64,000 nucleotides of DNA from Betaproteobacteria bacterium (lineage in GTDB: Bacteria; Pseudomonadota; Gammaproteobacteria; Burkholderiales; SG8-41). The translations under genes were made by a program, and so were the position numbers. The number at the start of each line of letters is the position of its first letter. The first letter of the stretch is position 1. Shown in pieces: positions 1-64,000 of this stretch. The stretch is taken from NCBI GenBank assembly GCA_016868035.1, contig VGID01000013.1, positions 1 through 64,000 of the forward strand, written 5' to 3'. The notes beneath the pieces were generated by a model. That model was not told the origin of the DNA and made no database searches. It was given only the letters and a program-made list of their open reading frames with translations.

Positions 1-52
1 CACGAAGTTTGGCCACAACCTGCTCGGGCTTTAAACGCACTCCTTTGGGCAT
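1..52 (-). CDS. IS3-type transposase OrfA, N-terminal fragment cut by the window edge
   Basis: Only the first 17 codons are visible: they read MPKGVRLKPEQVVAKLR on the minus strand. The x-PEQVVAKLR pattern is the usual opening of IS3-family OrfA helix-turn-helix proteins, which bind the element ends. A good ribosome-binding site (AAGGA) lies about 7 bases before the ATG at 52. The element would run leftwards out of the window, so family subgroup, length and OrfB cannot be judged. The terminal inverted repeat is presumably in 60-130, where an AGAAAAT/ATTTTCT inverted repeat is visible, but its exact boundary is not certain. It abuts a truncated SDR gene, which suggests an insertion event. Confidence 0.6.
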   Translation of the reverse strand, partial: MPKGVRLKPEQVVAKLR

Positions 53-129
53 TTCTTGATCCTTTCCAGTGTCAGAAAATCGGAATTTTCTCTCACTCGA
101 ACTGGATCAGTTTTTTCACGCCGGTCATC

Positions 130-327
130 GCGCGCGCTCGTGACGTCGAGGCGAAGAAACGCCACCTCCAGGCCTTCCCCGGAGAGCTTGCGCTGCGCCG
201 CCTTGCCCCGGGTTTCGTTGCGCGCCGTGAGCACGACGCGCAGGCCCTTGCGCGCGAGCTGGCGGCAGATCTCGAACCCGATTCCGCGGTTCGCGCCGGT
301 GACGACCGCGATGCGTTTTTCAGCCAT
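130..327 (-). pseudogene. Short-chain dehydrogenase/reductase, 5' remnant interrupted by the IS
   Basis: The first 66 codons encode a Rossmann-fold SDR N-terminus: the TGANRGIG cofactor-binding motif is at residues 11-18, followed by the LTARN segment that selects NADP(H) and the LDVTS segment that ends strand beta-3. SDR enzymes normally have 230-280 residues including a YxxxK catalytic pair. Here homology stops at about base 130 and the frame runs on through unrelated, charged sequence to a stop at 31. The catalytic half is absent from the window. The IS3-like OrfA start lies just beyond. The most likely reading is a carbonyl-reductase-like gene split by the insertion, with the remainder perhaps left of the element. 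Confidence 0.7.
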
Positions 328-543
328 TCGACATTCTCAACCAGTGATTAACTCGTATCAAAAAGACCCAAAAAACTTGAAACCACCGATGAACGCCGAT
401 GAACACAGATAACAACAACCCCATGATCAGCCAAAGGGTTTTATGTTTTCGTCGGCGGGTATCGGCGTTTATCTTCGGTTAACTTTTCCTGATTCTGTTA
501 CCGCCTCTTAATCATTCAATCACTGAGTCACTCAGTCACTTGG
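328..543. repeat. Intergenic repeats: phrase-like GATGAACGCC tract and an 8-bp period array
   Basis: No gene is seen. Bases 382-412 hold the phrase CCGATGAACGCCGATGAAC followed by ACAGATAA; variants recur at 20930 and 22624. Bases 508-543 form an octamer array in which TCA recurs every 8 bases five times (units such as GTCACTCA), ending at the fumC stop codon. Both types belong to the dispersed intergenic repeats seen throughout this window. Confidence 0.7.
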
Positions 544-1944
544 TCAAAGATCGATCTTCCCGACCATATTCTCCGGACGCACCCATTCGTCGAACTGCGC
601 CTCCGTGACATGGCCCAGCGCGAGCGCCGCTTCCTTGAGGGTCGTCCCCTCCTGGTGCGCCTTTTTCGCGATCTCGGCCGCCTTCTCGTAGCCGATGTGG
701 GGATTGAGCGCCGTCACCAGCATGAGCGACTCACGCATCAGTTTCTCGATCCGCTCGCGGTTCGGCTCGATGCCGGCCGCGCAGTGCTCCCTGAAGTTGT
801 CGCAGGCGTGCGCAAGCAGTTTCGCGCTTTGCAGGAAGTTCAGGATGACCAGCGGCCGGAATACGTTCAGCTCGAAGTTGCCCGAGGCCCCGCCGACGTT
901 GATCGCGACATCGTTGCCGAAGACCTGCGCGCACACCATGGTCATCGATTCGGCCTGCGTGGGATTGACCTTTCCGGGCATGATCGAGCTGCCGGGCTCG
1001 TTTTCGGGGATCACGAGCTCGCCCAGCCCGCTGCGCGGGCCGGAGGCAAGCCAGCGGATGTCATTGGCGATCTTCATGAGGGCGGCGGCGAGCGTCTTCA
1101 GTGCGCCGTGCGCGTGCACGAGCGCGTCGCATGAGCCGAGAGCCTCGAACTTGTTCGGCGCGGTGACGAAAGGCAACCCCGTGAGCCGGGCGAGCTCCGC
1201 CGCCACCTTCTCGGAGAAACCGGCGGGCGCATTCAGCCCGGTGCCCACGGCGGTGCCGCCGAGGGCGATCTCGTGGAGATGGGGCAGCGCCGCATCCACG
1301 TGCGCGATCCCGTGATCGAGCTGGGAGGCATATCCGGAAAATTCCTGTCCGAGCGTGAGCGGCGTCGCATCCTGCAGATGCGTGCGGCCGATTTTCACGA
1401 TCCTCGCGAAGACGTTCGCCTTCTTGGCAAGCGTATCGCGCAGCCGCTTCACCGCGGGCTTCAGCTGCATCTCGAGAGCGACCACGGCCGCCACGTGCAT
1501 GGCGGTGGGGAAGGTGTCGTTCGACGACTGCGACATGTTGACGTCGTCGTTCGGGTGCACGCGGCGCCCTTCGCCGCGCAAGCCGCCCATGATCTCGGAG
1601 GCGCGGTTGGCGAGCACCTCGTTCGCGTTCATGTTGGTCTGGGTGCCGGAGCCCGTCTGCCATACCGTGAGCGGGAATTCGTCATCGAGGATCCCGCTCA
1701 AAACCTCGTCGGCGGCCCTCACGATCACCTCGCCCTTCTTCGCATCGAGCAGGCCGAGCGCCACGTTGGTGAGCGCCGCGGCCTTCTTCACCAGCACCTG
1801 CGCATGCACCACCTCGACCGGCATGCGCTCGCCCGGGAACCGGAAGTGTGCGAGGCTGCGCTGCGTCTGCGCGCCCCACAGGCGCTCTTCCGGAACCTTG
1901 ATCTCTCCCATCGTGTCGCGCTCGACGCGCATGCGGCCGCTCAC
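544..1944 (-). CDS. fumC: Class II fumarate hydratase
   Basis: Catalyses reversible hydration of fumarate to L-malate in the TCA cycle, as an oxygen-stable cytosolic homotetramer. The superfamily signature [13 protein letters not shown] lies near residue 320, and [14 protein letters not shown] and the catalytic-His segment ([11 protein letters not shown]) are intact. The frame is open to 2037, but the family begins at [14 protein letters not shown] at 1944 has GGAGGT five bases upstream and gives 466 residues; the ATG at 1932 gives 462 but has poorer spacing. The extra upstream residues look untranslated. It lies downstream of maeB's stop on the same strand with a 114-base gap, so the two malate-metabolising genes may be co-transcribed only if transcription continues from maeB's side; no terminator is visible between them. 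Confidence 0.95.
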
Positions 1945-2058
1945 CCTGCACCTCCCTTGCGTAATTTCGCGATCAACCGAGGAACGAGCGCGACGCCCTG
2001 CCTCATTCGCGTATTTTCCCCGCTCCGGGACCGCCAAGTCATCTTCACCCGCACCGCG

Positions 2059-4353
2059 CTAGATGAGGGCACGCTGCTCCCCGCGGCTCGCGCCGGCGTC
2101 CACCACGGTAAGGGCGGTCATGTTGACGATGCGGCGCACCGTGGCCGAAGGCGTGAGGATGTGCACCGGCCAGCCGGTGCCGAGCAGGATCGGCCCCACC
2201 GTGATGCCGTCACCGGCCGCCGTCTTGAGCAGGTTGAAGGCGATGTTCGCCGCGTCGAGCGTGGGCATCACCAGCAGGTTGGCCTCCCCGCGCAGCCGCG
2301 AATTGGGAAAGACGCGCGCGCGGATCTCGGCGGAGATCGCGGCGTCGCCGTGCATTTCGCCGTCCACCTCCAGGTCGGGCGCGAGCTGCTCGATGAGCGC
2401 CAGCGCCTTGCGCATCTTGACGGCGGTCGGCGTGTCGGCCGTGCCGAAATTCGAGTGCGAGAGCAGCGCCACGCGCGGCACGATGCCGAAGCGCCGGATT
2501 TCCTCGGAAGCGAGCACCGCGACCTCGGCGACCTGCTCGGCCGTGGGATCGAAGTTGACATAGGTGTCACAGATGAACACCGTGCGCCTCGGCAGCAGCA
2601 GCATGTTCATGGCCGCGTAGCCCTTCACGCCCGGCTGCCGGCCGAGCACCCGGCCGATGAAACGCAGGTGCGTTTCGTACCTGCCCAGCACGCCGCACAG
2701 CATGGCGTCGGCCGCTCCCATGTGCAGGAGCATCGCCCCGATCAGGGTGCTGTTGCGGCGCATGTCGAGCTTGGCGATCTCGGGGGTGACGCCCCGGCGC
2801 TCGGCAAGCTTGTGGTAGGCCGTCCAGTACTCACGGTAGCGCGGATCGCTGTTGGGGTCCACGAGCTCGAAGTTCTCGTCGCGCTTGAGCCGCAGCCCCA
2901 GCCGCTCGATGCGCATCTGCACCACATCGGGCCGCCCGACGAGCACCGGGCGCGCCATACCCTCGTCCACCACGACCTGCGCGGCCTGCAGCACGCGCTC
3001 CTCCTCGCCCTCCGCGTAGACCACGCGCTTGGGGGCGCCCTTGGCCGCCTCGAAAACCGGCTTCATGATCAGTCCGGAGTGGTACACGAACTGGTCCAGG
3101 CGGTCGCGGTAAGCCTCCAGATCGGCGATCGGCCGGGTCGCGACGCCGCTCTTCATGGCCGCCTCGGCGACGGCCGGCGCGATCTTGGCGATCAGCCGCG
3201 GATCGAACGCCCGCGGAATCAGGTACTCGGGCCCGAACCGCATGTTCTGCCCGCCGTAGGCCAGGGAAACGATGTCCGACTGCTCGGCCTGCGCGAGCTG
3301 GGCGAGCGCGTGCACCGCCGCGAGCTCCATTTCGCGCGTGAAGGTCGTCGCCCCCACGTCGAGCGCGCCGCGAAAGATGAACGGGAAGCACAGCACGTTG
3401 TTCACCTGGTTCGGATAGTCGGAGCGCCCGGTCGCGATCACTGCATCCGGTTTCACCGCCTTCGCGGCCTCGGGCCGGATTTCGGGCTCCGGATTGGCGA
3501 GCGCGAGGATCAGCGGGCGCGCGGCCATGCGCTTGACCATCTCGGGCTTGAGCACGCCCCCCGCGGATACGCCGAGGAAGATGTCCGCGCCGTCGATGAC
3601 GTCGGAGAGACTGCGGCCCTCGGTCTCGATCGCGTAGCGCTCTTTCTCGGGGTCCATCTCTTCCTTGCGGCCCTTGTAGACAACACCCTTGATGTCGGTC
3701 ACCACGATGTTCGAGCCCGGAAGCCCCATGTCCACGAGCAGGTTCAGGCAGGCGATCGCCGCCGCACCGGCGCCCGAGCACACCAGCTTCACACGCCCGA
3801 TGTCCTTGCCGACTACCTTGAGCCCGTTCAGGATCGCCGCGCCGACAATAATCGCCGTGCCGTGCTGGTCGTCGTGAAACACCGGGATCTTCATGCGCGC
3901 GCGCAGCTTGCGCTCGACGATGAAGCACTCGGGCGCCTTGATGTCCTCGAGGTTGATGCCGCCGAACGTCGGCTCGAGCGCGGCGACGATCTCGACGAGC
4001 TTGTCCGGGTCGCGCGCGTCCACCTCGATATCGAAGACGTCGATGCCCGCGAACTTCTTGAACAGAACGCCCTTGCCTTCCATCACCGGCTTCGAGGCGA
4101 GCGGTCCGATCGCGCCCAGGCCCAGCACCGCCGTGCCGTTGGTGATCACCGCGACGAGGTTGCCGCGCGCGGTCAGCGTGTGCGCTTGCGACGGGTCGCT
4201 CACGATGGCCTCGCACGCCGCCGCCACTCCGGGCGTATACGCCAGGGACAAGTCCCGCTGGTTGATCATGCCCTTGGTCGGCGCCACCGAGATCTTGCCG
4301 GGAGTGGGCAAACGGTGGTACTCGAGAGCGGCCTTGCGCAGTTGGTCGTCCAT
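2059..4353 (-). CDS. maeB: NADP-dependent malic enzyme with C-terminal phosphotransacetylase-like domain
   Basis: Oxidatively decarboxylates malate to pyruvate with NADP+, supplying NADPH and linking the TCA cycle to acetyl-CoA. Residues 1-420 are the malic enzyme core: YTPGVAAAC, the metal/substrate segment FHDDQHGTA and the nucleotide-binding [11 protein letters not shown] are visible. Residues 430-760 are the phosphate acetyl/butaryltransferase-like domain typical of MaeB, which in the family binds acetyl-CoA regulators rather than acting as a transferase. Length 764 matches MaeB (about 760). The ATG at 4353 ([13 protein letters not shown]) was chosen; the frame extends to a GTG at 4392 but the added residues are not family-like. 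No strong Shine-Dalgarno is visible at either start. Proline iminopeptidase is divergent. Confidence 0.93.
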
Positions 4354-4396
4354 GGGCAGCGTTGTTGTCGACGGTCGTGCGCCGAGCGGCACGGTG

Positions 4397-4429
4397 TGTC
4401 CGTTCCAACGCGCGCAGTTAAGCCGGCGC
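4397..4429 (-). repeat. REP-like 35-bp motif, copy 1
   Basis: Read on the minus strand it gives GCGCCGGCTTAACT followed by GCGCGCGTTGGAACGGAC, nearly identical to copies at 33380 and 33429 and related to those at 7559-7880, 9418 and 53676. It sits in the divergent maeB/pip promoter region. Confidence 0.7.
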
Positions 4430-4575
4430 GATGCGTCCGGCTTTAACGGAAATTATACCGGATGGTCGTGCGCATCCCTTTCGCGAAACGCCTTCACGCC
4501 TCGCATGGCCCGCACGCGGCGACAATTGCCTCAGCGCCACCGCTTTGTGCTATGTTTCTGGGCGGATTTTCCGCC

Positions 4576-5544
4576 ATGGCCGACCTACCTACCAGCGCGC
4601 GCGCCGAACTCTATCCCGAGATCGAGCCGCACCGCGCCGGCATGCTTGCGCTCGACGCGACGCATACCATGTACTGGGAGGAATCCGGGAACGCCGCGGG
4701 CACGCCGGTGCTGTTCTTGCACGGCGGCCCCGGAGCGGGCTCTTCGCCCGCGCACCGGCGCTTCTTCGATCCCGCGCACTACCGCATCGTGATCTTCGAC
4801 CAGCGCGGCGCCGGCCGCTCCACTCCCCTCGGCGAGCTGCGCGAGAACACGACCCCGCATCTCGTGGCCGACATCGAACGGCTGCGCCGGCACCTCGCCG
4901 TCGAGCGCTGGCTCGTGTTCGGGGGCTCGTGGGGCAGCACGCTCGCGCTTGCCTATGGCGAAGCGCACCCGGAGCGCTGCACGGGCTTCATCCTGCGCGG
5001 CGTGTTCCTGTGCCGCAAGAGCGAGATCGAGTGGTTTCTCTACGGCCTGCGCGGCTTCTTCCCGGAGGCGTGGCGGACTTTTGCCGCGATCATTCCGCCG
5101 GAAGAGCGCGGCGACCTGCTCCGCGCCTATTACCGGCGCCTCACCGATCCCGACCCCGGCGTGCACCTGCCGGCGGCGCGCGCGTGGAGCACATACGAAG
5201 GCCTGTGCTCGACGCTGCTGCCCAGCCCCGAGACCGTCGCCTATTTCGCAGGAGACAACGTCGCGCTGGGGCTTGCCCGCATCGAGGCGCATTACTTCAG
5301 CCACGACATCTTCCTGCCGCAGGACGCACTGCTCGCGAATGTCGGGCGCGTGCGGGAGCTGCCCTGCACCATCGTCCAGGGTCGCTACGACGCGGTGTGC
5401 CCGATCGTCACGGCGGACGAACTGCACGAAGCGTGGCCGGAAGCGGAGTACATTGTGGTTCCGGACGCCGGGCACTCCGCGTGGGAGCCCGCGATCTGCG
5501 CCGAGCTGGTGAAAGCGACCGAGCGGTTCAAGGCGTGGCGCTAG
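4576..5544 (+). CDS. pip: Proline iminopeptidase (alpha/beta hydrolase, peptidase S33)
   Basis: Releases N-terminal proline from peptides in the cytosol. The product of 322 residues shows the oxyanion loop HGGPGAG, a family-specific DQRGAGRS segment, the nucleophile elbow GGSWGS, the acid in GRYDAVCP and the catalytic His in GHSAWEP, all in the expected order. The ATG at 4576 ([18 protein letters not shown]) gives the usual family length; an upstream ATG at 4552 or a GTG at 4462 would add a non-conserved tail. It stands alone, divergent from maeB, and ends before a large repeat element. Substrate preference cannot be read from sequence; other S33 peptidases are close. Confidence 0.9.
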
Positions 5545-5552
5545 CAGACCCT

Positions 5553-5868
5553 CGTTCCGGTTTCGATGTTCCGGGTTTCGTGTTGCTTGCGGCGGCTACG
5601 CCCCCCGGCTTTCCGGTTCCCGAGACTCGAAACCCGAAGCCGTCAGCGGGTTTTTACGGCAGCAGCGGCCTCCGACGGGCCATCCGCAAGCAAACAGTAC
5701 GGTCGCGTCGGCCACCTGCCCGCAGCCTCGGAATGGGACATCGCGAGGAATCGGCACCAATCCGTCGGCTGCTGCGCGCCTGCCCGCTCCAGCCTGCGGC
5801 AGTCCGAGTCCGGCGCGTCCTCCTTGGGTCGCATCCCCGCCAATAAACGGCGGGGCCCCTGCTCCGCC
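5553..5868. repeat. Inverted heptamer arms plus dispersed element copy 1
   Basis: Bases 5553-5582 (GTTTCGA/GGTTTCG-like units) and 5610-5640 (CGAAACCCGAAG) form two oppositely oriented arms of roughly 7-bp period around a short core. From about 5645 to 5845, on the minus strand, lies a copy of a dispersed element whose most conserved block is GGATGCGACCCAAGGAGG (about 5816-5840). Other copies are at 52085-52310 and 54590-54790. No credible gene is seen in this stretch. Confidence 0.65.
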
Positions 5869-6840
5869 CTACGGCAGCAGTACCGTCGATCCCGTGGTCT
5901 TGCGCCCCTCGAGATCGCGGTGCGCCTGCGCCGCTTCGCGCAACGGGTAGGTCTGGTTGATCGAGATCTTCACCGCTCCGCTCTTGACCACCGCGAAGAG
6001 TTCGTTCGCGGCCCCCACCAGGTCCTCGCGACTGCTCGTGTAGTGAAACAGCGAGGGGCGCGTGAGGAAGAGCGAGCCTTTCTGGGCCAGGATCGCGAGA
6101 TTGAACGGCGGGACCGCTCCCGAAGAATTGCCGAAGCTCGCCATCAGCCCGCGCGGCCGCAGGCAGTCGAGCGAATCCATGAAGGTGTCCTTGCCCACGC
6201 CGTCGTAGACCACCGGAACGCCCTTGCCTTTCGTGACTTCCTTGACGCGCTCCACGAACTTCTCCTTCGACGTCACGACCACGTGCTTGCAGCCGGCCTT
6301 TTTCGCGAGCACCGCCTTCTCGTCGCTGCCCACCGTGCCGATCACGGTGGCGCCCAGGTGCTTCGACCATTGGGAAAGGATCTGTCCCACGCCGCCCGCT
6401 GCGGCATGCACGAGGACCGTATCGCCTTTCTGCACTTTGTAGGTTCGGCGGCACAGATACCACGCGGTCATGCCTTTCAGCATGATCGCCGCGGCGACCT
6501 TGTCGTCAATGCCCTTCGGCACCTTCACCATGCGCGCGGCTTGCCGCAACAGCAGCTCCGCGTAGGAACCGATCGGCTGCGCGTAGGCGACGCGGTCGCC
6601 GATCTTGAACTCTTTCACCTTGGGACCAACCGCCTCCACCACGCCCGCGCCTTCCATGCCGAGGCCGGTGGGCAGTTGCATGGGATAGAGGCCGGTACGG
6701 TGATAGGTGTCGATGAAATTCAGACCGATGGCCGTGTTGCGCACCAGCACCTCGCCTTCACCCGGCGCGCCGACCTGCACCGCCTCCCAGCGCAGCTTCT
6801 CCGGCCCGCCGTGCTCATAGACGCGAATTGCGTGAGGCAT
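5869..6840 (-). CDS. qor: NADPH:quinone oxidoreductase (zinc-independent MDR family)
   Basis: Reduces quinones with NADPH; a soluble member of the medium-chain dehydrogenase/reductase family. The 323 residues match the family length (about 325). Visible are the N-terminal GroES-like domain with GLNFIDTYHRTGLY, GLGMEGAGVVEAVG, and the nucleotide-binding HAAAGGVGQ near residue 150. The zinc-binding cysteine cluster of alcohol dehydrogenases is absent, as expected for Qor. The start is firm: AAAAGGAG lies five bases upstream of the ATG. It is a single gene between repeat-rich gaps. Alternative activity as a 2-haloacrylate or crotonyl-type reductase cannot be excluded. Confidence 0.9.
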   Translation of the reverse strand: MPHAIRVYEHGGPEKLRWEAVQVGAPGEGEVLVRNTAIGLNFIDTYHRTGLYPMQLPTGLGMEGAGVVEAVGPKVKEFKIGDRVAYAQPIGSYAELLLRQAARMVKVPKGIDDKVAAAIMLKGMTAWYLCRRTYKVQKGDTVLVHAAAGGVGQILSQWSKHLGATVIGTVGSDEKAVLAKKAGCKHVVVTSKEKFVERVKEVTKGKGVPVVYDGVGKDTFMDSLDCLRPRGLMASFGNSSGAVPPFNLAILAQKGSLFLTRPSLFHYTSSREDLVGAANELFAVVKSGAVKISINQTYPLREAAQAHRDLEGRKTTGSTVLLP

Positions 6841-7051
6841 ACGTTCTCCTTTTATTGTGCGGGGACAGTCAAAAGAGGTGATTAAACCACATTTTTCCGG
6901 CGCGCCGCACCGCGCGCTCCACCGTGTGGACTCGCGCGCCGGCGTATTCGGCTTCGCCGCTCACAGCGCAGGGCAGTCTCGCCGATCGCGCCGCGACGGC
7001 CTCGTCGTGCGGCCTGCCGGGCCCCGGCGCGCTGCCGCAGGAGCTGCTCTG

Positions 7052-7465
7052 CTAACGAGCGCGCAGGACCCGCGCCGCCCGCGCGACGTCGCGCTGCTTT
7101 ACCCAGAAGATCGCACCGAAGCGCGCCCCGCCCGCGGCCACCGCGTCCATCGCGACCATGTTGATCCCCGCCTTGGCAAGCCTGCTGCAGATGCCGGCAA
7201 CGGCCCCGGCCTTGTCCGTGCCCTGCGCCAGGAAAACCGTCTTCTTCTTGCTCACCTTAAAGCCCAGCTTGCGCGCGGCGCGTGTGAACTTGGCCACGTC
7301 GTACGGGATGAAATCGACCTGCGCGCGCCCGGCGTTCGGGAAACCCGTGAACGCGCGCAGATTGACACCATGCGCGGCAAGCCCGTTCAGCAAACGCGCA
7401 CCCTGGCCTGCGCGGTTGGGGGTCCTCATGCTGAAATAATGCGCCTTGCGGATAGTCGTAGCCAT
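7052..7465 (-). CDS. Small ACT-domain protein
   Basis: Encodes 137 residues made of two ACT-like repeats: residues 5-65 (SMRTPNRAGQGARLLNGLAAHGVNL, a typical beta-alpha ACT start) and 72-135 (VFLAQGTDKAGAVAGICSRLAKAGINM). ACT modules bind amino acids or other small ligands and usually control an enzyme; here they stand alone with no catalytic domain, so the protein is probably a regulatory or sensor protein. The ATG has AAAGGAGGG at good spacing. Neighbours (quinone reductase, dioxygenase) do not point to a pathway. The partner or ligand is unknown. Confidence 0.8.
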   Translation of the reverse strand: MATTIRKAHYFSMRTPNRAGQGARLLNGLAAHGVNLRAFTGFPNAGRAQVDFIPYDVAKFTRAARKLGFKVSKKKTVFLAQGTDKAGAVAGICSRLAKAGINMVAMDAVAAGGARFGAIFWVKQRDVARAARVLRAR

Positions 7466-7502
7466 GCTTGCCCTCCTTTGATTGAAACCGATATGCGAGA
7501 GT

Positions 7503-7882
7503 ACAGCCGCCGATTGAACGGCAGCCTGCTGTCTGTTTCGGACTGGTTAGCCTGATCCAGCGCTCTTTTTCCGGACTGTCTCCACCGCCGGTTGAGCGGC
7601 GGCGAGCCGTCCGTTTCGAACCGGCGGACTTAATCCGGCGCTCGGCGTCCGGATTAAGCATAATTATGCTCCGACACGCGCGCGAAAGCACTCCGGAAAA
7701 CTTCGGAGCGGACGCCACATCGTAGTCGACTTCGCAACAAGCGAAATCGCCGGTTGAGCGGCCATGTTTGGCCCCTCTCGAACCGGCGCTCGGCGTCCGG
7801 ACGGATACAACCGCCGGTTGAACGGCGGCCTGCTGTCCGGCTCGAACCGGCGGATTTAATCCGGCGCTTGGCGTCCGGATTG
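7503..7882. repeat. Cluster of four REP-like units
   Basis: Four related 55-75 bp units lie at about 7506-7580, 7585-7655, 7747-7801 and 7809-7880. Each begins with a CCGCCGGTTGA.CGGCGG hairpin, passes through TCGAACCGGCGG and ends in GGCGTCCGGA; unit 3 has lost the middle TTAATCC part. Read on the minus strand each contains the same 35-bp motif found singly elsewhere in the window. The 455-base gap between the ACT gene and the dioxygenase holds nothing else except the short palindrome CATAATTATG near 7660. Confidence 0.75.
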
Positions 7883-7920
7883 AGGTGCATTAGCATGACG
7901 GCAAATCGCTGGAGGACCCT

Positions 7921-8814
7921 ATGGATCAGCCGGACAACAGGCGCATCGCGGTCACACCCACTGGCGCGGCGCTCGGTGCCGACGTGGCGGGCATTGACCT
8001 CGCGCAGCCGCTCGATGACGCGGCGTTCAGGGCCGTCGAAGCGGCGTGGCACCAGCATCTCGTGCTGCGCTTCCGCGGCCAGCGCCTCGATGACCCCGGC
8101 CTGCTCGCGTTTGGTCGCCGCTTTGGCGAACTCGACAGCGCACCGGTGCATGCTACGCGTGACGCCGACCACGATCCGTACCCCGAGATCACGGTGATGT
8201 CGAACATCAAGGTGGACGGCAAGCCAATCGGCAATCTCGGCCATTACGAAGCGGAGTGGCATACCGACATGTCCTACAACGAGCGATGCCCGATCGGCAG
8301 TCTGCTCTACTCGCTGGAGGTGCCTGCCGAGGGGGGCGACACCGGTTTCTGCAACATGTACCTCGCCCTCGAGACCCTCCCCGCCGAGCTCAAGCGCGCC
8401 ATCGTCGGCAAATCCTGCAAGCACGACGCGAGCCGCAACAGCGCCGGCGAACTGCGTAGGGGGTTCAAGGAAGCAACCGACCCGCGCGAGACTCCGGGCG
8501 CCGTGCACCCGATCATCCGCACGCATCCGGACACGCGCAGAAACGCATTGTTCCTCGGGCGCCGGCGCGACGCCTACGTCATGGGGCTGCCGCTCGATGA
8601 AAGCGAAGACCTGTTGAACCGGCTGTGGGCCCACGCGGCCAAGCACGAGTTCGCCTGGTACCAGAAGTGGAAAGTAGGCGATCTCATCATGTGGGACAAC
8701 CGATGCACGATGCACCGCCGGGATGCATTCGATCCGAATGCACGGCGGCTGATGCATCGCACGCAGATCAAGGGCGACAAGCCGTTCTTTGATCCCGCAT
8801 CGGTTGCGGCGTAG
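7921..8814 (+). CDS. TauD/TfdA-family Fe(II)/2-oxoglutarate dioxygenase
   Basis: Couples oxidative decarboxylation of 2-oxoglutarate to hydroxylation of an unidentified substrate (taurine, alkyl sulfates, 2,4-D or gamma-butyrobetaine-like compounds in characterised relatives). The facial triad is intact: H114 and D116 in WHTDMSY and H265 in CTMHRRD; R276 or R280 in the following RRLMHRTQ segment would bind the 2-oxoglutarate carboxylate. Length 297 is typical. GGAGG sits five bases before the ATG. No transporter or regulator is adjacent. The last 35 codons are duplicated directly downstream. Confidence 0.9.
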   Translation: MDQPDNRRIAVTPTGAALGADVAGIDLAQPLDDAAFRAVEAAWHQHLVLRFRGQRLDDPGLLAFGRRFGELDSAPVHATRDADHDPYPEITVMSNIKVDGKPIGNLGHYEAEWHTDMSYNERCPIGSLLYSLEVPAEGGDTGFCNMYLALETLPAELKRAIVGKSCKHDASRNSAGELRRGFKEATDPRETPGAVHPIIRTHPDTRRNALFLGRRRDAYVMGLPLDESEDLLNRLWAHAAKHEFAWYQKWKVGDLIMWDNRCTMHRRDAFDPNARRLMHRTQIKGDKPFFDPASVAA

Positions 8815-8997
8815 GCTCATGCGCCGCTCGGCGGCGCGTTAGCCGAAGCCACAACCCCAAACGATGCACCGCCGGGATGCATTCGATCCGAATGCACGGC
8901 GGCTGATGCATCGCACGCAGATCAAGGGCGACAAGCCGTTCTTTGATCCCGCATCGGTTGCGGCGTAGGCTCATGCGCCGCTCGGCGGCGCGTTAGC
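8707..8997 (+). repeat. 137-bp direct duplication of the dioxygenase 3' end
   Basis: Bases 8707-8843 and 8861-8997 are identical over 137 bp, with a 154-bp period and 17 unique bases between. Each unit spans the last codons of the dioxygenase, its stop codon and a GCGCCGC-TCG-GCGGCGC hairpin that could serve as a weak terminator but lacks a T tract. Perfect identity implies a recent event. Confidence 0.95.
8861..8968 (+). pseudogene. Duplicated C-terminal fragment of the dioxygenase
   Basis: A perfect copy of the final 36 codons, from the codon before MHRRDAF through the stop. It carries only the distal iron ligand and the arginine, so it cannot be an enzyme. It has no ribosome-binding site of its own. 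Confidence 0.9.
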
Positions 8998-9072
8998 GGC
9001 GGTAAGGCCATCTGTACCGGCACCAGCAGGCCGCCACGGCGTGGCCGTCGGCCTGCGGGAGCGGGCGGAATG

Positions 9073-9354
9073 CTACTCGCTTTTGCCCCGGTCGGCGGGC
9101 TTGTTTTGCGCGACGCCGGCGCTGAGCGACTCGAGCGCGGCCTTCTGCATCTCGAGGGTCTTGATCGTCATCTGCACGAAGCCCACGTTCATCGTGAGCC
9201 AGTTCTCGACGGTCTTCAGCTCGCCGATTTTCTTCGCGATCTCCTCGACATTCGCGGTCGGCGTCAACATTCCCGGGATCGGAAACGACAGTGGATTCCA
9301 CATCTTCTGCATGAACTCGAACAGATCCTTGGGCAGGTCCGATTGTTGCGCCAT
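9073..9354 (-). CDS. PhaM-like polyhydroxyalkanoate granule-associated protein
   Basis: The 93-residue product matches the conserved N-terminal module of the PhaM family: an F/W-rich start with PIPGMLTPTANVEEIAKKIGELKTVENWL followed by a helix MNVGFVQMTIKTLEMQKAALESL. In Ralstonia, PhaM binds PHA synthase and DNA, activating polymer synthesis and distributing granules. Characterised PhaM proteins have a longer basic C-terminal tail for DNA binding; here the tail is only PADRGKSE, so DNA binding is doubtful. GGAGGAG precedes the ATG. No pha genes are nearby. Family assignment is from recalled sequence pattern. Confidence 0.7.
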   Translation of the reverse strand: MAQQSDLPKDLFEFMQKMWNPLSFPIPGMLTPTANVEEIAKKIGELKTVENWLTMNVGFVQMTIKTLEMQKAALESLSAGVAQNKPADRGKSE

Positions 9355-9394
9355 GGCTCCTCCTATACCGCGCGTGTCTCCGCGTCTATTATAG

Positions 9395-9455
9395 GGTTAA
9401 AGCGGACGGCAACAGCCGCTGCTTTAACCGCGCGAGTTCGAAGAGACGATCGTGT
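9395..9455 (+). repeat. REP-like copy with long hairpin
   Basis: GGTTAAAGC at 9395-9403 and GCTTTAACC at 9421-9429 form a 9-bp stem. The right part continues as CCGCGCGAGTTCGAAGAGACG, a diverged copy of the 35-bp REP-like motif. It lies upstream of the gene at 9501. Confidence 0.65.
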
Positions 9456-9500
9456 CGCCGTTCAACTCGCATTCGTGAAGGCTTCCATCGGAAACACGCA

Positions 9501-9959
9501 GTGAAATTCCTCAAGGCGGTGCGCCTCGACGATTCCGACGACCGCGTCCTCTCCGGGCAAGGCGGGGCTGCCCGCGACGGTGAGTGGCTGGTCTCGGGCG
9601 GCTACGCGGTGTGCGACCTCGCGAAGGGGCACGCGCAGCCGAACTGCCGCTGCGACCGGACCTTCGTGGCACTTGGCTCGCGCCGGCGCTGCACCCTCGC
9701 CGAGGTCGCCGAAATTGATGAGGCCGCGTTCGGGCGCCTGCAGGAGGTGCTCGCGCACTTTTTCCTGAACGAGCTCGGCGCCCCGTCGCTCGAAGCCGCC
9801 CGCGCGGCCGCCGCGGACGAGTGCGAGTATACGGCGGGGCTCTCGGCCGACTTTCCGGAAGACGTCTGGATCACAGTCCAGCGCGAGCCGACCGCGGAGG
9901 GCGTAGGCGAGCGCTATTCCGTCTTCAAGCGGCTGATGATCGGCAGCCACAAGGTTTAG
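9501..9959 (+). CDS. Conserved protein of unknown function (DUF6505-like)
   Basis: A 152-residue soluble protein starting MKFLKAVRLDDSDDRVL. The opening and the GEWLVSGGYAVCD segment resemble a small family I recall as DUF6505, found mainly in alpha- and betaproteobacteria beside other uncharacterised genes; this is a recollection, not a database result. Cysteines occur at C38, C50, C52 and C65, but the spacing is not a recognised metal motif. No signal peptide or membrane segment. The ATG at 9501 lacks a strong Shine-Dalgarno. It may form a unit with the 189-residue gene 141 bases downstream. Confidence 0.65.
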   Translation: MKFLKAVRLDDSDDRVLSGQGGAARDGEWLVSGGYAVCDLAKGHAQPNCRCDRTFVALGSRRRCTLAEVAEIDEAAFGRLQEVLAHFFLNELGAPSLEAARAAAADECEYTAGLSADFPEDVWITVQREPTAEGVGERYSVFKRLMIGSHKV

Positions 9960-9963
9960 CGCT

Positions 9964-10092
9964 GCGTGACGAATGAGGCGTGACGGGTGACCGGTGGCCA
10001 GCGACCTGCAAAGGGGAACCGGGGGGCAGGACATGTCGCCGCGCATTACGTGCCGGTTTTCCCCATTCCCCATTCCCCATTCACCATTTACC
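9964..10092. repeat. Heptamer arms GCGTGAC and CCCATTC
   Basis: Left arm 9964-9998: five 7-bp units (GCGTGAC, GAATGAG, GCGTGAC, GGGTGAC, CGGTGGC). Right arm 10062-10092: three perfect CCCATTC units then ACCATTT and ACC. The arms are partly complementary in opposite orientation. The right arm ends nine bases before the next start codon. Confidence 0.75.
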
Positions 10093-10100
10093 GGGAAACG

Positions 10101-10667
10101 ATGATTCCCTGCTACGTGAGCGGCGCGGGCATGTACGCCGGGGAACGGACCTGGTCGTTCAAGACGACGGTCATCGCGTGGCTGGAGGGATCCGGCCTCG
10201 GGTACGACACGCGCTACCGCTACTACCGCGCCCGCTTTCCCGAGCTCGACCCGGAGGCGCTGGCGCGCCTCGTGTGCGACCCGATCGAGCATTACGACCG
10301 GGACTGGCCGCGCTATCGGGCGGGATCCTCGTTGCCCGAGGAGGAGGCACTCGCGCATTTCGTGCTGGAGCGCGACGCGCGGTTTCGTGATGAAGCACGG
10401 GTCGCGATCTACTGCTTCGACGAAGCCGGCATCGGATCCGGCGTGAACGCGATGCGCTTCGTGCACGCCGGCAAGCCGATCGTCGGTTTCTACGCGGCCG
10501 ACGCTGGCGCCCGCCGCGTGAACCTCACCAACGTACTCCAGCTCGCGGCGGAATTCCCAGAGCAGGTCCGGCTCGCCGCCTATCGGACACCCGGAGACAT
10601 CACGACGCAGCTGGGAGTATGGCTACCGATGGTGGCGACGGGACGAGGACTACGGACTGAGGACTGA
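10101..10667 (+). CDS. Uncharacterised 188-residue protein; C-terminus encoded by a heptamer array
   Basis: Not recognised. The protein starts MIPCYVSGAGMYAGERTWSFK (ATG at 10101, GGGAA upstream). It looks soluble and alpha/beta: IAYCFDEAGIGSGVNAMRFVHAGKPIVGFY in the second half resembles the GxGxxxE/N-x-A...GKP pattern of nucleoside 2-deoxyribosyltransferase- or TIR-like folds, but this is only a shape analogy. The last residues GRGLRTED come from the start of a 7-bp repeat array whose third-phase TGA provides the stop, so the natural C-terminus may have been replaced. Placed behind the 152-residue unknown gene. Confidence 0.65.
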   Translation: MIPCYVSGAGMYAGERTWSFKTTVIAWLEGSGLGYDTRYRYYRARFPELDPEALARLVCDPIEHYDRDWPRYRAGSSLPEEEALAHFVLERDARFRDEARVAIYCFDEAGIGSGVNAMRFVHAGKPIVGFYAADAGARRVNLTNVLQLAAEFPEQVRLAAYRTPGDITTQLGVWLPMVATGRGLRTED

Positions 10668-10730
10668 GGGTTGAGGATTGAGGATTGAGGTTTGAGGTTT
10701 GAGGTTTGAGGTTCGAGGTTTGAGGATCGG
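10654..10730 (+). repeat. Eleven-unit heptamer array (GGTTTGA/GGATTGA)
   Basis: Units in order: GGACTGA x2, GGGTTGA, GGATTGA x2, GGTTTGA x3, GGTTCGA, GGTTTGA, GGATCGG. The first two lie inside the coding sequence; the array ends ten bases before the stop of the convergent cyclophilin-like gene. Confidence 0.95.
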
Positions 10731-10740
10731 CGGTTACGGG

Positions 10741-11124
10741 TCATCCCTTGTCCGGAATGACCTCCACCCGGATGGGCGCCCCGTCTTTCACTTTCCCGAG
10801 CTGGCGCGGATCGCCTTCGATCTTGCCCAGCACGTTGCAACGGGTGACGAGGCGGCATTCGCTGCCTTTTGATACCGGCGTGGGCCCGAAGGGGAGCGCG
10901 AGCGCGCTTCCTTGCACCCAAAAGCACACCGTGCCCGCGTCGATGACCTCTTGGGCATCCGGCTCCAGGCTTGCGCGCACCGGAAGCTCGAAATAGACCT
11001 CTTCGCCCCAGGTGCTGGCGCTTGCCTTGCACGGCAGCGCAACGAGCAGCGCTTTCGCCGTGGGGGTGTCACGTAAGCTAGCGGTCACTTCGCCATTCCC
11101 CCAGGAGATCCGGATCCTCGCCAT
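10741..11124 (-). CDS. Cyclophilin-like fold protein (TM1367 type)
   Basis: 127 residues with the pattern of the bacterial cyclophilin-like family: TAKALLVALP near the start, TWGEEVYFELPV, a GTVCFWVQGSALALPFGPTP strand-turn block, and CNVLGKIEGD. Structures of this family have a cyclophilin barrel but no proven prolyl isomerase activity and conserved catalytic arginine is not evident. ATG at 11124 chosen because MARIRISW begins the family; the frame continues 24 codons upstream. Start lies 31 bases after the stop of the lytic transglycosylase on the same strand, so co-transcription is likely. Function unknown. Confidence 0.8.
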   Translation of the reverse strand: MARIRISWGNGEVTASLRDTPTAKALLVALPCKASASTWGEEVYFELPVRASLEPDAQEVIDAGTVCFWVQGSALALPFGPTPVSKGSECRLVTRCNVLGKIEGDPRQLGKVKDGAPIRVEVIPDKG

Positions 11125-11155
11125 GGGGGTCGGCTGCGCGGGATGCGGCTGGGGG

Positions 11156-11890
11156 CTAGAGCGGGCGTCCGGCTGCGGGCTTGTTGGATGCACCAAGGCT
11201 CGGCGTCTTCGAGACGACCTGCTTCAGCCGTTTCTTTTCGTTCAGCACCTTGGTCGTGTACTGGTCTTCGTTGTCGTTGAGCGCACCGGCATACATCTGC
11301 AGCGCGATGCCCAGGTTGCCGGTAAGCCGGATGTACTCCCTGAGGATCTGGGTGCCCACCAGGATATTGGTGGCGGGATCGAATACTGCCCGGTCGCCGC
11401 CGTGCTCCTCGAGTTTCTCGCTATGGTATTTCGGGATGATCTGCATCAGCCCCTTCGCCCCCGCGACGCTCTCGGCGATCGGATTGAAACGCGATTCGAC
11501 CGCGATCACGGCGATGACGAGCAGCGGGTCCAACCCCAACTTGTGGGCCGCGCCATGCGCCAGCCCCACGAGATCGAAGGTCACCTCCTGTGAGACCCGG
11601 TAGCGCTTGGCAAGGAATTCGGCAAGCGCCCGGTAACGGGCCTCCTCGATCGGTGTGACGCCCACTGGGCTGCCGGACTGCGACTGCAGCGTGGCGGCAG
11701 GGGTCAATCCCTCGGGAAACACGCTCTGCCAGGCGCCAGCCGACCCTAGCGGGCCGTGCTGGTTGTGCACGATCAGCAGCAACGCGCTCAAGCTGGCCAC
11801 CAGGACCATGGCGGATACCATGCTGCGCGTGCGTCGCGCGAGCCGGGATAGAACCAGGCGATCCCAATCCAAAGTTGATTTTGCGAACAT
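11156..11890 (-). CDS. Membrane-anchored lytic transglycosylase (SLT domain)
   Basis: Cleaves peptidoglycan between MurNAc and GlcNAc with formation of 1,6-anhydroMurNAc. 244 residues: a signal-anchor helix at about 24-42, then an SLT domain with catalytic E132 in AVIAVESRFNP, AGAKGLMQIIP and ALQMYAGALNDNEDQY. Short tail rich in lysine. GGAGG lies seven bases before the ATG. The periplasmic domain is presumably tethered to the inner membrane. A 200-base G-rich leader lies upstream. Confidence 0.88.
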   Translation of the reverse strand: MFAKSTLDWDRLVLSRLARRTRSMVSAMVLVASLSALLLIVHNQHGPLGSAGAWQSVFPEGLTPAATLQSQSGSPVGVTPIEEARYRALAEFLAKRYRVSQEVTFDLVGLAHGAAHKLGLDPLLVIAVIAVESRFNPIAESVAGAKGLMQIIPKYHSEKLEEHGGDRAVFDPATNILVGTQILREYIRLTGNLGIALQMYAGALNDNEDQYTTKVLNEKKRLKQVVSKTPSLGASNKPAAGRPL

Positions 11891-12324
11891 AGCAAAACCT
11901 CCTCTTGCGTGTGCCGGCCTCTACAAACCGGCGGTTAGCCCCCGGCGCCAAGTGCGTAACTCTGCACGTGGTTGCCCCCCAGATCAACCCCAATAGGTAG
12001 TGGGTGTCAGGCTGGAACGGGCCAATTCTAGTGGCTGGGGTAGCCAGCCGCAACCGTGTATTCCATACCGAGGGGCACCCTGTCCTTGAGTTGCATGGAC
12101 AATGATGCGGTGCGATGTACTATAGTCCATTGGTTTTTAATATATTTGTCAAAATATCTCGCGCGGTTTGCGCAGATATTGCTGCGCCGCATTATGCTGT
12201 ATTGCTGAGGCCAATGCAAGCTTCCGAAACGCGGAAAACATCATTCCGAATAGACATAAATAGTATTATAAAACAACGATATATGAACTACGGTCGAGGC
12301 GCGAGCCTGGTCAGGCCCGCTGCA
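11891..12324. other. Long leader and AT-rich island, no gene seen
   Basis: 11891-12060 is the presumed leader of the transglycosylase (minus strand), G-rich, with several possible hairpins including one around GCCGGTTTGTAGAGGCCGGC. From about 12105 to 12295 base composition changes sharply to AT-rich, unlike anything else here except the nrdA promoter. It contains a hairpin at 12153-12180 (AATATCT.GCGC arms around GGTTT). Open frames of up to 83 codons exist but have no ribosome-binding site or similarity. Confidence 0.5.
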
Positions 12325-12478
12325 TCCCCGGGAGGGCGCTTCCGCGCCTCGCGCAATGCCGCCTGATCGAGCTGCAAGGTATCGTCGTAGCCGCTCGAAC
12401 ACGCACCGATCGCAACCGCGTTTCAGCCCTCCTTTGGTGGCGGCTCCCGAGACGCACCGGGGCGGGGGGCATCCGATG
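12325..12478 (-). pseudogene. Decayed oxidoreductase-like domain protein
   Basis: Reading three frames of the minus strand in turn gives REPPPKEG, then GCDRCVFER, then YDDTLQLDQAALREARKR. Together these match the short Oxidored-like family, which has a proline-rich lead, CCGxGCxxCVxDxYxxxLxxYxxAL and little else. A stop (TGA) and two frame changes separate the pieces and the first cysteine pair is gone, so it is not expressible. It directly follows the anti-sigma gene on the same strand. Confidence 0.55.
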
Positions 12479-12504
12479 GTTGCGAGCGGGTCCTGCGCGT
12501 CGAG

Positions 12505-13416
12505 TCAGCGCGAGGCGGCAGGCAAGGGATGCCCTGGAAAACGCCGCTTGAACTCGGCCAGCATCTCCTCGGCGGCCGCGCCCTGCCCCTGTCGGCGCAA
12601 CTCTTCGATGCGCTCGAGCCACTTCTCGGGCCGCTCCCGTTCGTAGGCGTGCCAAACCGGGAGCCGCTCGCCCAAGACGCGCCCGGTCCCCGGGTCCACC
12701 TCGGCGGGGCGGCCGGACTCCGGCGCTGCGGCGGCAGCGGGCTTTGCGAGGTCCGCCGCCGGGCGCTCGCCGAGTGGTGCCCGGGCTTCGCTCCGGGTGC
12801 GGGCTTCCTTCGGCACAGCCGCCGGCTCCGCGGCGCTTTCGCGCTCGGCGCGGCTTGCCGGATCCGCCGGTCGCGGCGCCGGGACAGCGGCAAACGGCGG
12901 CGCAGATTCGGCCGTAGCCGGCGCGCTCTGGCGGGCAGGCTCGGCGCGCTCCCTGGCGGGTGTCGGGGGTGGCTTGTCGGTAACCGCCTCGCGACTCACT
13001 GGAGGTGCGCGAGGCGCCCGTACGCCGGGTTCGGGAAGCGCGGCGGGTGCCACGGGCTCCTGCGGCGCAGTGATCGGGTATTCAGCGGAAGCAGGGGGTG
13101 CTTCTTCGCGTCTCGACGCCGCCGGCGCGCCGAGTTTCGGATCGGTGAGCCGCTCCGTGCCCTCTTCGCGCATCAAGATCACCAGGCTCGCGCTCACCAC
13201 GACGACCGCCGCGATCGAGACCGGCACTTGCCACCAGCGCAACAGCGCGCTGAACGGGCGCGGATTCGCGCCGACTTCGCGGTGCGCCGCCGCGAGTATC
13301 GCCGCATCCAGATGCGCCGGCGGCCCATCGTCCCCGGCCTCTCGATAGATGCGCGCGAGCCGCGGATCGTTCTCCGCGCCTCCGGGCGTGCCGTTCCTGT
13401 GCCCGCTCAGCGCCAT
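12505..13416 (-). CDS. Probable membrane anti-sigma factor for the upstream ECF sigma
   Basis: 303 residues with an N-terminal cytoplasmic segment (1-62: HLDAAILAAAHREVGA, a pattern seen in ECF-partner proteins), one transmembrane helix at about 64-82, a long Ala/Pro/Glu-rich periplasmic linker (about 90-250), and a C-terminal helical tail with WLERIEELRRQGQGAAAEEMLAEFKRRFPGH. No zinc-binding HxxxCxxC motif is present. Its start overlaps the end of the sigma gene by 10 bases, implying translational coupling. Inference: it holds the sigma factor at the membrane until an envelope signal releases it. Low sequence complexity makes the middle region uninformative. Confidence 0.7.
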   Translation of the reverse strand: MALSGHRNGTPGGAENDPRLARIYREAGDDGPPAHLDAAILAAAHREVGANPRPFSALLRWWQVPVSIAAVVVVSASLVILMREEGTERLTDPKLGAPAASRREEAPPASAEYPITAPQEPVAPAALPEPGVRAPRAPPVSREAVTDKPPPTPARERAEPARQSAPATAESAPPFAAVPAPRPADPASRAERESAAEPAAVPKEARTRSEARAPLGERPAADLAKPAAAAAPESGRPAEVDPGTGRVLGERLPVWHAYERERPEKWLERIEELRRQGQGAAAEEMLAEFKRRFPGHPLPAASR

Positions 13417-13976
13417 TTCGCCATCCCCTGCCGCAGCTTCGCCAGCGCGTAGCGCAGCCGGCTCTTCGCCGTTTCGCGCCCCACGCCGGTCGCCTCGGCG
13501 ATTTCCTCCACGCTCAGGCCTCCTTCCTGCTGCAGCAGGAAAGCCTCGCGCTGCTCCTCGGGCAGCTCGGCGATCAGCCGCAGCAGTTCCCCGGCTTGCC
13601 TGCGGACGTCATAGGCGGACTCCAACGGGATCGCGCCCGCGTCCGCCACATGCTCGAGCGCGTCGCAATCCTCCTCATCGAGCGACACTGCGGCATGCCG
13701 CTTCGAGCGGTAGTGATCAACGAAGCGGTTGTGCGCAAGCCGGTAGAGGTAGGTCGTGAACTTGGCCCGGACCGTGTAGCCCTGCCGCGCCCGGACGAGA
13801 TTCATCCACACATCCTGAAACAGCTCTTCGGCCACCGCCGCATCGCGGCTGTGCCGCAGCAGGTAGCGGTAGACCCCGCCCTTGTGACGGCCGTAGAGCA
13901 CGTCGAATGCGCCGGCATCGCCATCGCGATAACGCGACATCAGCTCTTCGTCGCTGGGACCGGCGTCCTGGGACAT
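13407..13976 (-). CDS. ECF RNA polymerase sigma factor
   Basis: 189 residues with sigma region 2 (about 20-90: AFDVLYGRHKGGVYRYLLRHSRDAAVAEELFQDVWMNLVRA) and region 4 (about 130-185: LPEEQREAFLLQQEGGLSVEEIAEATGV then KSRLRYALAKLRQ, the helix-turn-helix). The linker lacks region 3, as in ECF types. The ATG at 13976 has no obvious Shine-Dalgarno. It is followed by an overlapping anti-sigma gene and preceded, 139 bases upstream on the same strand, by a secreted protein that may share the regulon. Target promoters are unknown. Confidence 0.9.
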   Translation of the reverse strand: MSQDAGPSDEELMSRYRDGDAGAFDVLYGRHKGGVYRYLLRHSRDAAVAEELFQDVWMNLVRARQGYTVRAKFTTYLYRLAHNRFVDHYRSKRHAAVSLDEEDCDALEHVADAGAIPLESAYDVRRQAGELLRLIAELPEEQREAFLLQQEGGLSVEEIAEATGVGRETAKSRLRYALAKLRQGMAKWR

Positions 13977-14115
13977 TACGGGTACCCAGTATACCGCCGC
14001 ACCGGCGAACCCCGCGCCGCGCCAGCGCGGGAGACGAATGTCGCGTCAAGGGCGGACCGCGTTCGCTTCCCCCACGGCGGAGTTCAGCACGTTTCATCAT
14101 CTGCGCACGCGCCTT

Positions 14116-14913
14116 TCACTTTGGATCCGGAACGAACTGTCCGGGAAACGGCGTAGCGACCCGCGGGGCCCGTATGACGCCCAGCGCCACCAGATTCGGG
14201 TAGGTGTCGTAATGGATCGCGATCAGTTCTTCCGGATGCGCCGTCGCCCGCTCGAAAGCGGTGTAGCGCGCGTGAGAGGTCTCGCTGCGACCGTGCCCCG
14301 TCCCAAGGGCAGCGCCTCGTTCGGCAGGGTACGGCGACGGCGCATGGCGGGGTGCGGCGCTCTCGGCCGCTCCCGAGCGACCGGCGGAGCCGGCATCGCC
14401 CGCGCCGTCCTCGGCCGCCGGCGCCCCGTGGCCCCGCCGCGGGCCCGGGTCGATGCTCGTCTCGGGCTCACGCTTCTTCCGGTAGAGCGCCACCCCGATC
14501 ACGCCGACGTTCTCCGGCCGGCCGGTGCGCGCGGCATATGAAGTGTGGTGCTCCGTGAAGAAAAACGCCGCCACCCGTGGCAGGCTCTTGCGCCAGCCCT
14601 TCACGTCGAGCGTCTGGTGCGGCGCGAGCACGTAGCCCGCCTGGCGCCAGCTTGCCGTCTCCCCGCTCACCGCGTTCACGCCATCCACCGAGAGCACCGC
14701 GAGGATCTCCGCCCCGGTGCGGTTACGCACGCGGACCTGGTATTCATTGCCGGGCTTGCCCACCACGTAGTAACGGCCCGCATGGCGTAAGAGCGGCAAC
14801 GCACGGTTCTCAACGCGGTCATAGACCGTGACCTCCGCCATGTTGCCAACGGCGCCCGCGGCCCCCGCCAGCGCCCACAATATGCTCACAGCCGCGACTG
14901 CTTTCCACTGCAT
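14116..14913 (-). CDS. Secreted protein of unknown function, upstream of the ECF sigma gene
   Basis: 265 residues. A signal peptide (1-22, cleavage near AGA-VGN) is followed by a conserved-looking beta-rich domain (25-145: VTVYDRVENRALPLLRHAGRYYVVG and YQVRVRNRTGAEILAVLSVDGVNAVSG, ending in NVGVIGVALYRKK) and a low-complexity Gly/Ala/Pro linker. The C-terminus contains PEELIAIHYDTYPNLVALGVI. The domain resembles predicted periplasmic beta-sandwich proteins found beside ECF sigma genes in Burkholderiales, but I cannot name it. AAGGAG six bases before the ATG. It is divergent from the EF-G paralogue and shares its upstream region, including the GGTTAAC operator. Confidence 0.65.
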   Translation of the reverse strand: MQWKAVAAVSILWALAGAAGAVGNMAEVTVYDRVENRALPLLRHAGRYYVVGKPGNEYQVRVRNRTGAEILAVLSVDGVNAVSGETASWRQAGYVLAPHQTLDVKGWRKSLPRVAAFFFTEHHTSYAARTGRPENVGVIGVALYRKKREPETSIDPGPRRGHGAPAAEDGAGDAGSAGRSGAAESAAPRHAPSPYPAERGAALGTGHGRSETSHARYTAFERATAHPEELIAIHYDTYPNLVALGVIRAPRVATPFPGQFVPDPK

Positions 14914-14977
14914 GGTCGTCTCCTTGGGTTGAGGATCCTCCCGGTACGAACGCAGCGGCCGGGCGCATGGGGTTAAC

Positions 14978-15006
14978 TTGAACCGGTAGCAGCCCCCCCT
15001 TATACT
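14978..15006 (+). promoter_or_regulatory. Sigma-70 promoter of the EF-G paralogue
   Basis: TTGAAC at 14978-14983 and TATACT at 15001-15006 are separated by exactly 17 bases. Transcription would start near 15013, about 80 bases before the ATG at 15094. Confidence 0.75.
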
Positions 15007-15027
15007 CGGTTAACCCCCCGTTAACCG
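15007..15027. promoter_or_regulatory. Inverted repeat operator CGGTTAAC-N5-GTTAACCG
   Basis: Perfect 8-bp arms around CCCCC start right after the -10 box, so a bound protein would block initiation. A third half site GGTTAAC is at 14971-14977, just upstream of the -35 box. The regulator is unknown; it could control the divergent secreted-protein/sigma operon as well. Confidence 0.6.
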
Positions 15028-15093
15028 CCCGGCGAGTTCGCGTGCGCGGATTCGCGGCAGTGGTTTTTACCAGAGGGAGCACAGGAGCTCAGC

Positions 15094-17145
15094 ATGCCCA
15101 AGTTTTCCCCCGAAGCCATCCGCACCATCGCGCTGGTTGGCCACGGCGGCGCCGGCAAGACCACGCTCGCGGAGGCGTTGCTGCACAGGTCCGGGACTAT
15201 CAACGGCCCCGGAACCGTGGAGAAAGGCACTACCGTTTGCGATTTTGATCCGCTGGAGAAGCAGTATTTGCACTCGCTCCAGGCCTCAATCGTGCACTTG
15301 CAGCACGCCGATACCCGCATCCATCTGGTGGACACGCCCGGGCTGCCTGATTTCATCGGCCGGGCGATCGGCGCGTTGCCGGCGGTGGAGACCGTCGCCG
15401 TCGTGGTGAACGCGCAGAACGGCATCGAGATGATCACCAGCCGCATGATGCAGTGGGCGGCAATGCGCAACCTGTGCCGCATCATCATCGTCAACAAGAT
15501 CGACGCGGAAGACGTGGATCTGCCGGAGCTGCTCGGCAAGCTCCAGGCCACTTTTGGCAAGGAGTGCCTGCCCATCAACCTGCCCGCCGAGGGCGCCAAG
15601 CGCGTGGTGGACTGTTTTTTCCACCCCTCGGGTGACGCCGATTTCTCTTCCATCGAGGAGGCGCACTCGGCGCTGGTGGACCAGGTCGTCGAAGTGGACG
15701 AGGAATTGATGGCCAAGTACCTCGAGCAGGGTGAAATCGCGCCCGACGCGCTGCACGAGCCATTCGAGAAGGCGCTGCGCGAAGGGCACTTGATCCCCGT
15801 GTGCTTCGTCTCGGCGCGCAACGGCGCCGGAGTCGCGGAACTGCTCGACGTTTTCACGAAGCTCATGCCCAACCCCACCGAGGGCAACCCGCCGCAGCTG
15901 GTGAAAGGAGCGGGCGCACAAGCGGAGCCGTTCCGCACCGTGCCCGATCCGAAAAAGCACGTGGTGGCGCACGTGTTCAAGGTGACGATTGACCCGTTCG
16001 TCGGCAGGGTGGGCGTGTTCCGCGTGCATCAGGGCACGATCACCAAAGACTCGCAGCTCTTCATTGGCGAGGCGAGGAAACCCTTCAAGGTCGGGCATGT
16101 TTACCTGCTTCAGGGCAAGGATTTCGTCGAGACCGACGCGCTGGTGCCGGGCGACATTGGCGCGGTGGCGAAGGTCGATGACATGCACTTCGACGCGGTG
16201 CTGCACGACTCGCACGACGAGGACCACATCCACGCCGTGCCGCTCGCATTCCCGACGCCGATGCACGCGGTCGCCGTGGAGCCGAAGCGCCGCGGCGACG
16301 AGCAGAAAATCTCGGAGACCCTGCACAAGCTCGCCGCCGAGGACCCTACCTTCAAGGTCGAGCACCACGCGGTCGTCAACGAAACGGTGATCAGCGGGCT
16401 GGGCGATCTGCACATGCGCTACGTACTCGACCGCATGGCCGCCCAGTACCACGTCGAGGTCGCCACCAAGCCGCCGCGCATCCCCTACCGCGAAACCATC
16501 ACCGCCAAGGCCGAAGGGCACCACCGCCACAAGAAGCAGACCGGGGGCGCGGGCCAATTCGGCGAGGTGTTCCTCCGGGTCGAGCCGCTGCGGCGCGGCG
16601 CGGGCTTCGAATTCGTGGACGAGGTGAAAGGCGGCACCATTCCCACACAGTTCATCCCGGCCGTGGAGAAGGGCGTGCGTCAGGTGCTGGATGTGGGCCC
16701 GGTCGCAGGCTACCCGGTGCATGACGTGCGGGTCATCGTCTACGACGGCAAGCACCACGCAGTGGATTCCAAGGAAATCGCCTTCATCACCGCCGGCAAG
16801 CGCGCATTCATGGACGCGATCAGCAAGGCGCGCCCGATCATCCTCGAGCCCATCGTCAGCGTCGAGATCACCGCGCCCGACGCCAACATGGGCGACATCG
16901 CGGGCGACATATCGTCCAAGCGCGGCCAGTTGAGCGGGACCGATTCGGCTGTGCCGGGAACGCTGGTGATCAAGGGCACGGTGCCGCTCGCCGAGTTGAA
17001 CAACTACCAGGCACGGCTCAAGTCCGTCACGGCCGGCCAGGGCTCGTTCACGATGGAATTCGCGCGCTACGACCCGGTGCCGCCCAACATCCAGAAGGAC
17101 CTCGTCGCGCAGTTCGGCAAGGCCGCTACCGCGGAAGAGCAGTAG
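15094..17145 (+). CDS. Elongation factor G paralogue (EF-G2 type translational GTPase)
   Basis: 683 residues with full EF-G architecture: G domain with G1 GHGGAGKTT (16-24), G3 DTPG (80-83) and G4 NKID (134-137); domain II with VFKVTIDPFVGRVGVFRVHQG; and C-terminal domains with GQFGEVFLRVEPL and DANMGDIAGDISSKRGQ. Canonical EF-G begins RNIGIxAHIDAGKTT and has a longer G' insertion; here the start is IRTIALVGHGGAGKTT and the protein is shorter, the mark of the EF-G2/FusA2 paralogue group. It does not lie in a str ribosomal operon. Role in translocation, recycling or stress is not settled for this group. AGGAG precedes the ATG. Strong promoter and operator upstream suggest regulated expression. 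Confidence 0.88.
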   Translation: MPKFSPEAIRTIALVGHGGAGKTTLAEALLHRSGTINGPGTVEKGTTVCDFDPLEKQYLHSLQASIVHLQHADTRIHLVDTPGLPDFIGRAIGALPAVETVAVVVNAQNGIEMITSRMMQWAAMRNLCRIIIVNKIDAEDVDLPELLGKLQATFGKECLPINLPAEGAKRVVDCFFHPSGDADFSSIEEAHSALVDQVVEVDEELMAKYLEQGEIAPDALHEPFEKALREGHLIPVCFVSARNGAGVAELLDVFTKLMPNPTEGNPPQLVKGAGAQAEPFRTVPDPKKHVVAHVFKVTIDPFVGRVGVFRVHQGTITKDSQLFIGEARKPFKVGHVYLLQGKDFVETDALVPGDIGAVAKVDDMHFDAVLHDSHDEDHIHAVPLAFPTPMHAVAVEPKRRGDEQKISETLHKLAAEDPTFKVEHHAVVNETVISGLGDLHMRYVLDRMAAQYHVEVATKPPRIPYRETITAKAEGHHRHKKQTGGAGQFGEVFLRVEPLRRGAGFEFVDEVKGGTIPTQFIPAVEKGVRQVLDVGPVAGYPVHDVRVIVYDGKHHAVDSKEIAFITAGKRAFMDAISKARPIILEPIVSVEITAPDANMGDIAGDISSKRGQLSGTDSAVPGTLVIKGTVPLAELNNYQARLKSVTAGQGSFTMEFARYDPVPPNIQKDLVAQFGKAATAEEQ

Positions 17146-17173
17146 CATCCGGCAGCCGCCCCTCCTGCCCGCC

Positions 17174-18016
17174 ATGCCCGCAGCGATCGCTTACGCACCG
17201 CGCGGTTGCCAGCGCGCGCTCATCGCTGTCCTCGCGCTGGCGGGCGCGGTCGCGTGCCGCGCTGCACCCGCGATCGAGCTCACGCTGCGAGAAATCGCGG
17301 ACTTCCGCCCCGCCCCGCGCGCGCCGGCCGCTCTCCCGGACCAGCTGCCGCACAGCGATGTCGCGCACGGCACGCGTGACATTGCCCGGGCGTGGCTCGC
17401 GGCGCCGACCCGGCGCTACGCGCACGCCGTCCTCGGGGACGACCTCGAGGCAGGCGAGCTGCGCGTGCAGACCCGCGAGGGAGCCACGCTCACCGCGCGG
17501 CTGCCGGTCGAATGCGTATTCGAGGACCTCGTGCCCCGCCTGATGGACCTCGACGGCGACGGACGCGACGAAATCGTGGTCGTCGAGAGCTGTCAGGCAA
17601 GTGGTGCGATGATCAGCATCTGGGGGGTGGACGCGGGCCGGCTCATGCGCAAGGCGGCTGGCGGCGCGATCGGCACGCCGCACCGATGGTTGAACCCGAT
17701 CGGCTTCGGGAATTTCACGGGCGACGGCACCCTCGACATCGCGGTGGTGCAAACCCCGCATATTGGCGGGATCGTGAAGATCTACCGGCTGCGGGGCAGC
17801 GGGCTCACCCTGCTCGCCGAGCGCGGGCAGTATTCGACGCACGCACTCGGCAGCACCGAGCTTGCGCTGGGGCGAGTGTTCCGGCTCGGCGCGACCACCT
17901 CGCCGTGCTCGTGCTGCGTGGCGGTTTCGGCTGTCGGATGGCCGCGCCGCGGAAGTAACGGTGAAGTAAGCGCCCTGTCCGCGCAAGTCGCTCTGGTAGA
18001 GTTACGCGATGGATGA
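17174..18016 (+). CDS. Exported FG-GAP (VCBS) repeat protein with suspect C-terminus
   Basis: 280 residues: an N-terminal signal peptide (about 1-30, LIAVLALAGAVACRA), then beta-propeller type repeats with the calcium-binding DLDGDGRDEIVVVE (about 128-141) and GNFTGDGTLDIAVVQ (about 185). Such proteins are usually periplasmic or surface structural modules. After about 17880 the frame yields a Cys/Ser-rich tail unlike the family, whereas the two other frames encode DHLAVLVLRGG and WRFRLSDGRAAEVTV, which would fit the propeller. One or two frameshifts are therefore likely near the 3' end. Its last 8 bases overlap the first unit of a tandem repeat. Confidence 0.65.
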   Translation: MPAAIAYAPRGCQRALIAVLALAGAVACRAAPAIELTLREIADFRPAPRAPAALPDQLPHSDVAHGTRDIARAWLAAPTRRYAHAVLGDDLEAGELRVQTREGATLTARLPVECVFEDLVPRLMDLDGDGRDEIVVVESCQASGAMISIWGVDAGRLMRKAAGGAIGTPHRWLNPIGFGNFTGDGTLDIAVVQTPHIGGIVKIYRLRGSGLTLLAERGQYSTHALGSTELALGRVFRLGATTSPCSCCVAVSAVGWPRRGSNGEVSALSAQVALVELRDG

Positions 18017-18313
18017 AATGGTTCTGCGCGGCATGGCCAAATGGCCGAACGTGCCGGCGCGGCGCGGACACGTTAGCCGCAGGCCCGTTTGCGGGAAGCG
18101 CCGCGGGACCGCCGGCCCCACCGGTCTGCGCAGCCATGGATGAAATGGTTCTGCGCGGCATGGCCAAATGGCCGAACGTGCCGGCGCGGCGCGGACACGT
18201 TAGCCGCAGGCCCGTTTGCGGGAAGCGCCGCGGGACCGCCGGCCCCACCGGTCTGCGCAGCCATGGATGAAATGGTTCTGCGCGGCATGGCCAAATGGCC
18301 GAACGTGCCGGCG
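18009..18313 (+). repeat. Tandem 127-bp repeat triplicating the start of the next gene
   Basis: Two complete units (18009-18135, 18136-18262) and a partial third (18263-18313, 51 bp). Each unit is the first 17 codons of the following gene plus a 76-bp spacer containing a CCGCA...TGCGG hairpin. Unit identity is perfect by eye. Since 127 is not a multiple of three, the three ATGs lie in different frames and only the third leads into the gene. Confidence 0.95.
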
Positions 18314-18871
18314 GTCTACGGCTGGCTCTCACTCGACCGGCGCGGCGAGTGGCGGCTCAAGCGCGAGCGCATCGGCAATCCCATGGTCACCGTGTTCATC
18401 GGCCGCAATTACGAGCACGACGAACGCGGCTGCTGGTACTTCCAGAACGGGCCACAGCGGGTGTTCGTGGGCCTCGACTACACTCCCATCGTCTACCGGC
18501 TGGTGAGCGCGGAGGGCGCGCCGCTCGAGCTCGAATGCCATACCGGACGGCGGGTATACGAGATCGGGGGGGCGTGGATGGATGAAGCCGGCGCACTGCT
18601 CCTGCTCACCGAGCACGGCGTGGGGCTCGTGCACGATCGCGACCTTGCGTGGCTGGTCCCCTGCTTCGTGGACGCCGATGGGCGTGCCCTCGCCGCGACC
18701 GCGCTCGATGAGCGGATCGAAATGGTGCAGCGCGGCCGGTCCGCGCCGTTGTGGCTCGAGCATCGCGGGGGAAACACCCGGGTGGAGCCGGTCGTCTCGG
18801 CCGAAGTGCCGCGGCGCTTCGGCTTCGTCGCGGAGCCGCAACCGCCCGGCGGCGAGGAAGTCTGCCGGTGA
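18263..18871 (+). CDS. Conserved betaproteobacterial protein of unknown function
   Basis: 202 residues starting MDEMVLRGMAKWPNVPAVYGWL. I recognise this opening and WYFQNGPQRVFVGLDYTP as a family common in Burkholderiales (I recall a DUF2944/DUF2946 label but am not sure). No signal peptide or membrane helix; beta-rich. The ATG at 18263 is fixed by the family start, but the ribosome-binding site that suits it (GGTAGAG) lies ahead of the first, out-of-frame copy at 18009, so translation of the real gene may now be inefficient. The other two starts would give short peptides. Confidence 0.75.
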   Translation: MDEMVLRGMAKWPNVPAVYGWLSLDRRGEWRLKRERIGNPMVTVFIGRNYEHDERGCWYFQNGPQRVFVGLDYTPIVYRLVSAEGAPLELECHTGRRVYEIGGAWMDEAGALLLLTEHGVGLVHDRDLAWLVPCFVDADGRALAATALDERIEMVQRGRSAPLWLEHRGGNTRVEPVVSAEVPRRFGFVAEPQPPGGEEVCR

Positions 18872-18875
18872 GGAC

Positions 18876-18934
18876 GGCGAGCGGTGAACAGTGAACGGGG
18901 AGCAGCAAGGTCTTTGTCCCGCTTACCGCTTACC
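18876..18934. repeat. Inverted heptamer arms (GGTGAAC / CGCTTAC)
   Basis: Left arm GGCGAGC, GGTGAAC, AGTGAAC, GGGGAGC; right arm CGCTTAC x2. The arms are partly complementary and flank a 17-base core. They fill the gap between the unknown gene and the HAD phosphatase. Confidence 0.75.
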
Positions 18935-18945
18935 TTTTGACGCCC

Positions 18946-19740
18946 ATGCTCCCGCTCAGTGACTTTCCTCTTGAAGCGCGCCGCGCGCTACGTGGCGTGT
19001 TCTGCGATCTCGATGACACGCTCACGACCGGCGGGCGGCTCACGTCGGGCGCGTACGCCGCGATGGAGCGCTTGCAGCAGGCCGGTGTGCTGGTCGTGCC
19101 GATCACGGGCCGGCCCGCGGGCTGGTGCGACCACATCGCGCGCATGTGGCCGATCGACGCCGTGGTCGGAGAGAACGGCGCATTCTACTTCCGCTACGAC
19201 GCGGTGCGACGCACGATGAAGCGCCGCTTCGTGGACGACGAGCCCACGCGCGCGGCCTACCGTGAGCGGCTCGCGGCGATCGCCCGCGAGATCGTCGCCG
19301 CGGTGCCGGGCGCCGCCGTCTCCGCCGACCAGCTCTACCGCGAGGCCGATCTCGCGATCGACTACAGCGAGGACGTCACGCCCCTGCCGCGCGAGAAAGT
19401 GGAGCAGATCCTGGCGCTGATGCAGGCTCGTGGCCTCACCGCCAAAGTGAGCTCGATCCACGTCAACGGCTGGTTCGGGACCTACGACAAGCTTTCGATG
19501 ACACGCCGGATCATGCAAGAGGAGTTTGCCACCGAGCTCGACGCCGCGTGCGAGCGCTTTCTCTTCGTCGGGGACTCGCCCAACGACGCGCCGCTGTTCG
19601 CTTATTTCCCGCACGCGGTGGGCGTGGCGAACATCCGCAAATTCACGGGGCGGCTCGCGCACGCACCGCGGTATGTGACCCGCGCCGAGAGCGGGGCCGG
19701 CTTCTGCGAAGTGGCGGATTTCCTGCTCGCTGGGCGGTAA
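18946..19740 (+). CDS. HAD-superfamily (IIB) phosphatase
   Basis: 264 residues with all HAD motifs: DLDDTLT (21-27, nucleophile D21 and acid D23), VPITGRP (motif II), a lysine region, and GDSPNDAPLF (motif IV). The long cap between motifs II and III is of the Cof/sucrose-phosphatase (IIB) type, as in mannosyl-3-phosphoglycerate or trehalose/sucrose phosphatases. Substrate cannot be read from sequence. The ATG at 18946 was preferred to a TTG three codons upstream. It stands alone between repeat-filled gaps. Confidence 0.85.
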   Translation: MLPLSDFPLEARRALRGVFCDLDDTLTTGGRLTSGAYAAMERLQQAGVLVVPITGRPAGWCDHIARMWPIDAVVGENGAFYFRYDAVRRTMKRRFVDDEPTRAAYRERLAAIAREIVAAVPGAAVSADQLYREADLAIDYSEDVTPLPREKVEQILALMQARGLTAKVSSIHVNGWFGTYDKLSMTRRIMQEEFATELDAACERFLFVGDSPNDAPLFAYFPHAVGVANIRKFTGRLAHAPRYVTRAESGAGFCEVADFLLAGR

Positions 19741-19755
19741 AGGCAGATTCCTGAA

Positions 19756-19852
19756 TCACTAAGGACACGAAGGACACAAGGAAATCCAACAATAACGGAC
19801 GTTTTTCCATTCGATCCAACCTTCGTGTCCTTTGTGTCCTTTGTGGTTTAAG
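19756..19852. repeat. Inverted 9-bp period repeats (AAGGACACA)
   Basis: AAGGACACGAAGGACACAAGG at the left is matched by CTTCGTGTCCTTTGTGTCC and CTTTGTGG at 19824-19850 in opposite orientation. The structure could form a long stem between the HAD and threonine aldolase genes. Confidence 0.75.
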
Positions 19853-19889
19853 ATTCTCTTTTGCCGGCGTCTGATTTTCCGGTTTGAAC

Positions 19890-20951
19890 ATGATCGATCT
19901 CAGAAGCGACACCGTCACTCGCCCCACCGAGGCGATGCTGGAATCCATGCGCGAGGCGACCTTCGGCGACGATTCGCGCGACGGCGACGAAACGGTGAGT
20001 AAGCTGGAAGCGCTCGCGGCCGAGCGCACCGGCAAGGAAGCCGGCGCCTTCATGCCGAGCGGCACCATGACAAACCTGGTGGCCATGCTCACGCACGCAA
20101 ATCGCGGCGGCGAGGTGCTGCTGGAAGACGGCTCGCACACGCTGAACGCGGAGCTGGGCGGCATCGCGGGCGTGGCGGGGCTTTTCTACCGCGGGCTGCC
20201 AGGCAAGCGCGGCGCGATGGATCTCGATGCGCTGCGCGAAACGTTGCGGCCCGTCACGCGCCACCACATGGGCACCGCGCTGGTGTGGATGGAAAATACC
20301 CACAACCGGGCGGGGGGCGCAGTCCTGCCCCTCGCGTACATGCAGTCCGTCTACGGCCTCGCGCGCGAGCACAATGTGCCGGTGCACCTGGACGGCGCGC
20401 GTCTGTTCAACGCCGCAGCCGCGCTGGGCGTGAAGTCGACCAACATCGCACAGCACTGCGATTCAGTGTGTTTCTGCGTCTCAAAGGGGCTCTCCGCACC
20501 GGTGGGCTCCATCCTGTGCGGAAGCGGGCCGTTCATCGAGCGCGCACGGGCCCACCGCCGCATGGTGGGAGGCAACATGCGGCAGGCCGGCCCCCTCGCC
20601 GCGGCTGGCATCCTCGCGCTCGAAACCATGGTGGACCGCCTGCCCGAGGACCATCAGACCGCAAAGCGTCTTGCCGAGGGGCTGCACCGTGTGGACCCGA
20701 GCGTGTGCGATCCGAAGGACGTGGAGACGAATCTGGTGCGCGCGGACGTGAGGAAGAGCGGCCGCCGCGCCGCGCAGTGGTCGGCGGACCTCAAGGCGAA
20801 AGGGGTGCTGGTCGCGCCCGCCGACTCGCACACGCTGCGCTTCGTAACCCACCGCCACATCGGCGCGCCTGACGTGGACACTGCGGTCGGTGCGTTCGCG
20901 GAGCTGTGGAAGAAGGAATTGCCGCCGATGAACGCCGATACCCGCCGATAG
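19890..20951 (+). CDS. ltaE: Low-specificity L-threonine aldolase, with extended C-terminus
   Basis: PLP enzyme splitting L-threonine/allo-threonine to glycine and acetaldehyde. 353 residues: MIDLRSDTVTRPT start, FGDD, the PLP phosphate site PSGTMTN, D168 in HLDGARLF and the Schiff-base lysine K199 in FCVSKGLSAP. The ATG at 19890 matches the family; a TTG six bases upstream is in frame. The last nine residues (PPMNADTRR and the preceding L) are encoded by an intergenic phrase repeat: the codon TTG at 20919 stands where a nearby partial copy (22498-22623) has TAG, so the original stop seems to have been lost. Confidence 0.9.
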   Translation: MIDLRSDTVTRPTEAMLESMREATFGDDSRDGDETVSKLEALAAERTGKEAGAFMPSGTMTNLVAMLTHANRGGEVLLEDGSHTLNAELGGIAGVAGLFYRGLPGKRGAMDLDALRETLRPVTRHHMGTALVWMENTHNRAGGAVLPLAYMQSVYGLAREHNVPVHLDGARLFNAAAALGVKSTNIAQHCDSVCFCVSKGLSAPVGSILCGSGPFIERARAHRRMVGGNMRQAGPLAAAGILALETMVDRLPEDHQTAKRLAEGLHRVDPSVCDPKDVETNLVRADVRKSGRRAAQWSADLKAKGVLVAPADSHTLRFVTHRHIGAPDVDTAVGAFAELWKKELPPMNADTRR

Positions 20952-21418
20952 AAACGGGGCTAAACCTCAAGGGCGTCAGGAAGAACAAGAATGGACCCGC
21001 AGATAAGCGCGGACAAAATCAATCACAGACTCACAGAGAGCACAGAGCAGGGACAAGCCAATCCCTGGACCCTTCGCCCTCATCCCTCATCCTTCATTCC
21101 TCCCGGTTCTCGCCGTAGGTAACACGTACGGGCCGGCTGGCTCAGTTGACAGCGTGATTACGCGGGCGTAGCGTAACTGCGCAGGGACTGCCACCTTGGG
21201 GCGGACGGCGATAACGCCGCCGCCCTCTCAGCCTTCGTGGCAGTGGCCAAGCGTCGAAGCGTACTCAAAGGGCCACGATCCGGCCAAAAGCCTGCTCTGT
21301 ATTCTTGCACGCGCAGGATTTGCTTGATCAGCGGCTAAACACCAACGAAACGGGCATCGGTGCGATCCGCAACCGCGTCCAATGTGCGCCGTTCCCGAAT
21401 CGGCTTGCGGGAGGGTAG
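20952..21418. repeat. Repeat-rich gap before the Bug-type gene
   Basis: Contains CGCAGATAAGCGCGGAC and CACAGAGAGCACAGAGCAG phrases (20998-21055), and a heptamer array at 21076-21103 (GCCCTCA, TCCCTCA, TCCTTCA, TTCCTCC). From 21115 to 21418 the sequence is unique with no coding frame; it may hold the promoter of the Bug protein. GGCGATAACGCCGCC at about 21208 is a possible hairpin. Confidence 0.6.
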
Positions 21419-22462
21419 ATGCGAATTCCTGTCATGGCGCTGTTAGGCCTCACCGCCATTTCGTGCGCTCCGGCGGCATTCGGCCACGTCTATCCAAGCA
21501 AGCCGATCCGCATCGTAGTGCCTTTCCCGCCGGGGAGCCTGGCTGACGGCTTGGCGCGGTTGATCGGCCCCCAGCTCGCCGAGCGGCTCGGCCAACCGGT
21601 GGTGGTGCAGAACAAGGCCGGGGCCGAAGGGTCGCTCGGCGCGGCCGAAGTGGCGGCAGCGTCTCCGGATGGCTACACGCTGCTGCTGATCGGCGTTGGC
21701 TCGCTCGTGGTCCGTCCGCTGCTGTACAGGAACCTCAGTTACGACCCGTTCAAGTCCTTCGTGCCCCTGAGCTTGCTGGGGAACTCGCCGCAGATACTCG
21801 CCGCCGCGACGAACTTCCCTCCGTCCACGGTGACGGAACTGGTGGCTTTTGCGAAAGCCAACCCGGGAAAGGTGGCCTATGGCTCGGTCGGCACCGGCCT
21901 CTCGGGCGATCTGAACGCGGTGTCGCTGGCGAACCGCACCGGCATCGACATCGTGCATGTACGCATCGGCATGACGCCATATCTGAAATCTTTGTCGTTG
22001 CCGTACAAGGGCGACGCACCGACGATGACTGAGATGATCGACGGACACGTGAACATTGCGTTCGCGTCCGCGCCGACGGCCCTACCGCAGGTGAAGGCGG
22101 GCCGCATCAAGGCACTCGCCGTCGGCAGCGCAGGTCGCATACCCCAGTTTCCGAATACGCCGACTGTCGCTGAAACGCTGCCCGGGTTTACGGCAGCCTC
22201 CGCGCTCGGGATTCTTGCCCCGGCCGGCACGCCGAATGAGATCATGGCGCGGCTGCACGGCGAGTTGATGAAGGCCCTCGCCGATCCGGAGGTGCGTGGA
22301 AGGCTTTCCGCCCAGGCCTTCGAAGTAGGGAGCAGCACACGGCAGCAGTTCCTTACCTCTATGCGCGCCGAGTCGGACAAGCTGGCGAAGATCATCCGGG
22401 ACAATCAGATCAAGGTGGAGCAGCAAACTACAACGGCGCTCTTGCGCGGCGCCTTCAGATGA
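21419..22462 (+). CDS. Bug-family (TctC-type) periplasmic solute-binding protein
   Basis: 347 residues: signal peptide 1-22 (cleavage near FGH), then the Bug signature YPSKPIRIVVPFPPGSLADGLAR, NKAGAEGSLGAAEVA, and the ligand loop region with AYGSVGTG. These proteins bind carboxylates and similar compounds for tripartite (TctAB) transport or signalling; no TctAB is nearby, as is usual for the expanded Bug families of Burkholderiales. Odd feature: relatives read GIDIVHVPYKGGAPAMT, whereas here about 13 residues (RIGMTPYLKSLSL, 182-194) are inserted between HV and PYKG. GGAGG is five bases before the ATG. It lies between ltaE and a fragment of ltaE, so it was probably inserted. Confidence 0.85.
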   Translation: MRIPVMALLGLTAISCAPAAFGHVYPSKPIRIVVPFPPGSLADGLARLIGPQLAERLGQPVVVQNKAGAEGSLGAAEVAAASPDGYTLLLIGVGSLVVRPLLYRNLSYDPFKSFVPLSLLGNSPQILAAATNFPPSTVTELVAFAKANPGKVAYGSVGTGLSGDLNAVSLANRTGIDIVHVRIGMTPYLKSLSLPYKGDAPTMTEMIDGHVNIAFASAPTALPQVKAGRIKALAVGSAGRIPQFPNTPTVAETLPGFTAASALGILAPAGTPNEIMARLHGELMKALADPEVRGRLSAQAFEVGSSTRQQFLTSMRAESDKLAKIIRDNQIKVEQQTTTALLRGAFR

Positions 22463-22623
22463 TCGACGGCAGCGATCCGGAACCCGGTACCATTCCGGAG
22501 AAAGGCACGCTCGTCGCGCCTGCCGACACTCACAGGCTGCGCTTCGTCACGCACCGCCACATCGGCGCAGCGGACGTGGATGCGGTGGTCGGCGCATTCG
22601 CGGCGCTATGGAAGAAGAAATAG
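22459..22623 (+). pseudogene. 3' fragment of a threonine aldolase gene
   Basis: Bases 22498-22623 encode EKGTLVAPADTHRLRFVTHRH then IGAADVDAVVGAFAALWKKK and a TAG stop, matching the C-terminus of the ltaE product upstream (AKGVLVAPADSH...WKKE) with a few substitutions. The frame starts at an ATG at 22459 overlapping the Bug stop, giving a 54-codon frame whose first 13 codons are unrelated. Both ltaE ends are followed by CCGCCGATGAACGCCGATA. The rest of the aldolase is absent here. Confidence 0.85.
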
Positions 22624-22916
22624 CCGCCGATGAACGCCGATAGACGCCAATAAGAAATGGGCCGCAAAGGCACCAAGAGATATCCGGCATTCCGCCGCAG
22701 ATAACCACAGTTAGGCGTGCCGTCCCTGAATATCCTCGCGCCCAGACGTCCCGGCGGATCTGTTTTGGTCTCCTCGGCGGCCTTGGCGGTTCACAACAAC
22801 CGTGAAGGCGTCAGAGCGGGAGCGCGTGAGCACGACGTAGTGCGTTCTGTCGATCGTCCGACCTCACGACCTCCCGATCTTTCGGTCTATAGGGGTCGCC
22901 CCTCACCGCGCGACGC
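22624..22916. repeat. Phrase-like repeats and an 8-bp period tract
   Basis: CCGCCGATGAACGCCGATAG at 22624, CCGCAGATAACCACAG near 22693, CTCGGCGGCCTTGGCGGTTC near 22772 (related to 33625), and an octamer-like tract TCACGACC/TCCCGATC/TTTCGGTC at 22850-22891. No gene is seen. Confidence 0.6.
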
Positions 22917-24086
22917 TCACCGCAGGAACCAGAGGTAATAGATCGCGAACCCGAGAGCCGCAACGACCCAGTAGCCTGCGAGGGTGAGGCGCATCAGCGT
23001 CTTCCAGCCGCGCACGTGCAGCGGCTTCGGCAGCAGGCCGTTCATCTGCGCGATGAGCCACAGCCCTGCGGAAACCGTCACCGTCCCGACCGCCGCGTGC
23101 AGCCATGGCACGAGGATGTGCGGCTTGGCGAGATCGGACGCGGCCTCAAACGCCGCGTTCTCCATCCCGCGCGCCATGATCAGGACCACCAGCACCGCGT
23201 TCAGCAGCACCCAGATCGTCTGGTTGTAGCGGTGCGCGGCGATGTTGCCGCGCTTCGCGAGCCACGCGCCGAAGGTAAGCCCCGCCACGAGCAGGACCTG
23301 CAGCGCGAGGTTGAGATCGGGAATGAGCGCTCCGGAGAAGAGGAACCCCGGCGCTGACCACTTGCCGGCGGCCTCGATCGCGAGGATCGCCGCGGTCACG
23401 CCTGCGAGCAGCACCGCTCCGGCCGCAAGACTGAACCGCCTCATGCCGCCCGGTGGGATCCACACCCCCGCCTGCGGACCGCGATTCTCGTCGAATCCGA
23501 CCGCCCAGTGGGTGCCATCGCAGTAGGGCTTGTTCTTTGACGCGCCACAGCGGCATAGTGCGTAGCGCCCCGCCACCGGCGGCTGCTCGCCCGTGTTTGT
23601 GACCCCCACGTGCCCGGTGACGTAATACGGCCCGTTCTTCGAGACCGTGATCGAAGGATCGCCCGATGCTTCGGGCGGCGATTGTTTTTCGATCGAGTAG
23701 CGGAGCGCGCCCGACGGACAGCGCCTTACCAGCGCCGCCACGGCTTCGGCGTCCGCCGCGTCCGGATCGATCCACGGTTCCTTCCCCAGCCGGAACACCG
23801 CGGAGAGGTTGTCGGTGCAGACACCCGAATGCGAACAGACTGCGCGATTGTCGTGGATGGTGATGCGTCGTCCACGGAAAGCGTCAACGACGCCGGAACC
23901 CACCGCGAGGCGCGCGCCGTCGAAACCGGTCTTCTTGTGCGTTCCGTCGCAGAACGGCTTTTTCGACGAGTTGCCGCAGCGGCAAAGCGCGTACGAGCCG
24001 CCGGTCGGCAGGTCGTTCCCGAGCGCGTCGCGCAGCCGGCACGGGCCGCGCACGAGGTACGGACCGTTCTTGCGGACCTCGATCAT
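22917..24086 (-). CDS. Membrane protein with two CDGSH iron-sulfur domains, a ferredoxin-like insert and five helices
   Basis: 389 residues in this order: CDGSH domain 1 (C35, C37, C46, H50 in CRCGNSSKKPFCDGTH); a divergent mono-cluster ferredoxin-like segment of the YjdI type (C84, C90 in CSHSGVC and C123 in RRCPSGALRYS); CDGSH domain 2 (C178, C180, C189, H193); and a membrane domain with helices near 218-237, 258-276, 289-305, 325-347 and 367-386. The membrane part (NLALQVLLVAGLTFGAWLAKRG, HAAVGTVTVSAGLWL) resembles DUF420-like proteins. CDGSH proteins carry 2Fe-2S clusters with one His ligand and act in electron or cluster transfer. The fusion suggests redox exchange at the inner membrane. 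ATG at 24086 chosen; the frame extends 18 codons upstream. No close partner gene. Confidence 0.8.
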   Translation of the reverse strand: MIEVRKNGPYLVRGPCRLRDALGNDLPTGGSYALCRCGNSSKKPFCDGTHKKTGFDGARLAVGSGVVDAFRGRRITIHDNRAVCSHSGVCTDNLSAVFRLGKEPWIDPDAADAEAVAALVRRCPSGALRYSIEKQSPPEASGDPSITVSKNGPYYVTGHVGVTNTGEQPPVAGRYALCRCGASKNKPYCDGTHWAVGFDENRGPQAGVWIPPGGMRRFSLAAGAVLLAGVTAAILAIEAAGKWSAPGFLFSGALIPDLNLALQVLLVAGLTFGAWLAKRGNIAAHRYNQTIWVLLNAVLVVLIMARGMENAAFEAASDLAKPHILVPWLHAAVGTVTVSAGLWLIAQMNGLLPKPLHVRGWKTLMRLTLAGYWVVAALGFAIYYLWFLR

Positions 24087-24213
24087 GGGTAGGTCCCCCC
24101 GCGCCTGCACATTAATCGACTGCGATAGTAGCAAAGACAAGGTGGCACGCGGTCAAACGCAGCTTCGCGGGACGGCATTTCCGGGGCTCATGCCCGGCAT
24201 GGCGTGGGGCCGG

Positions 24214-25020
24214 CTAGATGATCTTTTTCCGGATGTAGGTGACGACGATCTCGGCCAGCACCACCACCGTGAAGATCGCCACCAGCATCAGCGCGACGCG
24301 CTCCCAGCGGAAGAGATTCATCGCCGTGTCGATCGCCATGCCGATGCCGCCGGCGCCGACCAGCCCGAGCACCGCGGACTCGCGCACGCTGATGTCCCAG
24401 CGGAACAGCGCGATGCCCCAGAACGCCGGCTCGACCTGCGGCCAGTAGCCCTTTACAAGGATGCTTGGCCACGGCGCACCGGCGGCCTTCAACGCCTCCA
24501 CCGGGCCCGGCCGAGCCTCCTCCAGCGCTTCACCGAAGAGCTTGCCCACGAAGCCGATCGACCGGAACGCGATCGCCATGGTGCCGGCCAGCGCCCCCGG
24601 CCCGAAGATCGCGACGAACAGCAGCGCCCACACGAGCGAATTCACCGAGCGCGACGACACCAGCATGAGCTTCGCGAGGTAGTTCACCGACGTGTAGGGG
24701 GTGATGTTGTGCGCCGCGAGGAAGCCGAGAGGGATCGCCATCACGATCGCGAGGATGGTGCCCAACGTCGCGATGTGCAGCGTCTCGATCAGCGCGTCGT
24801 GCACGCCCTTCGGGTAATACGACCACTCGATCGGCCACATCCGCTTCAACAGGTCCGCCACCTGCTCGGGCGCATCGTAGAGGAACTCGGGAATCACCTG
24901 CACGGTGCGCAGGCTCACGACGCAAGCGGCAACGATCCCGAAGTAGAGCGCGAAGCGCGCCAGACGCTCCGCCGGCGTATAGCGCCGCCACTCGCGCTCG
25001 ATGCCGCTCGCCGCGCTCAT
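24214..25020 (-). CDS. phnE: Phosphonate-type ABC transporter permease 2
   Basis: 268 residues, six or so membrane helices, with the permease EAA-like loop (ARPGPVEALKAAGAPWPSILVKGYWPQ) that docks on the ATPase and the conserved GLVGAGGIGMAID end block. Its ATG at 25020 overlaps the TGA of the upstream permease by four bases (ATGA), showing translational coupling. Last gene of the phnD-phnC-phnE1-phnE2 unit. Confidence 0.88.
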   Translation of the reverse strand: MSAASGIEREWRRYTPAERLARFALYFGIVAACVVSLRTVQVIPEFLYDAPEQVADLLKRMWPIEWSYYPKGVHDALIETLHIATLGTILAIVMAIPLGFLAAHNITPYTSVNYLAKLMLVSSRSVNSLVWALLFVAIFGPGALAGTMAIAFRSIGFVGKLFGEALEEARPGPVEALKAAGAPWPSILVKGYWPQVEPAFWGIALFRWDISVRESAVLGLVGAGGIGMAIDTAMNLFRWERVALMLVAIFTVVVLAEIVVTYIRKKII

Positions 25021-25820
25021 TGATAGAGCCTCTTGATCCGGTTCTGCAGAGCTTCGCTCACCATGATCATGGCAATGATCGCGAGCAGGATGGTGAGCAG
25101 GAAGTCGTAGTCGAACTTCTGGAACGCCGCGAACATGGTGCCGCCGATCCCGCCCGCACCGACAATGCCCACCATGGTGGAATTGCGCAGGTTGGAATCC
25201 ACCTGGTAGGTCGCGAAGCCCACGAAGCGCGTGAGCACCTGCGGCATCACGCCGTAGGCGATGACGTTCATGAACGGGGCGCCGGTGGCGCGGATCGCCT
25301 CGACCTGCTTCAACGAGATCTCCTCGATCGCATCCGCAAAGAGCTTGGCGATGAAACCGATCGAAGCGACGGTGAGCGCTAGGATGCCGGCAAGCGCCCC
25401 GAAGCCCACGGCCTTCACGAAGATGATCGCGACGATCACCTGGTGGAACGCGCGGCACAGGGCGATGAACAGCCGGGTCGGCCACGTGACCCAGGGCGGC
25501 ATCAGGTTCCTCGCGGCGAGCAGACCGACCGGTAGCGAGAGCAGAATGCCCAGGGTCGATGATAGGATGGCGATCTCGAGCGACTCGTAGAGACCGCGTA
25601 TCATGAGCGTCATCTTTTCCGCCTCGGTGTCGGGCGGAAGCATCCTGCCGATGAATTTCGCGCCGTTTTCGAGGCCAAGGACGAAGCGCTCCCAGGTGAC
25701 GTCGAGTATCGAGGCCGCGTAGAACGCGTAGGCGGCGAGCGCGATCCACGCGATGCGTGCCGGCCAGTTCGGCAGGAACGGGGGCGGACGGTTTTGCGCA
25801 GGCCCGGCAGCGCTACTCAC
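25017..25820 (-). CDS. phnE: Phosphonate-type ABC transporter permease 1
   Basis: 267 residues with inner-membrane helices starting near 22-40, the ATPase-docking loop (SLKQVEAIRATGAPFMNVIAYGVMPQ) and GIVGAGGIGGTMFAAF. Two PhnE-type permeases in tandem are common; they presumably form a heterodimeric channel. It begins four bases after the phnC stop. The N-terminal MSSAAGPAQNRPPPFLPNW is a cytoplasmic lead. Confidence 0.88.
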   Translation of the reverse strand: MSSAAGPAQNRPPPFLPNWPARIAWIALAAYAFYAASILDVTWERFVLGLENGAKFIGRMLPPDTEAEKMTLMIRGLYESLEIAILSSTLGILLSLPVGLLAARNLMPPWVTWPTRLFIALCRAFHQVIVAIIFVKAVGFGALAGILALTVASIGFIAKLFADAIEEISLKQVEAIRATGAPFMNVIAYGVMPQVLTRFVGFATYQVDSNLRNSTMVGIVGAGGIGGTMFAAFQKFDYDFLLTILLAIIAMIMVSEALQNRIKRLYQ

Positions 25821-25824
25821 GCGG

Positions 25825-26625
25825 TCACTCCAGCCAGTTCTCGCCGCCGTAGATCTGCTTCAGGTGATCGTCGGAGAGCCCCTCCGGGGACCCGTCGTAG
25901 ACGATGGAGCCGTCCGACATGCCGATGATATGGGTCGCGAAGCGCCTGGCGAGCGGCACGTTGTGGATGTTCAGGATCACCGGGATGTGCCGGCTCTCGG
26001 CGAGCGCAACCATCAGCTCCATGATCTCAACCGAGGTCTTCGGGTCGAGCGAGGAGGTCGGCTCGTCGGCGAGCAGCAGCTCCGGCTGCTGCATCACCGC
26101 GCGCGCGATGCCCACGCGCTGGCGCTGCCCTCCCGATAGCGCGTCGGCCCGCTGGTTCGCGTACTCGGTCAGCCCCACGGCGTCGAGCAGCTCGAACGCC
26201 GCCTCGATGTCCCGCTGCGGGTAGCGCCTCAGCCACGCCTTGAGCGGCGCGACGTAGCCCAGGCGCCCCGAGAGCACGTTCTCCATCACGGTGAGGCGCT
26301 CGACCAGGTTGTATTCCTGGAACACCATCCCGATGCGTCGGCGCGCCTCGCGCAGCGCCTTGCCGTGGAGCCGCGCGAGATCGAGGCCGTGAAAGAGGAT
26401 CTTCCCGGCCGTGGGCTCGACCAGGCGGTTGATGCAGCGGATGAGCGTCGACTTTCCGGTGCCCGATGGCCCGATGACCGCCGTGATGCCGCGGTTCGCG
26501 AACGTGATGCTGATGTCGCGCAATACGGGGACGCCGCGCCGGTATTCCTTGCGCAGCCCCCGGATCTCAAGCGCGGGCGCGGGCGCGGCCGCGCTCGAGT
26601 CCGCCGGCCGGGTCGTTTCAGACAT
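25825..26625 (-). CDS. phnC: Phosphonate-type ABC transporter ATPase
   Basis: 266 residues; Walker [10 protein letters not shown] at 52-60, signature [14 protein letters not shown], Walker [14 protein letters not shown] and switch His in [36 protein letters not shown] is the Q-loop region typical of PhnC. The first 18 residues are a poorly conserved lead. It sits six bases after phnD and just before the permeases. Substrate class is inferred from family: phosphonate, phosphite or phosphate esters. Confidence 0.92.
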
Positions 26626-26631
26626 CCACGG

Positions 26632-27678
26632 TTACTTCTTTGACTTCGCCTCGAGCGCCTTCTTGCGCGCGGCTTCCTCGCGCGCGGCTTCCTTCTCGTA
26701 CGCGGCGCGGTTGAACGGCGTGCCCGTGCCCTCGGCGATCTTGCGCACCACTTCCCAGTCCTTCTGGTAGGTGATCGGGAAGAAGCGATCGGCGCCGCCG
26801 AAGCTCTTCTGCATCTCCGCCGGGAACCGGAAGTCGTAGAAGCACTTGGTCAACGTCTTCACGAGATCCGGGTGCAGGTCGTGCGCGTACGCGAACGACG
26901 AGGTCGGGAACGTCGCGCTGCGATAGATGATGCGGAAATCGTCGAGCTTGATCTCGCCGCGCACGCCCATGCGGGTGAACACGTCGGAGGCGACCGGCGC
27001 GGCATCGTAATCGCCCGATTCCACGCCCTTGACCGACTGGCCGTGCCCGCCGGAGAACAGCACCTTGTAGTCCTTGTCCGGTGCGAGACCGAGCGGCGGG
27101 AACAGCACCTGTGGCGCGAGGTGCCCCGAGTTCGACGAGGGCGACGTATGCGCGACCCGCCTGCCTTTGAGATCGGCCATCTTCTGGAAGGGGCTGTCCT
27201 TCTTGACGATTGTGATCAGGTTGTAGCCCTGCCATTCCTTCTCGTTGCCCTTGACGGCGAACGGCACGGCGCCCGCGAGGTTCACCGCGAAGCCCGTGGG
27301 CCCCGTCGAGAAGCCACCCACGTGCAGGCGCCCGGCGCGCATCGCCTCGATCTCGGCGGCGTTCGACTGCACCGGGAAGTACACCACCCTCTTGGCCGTG
27401 CATTTGCCGAGGTATTCGAGGAAGGGCTTGAAGGCCGTCTCATACACGGCCGCATCCTCAACCGGCGTGTAGGTAAACACGAGCGTGCTCGGGTTCTTCC
27501 AGCGCTTCGAGTCCTTCGGCGTATCGGCGACGAGGTCCTTGTTCTCGTCGCAATAGAGCATGTCGAGCTCGCCCCGGTGTTTGCAGTCGTCCGCCTGGGC
27601 GTACGCGGGAATCGCGCCGAACGCGAGACCGAGCGCCGCGAGACCGAGCAAGGTGTGCAGAAGCTGTGCGAAATACAT
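26632..27678 (-). CDS. phnD: Phosphonate/phosphite-type periplasmic binding protein
   Basis: 348 residues: signal peptide 1-27 (cleavage near AYA-QAD), then the PhnD fold with TLVFTYTPVEDAAVYETAFKPF, HTSPSSNSGHLAPQVLF (anion-binding serines) and SGGHGQSVKGVESGDYDAA. The lysine/glutamate-rich tail (KEAAREEAARKKALEAKSKK) is unusual. GAGGGGG lies upstream of the ATG. As first gene it is followed by phnC and two phnE; no C-P lyase, phosphonatase or phosphite dehydrogenase is in the window, so the substrate's fate is unknown. Confidence 0.88.
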   Translation of the reverse strand: MYFAQLLHTLLGLAALGLAFGAIPAYAQADDCKHRGELDMLYCDENKDLVADTPKDSKRWKNPSTLVFTYTPVEDAAVYETAFKPFLEYLGKCTAKRVVYFPVQSNAAEIEAMRAGRLHVGGFSTGPTGFAVNLAGAVPFAVKGNEKEWQGYNLITIVKKDSPFQKMADLKGRRVAHTSPSSNSGHLAPQVLFPPLGLAPDKDYKVLFSGGHGQSVKGVESGDYDAAPVASDVFTRMGVRGEIKLDDFRIIYRSATFPTSSFAYAHDLHPDLVKTLTKCFYDFRFPAEMQKSFGGADRFFPITYQKDWEVVRKIAEGTGTPFNRAAYEKEAAREEAARKKALEAKSKK

Positions 27679-27833
27679 GGCTATCCCCCTCTTGTGCGCG
27701 ATTCTGCAAACCGGTCACACCCGGTCCGCCCGTCCCGTCGCGCGATCGGGAACGGATGAGGTGTGGAGGCGCAATTATGTCAGGTACACGCGGCGCCGTC
27801 AGCAGGCGCGGGGCGCGGCAGCGCCGGCGGCTG

Positions 27834-28046
27834 CTAACGGACTCTTGTGCCGGGGAAATGCTCCTCGATCTGGTCCTGGAAGCAGCTGCCCGGCGAAGGG
27901 GCGCTCATGAACCGGCGGTGGACCTCCTCGGACACGCCGGAGTACTGGAAGATCGAGCCGTTCGTGAATTCGACCTCCAGAACGCGGTTCGCCCGGTCAT
28001 AGCCGACCGAGCGGATGTTGGAGGCGTTGACGCGCCTGCGTTCCAC
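27834..28046 (-). CDS. KTSC-domain small protein
   Basis: 70 residues matching the KTSC family: VNASNIRSVGYDRANRVLEVEFTNGSIFQYSGV, then HRRFMSAPSPGSCFQDQIEEHF, close to the consensus AxSxGxYFNxxIRxxY. Function of KTSC proteins is unknown; some are fused to RNA-binding or phage proteins. The start is GTG at 28046 (MERRRVNASN), with no clear Shine-Dalgarno. Immediately upstream (28053-28136) is a perfect 12-copy GCGGTAA array, so any promoter must lie beyond or within it. Confidence 0.8.
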   Translation of the reverse strand: MERRRVNASNIRSVGYDRANRVLEVEFTNGSIFQYSGVSEEVHRRFMSAPSPGSCFQDQIEEHFPGTRVR

Positions 28047-28052
28047 GAAACA

Positions 28053-28187
28053 GCGGTAAGCGGTAAGCGGTAAGCGGTAAGCGGTAAGCGGTAAGCGGTA
28101 AGCGGTAAGCGGTAAGCGGTAAGCGGTAAGCGGTAAGATTGGACTTGCCTGTTACCGGAAGTTCCCGCTCACTGCTTACTGCTCACC
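28053..28187. repeat. Perfect 12-copy GCGGTAA array with inverted arm
   Basis: 84 bases (28053-28136) of uninterrupted GCGGTAA. After a 29-base core, 28166-28187 holds CGCTCAC, TGCTTAC, TGCTCAC, partly complementary to the array in opposite orientation. It is the largest and most uniform example of the heptamer family in the window. Confidence 0.98.
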
Positions 28188-28240
28188 GGACGTCACCGGT
28201 CGCGGCGGTGCGTTCCTGCCGCCGCGGGCTTACGGGCGTC

Positions 28241-28498
28241 CTATGGCTTGTTGCCCATCGGAAACGGCCACGCTCCCGGCACCGCGATCGGCCGCGGCGC
28301 CGACGGCGCCGCGGCGCCCGTTGCGGCCCTGCCCCCGGAGGCGGGCCTGCGCCTCGCCGCCCTGGCCGCTTTCTTCCTGCCGGCGGGCGTTTTCTTCGCC
28401 TTGCGTCGCGCGGCGCGGCGCGGCGCGGACCTGCGCCGGGCAGGCTTGCTCTTTTTCTTCGTTTTCTTCTTGCCAGCTCTCTTCTTCGCTCTCGCCAT
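28241..28498 (-). CDS. Small Lys/Arg/Ala-rich histone H1-like protein
   Basis: 85 residues; 1-55 are almost entirely K, R, A with P (MARAKKRAGKKKTKKKSK...), as in bacterial histone H1-like/AlgP-like tails that bind DNA or polyphosphate nonspecifically. The last 30 residues are Pro/Ala/Gly-rich. GGAGG lies five bases before the ATG, which supports that it is translated. No enzymatic domain. Basic low-complexity frames can be spurious in GC-rich DNA, but the ribosome-binding site and lysine (AAG/AAA) use argue for a real gene. Confidence 0.65.
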   Translation of the reverse strand: MARAKKRAGKKKTKKKSKPARRRSAPRRAARRKAKKTPAGRKKAARAARRRPASGGRAATGAAAPSAPRPIAVPGAWPFPMGNKP

Positions 28499-28573
28499 TG
28501 CGTCCTCCAGTCATCGTCCCAGCACGCATCGCCTCGAGCGCAGCCCCTGTCGCCCGCGCGGTTTGCGCCCTCT

Positions 28574-28831
28574 TCAGTGCAAGGCCGCCTGCGCCTTGCT
28601 CGCAAGGTCGCGGTAGAGCACCTCCGGGTCGAGGTGGATTCCGGCGCCCCAGGTCACCGCGTTCGACACCGGGTCGATCTCCACGCGCCGGAACATCGTC
28701 TCGTCCGAGAGCGCCTGGTACGAGTTCGTCGCCACCAGATCGCCGAGGTAGACGTTGCCCTCCAAGCCGTCGTCGAAGCGGATCCAGAGCGTGTAATTGC
28801 CCTCCGCGCGGCATTCGGTGATGGTATGCAT
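28574..28831 (-). CDS. DUF2442 family protein
   Basis: 85 residues: MHTITECRAEGNYTLWIRFDDG, LEGNVYLGDL, and AVTWGAGIHLDPEVLYRDL, the full pattern of the DUF2442 family (NE0471-like fold). Members are often toxin-antitoxin-associated or paired with DUF4160 genes; no DUF4160 partner is visible here. ATG at 28831 starts the family; an upstream in-frame start adds 16 unlike residues. It is downstream of nothing on its strand except nrdB 114 bases before, with which it may share a transcript. Confidence 0.8.
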   Translation of the reverse strand: MHTITECRAEGNYTLWIRFDDGLEGNVYLGDLVATNSYQALSDETMFRRVEIDPVSNAVTWGAGIHLDPEVLYRDLASKAQAALH

Positions 28832-28944
28832 GTTCGCTCTGCGGCTGCGATAACGTCGGTTCAACAGGCTGTATGCCAAGGGATCGCGCCTCCCGTCCGG
28901 GTTGTAAGCAGGTTTTCTTCTTCCAAGCCAGCCCTCTCCGCGTG

Positions 28945-30057
28945 TCAGTCCCAGTTGAGCGCACCTCCAGTCTGATATTCAATGACCCGCGTCTCGAAGA
29001 AATTTCTCTCCTTCTTGAGGTCGATCATCTCGGCCATCCAGGGGAACGGATTGGTCGCGCCCTCGAACATCGGCTCGAGCCCGATCTGCTGGCAGCGCCG
29101 GTTGGCGATGAAGCGCAGGTATTCCTTGAACATCGCCGCATTGAGCCCCAGCACCCCGCGCGGCATGGTGTCCTCGGCGTAGCGATACTCGAGCTCGACC
29201 GCCTTGCCGAAGGGCGCGCGCAGCTCGTCACGGAACTCCGCCGTCCACAGATGCGGGTTCTCCATCTTGATCTGGTTGATGAGGTCGATGCCGAAATTGC
29301 AGTGCATCGACTCGTCGCGCAAGATGTACTGGTACTGCTCGGCCGCTCCCGTCATCTTGTTCTGGCGGCCCAACGCGAGGATCTGCGCGAAGCCGACATA
29401 GAAGAACAGCCCCTCCATCAGGCACGCGAAAACGATCAGGCTCTTCAGCAGCTTCTGGTCGGCTTCCGGGGTGCCGGTCTTGAACGAGGGATCGGTCAGC
29501 GTGTCGATGAACGGGATCAGAAACTCGTCCTTGTCCCGGATCGAGGGAATTTCGTGGTAGGCGTTGAAGATCTCCGCTTCGTCGAGCTGCAGGCTCTCGA
29601 CGATGTACTGGTAAGCGTGGGTGTGGATCGCTTCCTCGAAAGCCTGGCGCAGCAGGTACTGCCGGCACTCGGGCGCCGTGATATGGCGGTAGGTGCCGAG
29701 CACGATGTTGTTGGCGGCGAGCGAGTCCGCTGTCACGAAAAACCCGAGGTTCCTCTTCACGATGCGCCGCTCGTCCTGCGTGAGCCCATTGGGGTCCTTC
29801 CACAGCGCGATGTCGCGGCTCATCTGGATTTCCTGCGGCATCCAGTGATTCGCGCAGGCCGAGAGGTATTTCTCCCACGCCCACTTGTACTTGAACGGCA
29901 CCAGCTGGTTGACGTCGGTCCGGCCGTTGATGACGCGCTTGTCGGCGACGTTCACGCGCCGGTACTGGTCCTCGTCCGCGTCGCGCGGCTGCGCCGGCTC
30001 GTCCCGCACGAGCAGGGTTGCGGCGCCCGCCGCGTGCTCCTTTCCGAATTGCAACAT
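28945..30057 (-). CDS. nrdB: Ribonucleoside-diphosphate reductase, beta subunit (class I)
   Basis: Carries the di-iron tyrosyl radical used by NrdA to make deoxyribonucleotides. 370 residues. Iron ligands are visible: D in [13 protein letters not shown] and H in [14 protein letters not shown] in [10 protein letters not shown], and E/H in DESMHCNFG. The radical tyrosine is present four residues after the first His (IHTHAY), so it is not the Tyr-less class Ic type. AAAGGAG upstream of the ATG. nrdA lies 158 bases upstream on the same strand with a heptamer array between. Confidence 0.94.
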
Positions 30058-30175
30058 CCCCAGTCTCCTTTATCGCTGTTTTAGGTGGAACCTCGCCGCC
30101 CGGGAGCCCGCCTCTTTATCGGTGTTGTCGGTGTGGCGAGCGCACGCGCCGGCGTGGCCAATCCGCCCTCGTCGC

Positions 30176-30210
30176 TCGATCCTCGATCCTCATTCCTCAA
30201 TCCTCCGTCC
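30176..30210 (-). repeat. Five-unit TCGATCC/TCAATCC heptamer array
   Basis: Units TCGATCC x2, TCATTCC, TCAATCC, TCCGTCC on the plus strand, five bases from the nrdA stop. Same family as the arrays at 10654 and 59887. Confidence 0.85.
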
Positions 30211-30215
30211 TGCAT

Positions 30216-33074
30216 CTACTGGCACGCTTCGCACTCCGGATCGTCGACCTTGCAGAGCTTCGCCTCGTCTTCCGCGGCGGGCTCGCCGTTCGCGGGCACC
30301 GCGTTCAGCGCCCCGGCGGCGCTCGTGGACTTCTCCGCCGAGGTCGCACCGAGCGACCTCAGGTAGTAGGTCGTCTTCAATCCCCGGACCCACGCGAGCT
30401 TGTAGGTCTCGTCGAGCCGCTTGCCCGATGCCCCCGCCATGTAGATGTTGAGCGACTGCGACTGGTCTATCCATTTTTGCCGCCGCGCCGCACACTCCAC
30501 GAGCCACTTGGGCTCGATCTCGAACGACGTGGCGTAGAGGCTGCGGATGTCGGGCGGGATGCGGTCGATCTTCGCGAGCGACCCGTCGAAGTACTTCAGG
30601 TCCGCGATCATCACCTCGTCCCACAGGTTGAGCTTCTTCAGATCCCGCACCAGGAACTCGTTCACCACCGTGAATTCGCCCGACAGGTTCGACTTCACGT
30701 AGAGATTCTGGTAGGTCGGCTCGATCGACTGCGAGAGCCCGGTGATGTTGGCGATCGTCGCCGTCGGCGCGATCGCGATGCAGTTGGAGTTGCGCATGCC
30801 TCCCTGCTGGATGCGCCGCTTGAGCGCACCCCAGTCGAGCGTGGTGGACATGTCGCATTCGACATAGCCGCCGCGCTCCTGGGAGACGAGCCTGAGCGTG
30901 TCCAGCGGCACGATGCCGCGGTCCCACAGCGAGCCCTTGAACGTCGAGTACGGACCGCGCTCCTCCGCGAGATCGGTCGACGCCTGGTAGGACGCGTAGG
31001 CGATCGCCTCCATCGAGCGGTCGGCGAACTCGACGGCCGCCTGCGATGCGTAGGGTATACGCAGCATGTGCAGGCAGTCCTGGAAACCCATGATGCCCAG
31101 CCCGACCGGCCGGTGCTTGAAATTGGCGTTGCGCGCCTTGTTGACCGAGTAGAAGTTGAGATCGATCACGTTGTCGAGCATGCGCATCGCGGTGCCCACC
31201 GTGCGCCTGAGCTTGTCCATGTCCATGCGCCCGGTGCCGGCGTCGAGGTGCGCGGGCAGGTTGATCGAGCCCAGGTTGCATACCGCGATCTCGTCGGTGC
31301 CGGTGTTGAGCGTGATCTCGGTGCAGAGATTGGAGCTGTGCACCACCCCGACGTGCTGCTGCGGCGAGCGGATGTTGCAGGGGTCCTTGAACGTGATCCA
31401 CGGATGCCCGGTCTCGAACAGCATCGTGAGCATCTTGCGCCACAGTTGCTGTGCCGGGATCTTCTTGTAGAGCTTGAGCTCGCCGCGCGCGGCCTTCGCC
31501 TCGTAATCCGTGTAGGCCTTCTCGAAGGCGCGTCCGTACCGGTCGTGCAGGTCGGGCACGTCCGAGGGCGAGAACAGCGTCCATTCGCCCCCCTCCATCA
31601 CGCGCTTCATGAACAGATCCGGCACCCAGTTTGCGGTGTTCATGTCGTGGGTGCGGCGGCGATCGTCGCCAGTGTTCTTTCGGAGCTCAAGGAACTCCTC
31701 GATGTCGAGGTGCCAGCTCTCAAGGTACGAGCACACCGCGCCCTTGCGTTTCCCGCCCTGATTCACCGCGACCGCGGTATCGTTCACCACCTTCAGGAAC
31801 GGCACCACCCCCTGGCTCTTGCCGTTGGTGCCCTTGATATGGGAGCCCAACGCCCGCACCGGGGTCCAGTCGTTGCCCAGCCCGCCCGCGAACTTCTGCA
31901 ACAGCGCGTTCTCCTTGATCGCCTCGTAGATGCCGTCCAGATCGTCGGAGACGGTGGTGAGGTAGCAGCTCGCGAGCTGCGAGCGGCGCGTGCCCGAATT
32001 GAACAGCGTGGGCGTCGAGCTCATGAAATCGAAGCTCGAGAGCACGTTGTAGAACTCGATGGCGCGCGCCTCGCGGCTCCCCTCCGGTTCGTTCAGCGCG
32101 AGACCCATCGCCACGCGCATGAAGAAGATCTGCGGCAGCTCGATGCGCCGCCCCCGCACGTGCAGGAAGTAGCGGTCGTAGAGGATCTGCAGCCCGAGGT
32201 AGGTGAACTTGAGGTCGCGGTTCGCGTCGAGCGCGGTGCCGAGACACTTGAGGTCGTACCGGGCGAGACGCTCGTCGAGCAGCTCCGCCTCGATGCCCGT
32301 CTTAACGAATTCAGGCAGGTACTCCGCGTAGCGCGTGCGCATCTCGTCCTGGGTCGCTTCCTCGCCCAGGGTCTCCAGCCTGAGCGAGTGCAGCAGCAGC
32401 CGCGCGGTCACGTAGCTGTAGCCGGGATCCTGCTCGATCAGGGCGCGCGCGGCGAGGATGAGCGATTTGCGCACCTCTTCCATCGGCACCCCGTCGTAGA
32501 GGTCGCGCTGCATCGCCCGCAACACGGGCTCGGGGCTGACGTCTCGACCCAGCCCTTCGCACGCGTCGCGCACGAGCGCGGTGATGCGGGCAAGGTCGAG
32601 CGGCTTCGTAGCGGCGCCTTCCTTGACGGTGATGGCGCCCTGCTCGCGCTTGGCCTGGGCCGGGCGCTCCTTTGCGCGCTCTTTTGCGCGCTCCTCGCGG
32701 TAGAGCACGTAGGCGCGCGCGACATTGTGCTCGCCCGCGCGCATCAGCGCGAGCTCCACCTGGTCCTGGATGTCCTCGATATGGAAGGTGCCGCCAGACG
32801 GCCGGCGGCGCAGCAGCGCGTTCACCGCGTTCTCCGCCAGCTTGGCCACCTGCTCGCGCACGCGCGCGGAGGCGGCGCCGGCGCCCCCGTTCACCGCGAT
32901 GAACGCCTTGGTCATCGCGATCGAGATCTTCGAGGGCTCGAAGCCCACCACCGCGCCGTTGCGGCGGATCACTCGGTAATCCGCGAAGCGCGTCTCCTGC
33001 ATTGCGGATGCTTCGGTAGGGGACAAATCGGCGGCGGTAGCGGCAGCGCGTGCCGTCTCGGTGACCAGCTGCAT
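30216..33074 (-). CDS. nrdA: Ribonucleoside-diphosphate reductase, alpha subunit (class I)
   Basis: Reduces ribonucleoside diphosphates. 952 residues: ATP-cone(s) for allosteric activity control in the first about 230 residues (VIRRNGAVVGFEPSKISIAMTKAF and a second GAITVKEGAATKPLDLARI), then the catalytic barrel with LASCYL, NLCTEITLNTG, AVCNLGSINL and ATIANITG, and the C-terminal dithiol CEACQ that is re-reduced by thioredoxin. ATG at 33074 with AAGGAG seven bases upstream; the frame runs 34 codons further but overlaps the promoter. Controlled by two NrdR boxes and possibly DnaA. Confidence 0.95.
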   Translation of the reverse strand: MQLVTETARAAATAADLSPTEASAMQETRFADYRVIRRNGAVVGFEPSKISIAMTKAFIAVNGGAGAASARVREQVAKLAENAVNALLRRRPSGGTFHIEDIQDQVELALMRAGEHNVARAYVLYREERAKERAKERPAQAKREQGAITVKEGAATKPLDLARITALVRDACEGLGRDVSPEPVLRAMQRDLYDGVPMEEVRKSLILAARALIEQDPGYSYVTARLLLHSLRLETLGEEATQDEMRTRYAEYLPEFVKTGIEAELLDERLARYDLKCLGTALDANRDLKFTYLGLQILYDRYFLHVRGRRIELPQIFFMRVAMGLALNEPEGSREARAIEFYNVLSSFDFMSSTPTLFNSGTRRSQLASCYLTTVSDDLDGIYEAIKENALLQKFAGGLGNDWTPVRALGSHIKGTNGKSQGVVPFLKVVNDTAVAVNQGGKRKGAVCSYLESWHLDIEEFLELRKNTGDDRRRTHDMNTANWVPDLFMKRVMEGGEWTLFSPSDVPDLHDRYGRAFEKAYTDYEAKAARGELKLYKKIPAQQLWRKMLTMLFETGHPWITFKDPCNIRSPQQHVGVVHSSNLCTEITLNTGTDEIAVCNLGSINLPAHLDAGTGRMDMDKLRRTVGTAMRMLDNVIDLNFYSVNKARNANFKHRPVGLGIMGFQDCLHMLRIPYASQAAVEFADRSMEAIAYASYQASTDLAEERGPYSTFKGSLWDRGIVPLDTLRLVSQERGGYVECDMSTTLDWGALKRRIQQGGMRNSNCIAIAPTATIANITGLSQSIEPTYQNLYVKSNLSGEFTVVNEFLVRDLKKLNLWDEVMIADLKYFDGSLAKIDRIPPDIRSLYATSFEIEPKWLVECAARRQKWIDQSQSLNIYMAGASGKRLDETYKLAWVRGLKTTYYLRSLGATSAEKSTSAAGALNAVPANGEPAAEDEAKLCKVDDPECEACQ

Positions 33075-33138
33075 GTCGTTACTCCTTGATCTTCTGTCTT
33101 TTTCTAACCACAGGAGGGGGCCTCCTCCCTCCACCAAA

Positions 33139-33205
33139 ACCACTATATATAGTGGTCTACAACGCGTTTTCGACAAATCATAGTAGTCTGGTTTAGCGAA
33201 ATCAA
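33139..33205 (-). promoter_or_regulatory. nrdA promoter with two NrdR boxes
   Basis: On the minus strand TTGATT (33200-33205) and TATGAT (33177-33182) are 17 bases apart. A perfect 18-bp palindrome ACCACTATATATAGTGGT (33139-33156) matches the NrdR box core, and a weaker box (ACAAATCATAGT, about 33171-33186) overlaps the -10 with centres 31 bp apart, the three-turn spacing known for NrdR pairs. NrdR is an ATP/dATP-sensing repressor of reductase genes. Confidence 0.85.
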
Positions 33206-33285
33206 TAGCTTTGAAGGAGTTTTTGTTAACTCCTCGTTTTCACTGGAAAAACCGGGGGCAAGATGATGAAAAAGCGGGCAAAACT

Positions 33286-33300
33286 GCTCAAATTTTGAGC
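33286..33300. promoter_or_regulatory. Inverted repeat GCTCAAATTTTGAGC upstream of nrdA
   Basis: Perfect 7-bp arms around one T, about 85 bases upstream of the -35 box. A second short inverted repeat (GGAGTT/AACTCC) is at 33216-33233. They may be activator sites; the proteins are unknown. Confidence 0.4.
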
Positions 33301-33347
33301 AAACCCCCGCCCGGCGCTGCCATCCGGCCGGTCGCGGGCTTCTGGTC

Positions 33348-33356
33348 TGTGGATAA
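33348..33356 (+). promoter_or_regulatory. DnaA box TGTGGATAA upstream of nrdA
   Basis: Exact match to the 9-bp consensus (TTATCCACA in reverse). In E. coli, DnaA binds upstream of nrdAB, linking it to replication. A single 9-mer can occur by chance, so this is suggestive only. Confidence 0.4.
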
Positions 33357-33371
33357 CTCGCGTTAATGCCG

Positions 33372-33465
33372 GGCACGCAGCGCCGGTTTAACTCCGCGCG
33401 CTCGAACTGACGTCTAGCCAGACGCGTAGCGCCGGCTTAACTCCGCGCGTTGGAACGGACGGGAA
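33372..33465 (+). repeat. Two tandem REP-like 35-bp motifs
   Basis: GCGCCGGTTTAACTCCGCGC at about 33380 and GCGCCGGCTTAACTCCGCGC at about 33429, each followed by a Y-T/CGAAC-GACG tail, 49 bases apart. Between them is a GACGTCTAGCCAGACG hairpin. Same family as 4397 and 53676. Confidence 0.75.
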
Positions 33466-33569
33466 AAACTCGCCGTTCAACACGCGGCAACGTTGCTCGG
33501 TGGGAAAAGTGACTCTGACGCTCGGCTGCCAAGCTGCGATTTTCCGTCACAGCGAGCTGCCTGCGATGA

Positions 33570-33770
33570 CCGGTTGAAGTCGATCCACGTTCATCTGTGT
33601 TGAGCCGCGGTTTCATGTTCTTGCTCTTCCTCGGCGTCTTGGCGGTTCCAGAAGCAGGACCCACGATCCGGGATTCAGCCAGATGTGCTCTTGCTCCTTT
33701 GTAATTTGCCTTTTGTTTTCCTCCGCGTCCTCTGCGTCCTCGGCGGTGAGAGTTCGGTCTTCTTGCTTTT
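33570..33770 (-). repeat. Phrase-like repeats overlapping the ampD 3' end
   Basis: GATCCACGTTCATCTGTGTT, CCTCGGCGTCTTGGCGGTTC and the CCTCCGCGTCCTCTGCGTCC-TCGGCGGTGAG block at about 33720-33750, all of near 9-bp period. Related phrases are at 22772 and 21000. The last block lies inside the ampD reading frame. Confidence 0.65.
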
Positions 33771-34376
33771 CCTGGCGGCGCGGGCGTGTCGGCGGTTGTT
33801 TCCGAGCATCGCGCGGTAGCGCTTCCAGTCGAAACGCGGGCCGGGATCGTGCTTGCGCCCGGGTGCCACCTCCGAGTGCGCGGCAATGTCGGCGATCGGA
33901 TGGCGCGCCTTGAGCGCGCGCGTGAGTTCGGCGAGCCGCTCGTACTGCGAGTCCGTGAATGCCGCTTCGCCCGAACCCTCGAGCTCGACGCCGATCGAGT
34001 AGTCGTTGCAGCGCGGTCTTCCCTTCCAGCTCGACTCGCCCGCGTGCCATGCGCGTTTTCCGCACGGCACGAACTGGACGAGCTCGCCGTCGCGGCGGAT
34101 CAGGAAGTGTGCGGACACCCTGAGATCGCGGATCGCCGCGTAGTAGGGGTGCGCAGCGGGGTCGATCCGGTTGGTAAAGAGCTCCTCGATGCCGGGCCCG
34201 CCAAACTCTCCCGGGGGAAGGCTGATCGCGTGGATGACCAGAAGTTCGGCAGCGCAGCCCGCCGGCCGCTCGTCGCAGTTGGGCGAAGGGATGAACCGCG
34301 CCCCTTCGGCCAAACCCTCCTCATTGATATGCAGTCTCTCCCGCAACGTAATGATGAGCTCATCCCCCGAGCGCAC
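33675..34376 (-). CDS. ampD: 1,6-anhydro-N-acetylmuramyl-L-alanine amidase
   Basis: Cytosolic zinc amidase that cleaves anhydromuropeptides during cell-wall recycling and thereby limits AmpC induction. Visible: FIPSPNCDERP, zinc ligand His in LLVIHAISLPPGEFG, SAHFLIRRDG, DYSIGVELEG, and the second His plus Asp in AAHSEVAPGRKHDPGPRFDW. The family ends near residue 192; the following 40 residues (KSKKTELSPPRTQRTRRKT and on) are basic and come from a phrase-like intergenic repeat, so the C-terminus has been extended. The start is uncertain: GTG at 34376, or a later TTG. It ends 9 bases after pilR on the same strand. Confidence 0.88.
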   Translation of the reverse strand: MRSGDELIITLRERLHINEEGLAEGARFIPSPNCDERPAGCAAELLVIHAISLPPGEFGGPGIEELFTNRIDPAAHPYYAAIRDLRVSAHFLIRRDGELVQFVPCGKRAWHAGESSWKGRPRCNDYSIGVELEGSGEAAFTDSQYERLAELTRALKARHPIADIAAHSEVAPGRKHDPGPRFDWKRYRAMLGNNRRHARAARKSKKTELSPPRTQRTRRKTKGKLQRSKSTSG

Positions 34377-34385
34377 GAGCCGCGC

Positions 34386-35765
34386 TCAGCCTTTGGAGTC
34401 CAGCTCTTCGTTGATGCCGAGCCGCTCCATCCGGTAGCGCAACGCGCGGAAAGTGATGCCAAGCAGCTTTGCGGCCGCCGTACGGTTGTAGCGCGTCTGC
34501 GCCAGCGCATCGAGAATCGCCTGGCGCTCGACCATCTCCAACCGCTCGGGCAGCGGCAACCCCGAGGCCGCCTGCTCCTCTGGCGCGAGTTGCGGCGGCT
34601 CGAGTTGCAGATCCTCCGCCCGGAGCTCGTCACCCGCGGTGAGCGCCAGCGCGCGCTCCAGCGTATTCTCGAGCTCACGGACGTTTCCCGGAAACGGATA
34701 GCTCTGCAGCCGCTCAAGCGCCTCGGCGGATAGCCGCACCGGCGTTGCCCCGGCGGCGCTGGCGTGCTTTTTCAGGATCGCAGCCGCGAGCAGCGGGATG
34801 TCCTCGGGCATCTCGCGCAACGCCGGCATTCTGAGTTCGATCACGTTGAGGCGGTAATAGAGGTCCTGGCGAAACGCCTCGCTCTTGACCTCCTCCGCGA
34901 GATTGCGGTGGGTGGCACTGATGATGCGCGCATCCACCGCCTCTTCCGCAGTGGAGCCCACCTTGCGCACCTTTTTTTCCTGGATCGCGCGCAGCAGCTT
35001 CACCTGCATGTGCAGCGGCAGGTCGGCCACTTCGTCGAGGAACAGCGTGCCGCCGTTCGCAGCCTGGAAGAACCCGTCCCGATCGGCGGCCGCCCCGGTG
35101 AACGCCCCCTTCTTGTACCCGAAGAACTCGCTCTCCATCAGGTTCTCGGGTATCGCCCCGCAGTTGACGGCCACGAACGGCCCGTCGTGCCGCGAACCCT
35201 TGAGGTGGACGAGACGTGCGGCGAGCTCCTTGCCGCTGCCGGATTCACCGGTGATCTGTATCGGTGCCTGGGTGCGCGCCAGTCTCTCGATCAGGCTGCG
35301 CGTCGCCTGCATGAGCGCAGATTGACCGACGAGCAGCGAGGTTTCATCCTGCGCCGGCGCCCCTTCCCCTTCCGGGGCACGGCGTTGGCCGGCACGCGGC
35401 AGCTTCAGCGCGGAGCGCACCAGGGCGCGCAGCTGATTGAGGGAAACCGGCTTGGGCAGGTAATCGAACGCGCCGGCCTTCAGCGCCGCGACCGCATTCT
35501 CCGTGCTGCCGTGCGCGGTGATCACGGCGACCGGCAGATTGGGGTGATGCTTGGCCACGTAATCCACCACGGCAAGACCGTCGCCGTCGGGCAGCCGCAT
35601 GTCGGTGAGGCACAGCTCGTAGCTGTTCTTGGCGAGAAGCTCGAAGGCCTCGGTGGTGCTCGCCGCGCAGTGGGCGTCCAGCCCCATGCGGTTGAGCGTC
35701 ATGCCGAGCAGCTCGCGAATGTCGGCCTCGTCGTCCACCACCAGGATCTGCGACTTTGCACTCAT
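34386..35765 (-). CDS. pilR: Sigma-54-dependent response regulator PilR
   Basis: 459 residues: receiver domain 1-120 with D11, D12 and phospho-acceptor D55, then an AAA+ domain with Walker A GESGSGKE, GAFTGA (the sigma-54 contact loop) and GTLFLDEVADLP, then a Fis-type helix-turn-helix at the C-terminus (RYNRTAAAKLLGITFRALRYRMERLGI). Immediately after pilS on the same strand, as in Pseudomonas, where PilSR activates pilA. No pil structural genes are in the window. It could control other targets, but order and sequence fit PilR best. Confidence 0.92.
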   Translation of the reverse strand: MSAKSQILVVDDEADIRELLGMTLNRMGLDAHCAASTTEAFELLAKNSYELCLTDMRLPDGDGLAVVDYVAKHHPNLPVAVITAHGSTENAVAALKAGAFDYLPKPVSLNQLRALVRSALKLPRAGQRRAPEGEGAPAQDETSLLVGQSALMQATRSLIERLARTQAPIQITGESGSGKELAARLVHLKGSRHDGPFVAVNCGAIPENLMESEFFGYKKGAFTGAAADRDGFFQAANGGTLFLDEVADLPLHMQVKLLRAIQEKKVRKVGSTAEEAVDARIISATHRNLAEEVKSEAFRQDLYYRLNVIELRMPALREMPEDIPLLAAAILKKHASAAGATPVRLSAEALERLQSYPFPGNVRELENTLERALALTAGDELRAEDLQLEPPQLAPEEQAASGLPLPERLEMVERQAILDALAQTRYNRTAAAKLLGITFRALRYRMERLGINEELDSKG

Positions 35766-35771
35766 CTGCGA

Positions 35772-35848
35772 ACGATAAGCGGTTAGCGGTAAGCAGTCAG
35801 CGGGAAAACCAGGCCTTTCCTCCGCTCACTGCTCACTGCTCACTGCAG
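35772..35848. repeat. Inverted heptamer arms between pilS and pilR
   Basis: Left GCGGTTA, GCGGTAA, GCAGTCA, GCGGGAA; right CCGCTCA, CTGCTCA x2, CTGCAGT. The arms are complementary in opposite sense around a 16-base core. The right arm abuts the pilS stop codon. Confidence 0.85.
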
Positions 35849-37468
35849 TTAACCGGCGCGGCATAGCACGGTGAACTGTGCCCCGCTCGCGCGATCAACG
35901 TAATCGAGCGTGGCGCCGTTCGCCTCACACACCTCGCGCCCGATGTACAGTCCAAGACCGGTACCCCCCGCAGCGGTCGTAAAAAACGGTTCGAACAGCC
36001 GGGCCCGCATCTCCGGCGGAACGCCCGCGCCATCGTCCACGACGTCCAATCTTACAACACTGCCTGCGCGCTCCGTCGCCACGCAAATGCGGATGCTTGC
36101 CCGCTTGCCCCGGCAGTGGCGCAACGCATTGCGGCACAGGTTCCACATCACCTGGTTGAGGTGGCTGCGATCGAACAGCACATCCGTATCGGCGGCAAGC
36201 TCGATCGCGAACACTTCCGGATCGATCCTCTCGACCTGCACGAATTGCTCGACGAACGTTTTCAGGAACTCGGACAGACCGAACCGCTCCCGGCGCGCCC
36301 GCTCGCCGCGGTTCAGGCGCAGCACGTCGTTCACCATGCGGTCAAGCCGCGCGGCGTTGTCGTTGATGATGGCGACCAGGCGTGCCGCCGTGCCGCTCAC
36401 GCCGCCCTCTTCGTGCAGCAGCTCGGCGGCATGGCTGATCGCTCCCAGCGGGTTGCGGATCTCGTGCGCGATATTGGCGGTGAGGCGCCCGAGCGCGGCG
36501 AGCTTCAGCTGGCGCGCCTGCGTCTGGATGCGCGTCTGGTCCTCGAGGAAGATCACCGCGCCGACCTGCCGGCTCCTGCCGATCGGCACGAAACGCGCGT
36601 GGATCGCGCGGTTGTAGGGCGTGCTGGTGGCTGCATCCGCGTCCGCGTTCGCGAGCCATTGCCGGAAACTCGCCGCGAGCGCCGGCGCGTAGTCGTCCAG
36701 CCGCACTTCGCGCCGCTCGAGAGGCAGCGGACCGAGCAGGCGCTCCGCGCGCGCGTTATGTTGCCGGATCACGCCGCGCTCGTCCACGACCAGCACGCCG
36801 TCCTGCATGTCGCGGATCACCAGCTGATTCACCTGCGCGAGATTGGCGAGGTCGATCTCGCGCTGGGCGGCAAGCTGCTCGCTCGCCTTGGCGTAGCGCG
36901 CGAGCGTGTGCGCGAGCCACGCAATGGCGAAATATGCGCCCGAGAGCAGGCCCGCCTGGATGTACTGGCCGACCGGGGCATCGAACCGGAGCACTTCGAA
37001 CGTATGCTCGAGCAGCACGCCGATGCTCGCCAGCGCCGCGTAGAACAGAGTTAGCTGCCCGCGACTGATGAGCCCCGCCCCGGCAAGCGTGGCGAGCAGC
37101 AGCAGCCCGAGCCCGCTCGAGATGCCGCCGCTCGCGTAGAGCAGGAGCACGATGAAAGCGATGTCGCCCGTCACCTGCAGCGCGAGCTGCATGTTGAACT
37201 GCCGGCGCACCCCGATCAGCATGAAACAGCCGGTGCTGAACACGGCATAGGTCATGCCGGTCGCCACGAACAGGGTGAAATCGTGCGAGCCGAAAAGCAG
37301 CGTGTTGCCCCAGATCGCCGCGATCAGGAGCAGCAGGACCGCGACGATCAGGCGGTAGACGTTGAAATAGAACAGCGAGCGCCAGAACGGCTCCGGGTAG
37401 TCGCCGCCAGCCACAGCGGCGGGGGGCTCCAACCGCGTCGCTTGCCCAGCGTCCACCGGCACCGCCAC
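35849..37468 (-). CDS. pilS: Sensor histidine kinase PilS
   Basis: 539 residues: about six membrane helices in 40-200 (FNVYRLIVAVLLLLIAA through LLSGAYFAIAWLAHT), a PAS-like linker (MQDGVLVVDERGVIRQHNARAERLLG), the H-box IAHEIRNPLGAISHAAELL with the phosphorylated His, and the ATPase with N box NLCRNALRHC, DDGAGVPPEMRARLFEPFFT and GTGLGLYI. The membrane number and the absence of a periplasmic domain are typical of PilS, which in Pseudomonas senses pilin in the membrane. Stands directly before pilR. Confidence 0.92.
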   Translation of the reverse strand: MAVPVDAGQATRLEPPAAVAGGDYPEPFWRSLFYFNVYRLIVAVLLLLIAAIWGNTLLFGSHDFTLFVATGMTYAVFSTGCFMLIGVRRQFNMQLALQVTGDIAFIVLLLYASGGISSGLGLLLLATLAGAGLISRGQLTLFYAALASIGVLLEHTFEVLRFDAPVGQYIQAGLLSGAYFAIAWLAHTLARYAKASEQLAAQREIDLANLAQVNQLVIRDMQDGVLVVDERGVIRQHNARAERLLGPLPLERREVRLDDYAPALAASFRQWLANADADAATSTPYNRAIHARFVPIGRSRQVGAVIFLEDQTRIQTQARQLKLAALGRLTANIAHEIRNPLGAISHAAELLHEEGGVSGTAARLVAIINDNAARLDRMVNDVLRLNRGERARRERFGLSEFLKTFVEQFVQVERIDPEVFAIELAADTDVLFDRSHLNQVMWNLCRNALRHCRGKRASIRICVATERAGSVVRLDVVDDGAGVPPEMRARLFEPFFTTAAGGTGLGLYIGREVCEANGATLDYVDRASGAQFTVLCRAG

Positions 37469-37471
37469 CCG

Positions 37472-37699
37472 TCAGCCGGCCCGGTGCTCGCGCTGGTGCT
37501 CAGGCGAGCAGTAGAAATGGCCGCGGGTGGTGAGGCTTTCGCTGCGGGGCAGGTGCACGCCGCAGCGCGCGCACTTGACCATGTCCTCTCCCGCGCCCGC
37601 CGGCGGCCTCGCATCGCCGCGCCCCACGCGCCGGCGATAGGTCTTCAATATCCAGTATGCCAGCAGCAGCCCGAGAACGAGCAGGATGATCTTTGCCAA
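37472..37699 (-). CDS. PP0621-family small membrane protein with zinc-binding motif
   Basis: 75 residues: one N-terminal transmembrane helix (3-18, KIILLVLGLLLAYWIL), a basic linker, then a two-cysteine-pair motif VKCARCGVHLPRSES...FYCSPEHQREH that likely binds zinc. This is the pattern of PP0621-type proteins that often precede pilS. The only frame-compatible start is TTG at 37699 (lAKIILL), with no clear Shine-Dalgarno; it stops three bases before pilS begins. Function unknown. Confidence 0.75.
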   Translation of the reverse strand: MAKIILLVLGLLLAYWILKTYRRRVGRGDARPPAGAGEDMVKCARCGVHLPRSESLTTRGHFYCSPEHQREHRAG

Positions 37700-37732
37700 T
37701 CAGCAACCCCGCATTCCGGTCGTTGCAACGTC

Positions 37733-37927
37733 CTAGTGTCCCGAGTCACCAATTCGCTGAACAAAAGATGCCGACAATTGCCACCATACTTTGTCGCAAA
37801 TCCTCGCCAGGTGCCCAACCTGGCTGCGGTTTGCTTCGCGTCTGGCGCCAATTTCGGCACTTTTGTGATACATGGCGTGTACCGAGTGTAAAGGATTAAT
37901 CAACGAACTAGTAACTCGGGACACTAG
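37733..37927. mobile_element. 195-bp MITE with terminal inverted repeats
   Basis: Ends are CTAG-TGTCCCGAGTCAC and GTAACTCGGGACA-CTAG; the arms match over about 25 bp (TGTCCCGAGTYACYARTTCG and on). CTAG is a possible target duplication (YTAR-type or TA). No transposase is inside; a GCCAGGT-N5-ACCTGGC hairpin sits in the middle. The short frames within are not credible genes. It lies in the gap before the PP0621 gene. Confidence 0.8.
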
Positions 37928-37967
37928 TGTGCCGCAAGCTCCCCGGCCCGTCGAGCCCCGCTGCGGG

Positions 37968-38516
37968 CTAGGTCCCGCGCACCTGCGCGTGCGCGGCCTC
38001 CGGATCAACGCCGAGCGCCTCGAGAAAGCGCGACACCAGATTGTACGCGCCGATGGTCGCGGTCAGCTCGACCAGCTCGCGCGCGGGCAAGTGCGGCCGC
38101 AGCTGCTCGAAGGTCGCGTCCGGCACGTGCACCTCCTTTGTCATGGAATCGGTGTAGGCGAGCACGGCGCGCTGGATCCCGCTGTAGAGATCCGATCCTT
38201 CCCAGTGCCCGAGCGCGTCGATCTGCGCCTGGGTGACGCCCTCCTTGAGCGCGAACGGGACATGCACGCCGTATTCATACTGGGCCCCGTTGATGATTGC
38301 GACCCTCAGTATGGCGAGCTCGCGGATATCGCCCGGCAATCTGGATTTCTGACGAATGGCGGTGAGCAGCGCGAGCCATCCCTCGGCGACCGGCGGACTG
38401 TTGAGCAACATCTTGTAGAGGTTGAGCAGCCGCCCGCCGCGCTCGGCGCGGATGCGCTCGGAGAGCGCCTTCACCTCGGGGCTGCTGTCCTCATCGGCGT
38501 ACGGCAGTCGCGCCAT
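37968..38516 (-). CDS. Carboxymuconolactone-decarboxylase (AhpD-like fold) family protein
   Basis: 182 residues: RAERGGRLLNLYKMLLNSPPVAEGWLAL, RELAILRVAIINGAQYEYGVHVPFALKEGVT, and a second half TFEQLRPHLPARELVELTATIGAYNLVSRFLEALG, as in CMD-domain proteins. The active-site CxxC of peroxidase-type AhpD is absent; the corresponding turn is Y-E-Y-G-V-H, as in decarboxylase-like members where a Glu and His remain. Substrate unknown. Single gene before the tRNA. Confidence 0.85.
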   Translation of the reverse strand: MARLPYADEDSSPEVKALSERIRAERGGRLLNLYKMLLNSPPVAEGWLALLTAIRQKSRLPGDIRELAILRVAIINGAQYEYGVHVPFALKEGVTQAQIDALGHWEGSDLYSGIQRAVLAYTDSMTKEVHVPDATFEQLRPHLPARELVELTATIGAYNLVSRFLEALGVDPEAAHAQVRGT

Positions 38517-38537
38517 CGTTCTGCTCCGTCGGGATCA

Positions 38538-38619
38538 GGAAATGGGCAATGGGAAACAGGAAATAGCGAAAAGAAAAATCGAGCTCTTACCATTCCCTAT
38601 TGACCATTCACTATTCACC
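38538..38619. repeat. Inverted heptamer arms (GGAAATG / CATTCAC)
   Basis: Left GGAAATG, GGCAATG, GGAAACA, GGAAATA; right CATTCCC, TATTGAC, CATTCAC, TATTCAC. The arms face each other across a 25-base core, between the CMD gene and tRNA-Pro. Confidence 0.8.
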
Positions 38620-38629
38620 AACGAGGAAA

Positions 38630-38706
38630 TGGTCGGGGTGAGAGGATTTGAACCTCCGACTCCTGCGTCCCGAACGCAGTACTCTACCAGGCTGAGCTAC
38701 ACCCCG
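38630..38706 (-). tRNA. tRNA-Pro (anticodon CGG)
   Basis: Cloverleaf read on the minus strand: acceptor CGGGGTG pairs with CACCCCG; D arm GTAGCTCAGCCTGGTAGAGTAC; anticodon stem CTGCG/CGCAG around loop TTCGGGA, anticodon CGG; T arm with GGTTCAAATCC; discriminator A and an encoded CCA at 38632-38630. Decodes CCG. Confidence 0.96.
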
Positions 38707-38715
38707 ATGAAAACC

Positions 38716-38831
38716 AGTAAGCGGTTAATGATAAGTCGTAGGAGCGGTAAGCGGTTTATCAAGAGCAAAAAAGCGCGGCTCGGCCGCGCCTGTGTTCACC
38801 GCTTACTGCTCACTGCTCACGGCTTACCGCT
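38716..38831. repeat. Inverted heptamer arms around the ispB terminator
   Basis: Left 38716-38754 (AGTAAGC, GGTTAAT, GATAAGT, GCGGTAA); right 38797-38831, five perfect-length units CACCGCT, TACTGCT, CACTGCT, CACGGCT, TACCGCT. The right arm ends exactly at the ispB stop codon. Confidence 0.85.
38767..38789 (-). terminator. Rho-independent terminator of ispB
   Basis: On the minus strand GCGCGGC-CGA-GCCGCGC (38789-38773) is followed by six T (38772-38767). Confidence 0.9.
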
Positions 38832-39839
38832 TCAGTACGTTCGCGTTACCGCGAAGTCGGCCAATTGTAGCAGATAATCGCGGCAGGCAGAATGCGGCAG
38901 CGGCTCAAGCGCGGCGCGTGCGGCGCGCGATTCCGCGAGCGCCTGCTCGCGCGCGTAATCCAGGGCACCGGTCGCGGCGACGGCCTCGATCACGGCCGCA
39001 AGGTCCTCGCGCCCCCCGCGCCCGATCGCCTCGCGCACCCGTTTCGCCTGCTCGGGCGTTCCACGCCGGATCGCGTAGATGAGCGGGAGCGTGGGCTTGC
39101 CCTCGGCGAGATCGTCTCCCACGTTCTTGCCGATAACCGCCTCGTCGCCCGAATAGTCGAGCACATCGTCGATCAGCTGAAACGCGGTTCCGAGATGCAT
39201 GCCGTAGGCCGCGATCGCGTCCTCCTGCGCGCGCGGCGCCCCGCCGAGTATCGCGCCCAGCCGCGTCGCCGCCTCGAACAGCTTTGCCGTCTTGCACCGT
39301 ATCACCTCGAGGTAGCCGCGCTCGTCGACGTCGGGATTGTGACAGTTCATGAGCTGCATCACTTCGCCCTCCGCGATGACGTTGGTCGCATCCGCGAGCA
39401 CATGCATTACGCGCATGCTGTCCGCCCCGACCATCACCTGGAACGCGCGGGAGTAGAGGAAATCTCCGACCAGCACGGCAGCCGCGTTGCCGAAGAGCGA
39501 GTTCGCGGTCGCCCGCCCGCGGCGCATTACCGACTCGTCCACCACATCGTCGTGCAGGAGCGTCGCGGTGTGGATGAATTCCACGACCGCCGCCAGCTCG
39601 TGATGGCGCTCGCCTTGGTAGCCGAAGGCCCTCGCGGAGAGGATGAGCAGCGCGGGGCGCAGGCGCTTTCCGCCCCCGCCCACGATGTATTCCGCGACCT
39701 GCCGGACCAGGATCACCTCGGAATCGAGGCGCGCGCGGATCACTTCATCCACCGCGCGCAGGTCCGCCGCAACGAATTCGCGTATCGCCTCGAGTGACAC
39801 CGGAGCCGCGCTCGGGAAAGAGCGTGATGATACCAGCAA
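38832..39839 (-). CDS. ispB: Octaprenyl (long-chain polyprenyl) diphosphate synthase
   Basis: Adds isopentenyl units to build the ubiquinone side chain. 335 residues with GGGKRLRPALLIL, the first Asp-rich motif LLHDDVVDES (DDxxD), and the second LIDDVLDYSGD, plus GKPTLPLIYA. Ubiquinone chain length cannot be read with certainty. The start is uncertain: TTG at 39839 gives MLVSSRSFPSAAPVSLEAIR; a GTG at 39800 gives a shorter form. Divergent from rplU, as in most betaproteobacteria. Confidence 0.93.
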   Translation of the reverse strand: MLVSSRSFPSAAPVSLEAIREFVAADLRAVDEVIRARLDSEVILVRQVAEYIVGGGGKRLRPALLILSARAFGYQGERHHELAAVVEFIHTATLLHDDVVDESVMRRGRATANSLFGNAAAVLVGDFLYSRAFQVMVGADSMRVMHVLADATNVIAEGEVMQLMNCHNPDVDERGYLEVIRCKTAKLFEAATRLGAILGGAPRAQEDAIAAYGMHLGTAFQLIDDVLDYSGDEAVIGKNVGDDLAEGKPTLPLIYAIRRGTPEQAKRVREAIGRGGREDLAAVIEAVAATGALDYAREQALAESRAARAALEPLPHSACRDYLLQLADFAVTRTY

Positions 39840-39946
39840 AGCCCGCGGCCGCCGGAGGGCGGAAACCGCTCCCGCCCGTTTCGCGCGGCATTCGTTAAAG
39901 CGCTGACGCGTAAGCGTAACCCCGAGCCGGGGCGCGCTGCCGGCTT

Positions 39947-39975
39947 TTGACTAATGGGGCCGATTTTTGTAGAAT
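39947..39975 (+). promoter_or_regulatory. Promoter of rplU-rpmA
   Basis: TTGACT at 39947-39952 and TAGAAT at 39970-39975, 17 bases apart; start expected about 30 bases before the rplU ATG. Confidence 0.8.
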
Positions 39976-40011
39976 GCGCCGCTTTCCACGAAACCCTCGG
40001 CAGGCGGCATC

Positions 40012-40323
40012 ATGTACGCAGTAGTCAAGACCGGCGGCAAGCAGTACCGCGTCAGCGCCGGCGAAAAAGTCAGGATCGAACGGATTGCGGCCGACATCGG
40101 CCAGGAGATCGTGCTCGAAGAGGTATTGCTCGTCGCCGACGGCGAGGCGGTCACGGTCGGCACGCCGCTCGTGGCCGGGGCCGCGGTCAAGGCGAAGGTC
40201 GTGGCGCAGGGGCGCGGAGACAAGGTGCACATCTTCAAGATGCGGCGCCGCAAGCACTACCGCAGGACGATGGGCCACCGGCAGAACTACACCGAGATCG
40301 AGATACTCGGCATCGCGGCCTAA
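40012..40323 (+). CDS. rplU: 50S ribosomal protein L21
   Basis: 103 residues, full L21: [41 protein letters not shown] and [21 protein letters not shown], which contact 23S rRNA and the L20 region. First gene of rplU-rpmA; AGGCGG precedes the ATG. Confidence 0.98.
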
Positions 40324-40334
40324 GGAGCGGCATC

Positions 40335-41724
<1,390 letters not shown>

Positions 41725-41728
41725 CAAG

Positions 41729-42847
41729 ATGAGTTCCGTCGTACAAGACGCGAAGCGGCTGGTGGTAAAGGTCGGATCGGGCCTGGTCACCAACCGCGGA
41801 CAGGGTCTCGACCTCGACGCGCTCTCGCGCTGGGCCGGCCAGGTCGCCGAGCTGCGCCACCTGGGACGTGAAGTGGTTCTGGTCTCGAGCGGCGCCATCG
41901 CAGCAGGCATGCAGCGGCTGGGCTGGAAAAAGCGTCCGCGCGCGCTGCACGAGCTCCAGGCAGCCGCCGCCGTCGGGCAGATGGGGCTGATCCAGCTCTA
42001 CGAATCGTGCTTCCGCGAGCACGGCCTGATGACCTCCCAGATCCTGCTCACGCACGAGGATCTCGCGGACCGAAAGCGCTACCTCAATGCCCGCTCCACG
42101 CTGCGCACGCTGCTCGAGCTGGGCGTCATTCCGATCATCAACGAGAACGACACGGTGGCGGTCGACGAGATCCGCTTCGGCGACAACGACACGCTCGCCG
42201 CGCTCGTCACCAACCTGATCGAAGCCGAAGTGCTGGTGATCCTCACCGACCAGGCAGGGCTGTATGACAAGGACCCTCGCAAGGACAGAACCGCGACGCT
42301 GATCGCGGAGGCGAGAGCCGACGATCCCGCGCTGGAAGCCGTGGCAGGAGGCGTGGGCAGCCACATCGCGCTCGGGGGCATGCTCACGAAAGTGCTCGCA
42401 GCGAAGCGCGCGGCGCGCAGCGGCGCGCACACCGTGATCGCCTCCGGACACGAAGACCGGGTGCTGCTGCGGCTGGCGAGCGGGGAGCGCCTCGGTACCC
42501 AGCTCACCGCGGAGAAAGCCACCCTCGCCGCGCGCAAGCAGTGGCTTGCCGATCATCTCCAGGTGCGCGGCCAGCTGGTGCTCGACGGCGGCGCGGTGAA
42601 GGCATTGCGGGTGGATCGCAAGAGCCTGCTGCCCATCGGCGTGCACGAGGTCAGCGGCGAGTTCGAGCGCGGCGAGGTGGTGAGCTGTCTCGACGAGGCC
42701 CGGCGCGAGATCGCGCGCGGTCTGGTCAATTACAGCGCCGCCGAGACGCGCCGCATCCTGCGCACGCCCTCGAGCGAGATCGAGGCGAAGCTCGGCTACG
42801 TGGACGAGCCCGAGCTGATACACCGGGACAACCTGGTCCTGCTGTAA
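41729..42847 (+). CDS. proB: Glutamate 5-kinase
   Basis: First step of proline synthesis: ATP-dependent phosphorylation of glutamate. 372 residues: amino acid kinase domain with [46 protein letters not shown] and [14 protein letters not shown]-terminal PUA domain (about 280-365: [25 protein letters not shown]). Normally feedback-inhibited by proline. Tightly coupled to obgE, as in Burkholderiales. Confidence 0.97.
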
Positions 42848-42872
42848 GCCTGCAGAACCCGGCCGCGGCGCG

Positions 42873-43391
42873 CTATCGAATGTGCCAGCTCTCGCGCCGC
42901 AGCGCGTCCGCGATCTGCTTCGCCGTCGGGAGCAGGAACCGGCTGTTACAGAAAAAATCTCGGAACAGCACGCGGTGGTGCGGGCTCACCTGCGTCGGCT
43001 CGATGTTGCGCCACTTCGGGTCGCGTGCCCGCGCCCAACCGCCATCCGGCCTTCCGTTCGCGTAGAATTTCTGTTCGCGCGTCTCGCAGCGGATCCCCTC
43101 GAACGAGACGTTGGTCGCGCCGCCCGCGGTCCGCAGCAGCAGCGTATAGCGCACCACGCCGTCCTCGCCCACCGTCAAGGAGGCGGCATCGATGTAGTAA
43201 CGGTGCGCGCTGGCGGCGGCGACCTCGAACGGGATCAGGTTCTCCGGCTTCGGATATGCGGGGATCCGCGCCTGGATCTCGGTCCAGGCTTTGGTCTCCT
43301 CGTCGAAGTCGGCCTCCCAGCCACGCCACTGCGCAGCCGCGGGCCAGACCACGGCGAGGGCGAGCAGCGCAGCAAGCGCCCTACCTGCCAT
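42873..43391 (-). CDS. CNP1-like exported protein
   Basis: 172 residues: signal peptide 1-20 (MAGRALAALLALAVVWPAAA), then the CNP1-like domain: WTEIQARIPAYPKPENLIPFEV, the beta strands with ASLTVGEDGVVRYTLLLRTAGGATNVSFEGIRCET, and RDFFCNSRFLLPTAKQI. It is a conserved betaproteobacterial family, usually beside proB, of unknown role. The ATG at 43391 overlaps the cfa stop by 11 bases, which suggests coupling with cfa. Confidence 0.85.
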   Translation of the reverse strand: MAGRALAALLALAVVWPAAAQWRGWEADFDEETKAWTEIQARIPAYPKPENLIPFEVAAASAHRYYIDAASLTVGEDGVVRYTLLLRTAGGATNVSFEGIRCETREQKFYANGRPDGGWARARDPKWRNIEPTQVSPHHRVLFRDFFCNSRFLLPTAKQIADALRRESWHIR

Positions 43392-44589
43392 AGATGTAGT
43401 CGCGTGTCGCGGGCAGCGCGAGCGCGCCGCCCGCCAGTGGCTTGCCCGCGAGCACCTGATAGATGGACAGCCACCCGCGCTCAAAAGCATGAGCGGAGCC
43501 CGTCATGTAGATGCGCCAGATCCGGTAGAGCTTCTCGCCCACGCTGGCCACCGCCGCCCCGCGGTTCGCTTCCAGGCGCTCCACCCACTGCCAGAGGGTG
43601 CGTGCGTAATGTACACGCAGGCTCTCCACGTCCCAGCTCTCGAGGCCGTGCGCACCCATGGTCGCGAGCACGTGCGAGATGTGGGTAAGCTCCCCTCCGG
43701 GGAACACGTAACGGTCTATGAACCCGCCGATGCCGCTTCCGAGCTCGCGCTGCTCGGGGTTGTTGAGCGTGATTCCGTGGTTCATTACCAGCCCCCCGGG
43801 CTTGAGCAGCCGCTCGATCTTCGCGAAATAAACCGGGAGGTTCCTGCGCCCGACGTGCTCGAACATGCCCACGCTTGCGATCTTGTCGTACGAACCTTCT
43901 TCGGGAACATCGCGGTAGTCGAGCAGCCTCACCTCGCAGCGGTCCTCGAGACCGTGCTCGCGGATCCGTGCCTGTGCGTAGTCGTACTGGCTCTGGCTCA
44001 GTGTCACACCCAGCGCGCGCGCTCCGTAGCGGCTCGCCGCCCACATCGCAAGCGCACCCCAGCCGCATCCGATGTCGAGGAAGCGCTCACCCGCGGCGAG
44101 CCTCAGCTTCCTGCAGATGTGGTCGAGCTTCTGTTCCTGCGCGATGTCGAGCGTGTCATCGGCGCGCCGGAAATATGCGCACGAATACACCCGGCGCGCA
44201 TCCAGCCACAGCGCGTAGAAATCGTCACCCACGTCGTAATGGCGGCGGATCGCCGTGCGGTCGTAGGCGCGGCTGTGCCGGATCCAGTCCCCGAAGCGCA
44301 GCCATTGGTCGCGCACCATCATCGGTGTGTCGCACAGCGCTTCGGCCATGCGGACCACCTCGCGCGCTGCACCGTCGATATCGATGTGCTGTTCGACGTA
44401 GCTGCGCGCGAGCCCGCCCATTGTGGGGTTCGCGAGCTCGGTCAATGCGAGCGGGCTCTTCACGGTGAGCGTCGCCTGCGCCGCCCCGGCCGGTGCCAGC
44501 GTGGTGCCGTCCCACAGCCGGACCGCGAGCGGCAACCTCGCCGCGCTCAAGCGACGCTCGAACCTGGAAAGAAGGAGCGACTGGAACAT
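43381..44589 (-). CDS. cfa: Cyclopropane-fatty-acyl-phospholipid synthase
   Basis: Transfers a methylene group from SAM onto unsaturated phospholipid chains at the inner membrane. 402 residues: an N-terminal lipid-binding domain (1-115), then the SAM fold with FLDIGCGWGALAMWAASRY, and ASVGMFEHVGRRNLPVYF, where the E of SVGMFEHVG and a following region bind bicarbonate. ATG at 44589 (MFQSLLLSRFE) chosen over a longer frame. It overlaps the CNP1 gene at its end. Confidence 0.9.
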   Translation of the reverse strand: MFQSLLLSRFERRLSAARLPLAVRLWDGTTLAPAGAAQATLTVKSPLALTELANPTMGGLARSYVEQHIDIDGAAREVVRMAEALCDTPMMVRDQWLRFGDWIRHSRAYDRTAIRRHYDVGDDFYALWLDARRVYSCAYFRRADDTLDIAQEQKLDHICRKLRLAAGERFLDIGCGWGALAMWAASRYGARALGVTLSQSQYDYAQARIREHGLEDRCEVRLLDYRDVPEEGSYDKIASVGMFEHVGRRNLPVYFAKIERLLKPGGLVMNHGITLNNPEQRELGSGIGGFIDRYVFPGGELTHISHVLATMGAHGLESWDVESLRVHYARTLWQWVERLEANRGAAVASVGEKLYRIWRIYMTGSAHAFERGWLSIYQVLAGKPLAGGALALPATRDYIYGR

Positions 44590-44754
44590 GGCAAAAACCC
44601 ATCGATGCGGACAGGTTTTCGCGAGCATACCAAGCGGGTTACGCGGCACGCAACCACGGATGCGGAGCCGCCCGCCTTTGCTTCCCGGCTCGCCATGGTC
44701 GCGCCCGCCGCTCGCTGGAAACCGCGCTCCTGCCCCGTGCCCGGAGGCCTTACC

Positions 44755-45342
44755 TCACCCCGAAAGATCGGTCATCAGGGATTCGCGCAACGCGGGCTCA
44801 ACGCGCTTCACGGTCTCGGCGTAGTGCGGGTGCCCCACGCCGATCGCGAGCGCCGCGCCCGCCTTGAGCGCCTTGATCATGGCAGGATTCAGCTCGAAGC
44901 GCAGAAAGTGCACGGAGGACGTTTTCTCGTCGGTCGCGCGCTCCAGGTCCTCATCGGCGACGGCGTACACGCGCGGCTGCCCTTCGACCTGAATCCAGAC
45001 CTTGTCCTCGATGTCGATCAGCCTGGCGAGCATCCGGCGCCGCTCCGCGACGTCCGCGTACTCGATCATCATGGTCGCCTTCCAGTTGGCTCCGTCGGGT
45101 ATGAGCGGGTTGTAGGCGTCCAGCTCGTCCTGGATGCCTTCCTCCTCGAAGATGCGCTCGACGCGCAGCATCTCCTGGATCTGGTAGCGTATCGTGAGCT
45201 CGTCCTCGAACAGGAGCGTGAGGTGCTCACCCAGCTGCAGCATCCGCTTGTTCTTGTGCGCCATCACGCGCGTGCGAAATTCCTCGCGCGACTTTGCGTA
45301 AGCTTCCAGCGGTAGCAGGCTGTCGCGGCTGATCTGTGGCAT
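44755..45342 (-). CDS. DUF3501 family protein
   Basis: 195 residues, soluble and helical: MPQISRDSLLPLEAYAKSREEFR, KRMLQLGEHLTLLFEDELTIRYQIQEMLR, and VWIQVEGQPRVYAVADEDLER match DUF3501. Members lie beside rubrerythrin and heterodisulfide-reductase-like genes, as here, and are thought to act in oxidative-stress or redox repair; the activity is unknown. The ATG at 45342 has GGAG six bases upstream; an ATG four codons earlier is poorer. Follows the iron-sulfur gene by 18 bases. Confidence 0.85.
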   Translation of the reverse strand: MPQISRDSLLPLEAYAKSREEFRTRVMAHKNKRMLQLGEHLTLLFEDELTIRYQIQEMLRVERIFEEEGIQDELDAYNPLIPDGANWKATMMIEYADVAERRRMLARLIDIEDKVWIQVEGQPRVYAVADEDLERATDEKTSSVHFLRFELNPAMIKALKAGAALAIGVGHPHYAETVKRVEPALRESLMTDLSG

Positions 45343-45360
45343 CTTTGACTCCATCTCCTG

Positions 45361-46689
45361 TTACAGTCCGTAGGCCATCCGCAACAGCGTCAACGGATGG
45401 CGTTTCTGCGCCTTGTTCTCGCCCATCCCCTGCGCGATGTGGCGGCCGGCGATGGCACAATCCGAGCTCACGTAATCGGGGCCGGGCTCGGCCATCTGGC
45501 GGAACACCGGGCGGCCGATCTTCATCGAGTTCTCGAAGTACTCCGACTTCACGCCCCAGGTGCCGTCGTGGCCCGAGCAACGCTCCACCGTATGCAGGGT
45601 CGTGTCCGGCACGAGCTCGAGCAGCTCGCGCGTTTTCTGCCCCATGTTCTGCACCCGCAGGTGACACGGAACATGGTAGGCGACCTTGCCGAGCCCCCGC
45701 TTGAAGTTGGTCTTGAGCAGCCCGTCGCGATGGCGGAGCACGAGATACTCGAAGGGATCACACATGGCTTCCGCCACCGCCTTCACGTCGGCGTCGTCCG
45801 GAAACATCAGGGGCAGCTCGGACTTGAACATGAGCGTGCACGAAGGCACTGCCGTGAGTATCGCGTAGCCCGCGCGCGCCAGGCGCGCGAGGACCGGGAC
45901 GTTGGCTTCCTTGCTGCGTGCGACCGATTCGAGATCGCCCAGCTCGAGCTTGGGCATGCCGCAGCAAGTTTCCTTCTCGACCACGATCGCGGGAATCTCG
46001 TTGTGGGCGAGGATCCTGAGCAGATCATGCCCGATCCCCGGCTCGTTGTAGTTGACGTAGCAGGTGGAAAACACCGCCGCCTTGCCCGGCGTGCGGCTGC
46101 CGTCGCGCACCGGGAACGAGCTTTCCGGCCGCGCACGGGCGCGGAAGCGCGCGCTCGAGTATTCGGGCAGCTCGCGGTCCCGGTGCACGCCCAACGTGCG
46201 GTGCATGACCTCGCGCGTGAGCTTCGCCTTGTTGGCTGCATTGACGAACTTGACCGCCACCGGGATGGTCGCAAGCTTGCCCACGGCATCGGTGCTGGAG
46301 AGCAGCCGGTCGCGCAGGGTGACCTCGCCTTTCTTGAACTTCACGGCCTTCGCGCGCAGCATCAGGTGCGGGAAATCGACGTTCCAGGGATGCGGCGGCA
46401 CGTACGGGCACTTGGTCATGAAGCACATGTCGCACAGATAGCACTGGTCCACCACCTCCCCGAAGCGCCCCTTGTCCACGCCATCGAGCTCGCCGCTCGT
46501 GCCTTCGTCGATGAGATCGAACAGCCGCGGAAATGCCGTACACAGGTTCACGCAGCGGCGGCAGCCGTGGCAGATCTCGAAGATGCGTTCGAGCTCCTGC
46601 TCGACTTTCGCCTCGTCGTAGAAATCCTGGGATTTCCAGTCAATCGGATGTCGGGTGGGAGCCTCCAGGCTCCCTTCGCGTTTGGTCAT
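45361..46689 (-). CDS. Heterodisulfide-reductase-like iron-sulfur protein (GlpC/HdrD type)
   Basis: 442 residues: two ferredoxin-like clusters (CHGCRRCVNLC near 50 and CYLCDMCFMTKCPYVPPH near 95) and two CCG domains (FSTCYVNYNEPG ... TCCGMPKLELGD and CHLRVQNMG ... RCSGHDG) that in HdrB-type enzymes bind a catalytic iron-sulfur cluster. Likely passes electrons from an unknown donor to rubrerythrin or a disulfide. ATG at 46689 (MTKREGSLEAPTRHPIDW). Follows rubrerythrin after a repeat-filled 88-base gap. Confidence 0.88.
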   Translation of the reverse strand: MTKREGSLEAPTRHPIDWKSQDFYDEAKVEQELERIFEICHGCRRCVNLCTAFPRLFDLIDEGTSGELDGVDKGRFGEVVDQCYLCDMCFMTKCPYVPPHPWNVDFPHLMLRAKAVKFKKGEVTLRDRLLSSTDAVGKLATIPVAVKFVNAANKAKLTREVMHRTLGVHRDRELPEYSSARFRARARPESSFPVRDGSRTPGKAAVFSTCYVNYNEPGIGHDLLRILAHNEIPAIVVEKETCCGMPKLELGDLESVARSKEANVPVLARLARAGYAILTAVPSCTLMFKSELPLMFPDDADVKAVAEAMCDPFEYLVLRHRDGLLKTNFKRGLGKVAYHVPCHLRVQNMGQKTRELLELVPDTTLHTVERCSGHDGTWGVKSEYFENSMKIGRPVFRQMAEPGPDYVSSDCAIAGRHIAQGMGENKAQKRHPLTLLRMAYGL

Positions 46690-46692
46690 TTT

Positions 46693-46773
46693 GGTTGATG
46701 GGTGATGGATAACGGGTAATGCGGGCAAATCGCATGGCGACGGGCGACGGGTTTCAACCCGTCACCCGTAGCC
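46693..46773 (-). repeat. Heptamer array and hairpin between rubrerythrin and the iron-sulfur gene
   Basis: Units GGTTGAT, GGGTGAT, GGATAAC, GGGTAAT at 46693-46720, then a GACGGG-TTTC-AACCCGTC hairpin at 46737-46770. The hairpin might attenuate transcription into the downstream genes. Confidence 0.6.
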
Positions 46774-46777
46774 GACA

Positions 46778-47197
46778 TCAGTCCTGCAGCGCGTCGAGCG
46801 CCTTCTTGAAGCGATTGGCGTGCGAGCGCTCCGCCTTGGCCAGGGTCTCGAACCAGTCGGCGATCTCCGCGAATCCTTCTTCGCGCGCCACCTTGGCCAT
46901 CCCCGGATACATGTCGGTGTATTCGTGGGTTTCGCCGGCGATCGCGGATTTCAGGTTGTCGCGGGTCGGGCCGAACGCCAGATCGGTCGCCGGGTCGCCG
47001 CAGGCTTCCAGATACTCGAGGTGACCGTGCGCGTGCCCGGTCTCGCCTTCCGCCGTCGAGCGGAAAACCGCCGCGACGTCATTCTGGCCCTCGACATCGG
47101 CTTTCGCGGCAAAGTAGAGGTAGCGCCGGTTGGCCTGGGATTCCCCGCCAAACGCGGCTTTCAGGTTATCGTGCGTTTTCGATCCTTTGAGTTTCAT
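46778..47197 (-). CDS. Rubrerythrin without rubredoxin domain
   Basis: Di-iron peroxidase detoxifying hydrogen peroxide in the cytosol. 139 residues of the four-helix erythrin domain: [20 protein letters not shown] (E, ExxY), [16 protein letters not shown] (E..ExxH), [14 protein letters not shown], and [19 protein letters not shown] (second ExxH). The C-terminal rubredoxin cluster of classical rubrerythrins is missing (sulerythrin-type); electrons must come from another protein, perhaps the next gene. AAGGAG precedes the ATG but lies in a palindrome. Strong regulated promoter upstream. Confidence 0.93.
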
Positions 47198-47205
47198 TCA
47201 GTTCT

Positions 47206-47268
47206 CCTTATGATCATAAGGTTACAAGAATAATACGACAGTAAGTGTGCGCTCACTTTCTTCTGTCG
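47206..47268 (-). promoter_or_regulatory. Structured 5' leader of rubrerythrin: SD-sequestering palindrome and hairpin
   Basis: CCTTATGATCATAAGG (47206-47221) is a perfect palindrome whose 3' half contains the ribosome-binding AAGGAG. A second stem at 47236-47268 (CGACAG...CTGTCG, with an inner AAGTG/CACTT) lies just upstream. Such a leader could control translation. Confidence 0.5.
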
Positions 47269-47275
47269 CCGCTTA

Positions 47276-47333
47276 AGATTAGACTAAGTCTAATCTATGA
47301 ACTCAGTATAGACGCTGGGTCGCAAGCTGTCAA
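47276..47333 (-). promoter_or_regulatory. Rubrerythrin promoter with a 21-bp operator
   Basis: Minus strand TTGACA (47328-47333) and TATACT (47305-47310) are 17 bases apart, a near-consensus sigma-70 promoter. Nine bases past the -10 box lies a perfect palindrome, 47276-47296, with 10-bp arms AGATTAGACT around a central A. A repressor would sit on the transcription start. The core TTAGACTAAGTCTAA has the 7-1-7 form of Fur/PerR-family sites. Confidence 0.75.
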
Positions 47334-47356
47334 TAGCAGCAGCGATGGCGCGTGGT

Positions 47357-47950
47357 TCAGCGCGAGAGCAGCGCTTCGATCTCCGAGAACGTGCGGGCAA
47401 CCTGGCTGGTCTGGATCGCGACGCCCAGCTGGCGTGCGATCTGGGTCGCCGAGAACAACCCGACCACGGTTTGCTGGCCCTTGGCGTCGCGCTCGGCCAC
47501 GAGCGCGTGTTGCCGCCCCACCTTGTGCAGCGTGGTCACGATATGGCCCACCTTGGCCGCGCGCAGATCCGCCAGGTCGAGCACCTCCAGGCGCTCGTGG
47601 GGGGTCATCACATCGCGCACCGAAATTTCCTCGCGCCGGATGCCGCGCTCGGAAGCAACCTGCACGGGCTTCTCGCCCAGCAGCTCGCTGGCAGTTATGA
47701 TCCCGAGGACCTTGCGGTTCTGGTCCACCACCAGCAGCAGGCGCACGCCGCGCTGGATCATCCGCGCGTGCGCTTCGTCCACCGTGTCGCCCGGCAATAC
47801 AATGACTGCGGTCACGCGCTTGAGGTCGGTCATGACGCTCAGCGCCGGATCGTCGGGCGTCACCTTGTCGAGGGCCGCCTGGGTGGGTTGCGCGTAACCG
47901 GCGCCGGCGTGCAGCGCGTTCAACGCGAGGGGGGCATAGTCTCTCAGCAC
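47357..47950 (-). CDS. CBS-domain protein
   Basis: 197 residues with two CBS modules: VTPDDPALSVMTDLKRVTAVIVLPGDTVDEAHARMI then RLLLVVDQNRKVLGIITASELLG, and SVRDVMTPHERLEVLDLADLRAAKVGHIVTTLHKVGRQHALVAE...VVGLFSATQIARQLG. CBS pairs bind adenosyl ligands (AMP, ATP, SAM). GTG start at 47950 with AGGAGAAAG upstream. Single gene, same strand as the rubrerythrin unit but separated by its promoter. Target unknown. Confidence 0.85.
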   Translation of the reverse strand: MLRDYAPLALNALHAGAGYAQPTQAALDKVTPDDPALSVMTDLKRVTAVIVLPGDTVDEAHARMIQRGVRLLLVVDQNRKVLGIITASELLGEKPVQVASERGIRREEISVRDVMTPHERLEVLDLADLRAAKVGHIVTTLHKVGRQHALVAERDAKGQQTVVGLFSATQIARQLGVAIQTSQVARTFSEIEALLSR

Positions 47951-48153
47951 GTTTCTTTCTCCTAGGGGTCGTGCGGCGGTGCGGTCGCTGGCCAGGATTT
48001 AGACCGTTGTCCTCGCGCCGGTTCTCAGTTCGCCTTCACCGCATGCTCGAAGGTCAGCCGGACGGGCTACCCGAATCGCGCCCGCCCGAAGAAGCGGATG
48101 CAGGGCAATCTCGTGCACCGCAGCACACAAGCTCCGGCGGGGCAGCGGCCCGA

Positions 48154-48696
48154 TCACCGCCGCTCGAGCACGTCAGCCGGCTCGCGCCGCTCCGATGACC
48201 GGGTCTGCGCTCCGCGCGGAGCCGGCCGTACCAGGAAGGGCGCGAGTTCCTGCAGCGCCCGCTGATACACGTCGCGCTTGAACTCGATGACCGCCTCCAT
48301 CGGCTCCCAGTAGTCGCTCCAGCGCCAAGCGTCGAACTCGGGCTTGCTCGAGGCGCGCAGGCACACATCGCAATCGCGGCCGACCAACCGCAGCAGGAAC
48401 CAGATCTGCTTCTGGCCGCGGTAGTTGCTGCGCGATTCGCGCCGGATCCAGCGACTGGGCACTTCGTAGCGCAGCCAGTCGCGCGTGCGCCCGAGGATGC
48501 GCACGTGCTGCGGGGAAAGGCCCACCTCCTCCTTCAGCTCGCGATGCATGGCCGCCTGCACGCTCTCCCCCGGCTTGATGCCGCCCTGCGGAAACTGCCA
48601 CGAATGCTCCTTGACCCGCTTGCCCCAGAAAACCTGGTTTTTCCAGTTGCACAGGACGATGCCGACGTTCGGGCGATATCCGTCACGATCGATCAC
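48154..48696 (-). CDS. rppH: RNA pyrophosphohydrolase
   Basis: Removes pyrophosphate from 5'-triphosphate RNA, starting RNA decay. 180 residues: [17 protein letters not shown], the Nudix box from GGIKPGES to RELKEEVGL, then [29 protein letters not shown], typical of RppH. The C-terminal 30 residues are variable and basic. In betaproteobacteria it normally follows CNP1/proB and precedes proS, as here with insertions. Confidence 0.93.
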
Positions 48697-48773
48697 GGGG
48701 ATTCCCCCATTGGGTCTGTCAGCCCGATTTTTTCACAATTTGGTGTCGAAACAAAGCCTGCTTCGCGCGCGGG

Positions 48774-49562
48774 TCACGCGTAAAGGCGCATCGCATCGCA
48801 GCGATTCATCCGGCGCAGGCCGCGCACGAACTCGCCGAATTCGAGCCCGTACTGATCCTCCAGAGCCCGCGCCCTCGCCCCGAGTTCGTCCCATAGCAAG
48901 TTGCCCGGGGAGTCACGGAATGCGAGCGCGATGATGTTGCCCGGCCGTTGCGCCGGCAGGCACAGCGTTCCTGCGGGAAACGTCGCCTCGACGCACTCGA
49001 CGTATTCGTTGAACCGGCGATCCGAGCCCCACAGGTTGACGACCAGCACCCCGCGTGCGCGCAGCCGCGCCAGGCACGCCTCGTAAAATGCCCCGGAGCA
49101 CAGCGTCTCGACCTGGGCTTCCCCGTCGTAGCCGTCGATCACGATCACGTCGGCGGCCGTTCCCGGGTTCGAGAGATGCTCGGCCCCATCGCCGATGCGC
49201 ACCGTGAAACGATCGTCATCCGGCGGCACATGGAAGTACTGCCGCGCGATCGCGACGACCCTGGGGTCAACCTCCACCACCTCGAGGCTCACCCAGGGCA
49301 TGCGGTGGTAGACGAACTTCGCGAGCGAGCCCCCGCCCAGGCCGACCATCAGCACGCGCCGCGGGCGCTCGTTGAACAGCAGGAACGCCATCATGCTGCG
49401 CGTGTAAGAGAGCTCCAGGTCGTACGGGCGGGCGATGCGCATCGCGCTCTGGACGGTGTCGCTGCCGATATGCAACGAGCGCACCCCGTGCCGCTCGCTC
49501 ACATATACCGGCTCGCCGCCCTGCGCCCGCTTGCGCGCGAGCCATCTCGCGAAAAAGTTCAT
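48774..49562 (-). CDS. Spermidine-synthase-like SAM-dependent protein
   Basis: 262 residues with the polyamine synthase fold: RRVLMVGLGGGSLAKFVY (SAM-binding GGG), LEVVEVDPRVVAIAR, DVIVIDGYDGEA and NLWGSDRRFNEYVECVEATFP. The N-terminal beta-domain is short and the catalytic Asp and polyamine-binding residues are not all clear, so a general SpeE-like methyltransferase role is equally possible. ATG at 49562 with GAGG upstream. Divergent from proS. Confidence 0.75.
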   Translation of the reverse strand: MNFFARWLARKRAQGGEPVYVSERHGVRSLHIGSDTVQSAMRIARPYDLELSYTRSMMAFLLFNERPRRVLMVGLGGGSLAKFVYHRMPWVSLEVVEVDPRVVAIARQYFHVPPDDDRFTVRIGDGAEHLSNPGTAADVIVIDGYDGEAQVETLCSGAFYEACLARLRARGVLVVNLWGSDRRFNEYVECVEATFPAGTLCLPAQRPGNIIALAFRDSPGNLLWDELGARARALEDQYGLEFGEFVRGLRRMNRCDAMRLYA

Positions 49563-49628
49563 GCCCGGCCCTCGTCCCGGTCCACGGTGCCTTCGGTAGA
49601 ATAGCGATTTTCCCGCCCCACGGCACGC

Positions 49629-51341
49629 ATGCGCGTTTCGCAGTTCTTCTTCTCCACGCTGAAAGAGGCCCCGGCCGAAGCCGAGGTGGTGAGCCACCGC
49701 CTGATGCTGCGCGCCGGGCTCATCAAGCGCCTGTCGAGCGGCATCTACACCTGGATGCCGCTCGGGCTGCGCGTGCTGCGCAAGGTGGAGGCGGTCGTGC
49801 GCGAGGAGATGAACGCGAGCGGCGCGTTCGAGCTTTCGATGCCGGCCGTGCAGCCCGCGGAGCTGTGGCATGAGTCGGGCCGCTGGGAGCAGTACGGGCC
49901 CGAGCTGCTGCGCATCAAGGACCGCCACGAGCGGGACTTCTGCTTCGGCCCCACGCACGAGGAAGTGGTGAGCGACATCGTGCGCCGCGAGGTGAGGAGC
50001 TACCGCCAGCTCCCGCTCAACCTGTACCAGATCCAGCTGAAGTTCCGCGACGAGATCAGGCCGCGCTTTGGCGTGATGCGCGCCCGCGAGTTCATCATGA
50101 AAGACGCGTATTCGTTTCACGCCGACAAGGCGAGCCTCGACGAGGCCTACCGCGAGATGTACGGCTGCTATTCGCGCATCTTCACGCGCCTGGGCCTCAA
50201 GTTCCGCGCGGTCGCGGCCGATACCGGGGCGATCGGCGGCACCGGCTCGCACGAGTTTCACGTGCTGGCCGACTCGGGCGAGGACGCGATCGCCTACTGC
50301 CCGGGCTCGGACTATGCGGCCAACGTCGAGCTCGCGGAGGCGCTGGCCCCGGCGGCGGGGCGAGCACAGCCCACCGCCGCGCTGGAGCGCGTGCACACGC
50401 CGGGCGTGAAGACGATCGCCGATCTGTGCGCTTTTCTGAAGGTTCCTCCACAGCGCACCGCGAAAGCGGTCGTCGTCGAGGGCGTGGACGGCAATCCCGT
50501 GCTGCTCATGGTGCGCGGGGACCATGAGCTCAACCTGGTCAAGGCGGGCAAGCTCGACCCGGTGAAAAAACCCGTTACCTTTTCCCCGGCCGAAACGATA
50601 CGCCGCGCGTTCGGCGCGGACCCGGGATCGATCGGGCCGGTCGGCTTTCCGGGCCAGGTCATCGCCGACCGCGCCATTGCGAAAATGGCGGATTTTGTCG
50701 TCGGCGCCAACCGGAATGACCATCACTACACCGGCGCGAACATCGGACGCGATTTTGCCGAGCCGCCCGTCGCCGACATCCGCAACGTGCTCGCAGGCGA
50801 CCCGAGCCCGGACGGCAAGGGCGCTCTCGAAATCTGCCGCGGCATCGAGGTCGGCCACATCTTCCAGCTCCGCACCAAGTACTCGCGCGCGATGAATCTC
50901 ACCTTCCTCGACGAGTCGGGCGCCTCGCGGATGATGGAGATGGGCTGCTACGGGATTGGTGTCACGCGCATCGTGGCCGCTGCGATCGAGCAGAACCACG
51001 ACGAGCGCGGGATCATTTTTCCACGCGCGATCGCGCCGTTCGAGCTCGCGCTGGTGGCGATCGGCATGGGCAAGAGCGAGAAGGTGCGCGAGACCGCCGA
51101 TCAACTGTACCGCGAGCTCGTGGCGGCTGGCGTCGACGTGCTGTTCGACGACCGCGACGAGCGCCCGGGCGTGATGTTTAACGACATGGAATTGATCGGC
51201 ATACCCCACCGCGTCGTGGTGGGCGAGCGCGGTTTGAAGAGCGGTGCCGTCGAGTATCAGTCGCGGCGCGCGCCGAAGCCCGAGACCGTTCCTTTGCAGG
51301 ATGCTGCTCAATACGTAAAATCAAGGGTGTGCGAAAACTGA
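49629..51341 (+). CDS. proS: Prolyl-tRNA synthetase
   Basis: Charges tRNA-Pro. 570 residues, bacterial class II ProRS: motif 1 [35 protein letters not shown], motif 2 [26 protein letters not shown], the editing (INS) domain in the middle ([27 protein letters not shown]) and the anticodon-binding end with [16 protein letters not shown] -10-like TAGAAT is about 30 bases upstream. A lytic transglycosylase starts within its last codons. Confidence 0.96.
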
Positions 51342-52011
51342 TTCGCATGGCCTTACGGCTCGCCTGCACAATCGCGATGGTCGCGCCCGCCGCGGCATTC
51401 GCGGCGGGCAGATTTACGAACCGCTGGCCGCGAGCGTGCAGGCCGCGCTCCACAAGGCGATCTCGGATCAGGCCGTGCCGTATCTCGCGTTCGACACCGA
51501 GACCGAGGCGCGCGCGTGGCTCGCCTCGATGTCGCGGCGGCTTGGCTCGCGCCTGCCCGACCGAGCCGCGCGCGAGGAATTCCTTGTCACAGTGCACTAC
51601 GAGGCCAGGCGCGCCGGGCTGGACCCCCAGCTCGTGCTGGGACTGATCCAGGTCGAGAGCAACTTCCGCAAGTACGCGGTCTCTCACGCGGGGGCGCGCG
51701 GCTACATGCAGGTGATGCCGTTCTGGGCGCGGCTGATCGGGAGCCCGGACCACAATCTTTTCCACCTGCGCACGAACCTGCGCTACGGCTGCGTGATCCT
51801 GCGCCACTACCTGGACCGCGAGAACGGCGATCTCTACCGTGCGCTCGGGCGCTACAACGGCAGCCTCGGCAAGCCCGAGTATCCGACCATGGTCGTGCGC
51901 GCCTGGCAGCGCGACTGGCACTATACGAGGGCGGTCGGCAACACGGCGCCGGTACGGCCCGCGGGGCATGACGCCGCGGTCCCGCAGAGGGCGGAGCAGC
52001 GGCCCCGTTGA
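51329..52011 (+). pseudogene. Periplasmic lytic transglycosylase with a frameshift after the signal peptide
   Basis: The first frame (GTG at 51329, overlapping proS) encodes a signal peptide [24 protein letters not shown]. The mature part is in another frame: QIYEPLAASVQAALHKAISDQ, then the SLT domain with LVLGLIQVESNFRKYAVSHAGARGYMQVMPFW (catalytic E in VES). The junction is at about 51406-51414, in GCGGCGGGCAG; one extra G would restore a single frame. A real indel or a homopolymer sequencing error would both fit. proS-transglycosylase order is conserved in Burkholderiales, so the gene is native. Confidence 0.85.
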
Positions 52012-52012
52012 G

Positions 52013-52320
52013 ATTTCGGGTTCCGGGTTCAAGGTTCAAGGTGCAGCGATCTAGCTTGTTTTCACGCGAAACTTTGAACCTGCGCGAGGCGCGCGGGGAT
52101 GCGACCCAAGGAGGGCGCACCGGAGCGTTGCGCAGGGACCCTGAATTTTTTCGGGGATGCGACCGCGCAGTTGCGCAAGGCAGTCGACAGTACGGGAATT
52201 GGATGCTTGCCACAGACCGTTCGGAGGCTGCGGGGCACGCGACCGACGGGAGGATGCATGGATCGTGCGGGGGCCGAGCAGAGGCCGCGGCACCGTAGCC
52301 GCGCCCCTCGCTCGACCTGT
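52013..52320 (+). repeat. Heptamer array and dispersed element copy 2
   Basis: Units TTTCGGG, TTCCGGG, TTCAAGG x2 at 52014-52041 with a short inverted CTTTGAACC at 52072. Then the dispersed element: block GGATGCGACCCAAGGAGG at 52096-52113, GAGGCTGCGGGGCACGCGAC at about 52227, and GAGGCCGCGGCACCG near 52285. See the copies at 5645-5845 and 54590-54790. Frames in this region are not credible genes. Confidence 0.65.
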
Positions 52321-52362
52321 TGGTCGAAGCGGTTCGTATACGTGCTGCCGGTCGTACCGACG

Positions 52363-54345
<1,983 letters not shown>

Positions 54346-54396
54346 GTGCTGCCGCGGACGCGCGTGCTTTCCCCATCGCCATGCCAAGAGCGTGCC

Positions 54397-54633
54397 GTAC
54401 CGGATGACCGGCCGCTTTGCCTACCTCACGGCTTGCGCGATCCTGAAGTAATCTTCGATGCTCGTCCTCGCCTATTTCGCGGAGGGCGTGGTCCGCGCGC
54501 ACACGGAAAGCGGCTCACGGCACTGCTCGCCCAAGTCGAGACCGCCTTGGCGGGAAACTTCTTCGCCGCAAGCCCAGGCTACGTGCGGTCCGTTTGTTCG
54601 CCGCGGCCTCTGTCGAAACCACCAAGAAGCGAG
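54397..54633 (+). pseudogene. Remnant of a DUF2069 membrane-protein gene
   Basis: Fragments of the DUF2069 pattern appear in two frames: SSMLVLAYFAEGVVRAHTESG (from 54452) and, shifted, TALLAQVETALAGNFFAASPGYVR. A TAA stop at 54449 interrupts the frame upstream (TGRFAYLTACAILK-stop). In betaproteobacteria DUF2069 genes normally follow wrbA, which supports the assignment. It is not expressible as one protein. Confidence 0.65.
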
Positions 54634-54904
54634 TAACCTCGCGTCGGCCGCCTGCCGCAGCCTCTGATCTAATAGACGCGAGATTTTGAAATCACGCTGT
54701 CGGCTGCCTGCGCGCCTACCCGCTCCAGCCTGCGGCAGTCCGAGTCCGGCGCGCCCTCCTTGGGTCGCATCCCCGCGCACACTGCGCAGGTTGCGAGTCC
54801 CGAGTTCGGGGTTCCACGTTCGAAGAGCTGGGTCGCCGCACCTTGAACCTTGAACCCGGAACGCGGAACCCGGAACTCCAAAAGGGCCCCTGCTCCACCC
54901 TCCG
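54590..54904 (-). repeat. Dispersed element copy 3 with inverted heptamer arms
   Basis: Minus strand: block GGATGCGACCCAAGGAGG at about 54753-54770, GAGGCTGCGGCAGGCGGCCG near 54645-54665, and GAGGCCGCGGCG near 54603. Heptamer arms at 54795-54823 (GAGTTCG, GGGTTCC, ACGTTCG) and 54841-54879 (CCTTGAA x2, CCCGGAA, CGCGGAA, CCCGGAA) face each other. Same order of parts as at 5553-5868 and 52013-52320. Confidence 0.7.
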
Positions 54905-54909
54905 GCGGG

Positions 54910-55110
54910 CTACCGCCGAAAGATCCAAAGCAGCAGGGTGACCACCAGAGAAACAAGGATACTGGTGGTGAGCGGGAAGTAGAACGTGTAGCCCTTGCGC
55001 TCGAGCTTGATGTCGCCGGGCAGGCTGCCCAAGCCAAGCTTGGCGAGCAGCGGCCAGGCAAGACCCAGCGCGATAAGCAGGATGCCCAGCGTAATCAGCC
55101 ACTTTGCCAT
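54910..55110 (-). CDS. DUF2905 small membrane protein
   Basis: 66 residues: helix 1 (4-24, WLITLGILLIALGLAWPLL), the conserved GLGSLPGDIKLERKGYTFYFPL loop, and helix 2 (48-63). This is the whole DUF2905 family, of unknown function. Start ATG at 55110. Next to the JmjC gene on the same strand, 35 bases after its stop. Confidence 0.88.
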   Translation of the reverse strand: MAKWLITLGILLIALGLAWPLLAKLGLGSLPGDIKLERKGYTFYFPLTTSILVSLVVTLLLWIFRR

Positions 55111-55145
55111 GCGTCAGTCAGACCACCGGTGGCGGTGGCGCATCG

Positions 55146-56078
55146 TCAAGACCTGTTGAGCCACCGGTCAAAGAAGTGCACCTCGGACGCGCCCATCTTT
55201 TCGCGAAAGCTCTGTAGCTCCCTTCGATAAGCCGCCAATTCGGCCCTGATCGCCGTCTGGAATTCGGGGTTGGTCCCCTGGTCCAGAAACTTCTTGAGCT
55301 TTTCCTCCGGCGAGGAGTATGCGTAGCAGGCATCGCGCTCGTAGCGTTGCAGCAGCAGCTCGGCGAGGCGGCCCGGATGCACCGCTCGGTCGCACAGGTC
55401 GAAAGACATGTGCAACGACATGTCACTCAACGTCTCGCACACGTGCGGCACTCCGTTTTTCACGAGCAACGCATCGCCCGCCTCCATCACCAACTCGTCG
55501 GTCTTTTTACCCAGGCGTTCCGGCGGCAGCTCGTTCTTGTCCACCCAGCGCATAGGCTGCCGCTCGTAGAGGTGCCAGCGCTTCTTGCCTTCGATGTGGA
55601 GGACCAGGACGTCGTCCGTATCGAAATGTCCGCGGTAGGCCTCATTACCTTTCTGGGAGAAGAACACCACGATATTCGACATGATCAGATTCGGATTGAG
55701 CCGGTCGATGTCGGCCGCCAGCCGGTTAAGCAGCGGGTCGAGCATGTCTATGCCTTCGAGCAGGCACGCCGCACCGCGACCCAACAGCTCATCGAGCGGG
55801 CGCCGGTCCAGAAAATGGCATTTCGTTCCCTGCACCATCTTGAAGTACGCATGGGCCGCGTAGTCCACGGGCTTACCCAGGTGAAACACAGTGAAATTAG
55901 CCCGCTGCAGCAGCGGATTGCTCAAGTGGCGCTGGAAGTCCTTCAGTGTGAAAATGGTCTGGTCCGGGATGAGGCTCTTGGCGTGAACGAAGGGGCGGTC
56001 GGCGAGGGTGCGCAGTCCCTCGACGTAGAATTTCTTGAGCGCCTCGATCTGGGCGTCCACGCCCGCAACGTCATTCAT
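55146..56078 (-). CDS. JmjC/cupin-like Fe(II)/2-oxoglutarate oxygenase
   Basis: 310 residues with a double-stranded beta-helix: iron ligands H and D in YRGHFDTDDVLVLHIEGKKRWHLYE, and the third His in KNGVPHVCETLSDMSLHMSFDL. The layout resembles the Cupin_8 / JmjC group, some of which hydroxylate ribosomal proteins (RoxA) or small molecules. Substrate not inferable. ATG at 56078. Adjacent to DUF2905 on the same strand. Confidence 0.82.
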   Translation of the reverse strand: MNDVAGVDAQIEALKKFYVEGLRTLADRPFVHAKSLIPDQTIFTLKDFQRHLSNPLLQRANFTVFHLGKPVDYAAHAYFKMVQGTKCHFLDRRPLDELLGRGAACLLEGIDMLDPLLNRLAADIDRLNPNLIMSNIVVFFSQKGNEAYRGHFDTDDVLVLHIEGKKRWHLYERQPMRWVDKNELPPERLGKKTDELVMEAGDALLVKNGVPHVCETLSDMSLHMSFDLCDRAVHPGRLAELLLQRYERDACYAYSSPEEKLKKFLDQGTNPEFQTAIRAELAAYRRELQSFREKMGASEVHFFDRWLNRS

Positions 56079-56168
56079 CTAGGTGCCTCCGTTCCGCGCG
56101 TCGGGCATCGACCATGCTCGAAGCGACCACCGGTACTCGCGCCGCTCTCGTTTGCTCCCGCGCATACA

Positions 56169-57710
56169 TCAAACCTGCGGATTCACGCGCTCGAGCTTCG
56201 ATTGCAGCTTGTTGAGCGCGTTGATGTATGCCTTCGCCGAGGCCACCACGATATCGGTGTCCGCGCCCTGTCCGTTGACGATGCGCCCGTCCTTGGTGAG
56301 GCGCACCGTGACCTCGCCCTGGGCGTCCGTGCCGGTGGTGATCGCGTTCACCGAGTAGAGCAGCAGCTCGGATCCGCTTTTCACAATGCCCTCGATTGCC
56401 TTGAAGGAGGCGTCCACCGGTCCGCTGCCCTGTGCCTCGGCGCGCTGCTCCCGGCCGCTCTCGGTGACCACGACCTTCGCATAGGGCCGCTCGCCCGTTT
56501 CCGAGTGCGCGGTGAGGGAAACGAGCTTGTAGCGCTCGTTCTCGAGGTGGTCCATCGCCTCCTCGCTGATCAGCGCGTGCAGGTCCTCGTCGAAGATCTC
56601 GTGCTTCTTGTCGGCAAGGTCCTTGAAGCGCTTGAACGCGGCGTTCAGCGCCTCCTCCGACTCCAGCACGATGCCGAGCTCCTGCAGCCGCTGGCGGAAG
56701 GCGTTGCGCCCGGAATGCTTTCCGAGCACCAGGCGGTTCGCGTTCCAGCCCACATCCTCCGCGCGCATGATTTCGTAGGTCTCGCGGCTCTTGATCACGC
56801 CGTCCTGGTGGATGCCGGACTCGTGCGCGAACGCGTTGGCCCCCACGATCGCCTTGTTCGGCTGCACCGGGAAACCGGTGATGCCCGAAACGAGCCGGCT
56901 CGCCGGAACGATCTGGGTGGCGTCGATTCCGGTATCGCAGGGGAAGATGTCACGCCGCGTGCGCACCGCCATCACGATCTCCTCGAGCGCGGCGTTGCCC
57001 GCGCGTTCGCCCAGCCCGTTCACCGTGCACTCGACCTGCCGCGCACCGTTCAGCACCGCCGCGAGCGAATTGGCGACCGCGAGGCCGAGATCGTTGTGGC
57101 AGTGCACCGACCACACCACCTTGTCCGAGTTGGGTATGCGCTCCCGCAGATTGCGGATCAGCCGCCCGAAATGCTCCGGAAACGTGTAGCCGACGGTGTC
57201 GGGGATGTTGATGGTCGTCGCCCCCGCCTTGATGACCCGGTCCAGGATGCGGCACAGGAAGTCGATGTCCGAGCGCCCGGCGTCCTCGGGCGAGAATTCC
57301 ACGTTGTCGGTGTATTCACGCGCCCACTTGACCGCCCTCACCGCCTGCTCGATCACCTGCGAGGGCTCCATGCGCAGCTTCTTCTCCATGTGGATCGGGG
57401 AAGTCGCGATGAAGGTGTGCACGCGCGGGCTCGCCGCCGGCTTGACCGCTTCCCCGCAGCGGCGGATGTCTTTTTCGTTCGCGCGCGCGAGCCCGCACAC
57501 GGTGCTCTCCTTCACGATCGAGGCGACGGCGCGCACCGCGTCGAAGTCGCCCTCGCTGGCGGCGGGAAAACCGGCTTCGATCACGTCCACGCGCAGCCGC
57601 TCGAGCTGGCGCGCGATGCGCAGCTTCTCCTCCTTGGTCATGGACGCGCCCGGGCTCTGCTCGCCGTCGCGCATCGTGGTATCGAATATGATCAGTCTGT
57701 CGTTCGCCAT
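56169..57710 (-). CDS. leuA: 2-isopropylmalate synthase
   Basis: Condenses acetyl-CoA with 2-oxoisovalerate, first committed step of leucine synthesis. 513 residues: [22 protein letters not shown] (catalytic metal D), [35 protein letters not shown] (metal His pair), [14 protein letters not shown], and the C-terminal regulatory domain from about 390 that binds leucine. End of the ilv-psd-pssA-leuA cluster, separated from pssA by a 550-base gene-free gap. Confidence 0.96.
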
Positions 57711-58262
57711 AACGTGCCCCGCTGCTCAGGCCGGCTGCCCGGACCGGGCCGTGGCAGCACGGAAAATGCTGGAATGTCTCCGGCCGCAGCTTGCGCCGCG
57801 CCGCTCGAAAATACAATGTAAGGGATGGGGTGGATGTGCGCCTTAGCGGCGCAGCAGCAGGCCGGCCAGCAGGCGGCTGGCGTTAGCGAGTGCAACAACG
57901 GTGGCCTGCGTGCAGTACATGTGGTTCAAATATATCGACTTTCTTCCAGTGGCGCAAGGGCGCGCGCTAGGAGCCCGCGCAGTAGAAACTACCAGCGCAA
58001 CCGGTAACCAACGAGGCTCGCCAGTGGAGGCGCCTGCAACGCGGGCTCCTCATCGGTTTTTGCCTCATGGCCTCAGTAGAAGCCTTTGGAGTTCAAAGGG
58101 GAAGATCGTGCTTCGCGCCGGCTCGGGCTTCTGCCGCGATCGGATGCTCGCCTGCCGCAGGTCTTTTGTTCAAAAATTGGTCAGCCCGCATGCTCTCATC
58201 GCCCATTCGCCGCTCAAGTGTTTAAAATCCGTCACGCGCTGGCCACTCGTGAAACATGCGGG
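57711..58262. other. Gene-free 550-base gap between leuA and pssA
   Basis: Holds a long-range inverted repeat, GGAGCCCGCG (57970-57979) and CGCGGGCTCC (58040-58049), enclosing 60 bases; a GCGCCTTAGCGGCGCAGCAG hairpin near 57840; and one 121-codon frame (57901-58266) with no ribosome-binding site or similarity. In relatives leuA follows pssA closely, so this DNA is probably an insertion or a promoter region for leuA. Confidence 0.5.
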
Positions 58263-59093
58263 CTAGCCGCTCGCCGGCGGCGGCGTCCTGGACGAGCGCG
58301 TGCTCTTCACGCGCTCGTAGATCCAGATCCCGTAGCCGGAAAACGCGTAGCTCGCGAACAGGGCCAGCAGCATCTCGGGCAGCGTGTTGGCGAAGGTCAC
58401 GAGCGCCACGACCGCAAGCGCGAGCAGCACCACCACGGAGAACGGAACGCTCTTGCGCAGGTTGATGTCCTTGCCGCTGTAGAACTTGAAGTTGCTCACC
58501 ATGGTGAGCCCCGCAAAAACCGTGAGCACCCAGGCGAGCCACCTCACTTCCCGCCCCTGGATCTGGTACTCGTTCAGCGCCCACACCAGGCCGGCGATCA
58601 GGCAAGCCGCCGCCGGGCTCGGCAGCCCCTGGAAAAAGCGCTTGTCCGCGACGTCGATCGTGGTGTTGAAACGCGCCAGCCTCAGGGCCGCGCACGCGCA
58701 GTAGATGAAGGCGGCGATCCAGCCAAGCTTGGTCGTGAGCCAGGGTCCGAGCCCCAGCACGCTCTTCAAGCTCGAAAAGTCCTGGAGCGCCCACACGTAC
58801 ACCACCAGCGCGGGGGCGACGCCGAAGGAAACCATGTCGGAGAGGCTGTCGTATTCGGCCCCGAACGCGCTCTGGGTGCGCGTGAAGCGCGCCACGCGCC
58901 CGTCCAGGCCGTCGAACACCATGGCCACGAAAATCGCGATCGCCGCGTGCTCGAAGCGCCCGTTCATCGCCTGCACGATGGCGTAGAACCCGGCGAACAG
59001 CGCCACCGTGGTAAACAGGTTGGGCAGCCAGTAGATGCCGCGCCGCGCGAACCGCGACTTGATGAAAAGCTTGTGTTCGCGCGGTTCGTACAT
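58263..59093 (-). CDS. pssA: CDP-diacylglycerol-serine O-phosphatidyltransferase
   Basis: Makes phosphatidylserine at the inner membrane, precursor of phosphatidylethanolamine. 276 residues: the CDP-alcohol transferase motif DG-x2-AR-x8-G-x3-D-x3-D in DGLDGRVARFTRTQSAFGAEYDSLSD (both metal-binding Asp intact) and about seven helices (WLPNLFTTVALFAGFYAIV, LGWIAAFIYCACAALRLA, PFSVVVLLALAVVALVTF). ATG at 59093 (MYEPREHKLF) is the family start. Works with psd, the next gene upstream. Confidence 0.94.
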   Translation of the reverse strand: MYEPREHKLFIKSRFARRGIYWLPNLFTTVALFAGFYAIVQAMNGRFEHAAIAIFVAMVFDGLDGRVARFTRTQSAFGAEYDSLSDMVSFGVAPALVVYVWALQDFSSLKSVLGLGPWLTTKLGWIAAFIYCACAALRLARFNTTIDVADKRFFQGLPSPAAACLIAGLVWALNEYQIQGREVRWLAWVLTVFAGLTMVSNFKFYSGKDINLRKSVPFSVVVLLALAVVALVTFANTLPEMLLALFASYAFSGYGIWIYERVKSTRSSRTPPPASG

Positions 59094-59104
59094 GCTCAGA
59101 ACCC

Positions 59105-59185
59105 GTGGCTCGTGACTCGTGACTCGTGACTCGGGAGAGGAGCGCAGCGCCGCATACGAATCACGAATCACGATTCACGATTCAC
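59105..59185. repeat. Inverted heptamer arms GTGACTC / ACGAATC between psd and pssA
   Basis: Left GTGGCTC then GTGACTC x3 (59105-59132); right ACGAATC x2, ACGATTC x2 (59156-59183). Facing arms share GTGA(C/T)TC in opposite sense, around a 23-base core. Confidence 0.9.
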
Positions 59186-59198
59186 ACCTGTCGTGGAC

Positions 59199-59879
59199 TC
59201 AGGGCAGGCGGGCAAGGATCGTTTCCGCCGCGTAGACCTTGTCGCCCATGGCCGCGACCGGCCGCGATTCCGGCGGCAGGTAGACATCGACGCGCGAGCC
59301 GAACCGGATGAACCCGTAGCGCTCGCCGCGGGCGAGGCGCTGCCCCGCCTTCGCGTAGCACAGGATGCGGCGCGCGATGAGCCCCGCGATCTGCACGCAC
59401 GTCACGTCCGCACCTCCCGTGGTCCGGATCCACAGTGCGGCGCGCTCGTTCTCGAGCGACGCCTTGGACAGCGCGGCATTGATGAAACTGCCCGGGAAGT
59501 GCCACGCGTCCCGGATCTCCCCGTCCACGGGGCTGCGGTTCGAGTGCACGTTGAACACGTTCATGAACACGCTCATCTTGAGCGCGTCGCGGGCAAGATA
59601 GGGATCGCGGGCGCGCTCGACAGCGACGACGCGTCCGTCGGCCGGCGAGACCACCGCCTTCGGCTCCTGCGGCACCGCGCGCGGCGGGTCGCGGAAGAAC
59701 TGCAGCATGAACGCGACCACGAGCCATACGGGAGCCGCCCACCAGGGACCGGCGATCCAGTGCGCGAGCAGCGCCGCGGCGAGCGAGGCCGCGACGAACG
59801 GCCAGCCCTCTTTCGCGATGATCGGATGCGGGTACGCGCCCACGCGGCCCGGCGTCAGGTGCGAAGCGTCAGCGCCCAC
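59199..59879 (-). CDS. psd: Phosphatidylserine decarboxylase proenzyme
   Basis: Converts phosphatidylserine to phosphatidylethanolamine; pyruvoyl enzyme formed by self-cleavage. 226 residues, the short (PSD-A type) form: an N-terminal helix pair, [32 protein letters not shown], and the cleavage site in [15 protein letters not shown] (FGS). The start is unusual: GTG at 59879 ([11 protein letters not shown]) has GAGGA seven bases upstream, which is the last unit of a TTGAGGA array; a TTG at 59900 inside the array is also in frame. Between ilvC and pssA. Confidence 0.92.
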
Positions 59880-59886
59880 GTTTTGT

Positions 59887-59930
59887 TCCTCAATCCTCAA
59901 TCCTCAATCCTCAATCCTCAATCCTCAATC
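59887..59930 (-). repeat. Six-copy TTGAGGA array between ilvC and psd
   Basis: Plus-strand TCCTCAA x6 plus TC, ending exactly at the ilvC stop codon. On the minus strand every unit contains GAGGA, a ribosome-binding core, and a potential TTG start. Confidence 0.97.
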
Positions 59931-63231
<3,301 letters not shown>

Positions 63232-63264
63232 GGCCTACGTACTCTGCAAATGCGGAAACGTGTA

Positions 63265-63293
63265 ACGTTACCGTTAGCCGCTGCTTTGGTCAA
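63265..63293 (-). promoter_or_regulatory. Promoter of the ilvIHC cluster
   Basis: Minus strand TTGACC (63288-63293) and TAACGT (63265-63270), 17 bases apart; the -10 is weak. Only about 33 bases separate it from the ATG, so no attenuator peptide fits here. Confidence 0.55.
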
Positions 63294-63458
63294 GCAAAAA
63301 ATCTCTGTAAACAGCAGGATAGAGCCGATGTGCGCAACCGCTTTTTCGCTTCGCTTGCGGGCCCTTCGTGGTTTGCTAAGATGCCCCGGAGCACGCTGGG
63401 CGCACCGGAGGAACCCAGCCGAGCGACGCCATAGCAACAATCAACAAAGGCGGGATCC

Positions 63459-64000
63459 CTGGCCACCTACAAAGAACTGACGGATTTCCTCGCGGAAGTC
63501 GAGCGTCGCGCATACAAGCAGGCGCTCTTTGCAGTGCGTGATGACCATGCGGCACTGGACATCGTGCAGGACGCGATGCTCAAGCTCAGCGAAAAATACT
63601 CCGCGCGCCCATCCGCCGAGCTGCCGCTGCTCTTCCAGCGCATCCTGCAGAACACGATCCGGGATTTTTTCCGACGGCAAAAGGTCCGCTCGCTGTGGAC
63701 GACGCCCTTTTCGAGCCTGTTCGGGGCGCAGATCGATGACAGCGCGGACCCGCTGGAAACTTTGGAAGTCGAAGACGACTCCAAGTTTTCAGAGCCGCCG
63801 GCCGAGCAGCTGGAGCGCTCACAAGTTCTTGCTTTTATTGAGAAAGCGCTCGAGACGCTGCCGGCGCGTCAACGCCAGGCCTTCCTGTTGCGTTATTGGG
63901 AGGAACTGGACGTCGCGGCAGCAGCGAAAATAATGGGCTGCTCGCAGGGCAGCGTAAAAACACACTGCTCGCGAGCGACGCACGCTCTGGCCGTGATACT
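63459..64000 (+). CDS. ECF sigma factor, partial at the right edge, with possible CTG start
   Basis: At least 180 residues: region 2 (AYKQALFAVRDDHAALDIVQDAMLKLSEKYSARPSAELPLLFQRIL and RDFFRRQKVRS) and region 4 (LPARQRQAFLLRYWEELDVAAAAKIMGCSQGSVKTHCSRATHAL). Relatives begin MATEKELxDFL; here the frame reads CTG-GCC-ACC-TAC-AAA-GAA-CTG (LATYKELTDFL), so CTG at 63459 replaces the expected ATG, with AAGGCGGGA upstream. No in-frame ATG/GTG/TTG precedes it. Later starts would lose the first helices. Divergent from ilvI, as in Burkholderiales, where anti-sigma-like genes follow. Confidence 0.88.
   Translation, partial: MATYKELTDFLAEVERRAYKQALFAVRDDHAALDIVQDAMLKLSEKYSARPSAELPLLFQRILQNTIRDFFRRQKVRSLWTTPFSSLFGAQIDDSADPLETLEVEDDSKFSEPPAEQLERSQVLAFIEKALETLPARQRQAFLLRYWEELDVAAAAKIMGCSQGSVKTHCSRATHALAVI

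Follow-up and report, generated by a model that had tools for sequence, protein, structure and literature searches.

The gene examined here lies in a window of 64,000 nucleotides, the whole stretch of DNA that was analysed, and raises two questions: whether a chain that runs from iron–sulfur domains into several membrane helices is genuine, and what such a protein would do. No job has, to our knowledge, been assigned to bacterial CDGSH/ferredoxin (CDC) proteins. The gene is a complete open reading frame of 389 codons followed by a stop, encoding 389 residues (Table 1). Its ATG lies at position 24086, with a G-rich stretch immediately 5′ of it, and an alternative in-frame TTG at 24140 would lengthen the protein by 18 residues. 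Pfam finds zf-CDGSH in two stretches (whole-protein E value 1.5e-34), Fer4_19 between them (E 9.4e-21) and a DUF420 match (E 1.2e-5) whose 26.1 bits lie below the gathering score of 30.5, as do the 28.9 bits obtained at the DNA level; AlphaFold2 places five long helices from residue 215 on. The first-pass annotation had read the order CDGSH, ferredoxin-like, CDGSH and five membrane helices, and this order is borne out by the Pfam matches and the predicted helices; the eight CDGSH ligands and three ferredoxin cysteines that it listed are all intact in one chain. The fusion protein matched no NCBIfam family. In its own genome (98.3% complete), two of the three CDGSH matches belong to the fusion gene and one to a small frame of 119 residues, and the fusion gene is the sole DUF420 match at E ≤ 0.001.

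Table 1. Positions of the fusion gene, its domains and the neighbouring transporter genes in the window.
Feature	Position	Strand	Basis
phnE-like, phnE, phnC and phnD-like phosphonate/phosphite-type ABC transporter genes, upstream of the fusion gene	24214..27678	-	
Fusion gene (CDGSH / Fer4_19 / CDGSH / five-helix)	22917..24086	-	ORF, Pfam, AlphaFold2
First CDGSH domain, residues 7-51, predicted [2Fe-2S], ligands C35 C37 C46 H50	23934..24068	-	
Fer4_19 ferredoxin-like domain, residues 71-131, C84-X2-S-X2-C90...C123-P124, predicted [3Fe-4S]	23694..23876	-	
Second CDGSH domain, residues 151-194, predicted [2Fe-2S], ligands C178 C180 C189 H193	23505..23636	-	
Five-helix membrane domain (215-239, 255-278, 282-314, 321-348, 358-388)	22923..23444	-	AlphaFold2
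DUF420-like stretch, residues 255-385, under the Pfam gathering score	22932..23324	-	
H285, invariant in 12/12 relatives, fused or stand-alone; counterpart of the first invariant His in canonical DUF420	23232..23234	-	
H330, invariant in 12/12; counterpart of the third invariant His in canonical DUF420	23097..23099	-	
H357, invariant in 12/12; shares a loop with the fourth invariant His in canonical DUF420 but is offset from it by about two residues when aligned	23016..23018	-	

An assembly or frameshift artefact is ruled out by the same frame in other assemblies and by its substitution pattern. A full-length open frame with 67–74% identity is present in five other assemblies (L005–L008 and L024, the last being the same record as the G857 contig) and in L162. 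The dN/dS values, from a simple Nei–Gojobori count, are 0.18–0.32 across 16 comparisons, eight for the CDC part and eight for the membrane part; both halves, the membrane domain no less than the CDC part, are under purifying selection. The fusion gene is thus real, conserved and under selection. It is accessory within its family, being found in nine of 74 genomes (its own, G004, G007, G011, G015, G026, G030, G839 and G857); two others (G022 and G032) carry the membrane domain as a stand-alone gene, which brings the domain to 11 genomes. Contig ends cut the fused genes of G004 and G011, leaving seven complete; a first CDGSH domain of 75% identity sits on another contig of G004, at its edge. No second match covering the ferredoxin domain was found in any of the seven fused genomes that this search listed. 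Stand-alone membrane domains are represented by loci L012, L013 and L116. In the order sample, the domain is present in three of 399 genomes (fused in its own and in G015, stand-alone in G175); with the membrane-domain profile A2, the phylum sample yielded its own genome only (1/398), 29 plasmid records matched, all with a coverage under 80%, and viral contigs gave no match. A tree built from 55 CDC regions groups the seven complete fused rows in a single clade (support 100/100) among soluble CDC proteins, showing that the fused genes have one origin.

What the iron–sulfur half may carry can be read from its ligands. Two CDGSH domains flank one ferredoxin-like domain, Fer4_19, which we take to be the present-day name of the DUF1271 domain of type 7 CISD proteins. 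This is the layout of the type 7 subtype CDC, described in 2011 as CDGSH, ferredoxin-like DUF1271 and CDGSH in 31 species (Lin 2011, PMC3174974). In our alignment A1, 33 CDC rows were counted, and a 34th row, a membrane protein, was left out. All eight CDGSH ligands, together with C84, C90, C123 and P124, are invariant in 33/33 rows, so that each CDGSH domain has the three cysteines and one histidine of the type 7 definition throughout. Position 87 of the ferredoxin domain is serine in the fusion protein; across the 33 rows, it is alanine in 25 and serine in four. The stretch C84-X2-S87-X2-C90...C123-P124 has the three cysteines, the non-cysteine second position and the Cys-Pro pair of the [3Fe-4S] ferredoxin motif CXX?XXC(X)nCP. 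Ferredoxins with this motif are described as electron carriers, in which alanine or glycine at the second cysteine position is common, and the examined members with other non-cysteine residues there, including one serine, are reported to have all been isolated as [3Fe-4S] proteins (PMC6237146). Because the ligands are conserved and the motif belongs to this class, the predicted cluster order is [2Fe-2S], [3Fe-4S], [2Fe-2S]. The Pfam label of Fer4_19, 'divergent 4Fe-4S', differs from this prediction. The earlier description of the middle cluster as YjdI-type can be kept as a family label, while the cysteine pattern predicts [3Fe-4S]. By sequence, the solved relatives of this part are the type 4 CDGSH protein 3tbm (E 9.6e-19) and, at a borderline level, the ferredoxin 8amp (E 0.0068); the CDC part of the AlphaFold2 model is confident. 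Other fusions of the module were also seen. An 861-residue frame (L046:590-3175) combines two zf-CDGSH stretches, Fer4_19, Rieske and three thiamine-diphosphate enzyme domains, and is predicted to be a four-cluster iron–sulfur module fused to a TPP enzyme. A Fer4_19/CDGSH module is joined to a ferritin-like domain at L092:975-2978 and to a glutamate-synthase domain at L043:2558-4450, both akin to kinds named in a survey of prokaryotic CDGSH/Fer4_19 proteins (PMC5859297). The class sample contains two long Fer4_19 frames, of 707 residues in G578 and 366 residues in G587.

The membrane half is modelled with moderate to weak confidence (pLDDT about 47–75), and its prediction alone from three rows was poor (pLDDT 53.5). 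The segments that flank and link the helices carry net charges that alternate (+2, −1, +2, −1, +2, +1), a pattern that fits a cytosolic N-terminus and a cytosolic CDC module. Over 12 fused or stand-alone relatives, 40 columns are invariant, three of them histidines (H285, H330 and H357). We compared this domain with canonical DUF420, represented by seven proteins picked from 14 genome matches (alignment A4), which share four invariant histidines. In a single profile–profile comparison, the two align over 139 columns with an E value of 6.6e-5 and a probability of 64%. Two histidines of the membrane domain coincide with canonical ones and the third shares a loop with another, displaced by about two residues; the equivalent of H58 of A4 is absent, so the full set of four is not present. 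The DUF420 score is under the cut-off in all five members scanned (the window protein, L005, L024, L012 and L013), the four relatives scoring 15.8–23.8 bits. Assignment as a CtaM orthologue was not accepted, since the domain scores below the gathering cut-off of 30.5 bits and lacks one of the four invariant histidines; by sequence, it is named DUF420-like, not DUF420. Structural searches with the full model against the PDB gave one Foldseek match at E ≤ 0.001, again 3tbm, and VIA-align rows led by helix bundles with Z scores up to 8.5, which that tool describes as common for helical models. Chains of the mycobacterial respiratory supercomplex (7e1v, 6adq and 9qef) appeared at Z 6.3–7.0 and were not taken as evidence. 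A PDB search by sequence with profile A2 gave nothing better than E 0.25.

The fused clade is not the only case of its kind. A motif search identified 52 type 7 frames in 51 of the best 80 loci, and four of the frames have several N-terminal membrane helices. These four-helix/CDC proteins come from Alphaproteobacteria (L050 and L057), Myxococcota by tree label (L053) and an unplaced proteobacterium (L058), and they form a separate clade (99/82) in the tree of 55 CDC regions. The profile comparison found the four-helix domain to be unrelated to the window membrane domain or to DUF420, and in the three proteins scanned it had no Pfam match better than E 0.06. CDC modules have thus been joined to polytopic membrane domains at least twice, with different domains and separate origins. 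In the family of L050, the four-helix domain is present in 16 of 149 genomes, mostly as short stand-alone frames; it is fused to CDC in L050 and to an NAD(P)H-binding oxidoreductase module in L169:805-1953 and L170:775-1950. In L050 and L057, two of the four N-fused loci, a cytochrome b561 gene lies downstream of the N-fused gene. Since one and the same four-helix domain carries either an oxidoreductase or a CDC module, we read CDC modules as feeding electrons into membrane domains. This alternative fusion is the best evidence for such a feed, and supports it in the window protein by analogy. At L053, a DUF420-like gene under the cut-off (L053:11632-12102) lies 3 kb downstream of the four-helix/CDC gene.

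Our best explanation for the fusion protein, held tentatively and at somewhat less than an even chance, is a membrane-bound electron relay. The CDC module would lie on the cytosolic side and carry two [2Fe-2S] clusters with a [3Fe-4S] cluster between them, as the conserved motifs suggest. This module would accept electrons from a soluble donor and hand them on to the five-helix DUF420-like domain; at a site there, probably near the invariant H285, H330 and H357, a membrane partner, which may be a metal ion (copper), a heme or a quinone, would be reduced. Joining the halves would ensure delivery at the membrane, as in CcoG, which does so for copper with other iron–sulfur domains. We favour the relay because of the second, independent membrane fusion and the alternative oxidoreductase fusion of that second domain; for the window's own membrane domain, the argument is one of analogy. 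Against it, the weak model of the membrane domain matched only generic helix bundles, the fused loci share no recurring neighbour, the gene is accessory (nine of 74 genomes), and around the 80 loci with kin of the iron–sulfur part no CDC gene has a canonical DUF420 gene nearby. The first-pass annotation had proposed a membrane redox relay or cluster transfer; the relay is now the better supported of the two, by analogy, and transfer finds no support beyond general NEET chemistry.

The five helices might instead be a passive anchor without a cofactor, merely holding a soluble CDC redox or iron-sensing protein near a membrane partner. Such a protein would suit the absence of a shared neighbour among the fused loci and the prevalence of CDC proteins without a membrane domain, which account for 43 of the 48 CDC frames that the motif search gave, from 51 of the best 80 loci, a sample biased to kin of the query. 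The membrane domain, however, is as constrained as the CDC part, keeps its 40 invariant columns over 12 rows and also occurs on its own. Its stand-alone occurrence and its constraint argue that it has a role of its own, and we regard a passive anchor as rather unlikely.

A more specific role would be that of a maturation factor like CcoG or CtaM, whose clusters would reduce Cu(II) or a heme-site intermediate during assembly of a heme-copper oxidase. The available accounts of DUF420/CtaM describe it as needed for aa3/caa3 oxidase activity (PMC13344008, PMC9145763, PMC4958251); it has been proposed to be a heme chaperone (PMC4958251) or, in a 2026 study, to export and perhaps reduce copper (PMC13344008). 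CcoG is reported to reduce Cu(II) through iron–sulfur clusters (PMC7558416), and TgApiCox13, a protein with two CDGSH motifs, to be a required subunit of Toxoplasma complex IV, the cytochrome oxidase (PMC10263302). The genome of the window contains four COX1-family matches and two matches to CtaA (heme A synthase), UbiA-family and Sco genes adjoin one of those matches, and it has no Cox11 match. In the same genome, one COX1-family gene (L190, C66:3460-4752) is broken by a single in-frame TAG. We compared Cox11 in 19 family genomes, the nine fused ones and ten chosen unfused ones. It is present in 16, and the three without it (G000, G007 and G030) are all fused; six of nine fused genomes have Cox11, however, and G007 and G030 are incomplete (91% and 73% complete), so that the pattern is suggestive at most. 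No oxidase gene was seen beside any fused locus, and the DUF420 scores under the cut-off and the missing canonical histidine weigh against such a maturation role, which we consider quite unlikely. A broader form of the idea is improbable, in our estimate: a transmembrane reductase of a metal (copper) or a heme site would draw its electrons from NEET-type clusters in its own chain, CDC would supply a CtaM-like domain with a part in maturing or protecting a respiratory oxidase, and the join of CDC to polytopic domains was invented at least twice. If the reductase or oxidase reading were true, it would unite CDGSH and DUF420, each tied to cytochrome oxidase in separate organisms.

The gene neighbourhood bears on a last possibility. 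The ATG of the fusion gene lies about 130 bases after the last phn gene on the same strand, and the phn genes and the fusion gene possibly form an operon, an arrangement that was not found in relatives. In G015 (L105), the fused gene begins about 20 bases after an ABC operon that includes genes for an SBP_bac_6 binding protein and a DUF3422 protein. No neighbour recurs among the fused loci, which were mostly read by eye from translated frames, and a function based on an operon was rejected: transporter genes precede the gene in these two cases, yet no neighbour is shared across fused loci. Clustering the neighbours of CDC genes gave nothing common to more than five loci, a weak result since 58 of 116 loci were dropped when a GC-based gene filter missed their CDGSH gene. 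The neighbour check advised in the first-pass annotation thus turned up phn-type genes upstream in the window, with no recurring neighbour and no readable pathway. A general link between DUF420 and CDC genes was likewise rejected for the loci sampled. Among 50 genomes with kin of the iron–sulfur part, 14 have a DUF420 match, one of which is the fusion of L024 itself; around 80 loci with such kin, a model of the seven canonical DUF420 proteins found nothing, and a window-type model found the L024 fusion, the DUF420-like gene of L053 (a model seed) and, marginally, a frame in L097 (E 0.005). In this 80-locus sample, CDC genes therefore have no canonical DUF420 gene as a neighbour. Elsewhere in the window, a 127-base tandem repeat of 2.4 perfect copies (18009-18313) overlaps the start of a reading frame and is either a very recent duplication or an assembly artefact. 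The remaining explanation, and the least probable, is the handling of iron or iron–sulfur clusters at the membrane: a membrane partner or neighbouring transporter would receive labile NEET clusters, or these clusters would sense iron or NO on its behalf. In favour, NEET proteins are described as able to transfer clusters (PMC5859297, PMC10263302), and in both the window and G015 the gene comes right after an ABC transporter operon of the binding-protein-dependent type. These two transporters are of different families, however, no ABC transporter adjoins the gene (by eye) in G026, G030, G839 and G857, the other four genomes with a useful upstream stretch, and the ferredoxin-type middle cluster would carry electrons and is not of the kind typically transferred.

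The electron relay remains our preferred reading, and it raises the question of whether, in a natural fusion of CDC with a DUF420-like domain, CDC reduces something in or through that domain. The second fusion suggests that CDC modules may be electron-delivery modules at membranes more generally. Comparison with known families places the novelty at the join. The first-pass annotation had called the fusion unusual and unfamiliar; that judgement holds for the attachment of the membrane domain, as none of the papers searched names both CDGSH and DUF420, and fails for the CDC core, which belongs to a described family (PMC3174974, PMC5859297). The core is already known, and its fusion to a multi-helix membrane domain is apparently new. 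First, the fusion protein shares with type 7 CISD subtype CDC the three-domain order and all ligands, and differs in carrying a five-helix domain in the same chain, where the published description of the subtype, in its relevant passages, mentions no multi-helix membrane domain (PMC3174974). It also shares with DUF420/CtaM (YozB) a multi-helix membrane domain with two aligned invariant histidines and a third in the same loop; its score under the cut-off, the loss of one of four histidines and the attached CDC module set it apart, and no oxidase gene was seen next to it. CcoG (RdxA/FixG), the cupric reductase, is likewise a membrane protein with several iron–sulfur clusters, described as two tetranuclear ones (PMC7558416), whereas 2Fe/3Fe/2Fe clusters are predicted here; no CcoG/FixG family is among the Pfam or NCBIfam matches of the fusion protein at E ≤ 0.01. 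The four-helix/CDC proteins (L050, L053, L057 and L058) also join CDC to a polytopic membrane domain, but theirs is of another kind, at the opposite end and of separate origin. Finally, mitoNEET, NAF-1 and TgApiCox13 likewise hold CDGSH [2Fe-2S] centres at a membrane, TgApiCox13 with two CDGSH motifs in complex IV as reported (PMC10263302). Those proteins have a single transmembrane segment and lack a ferredoxin domain, and in place of the one CDGSH domain after a single N-terminal helix that defines mitoNEET (type 1 CISD), the fusion protein has two such domains followed by five C-terminal helices.
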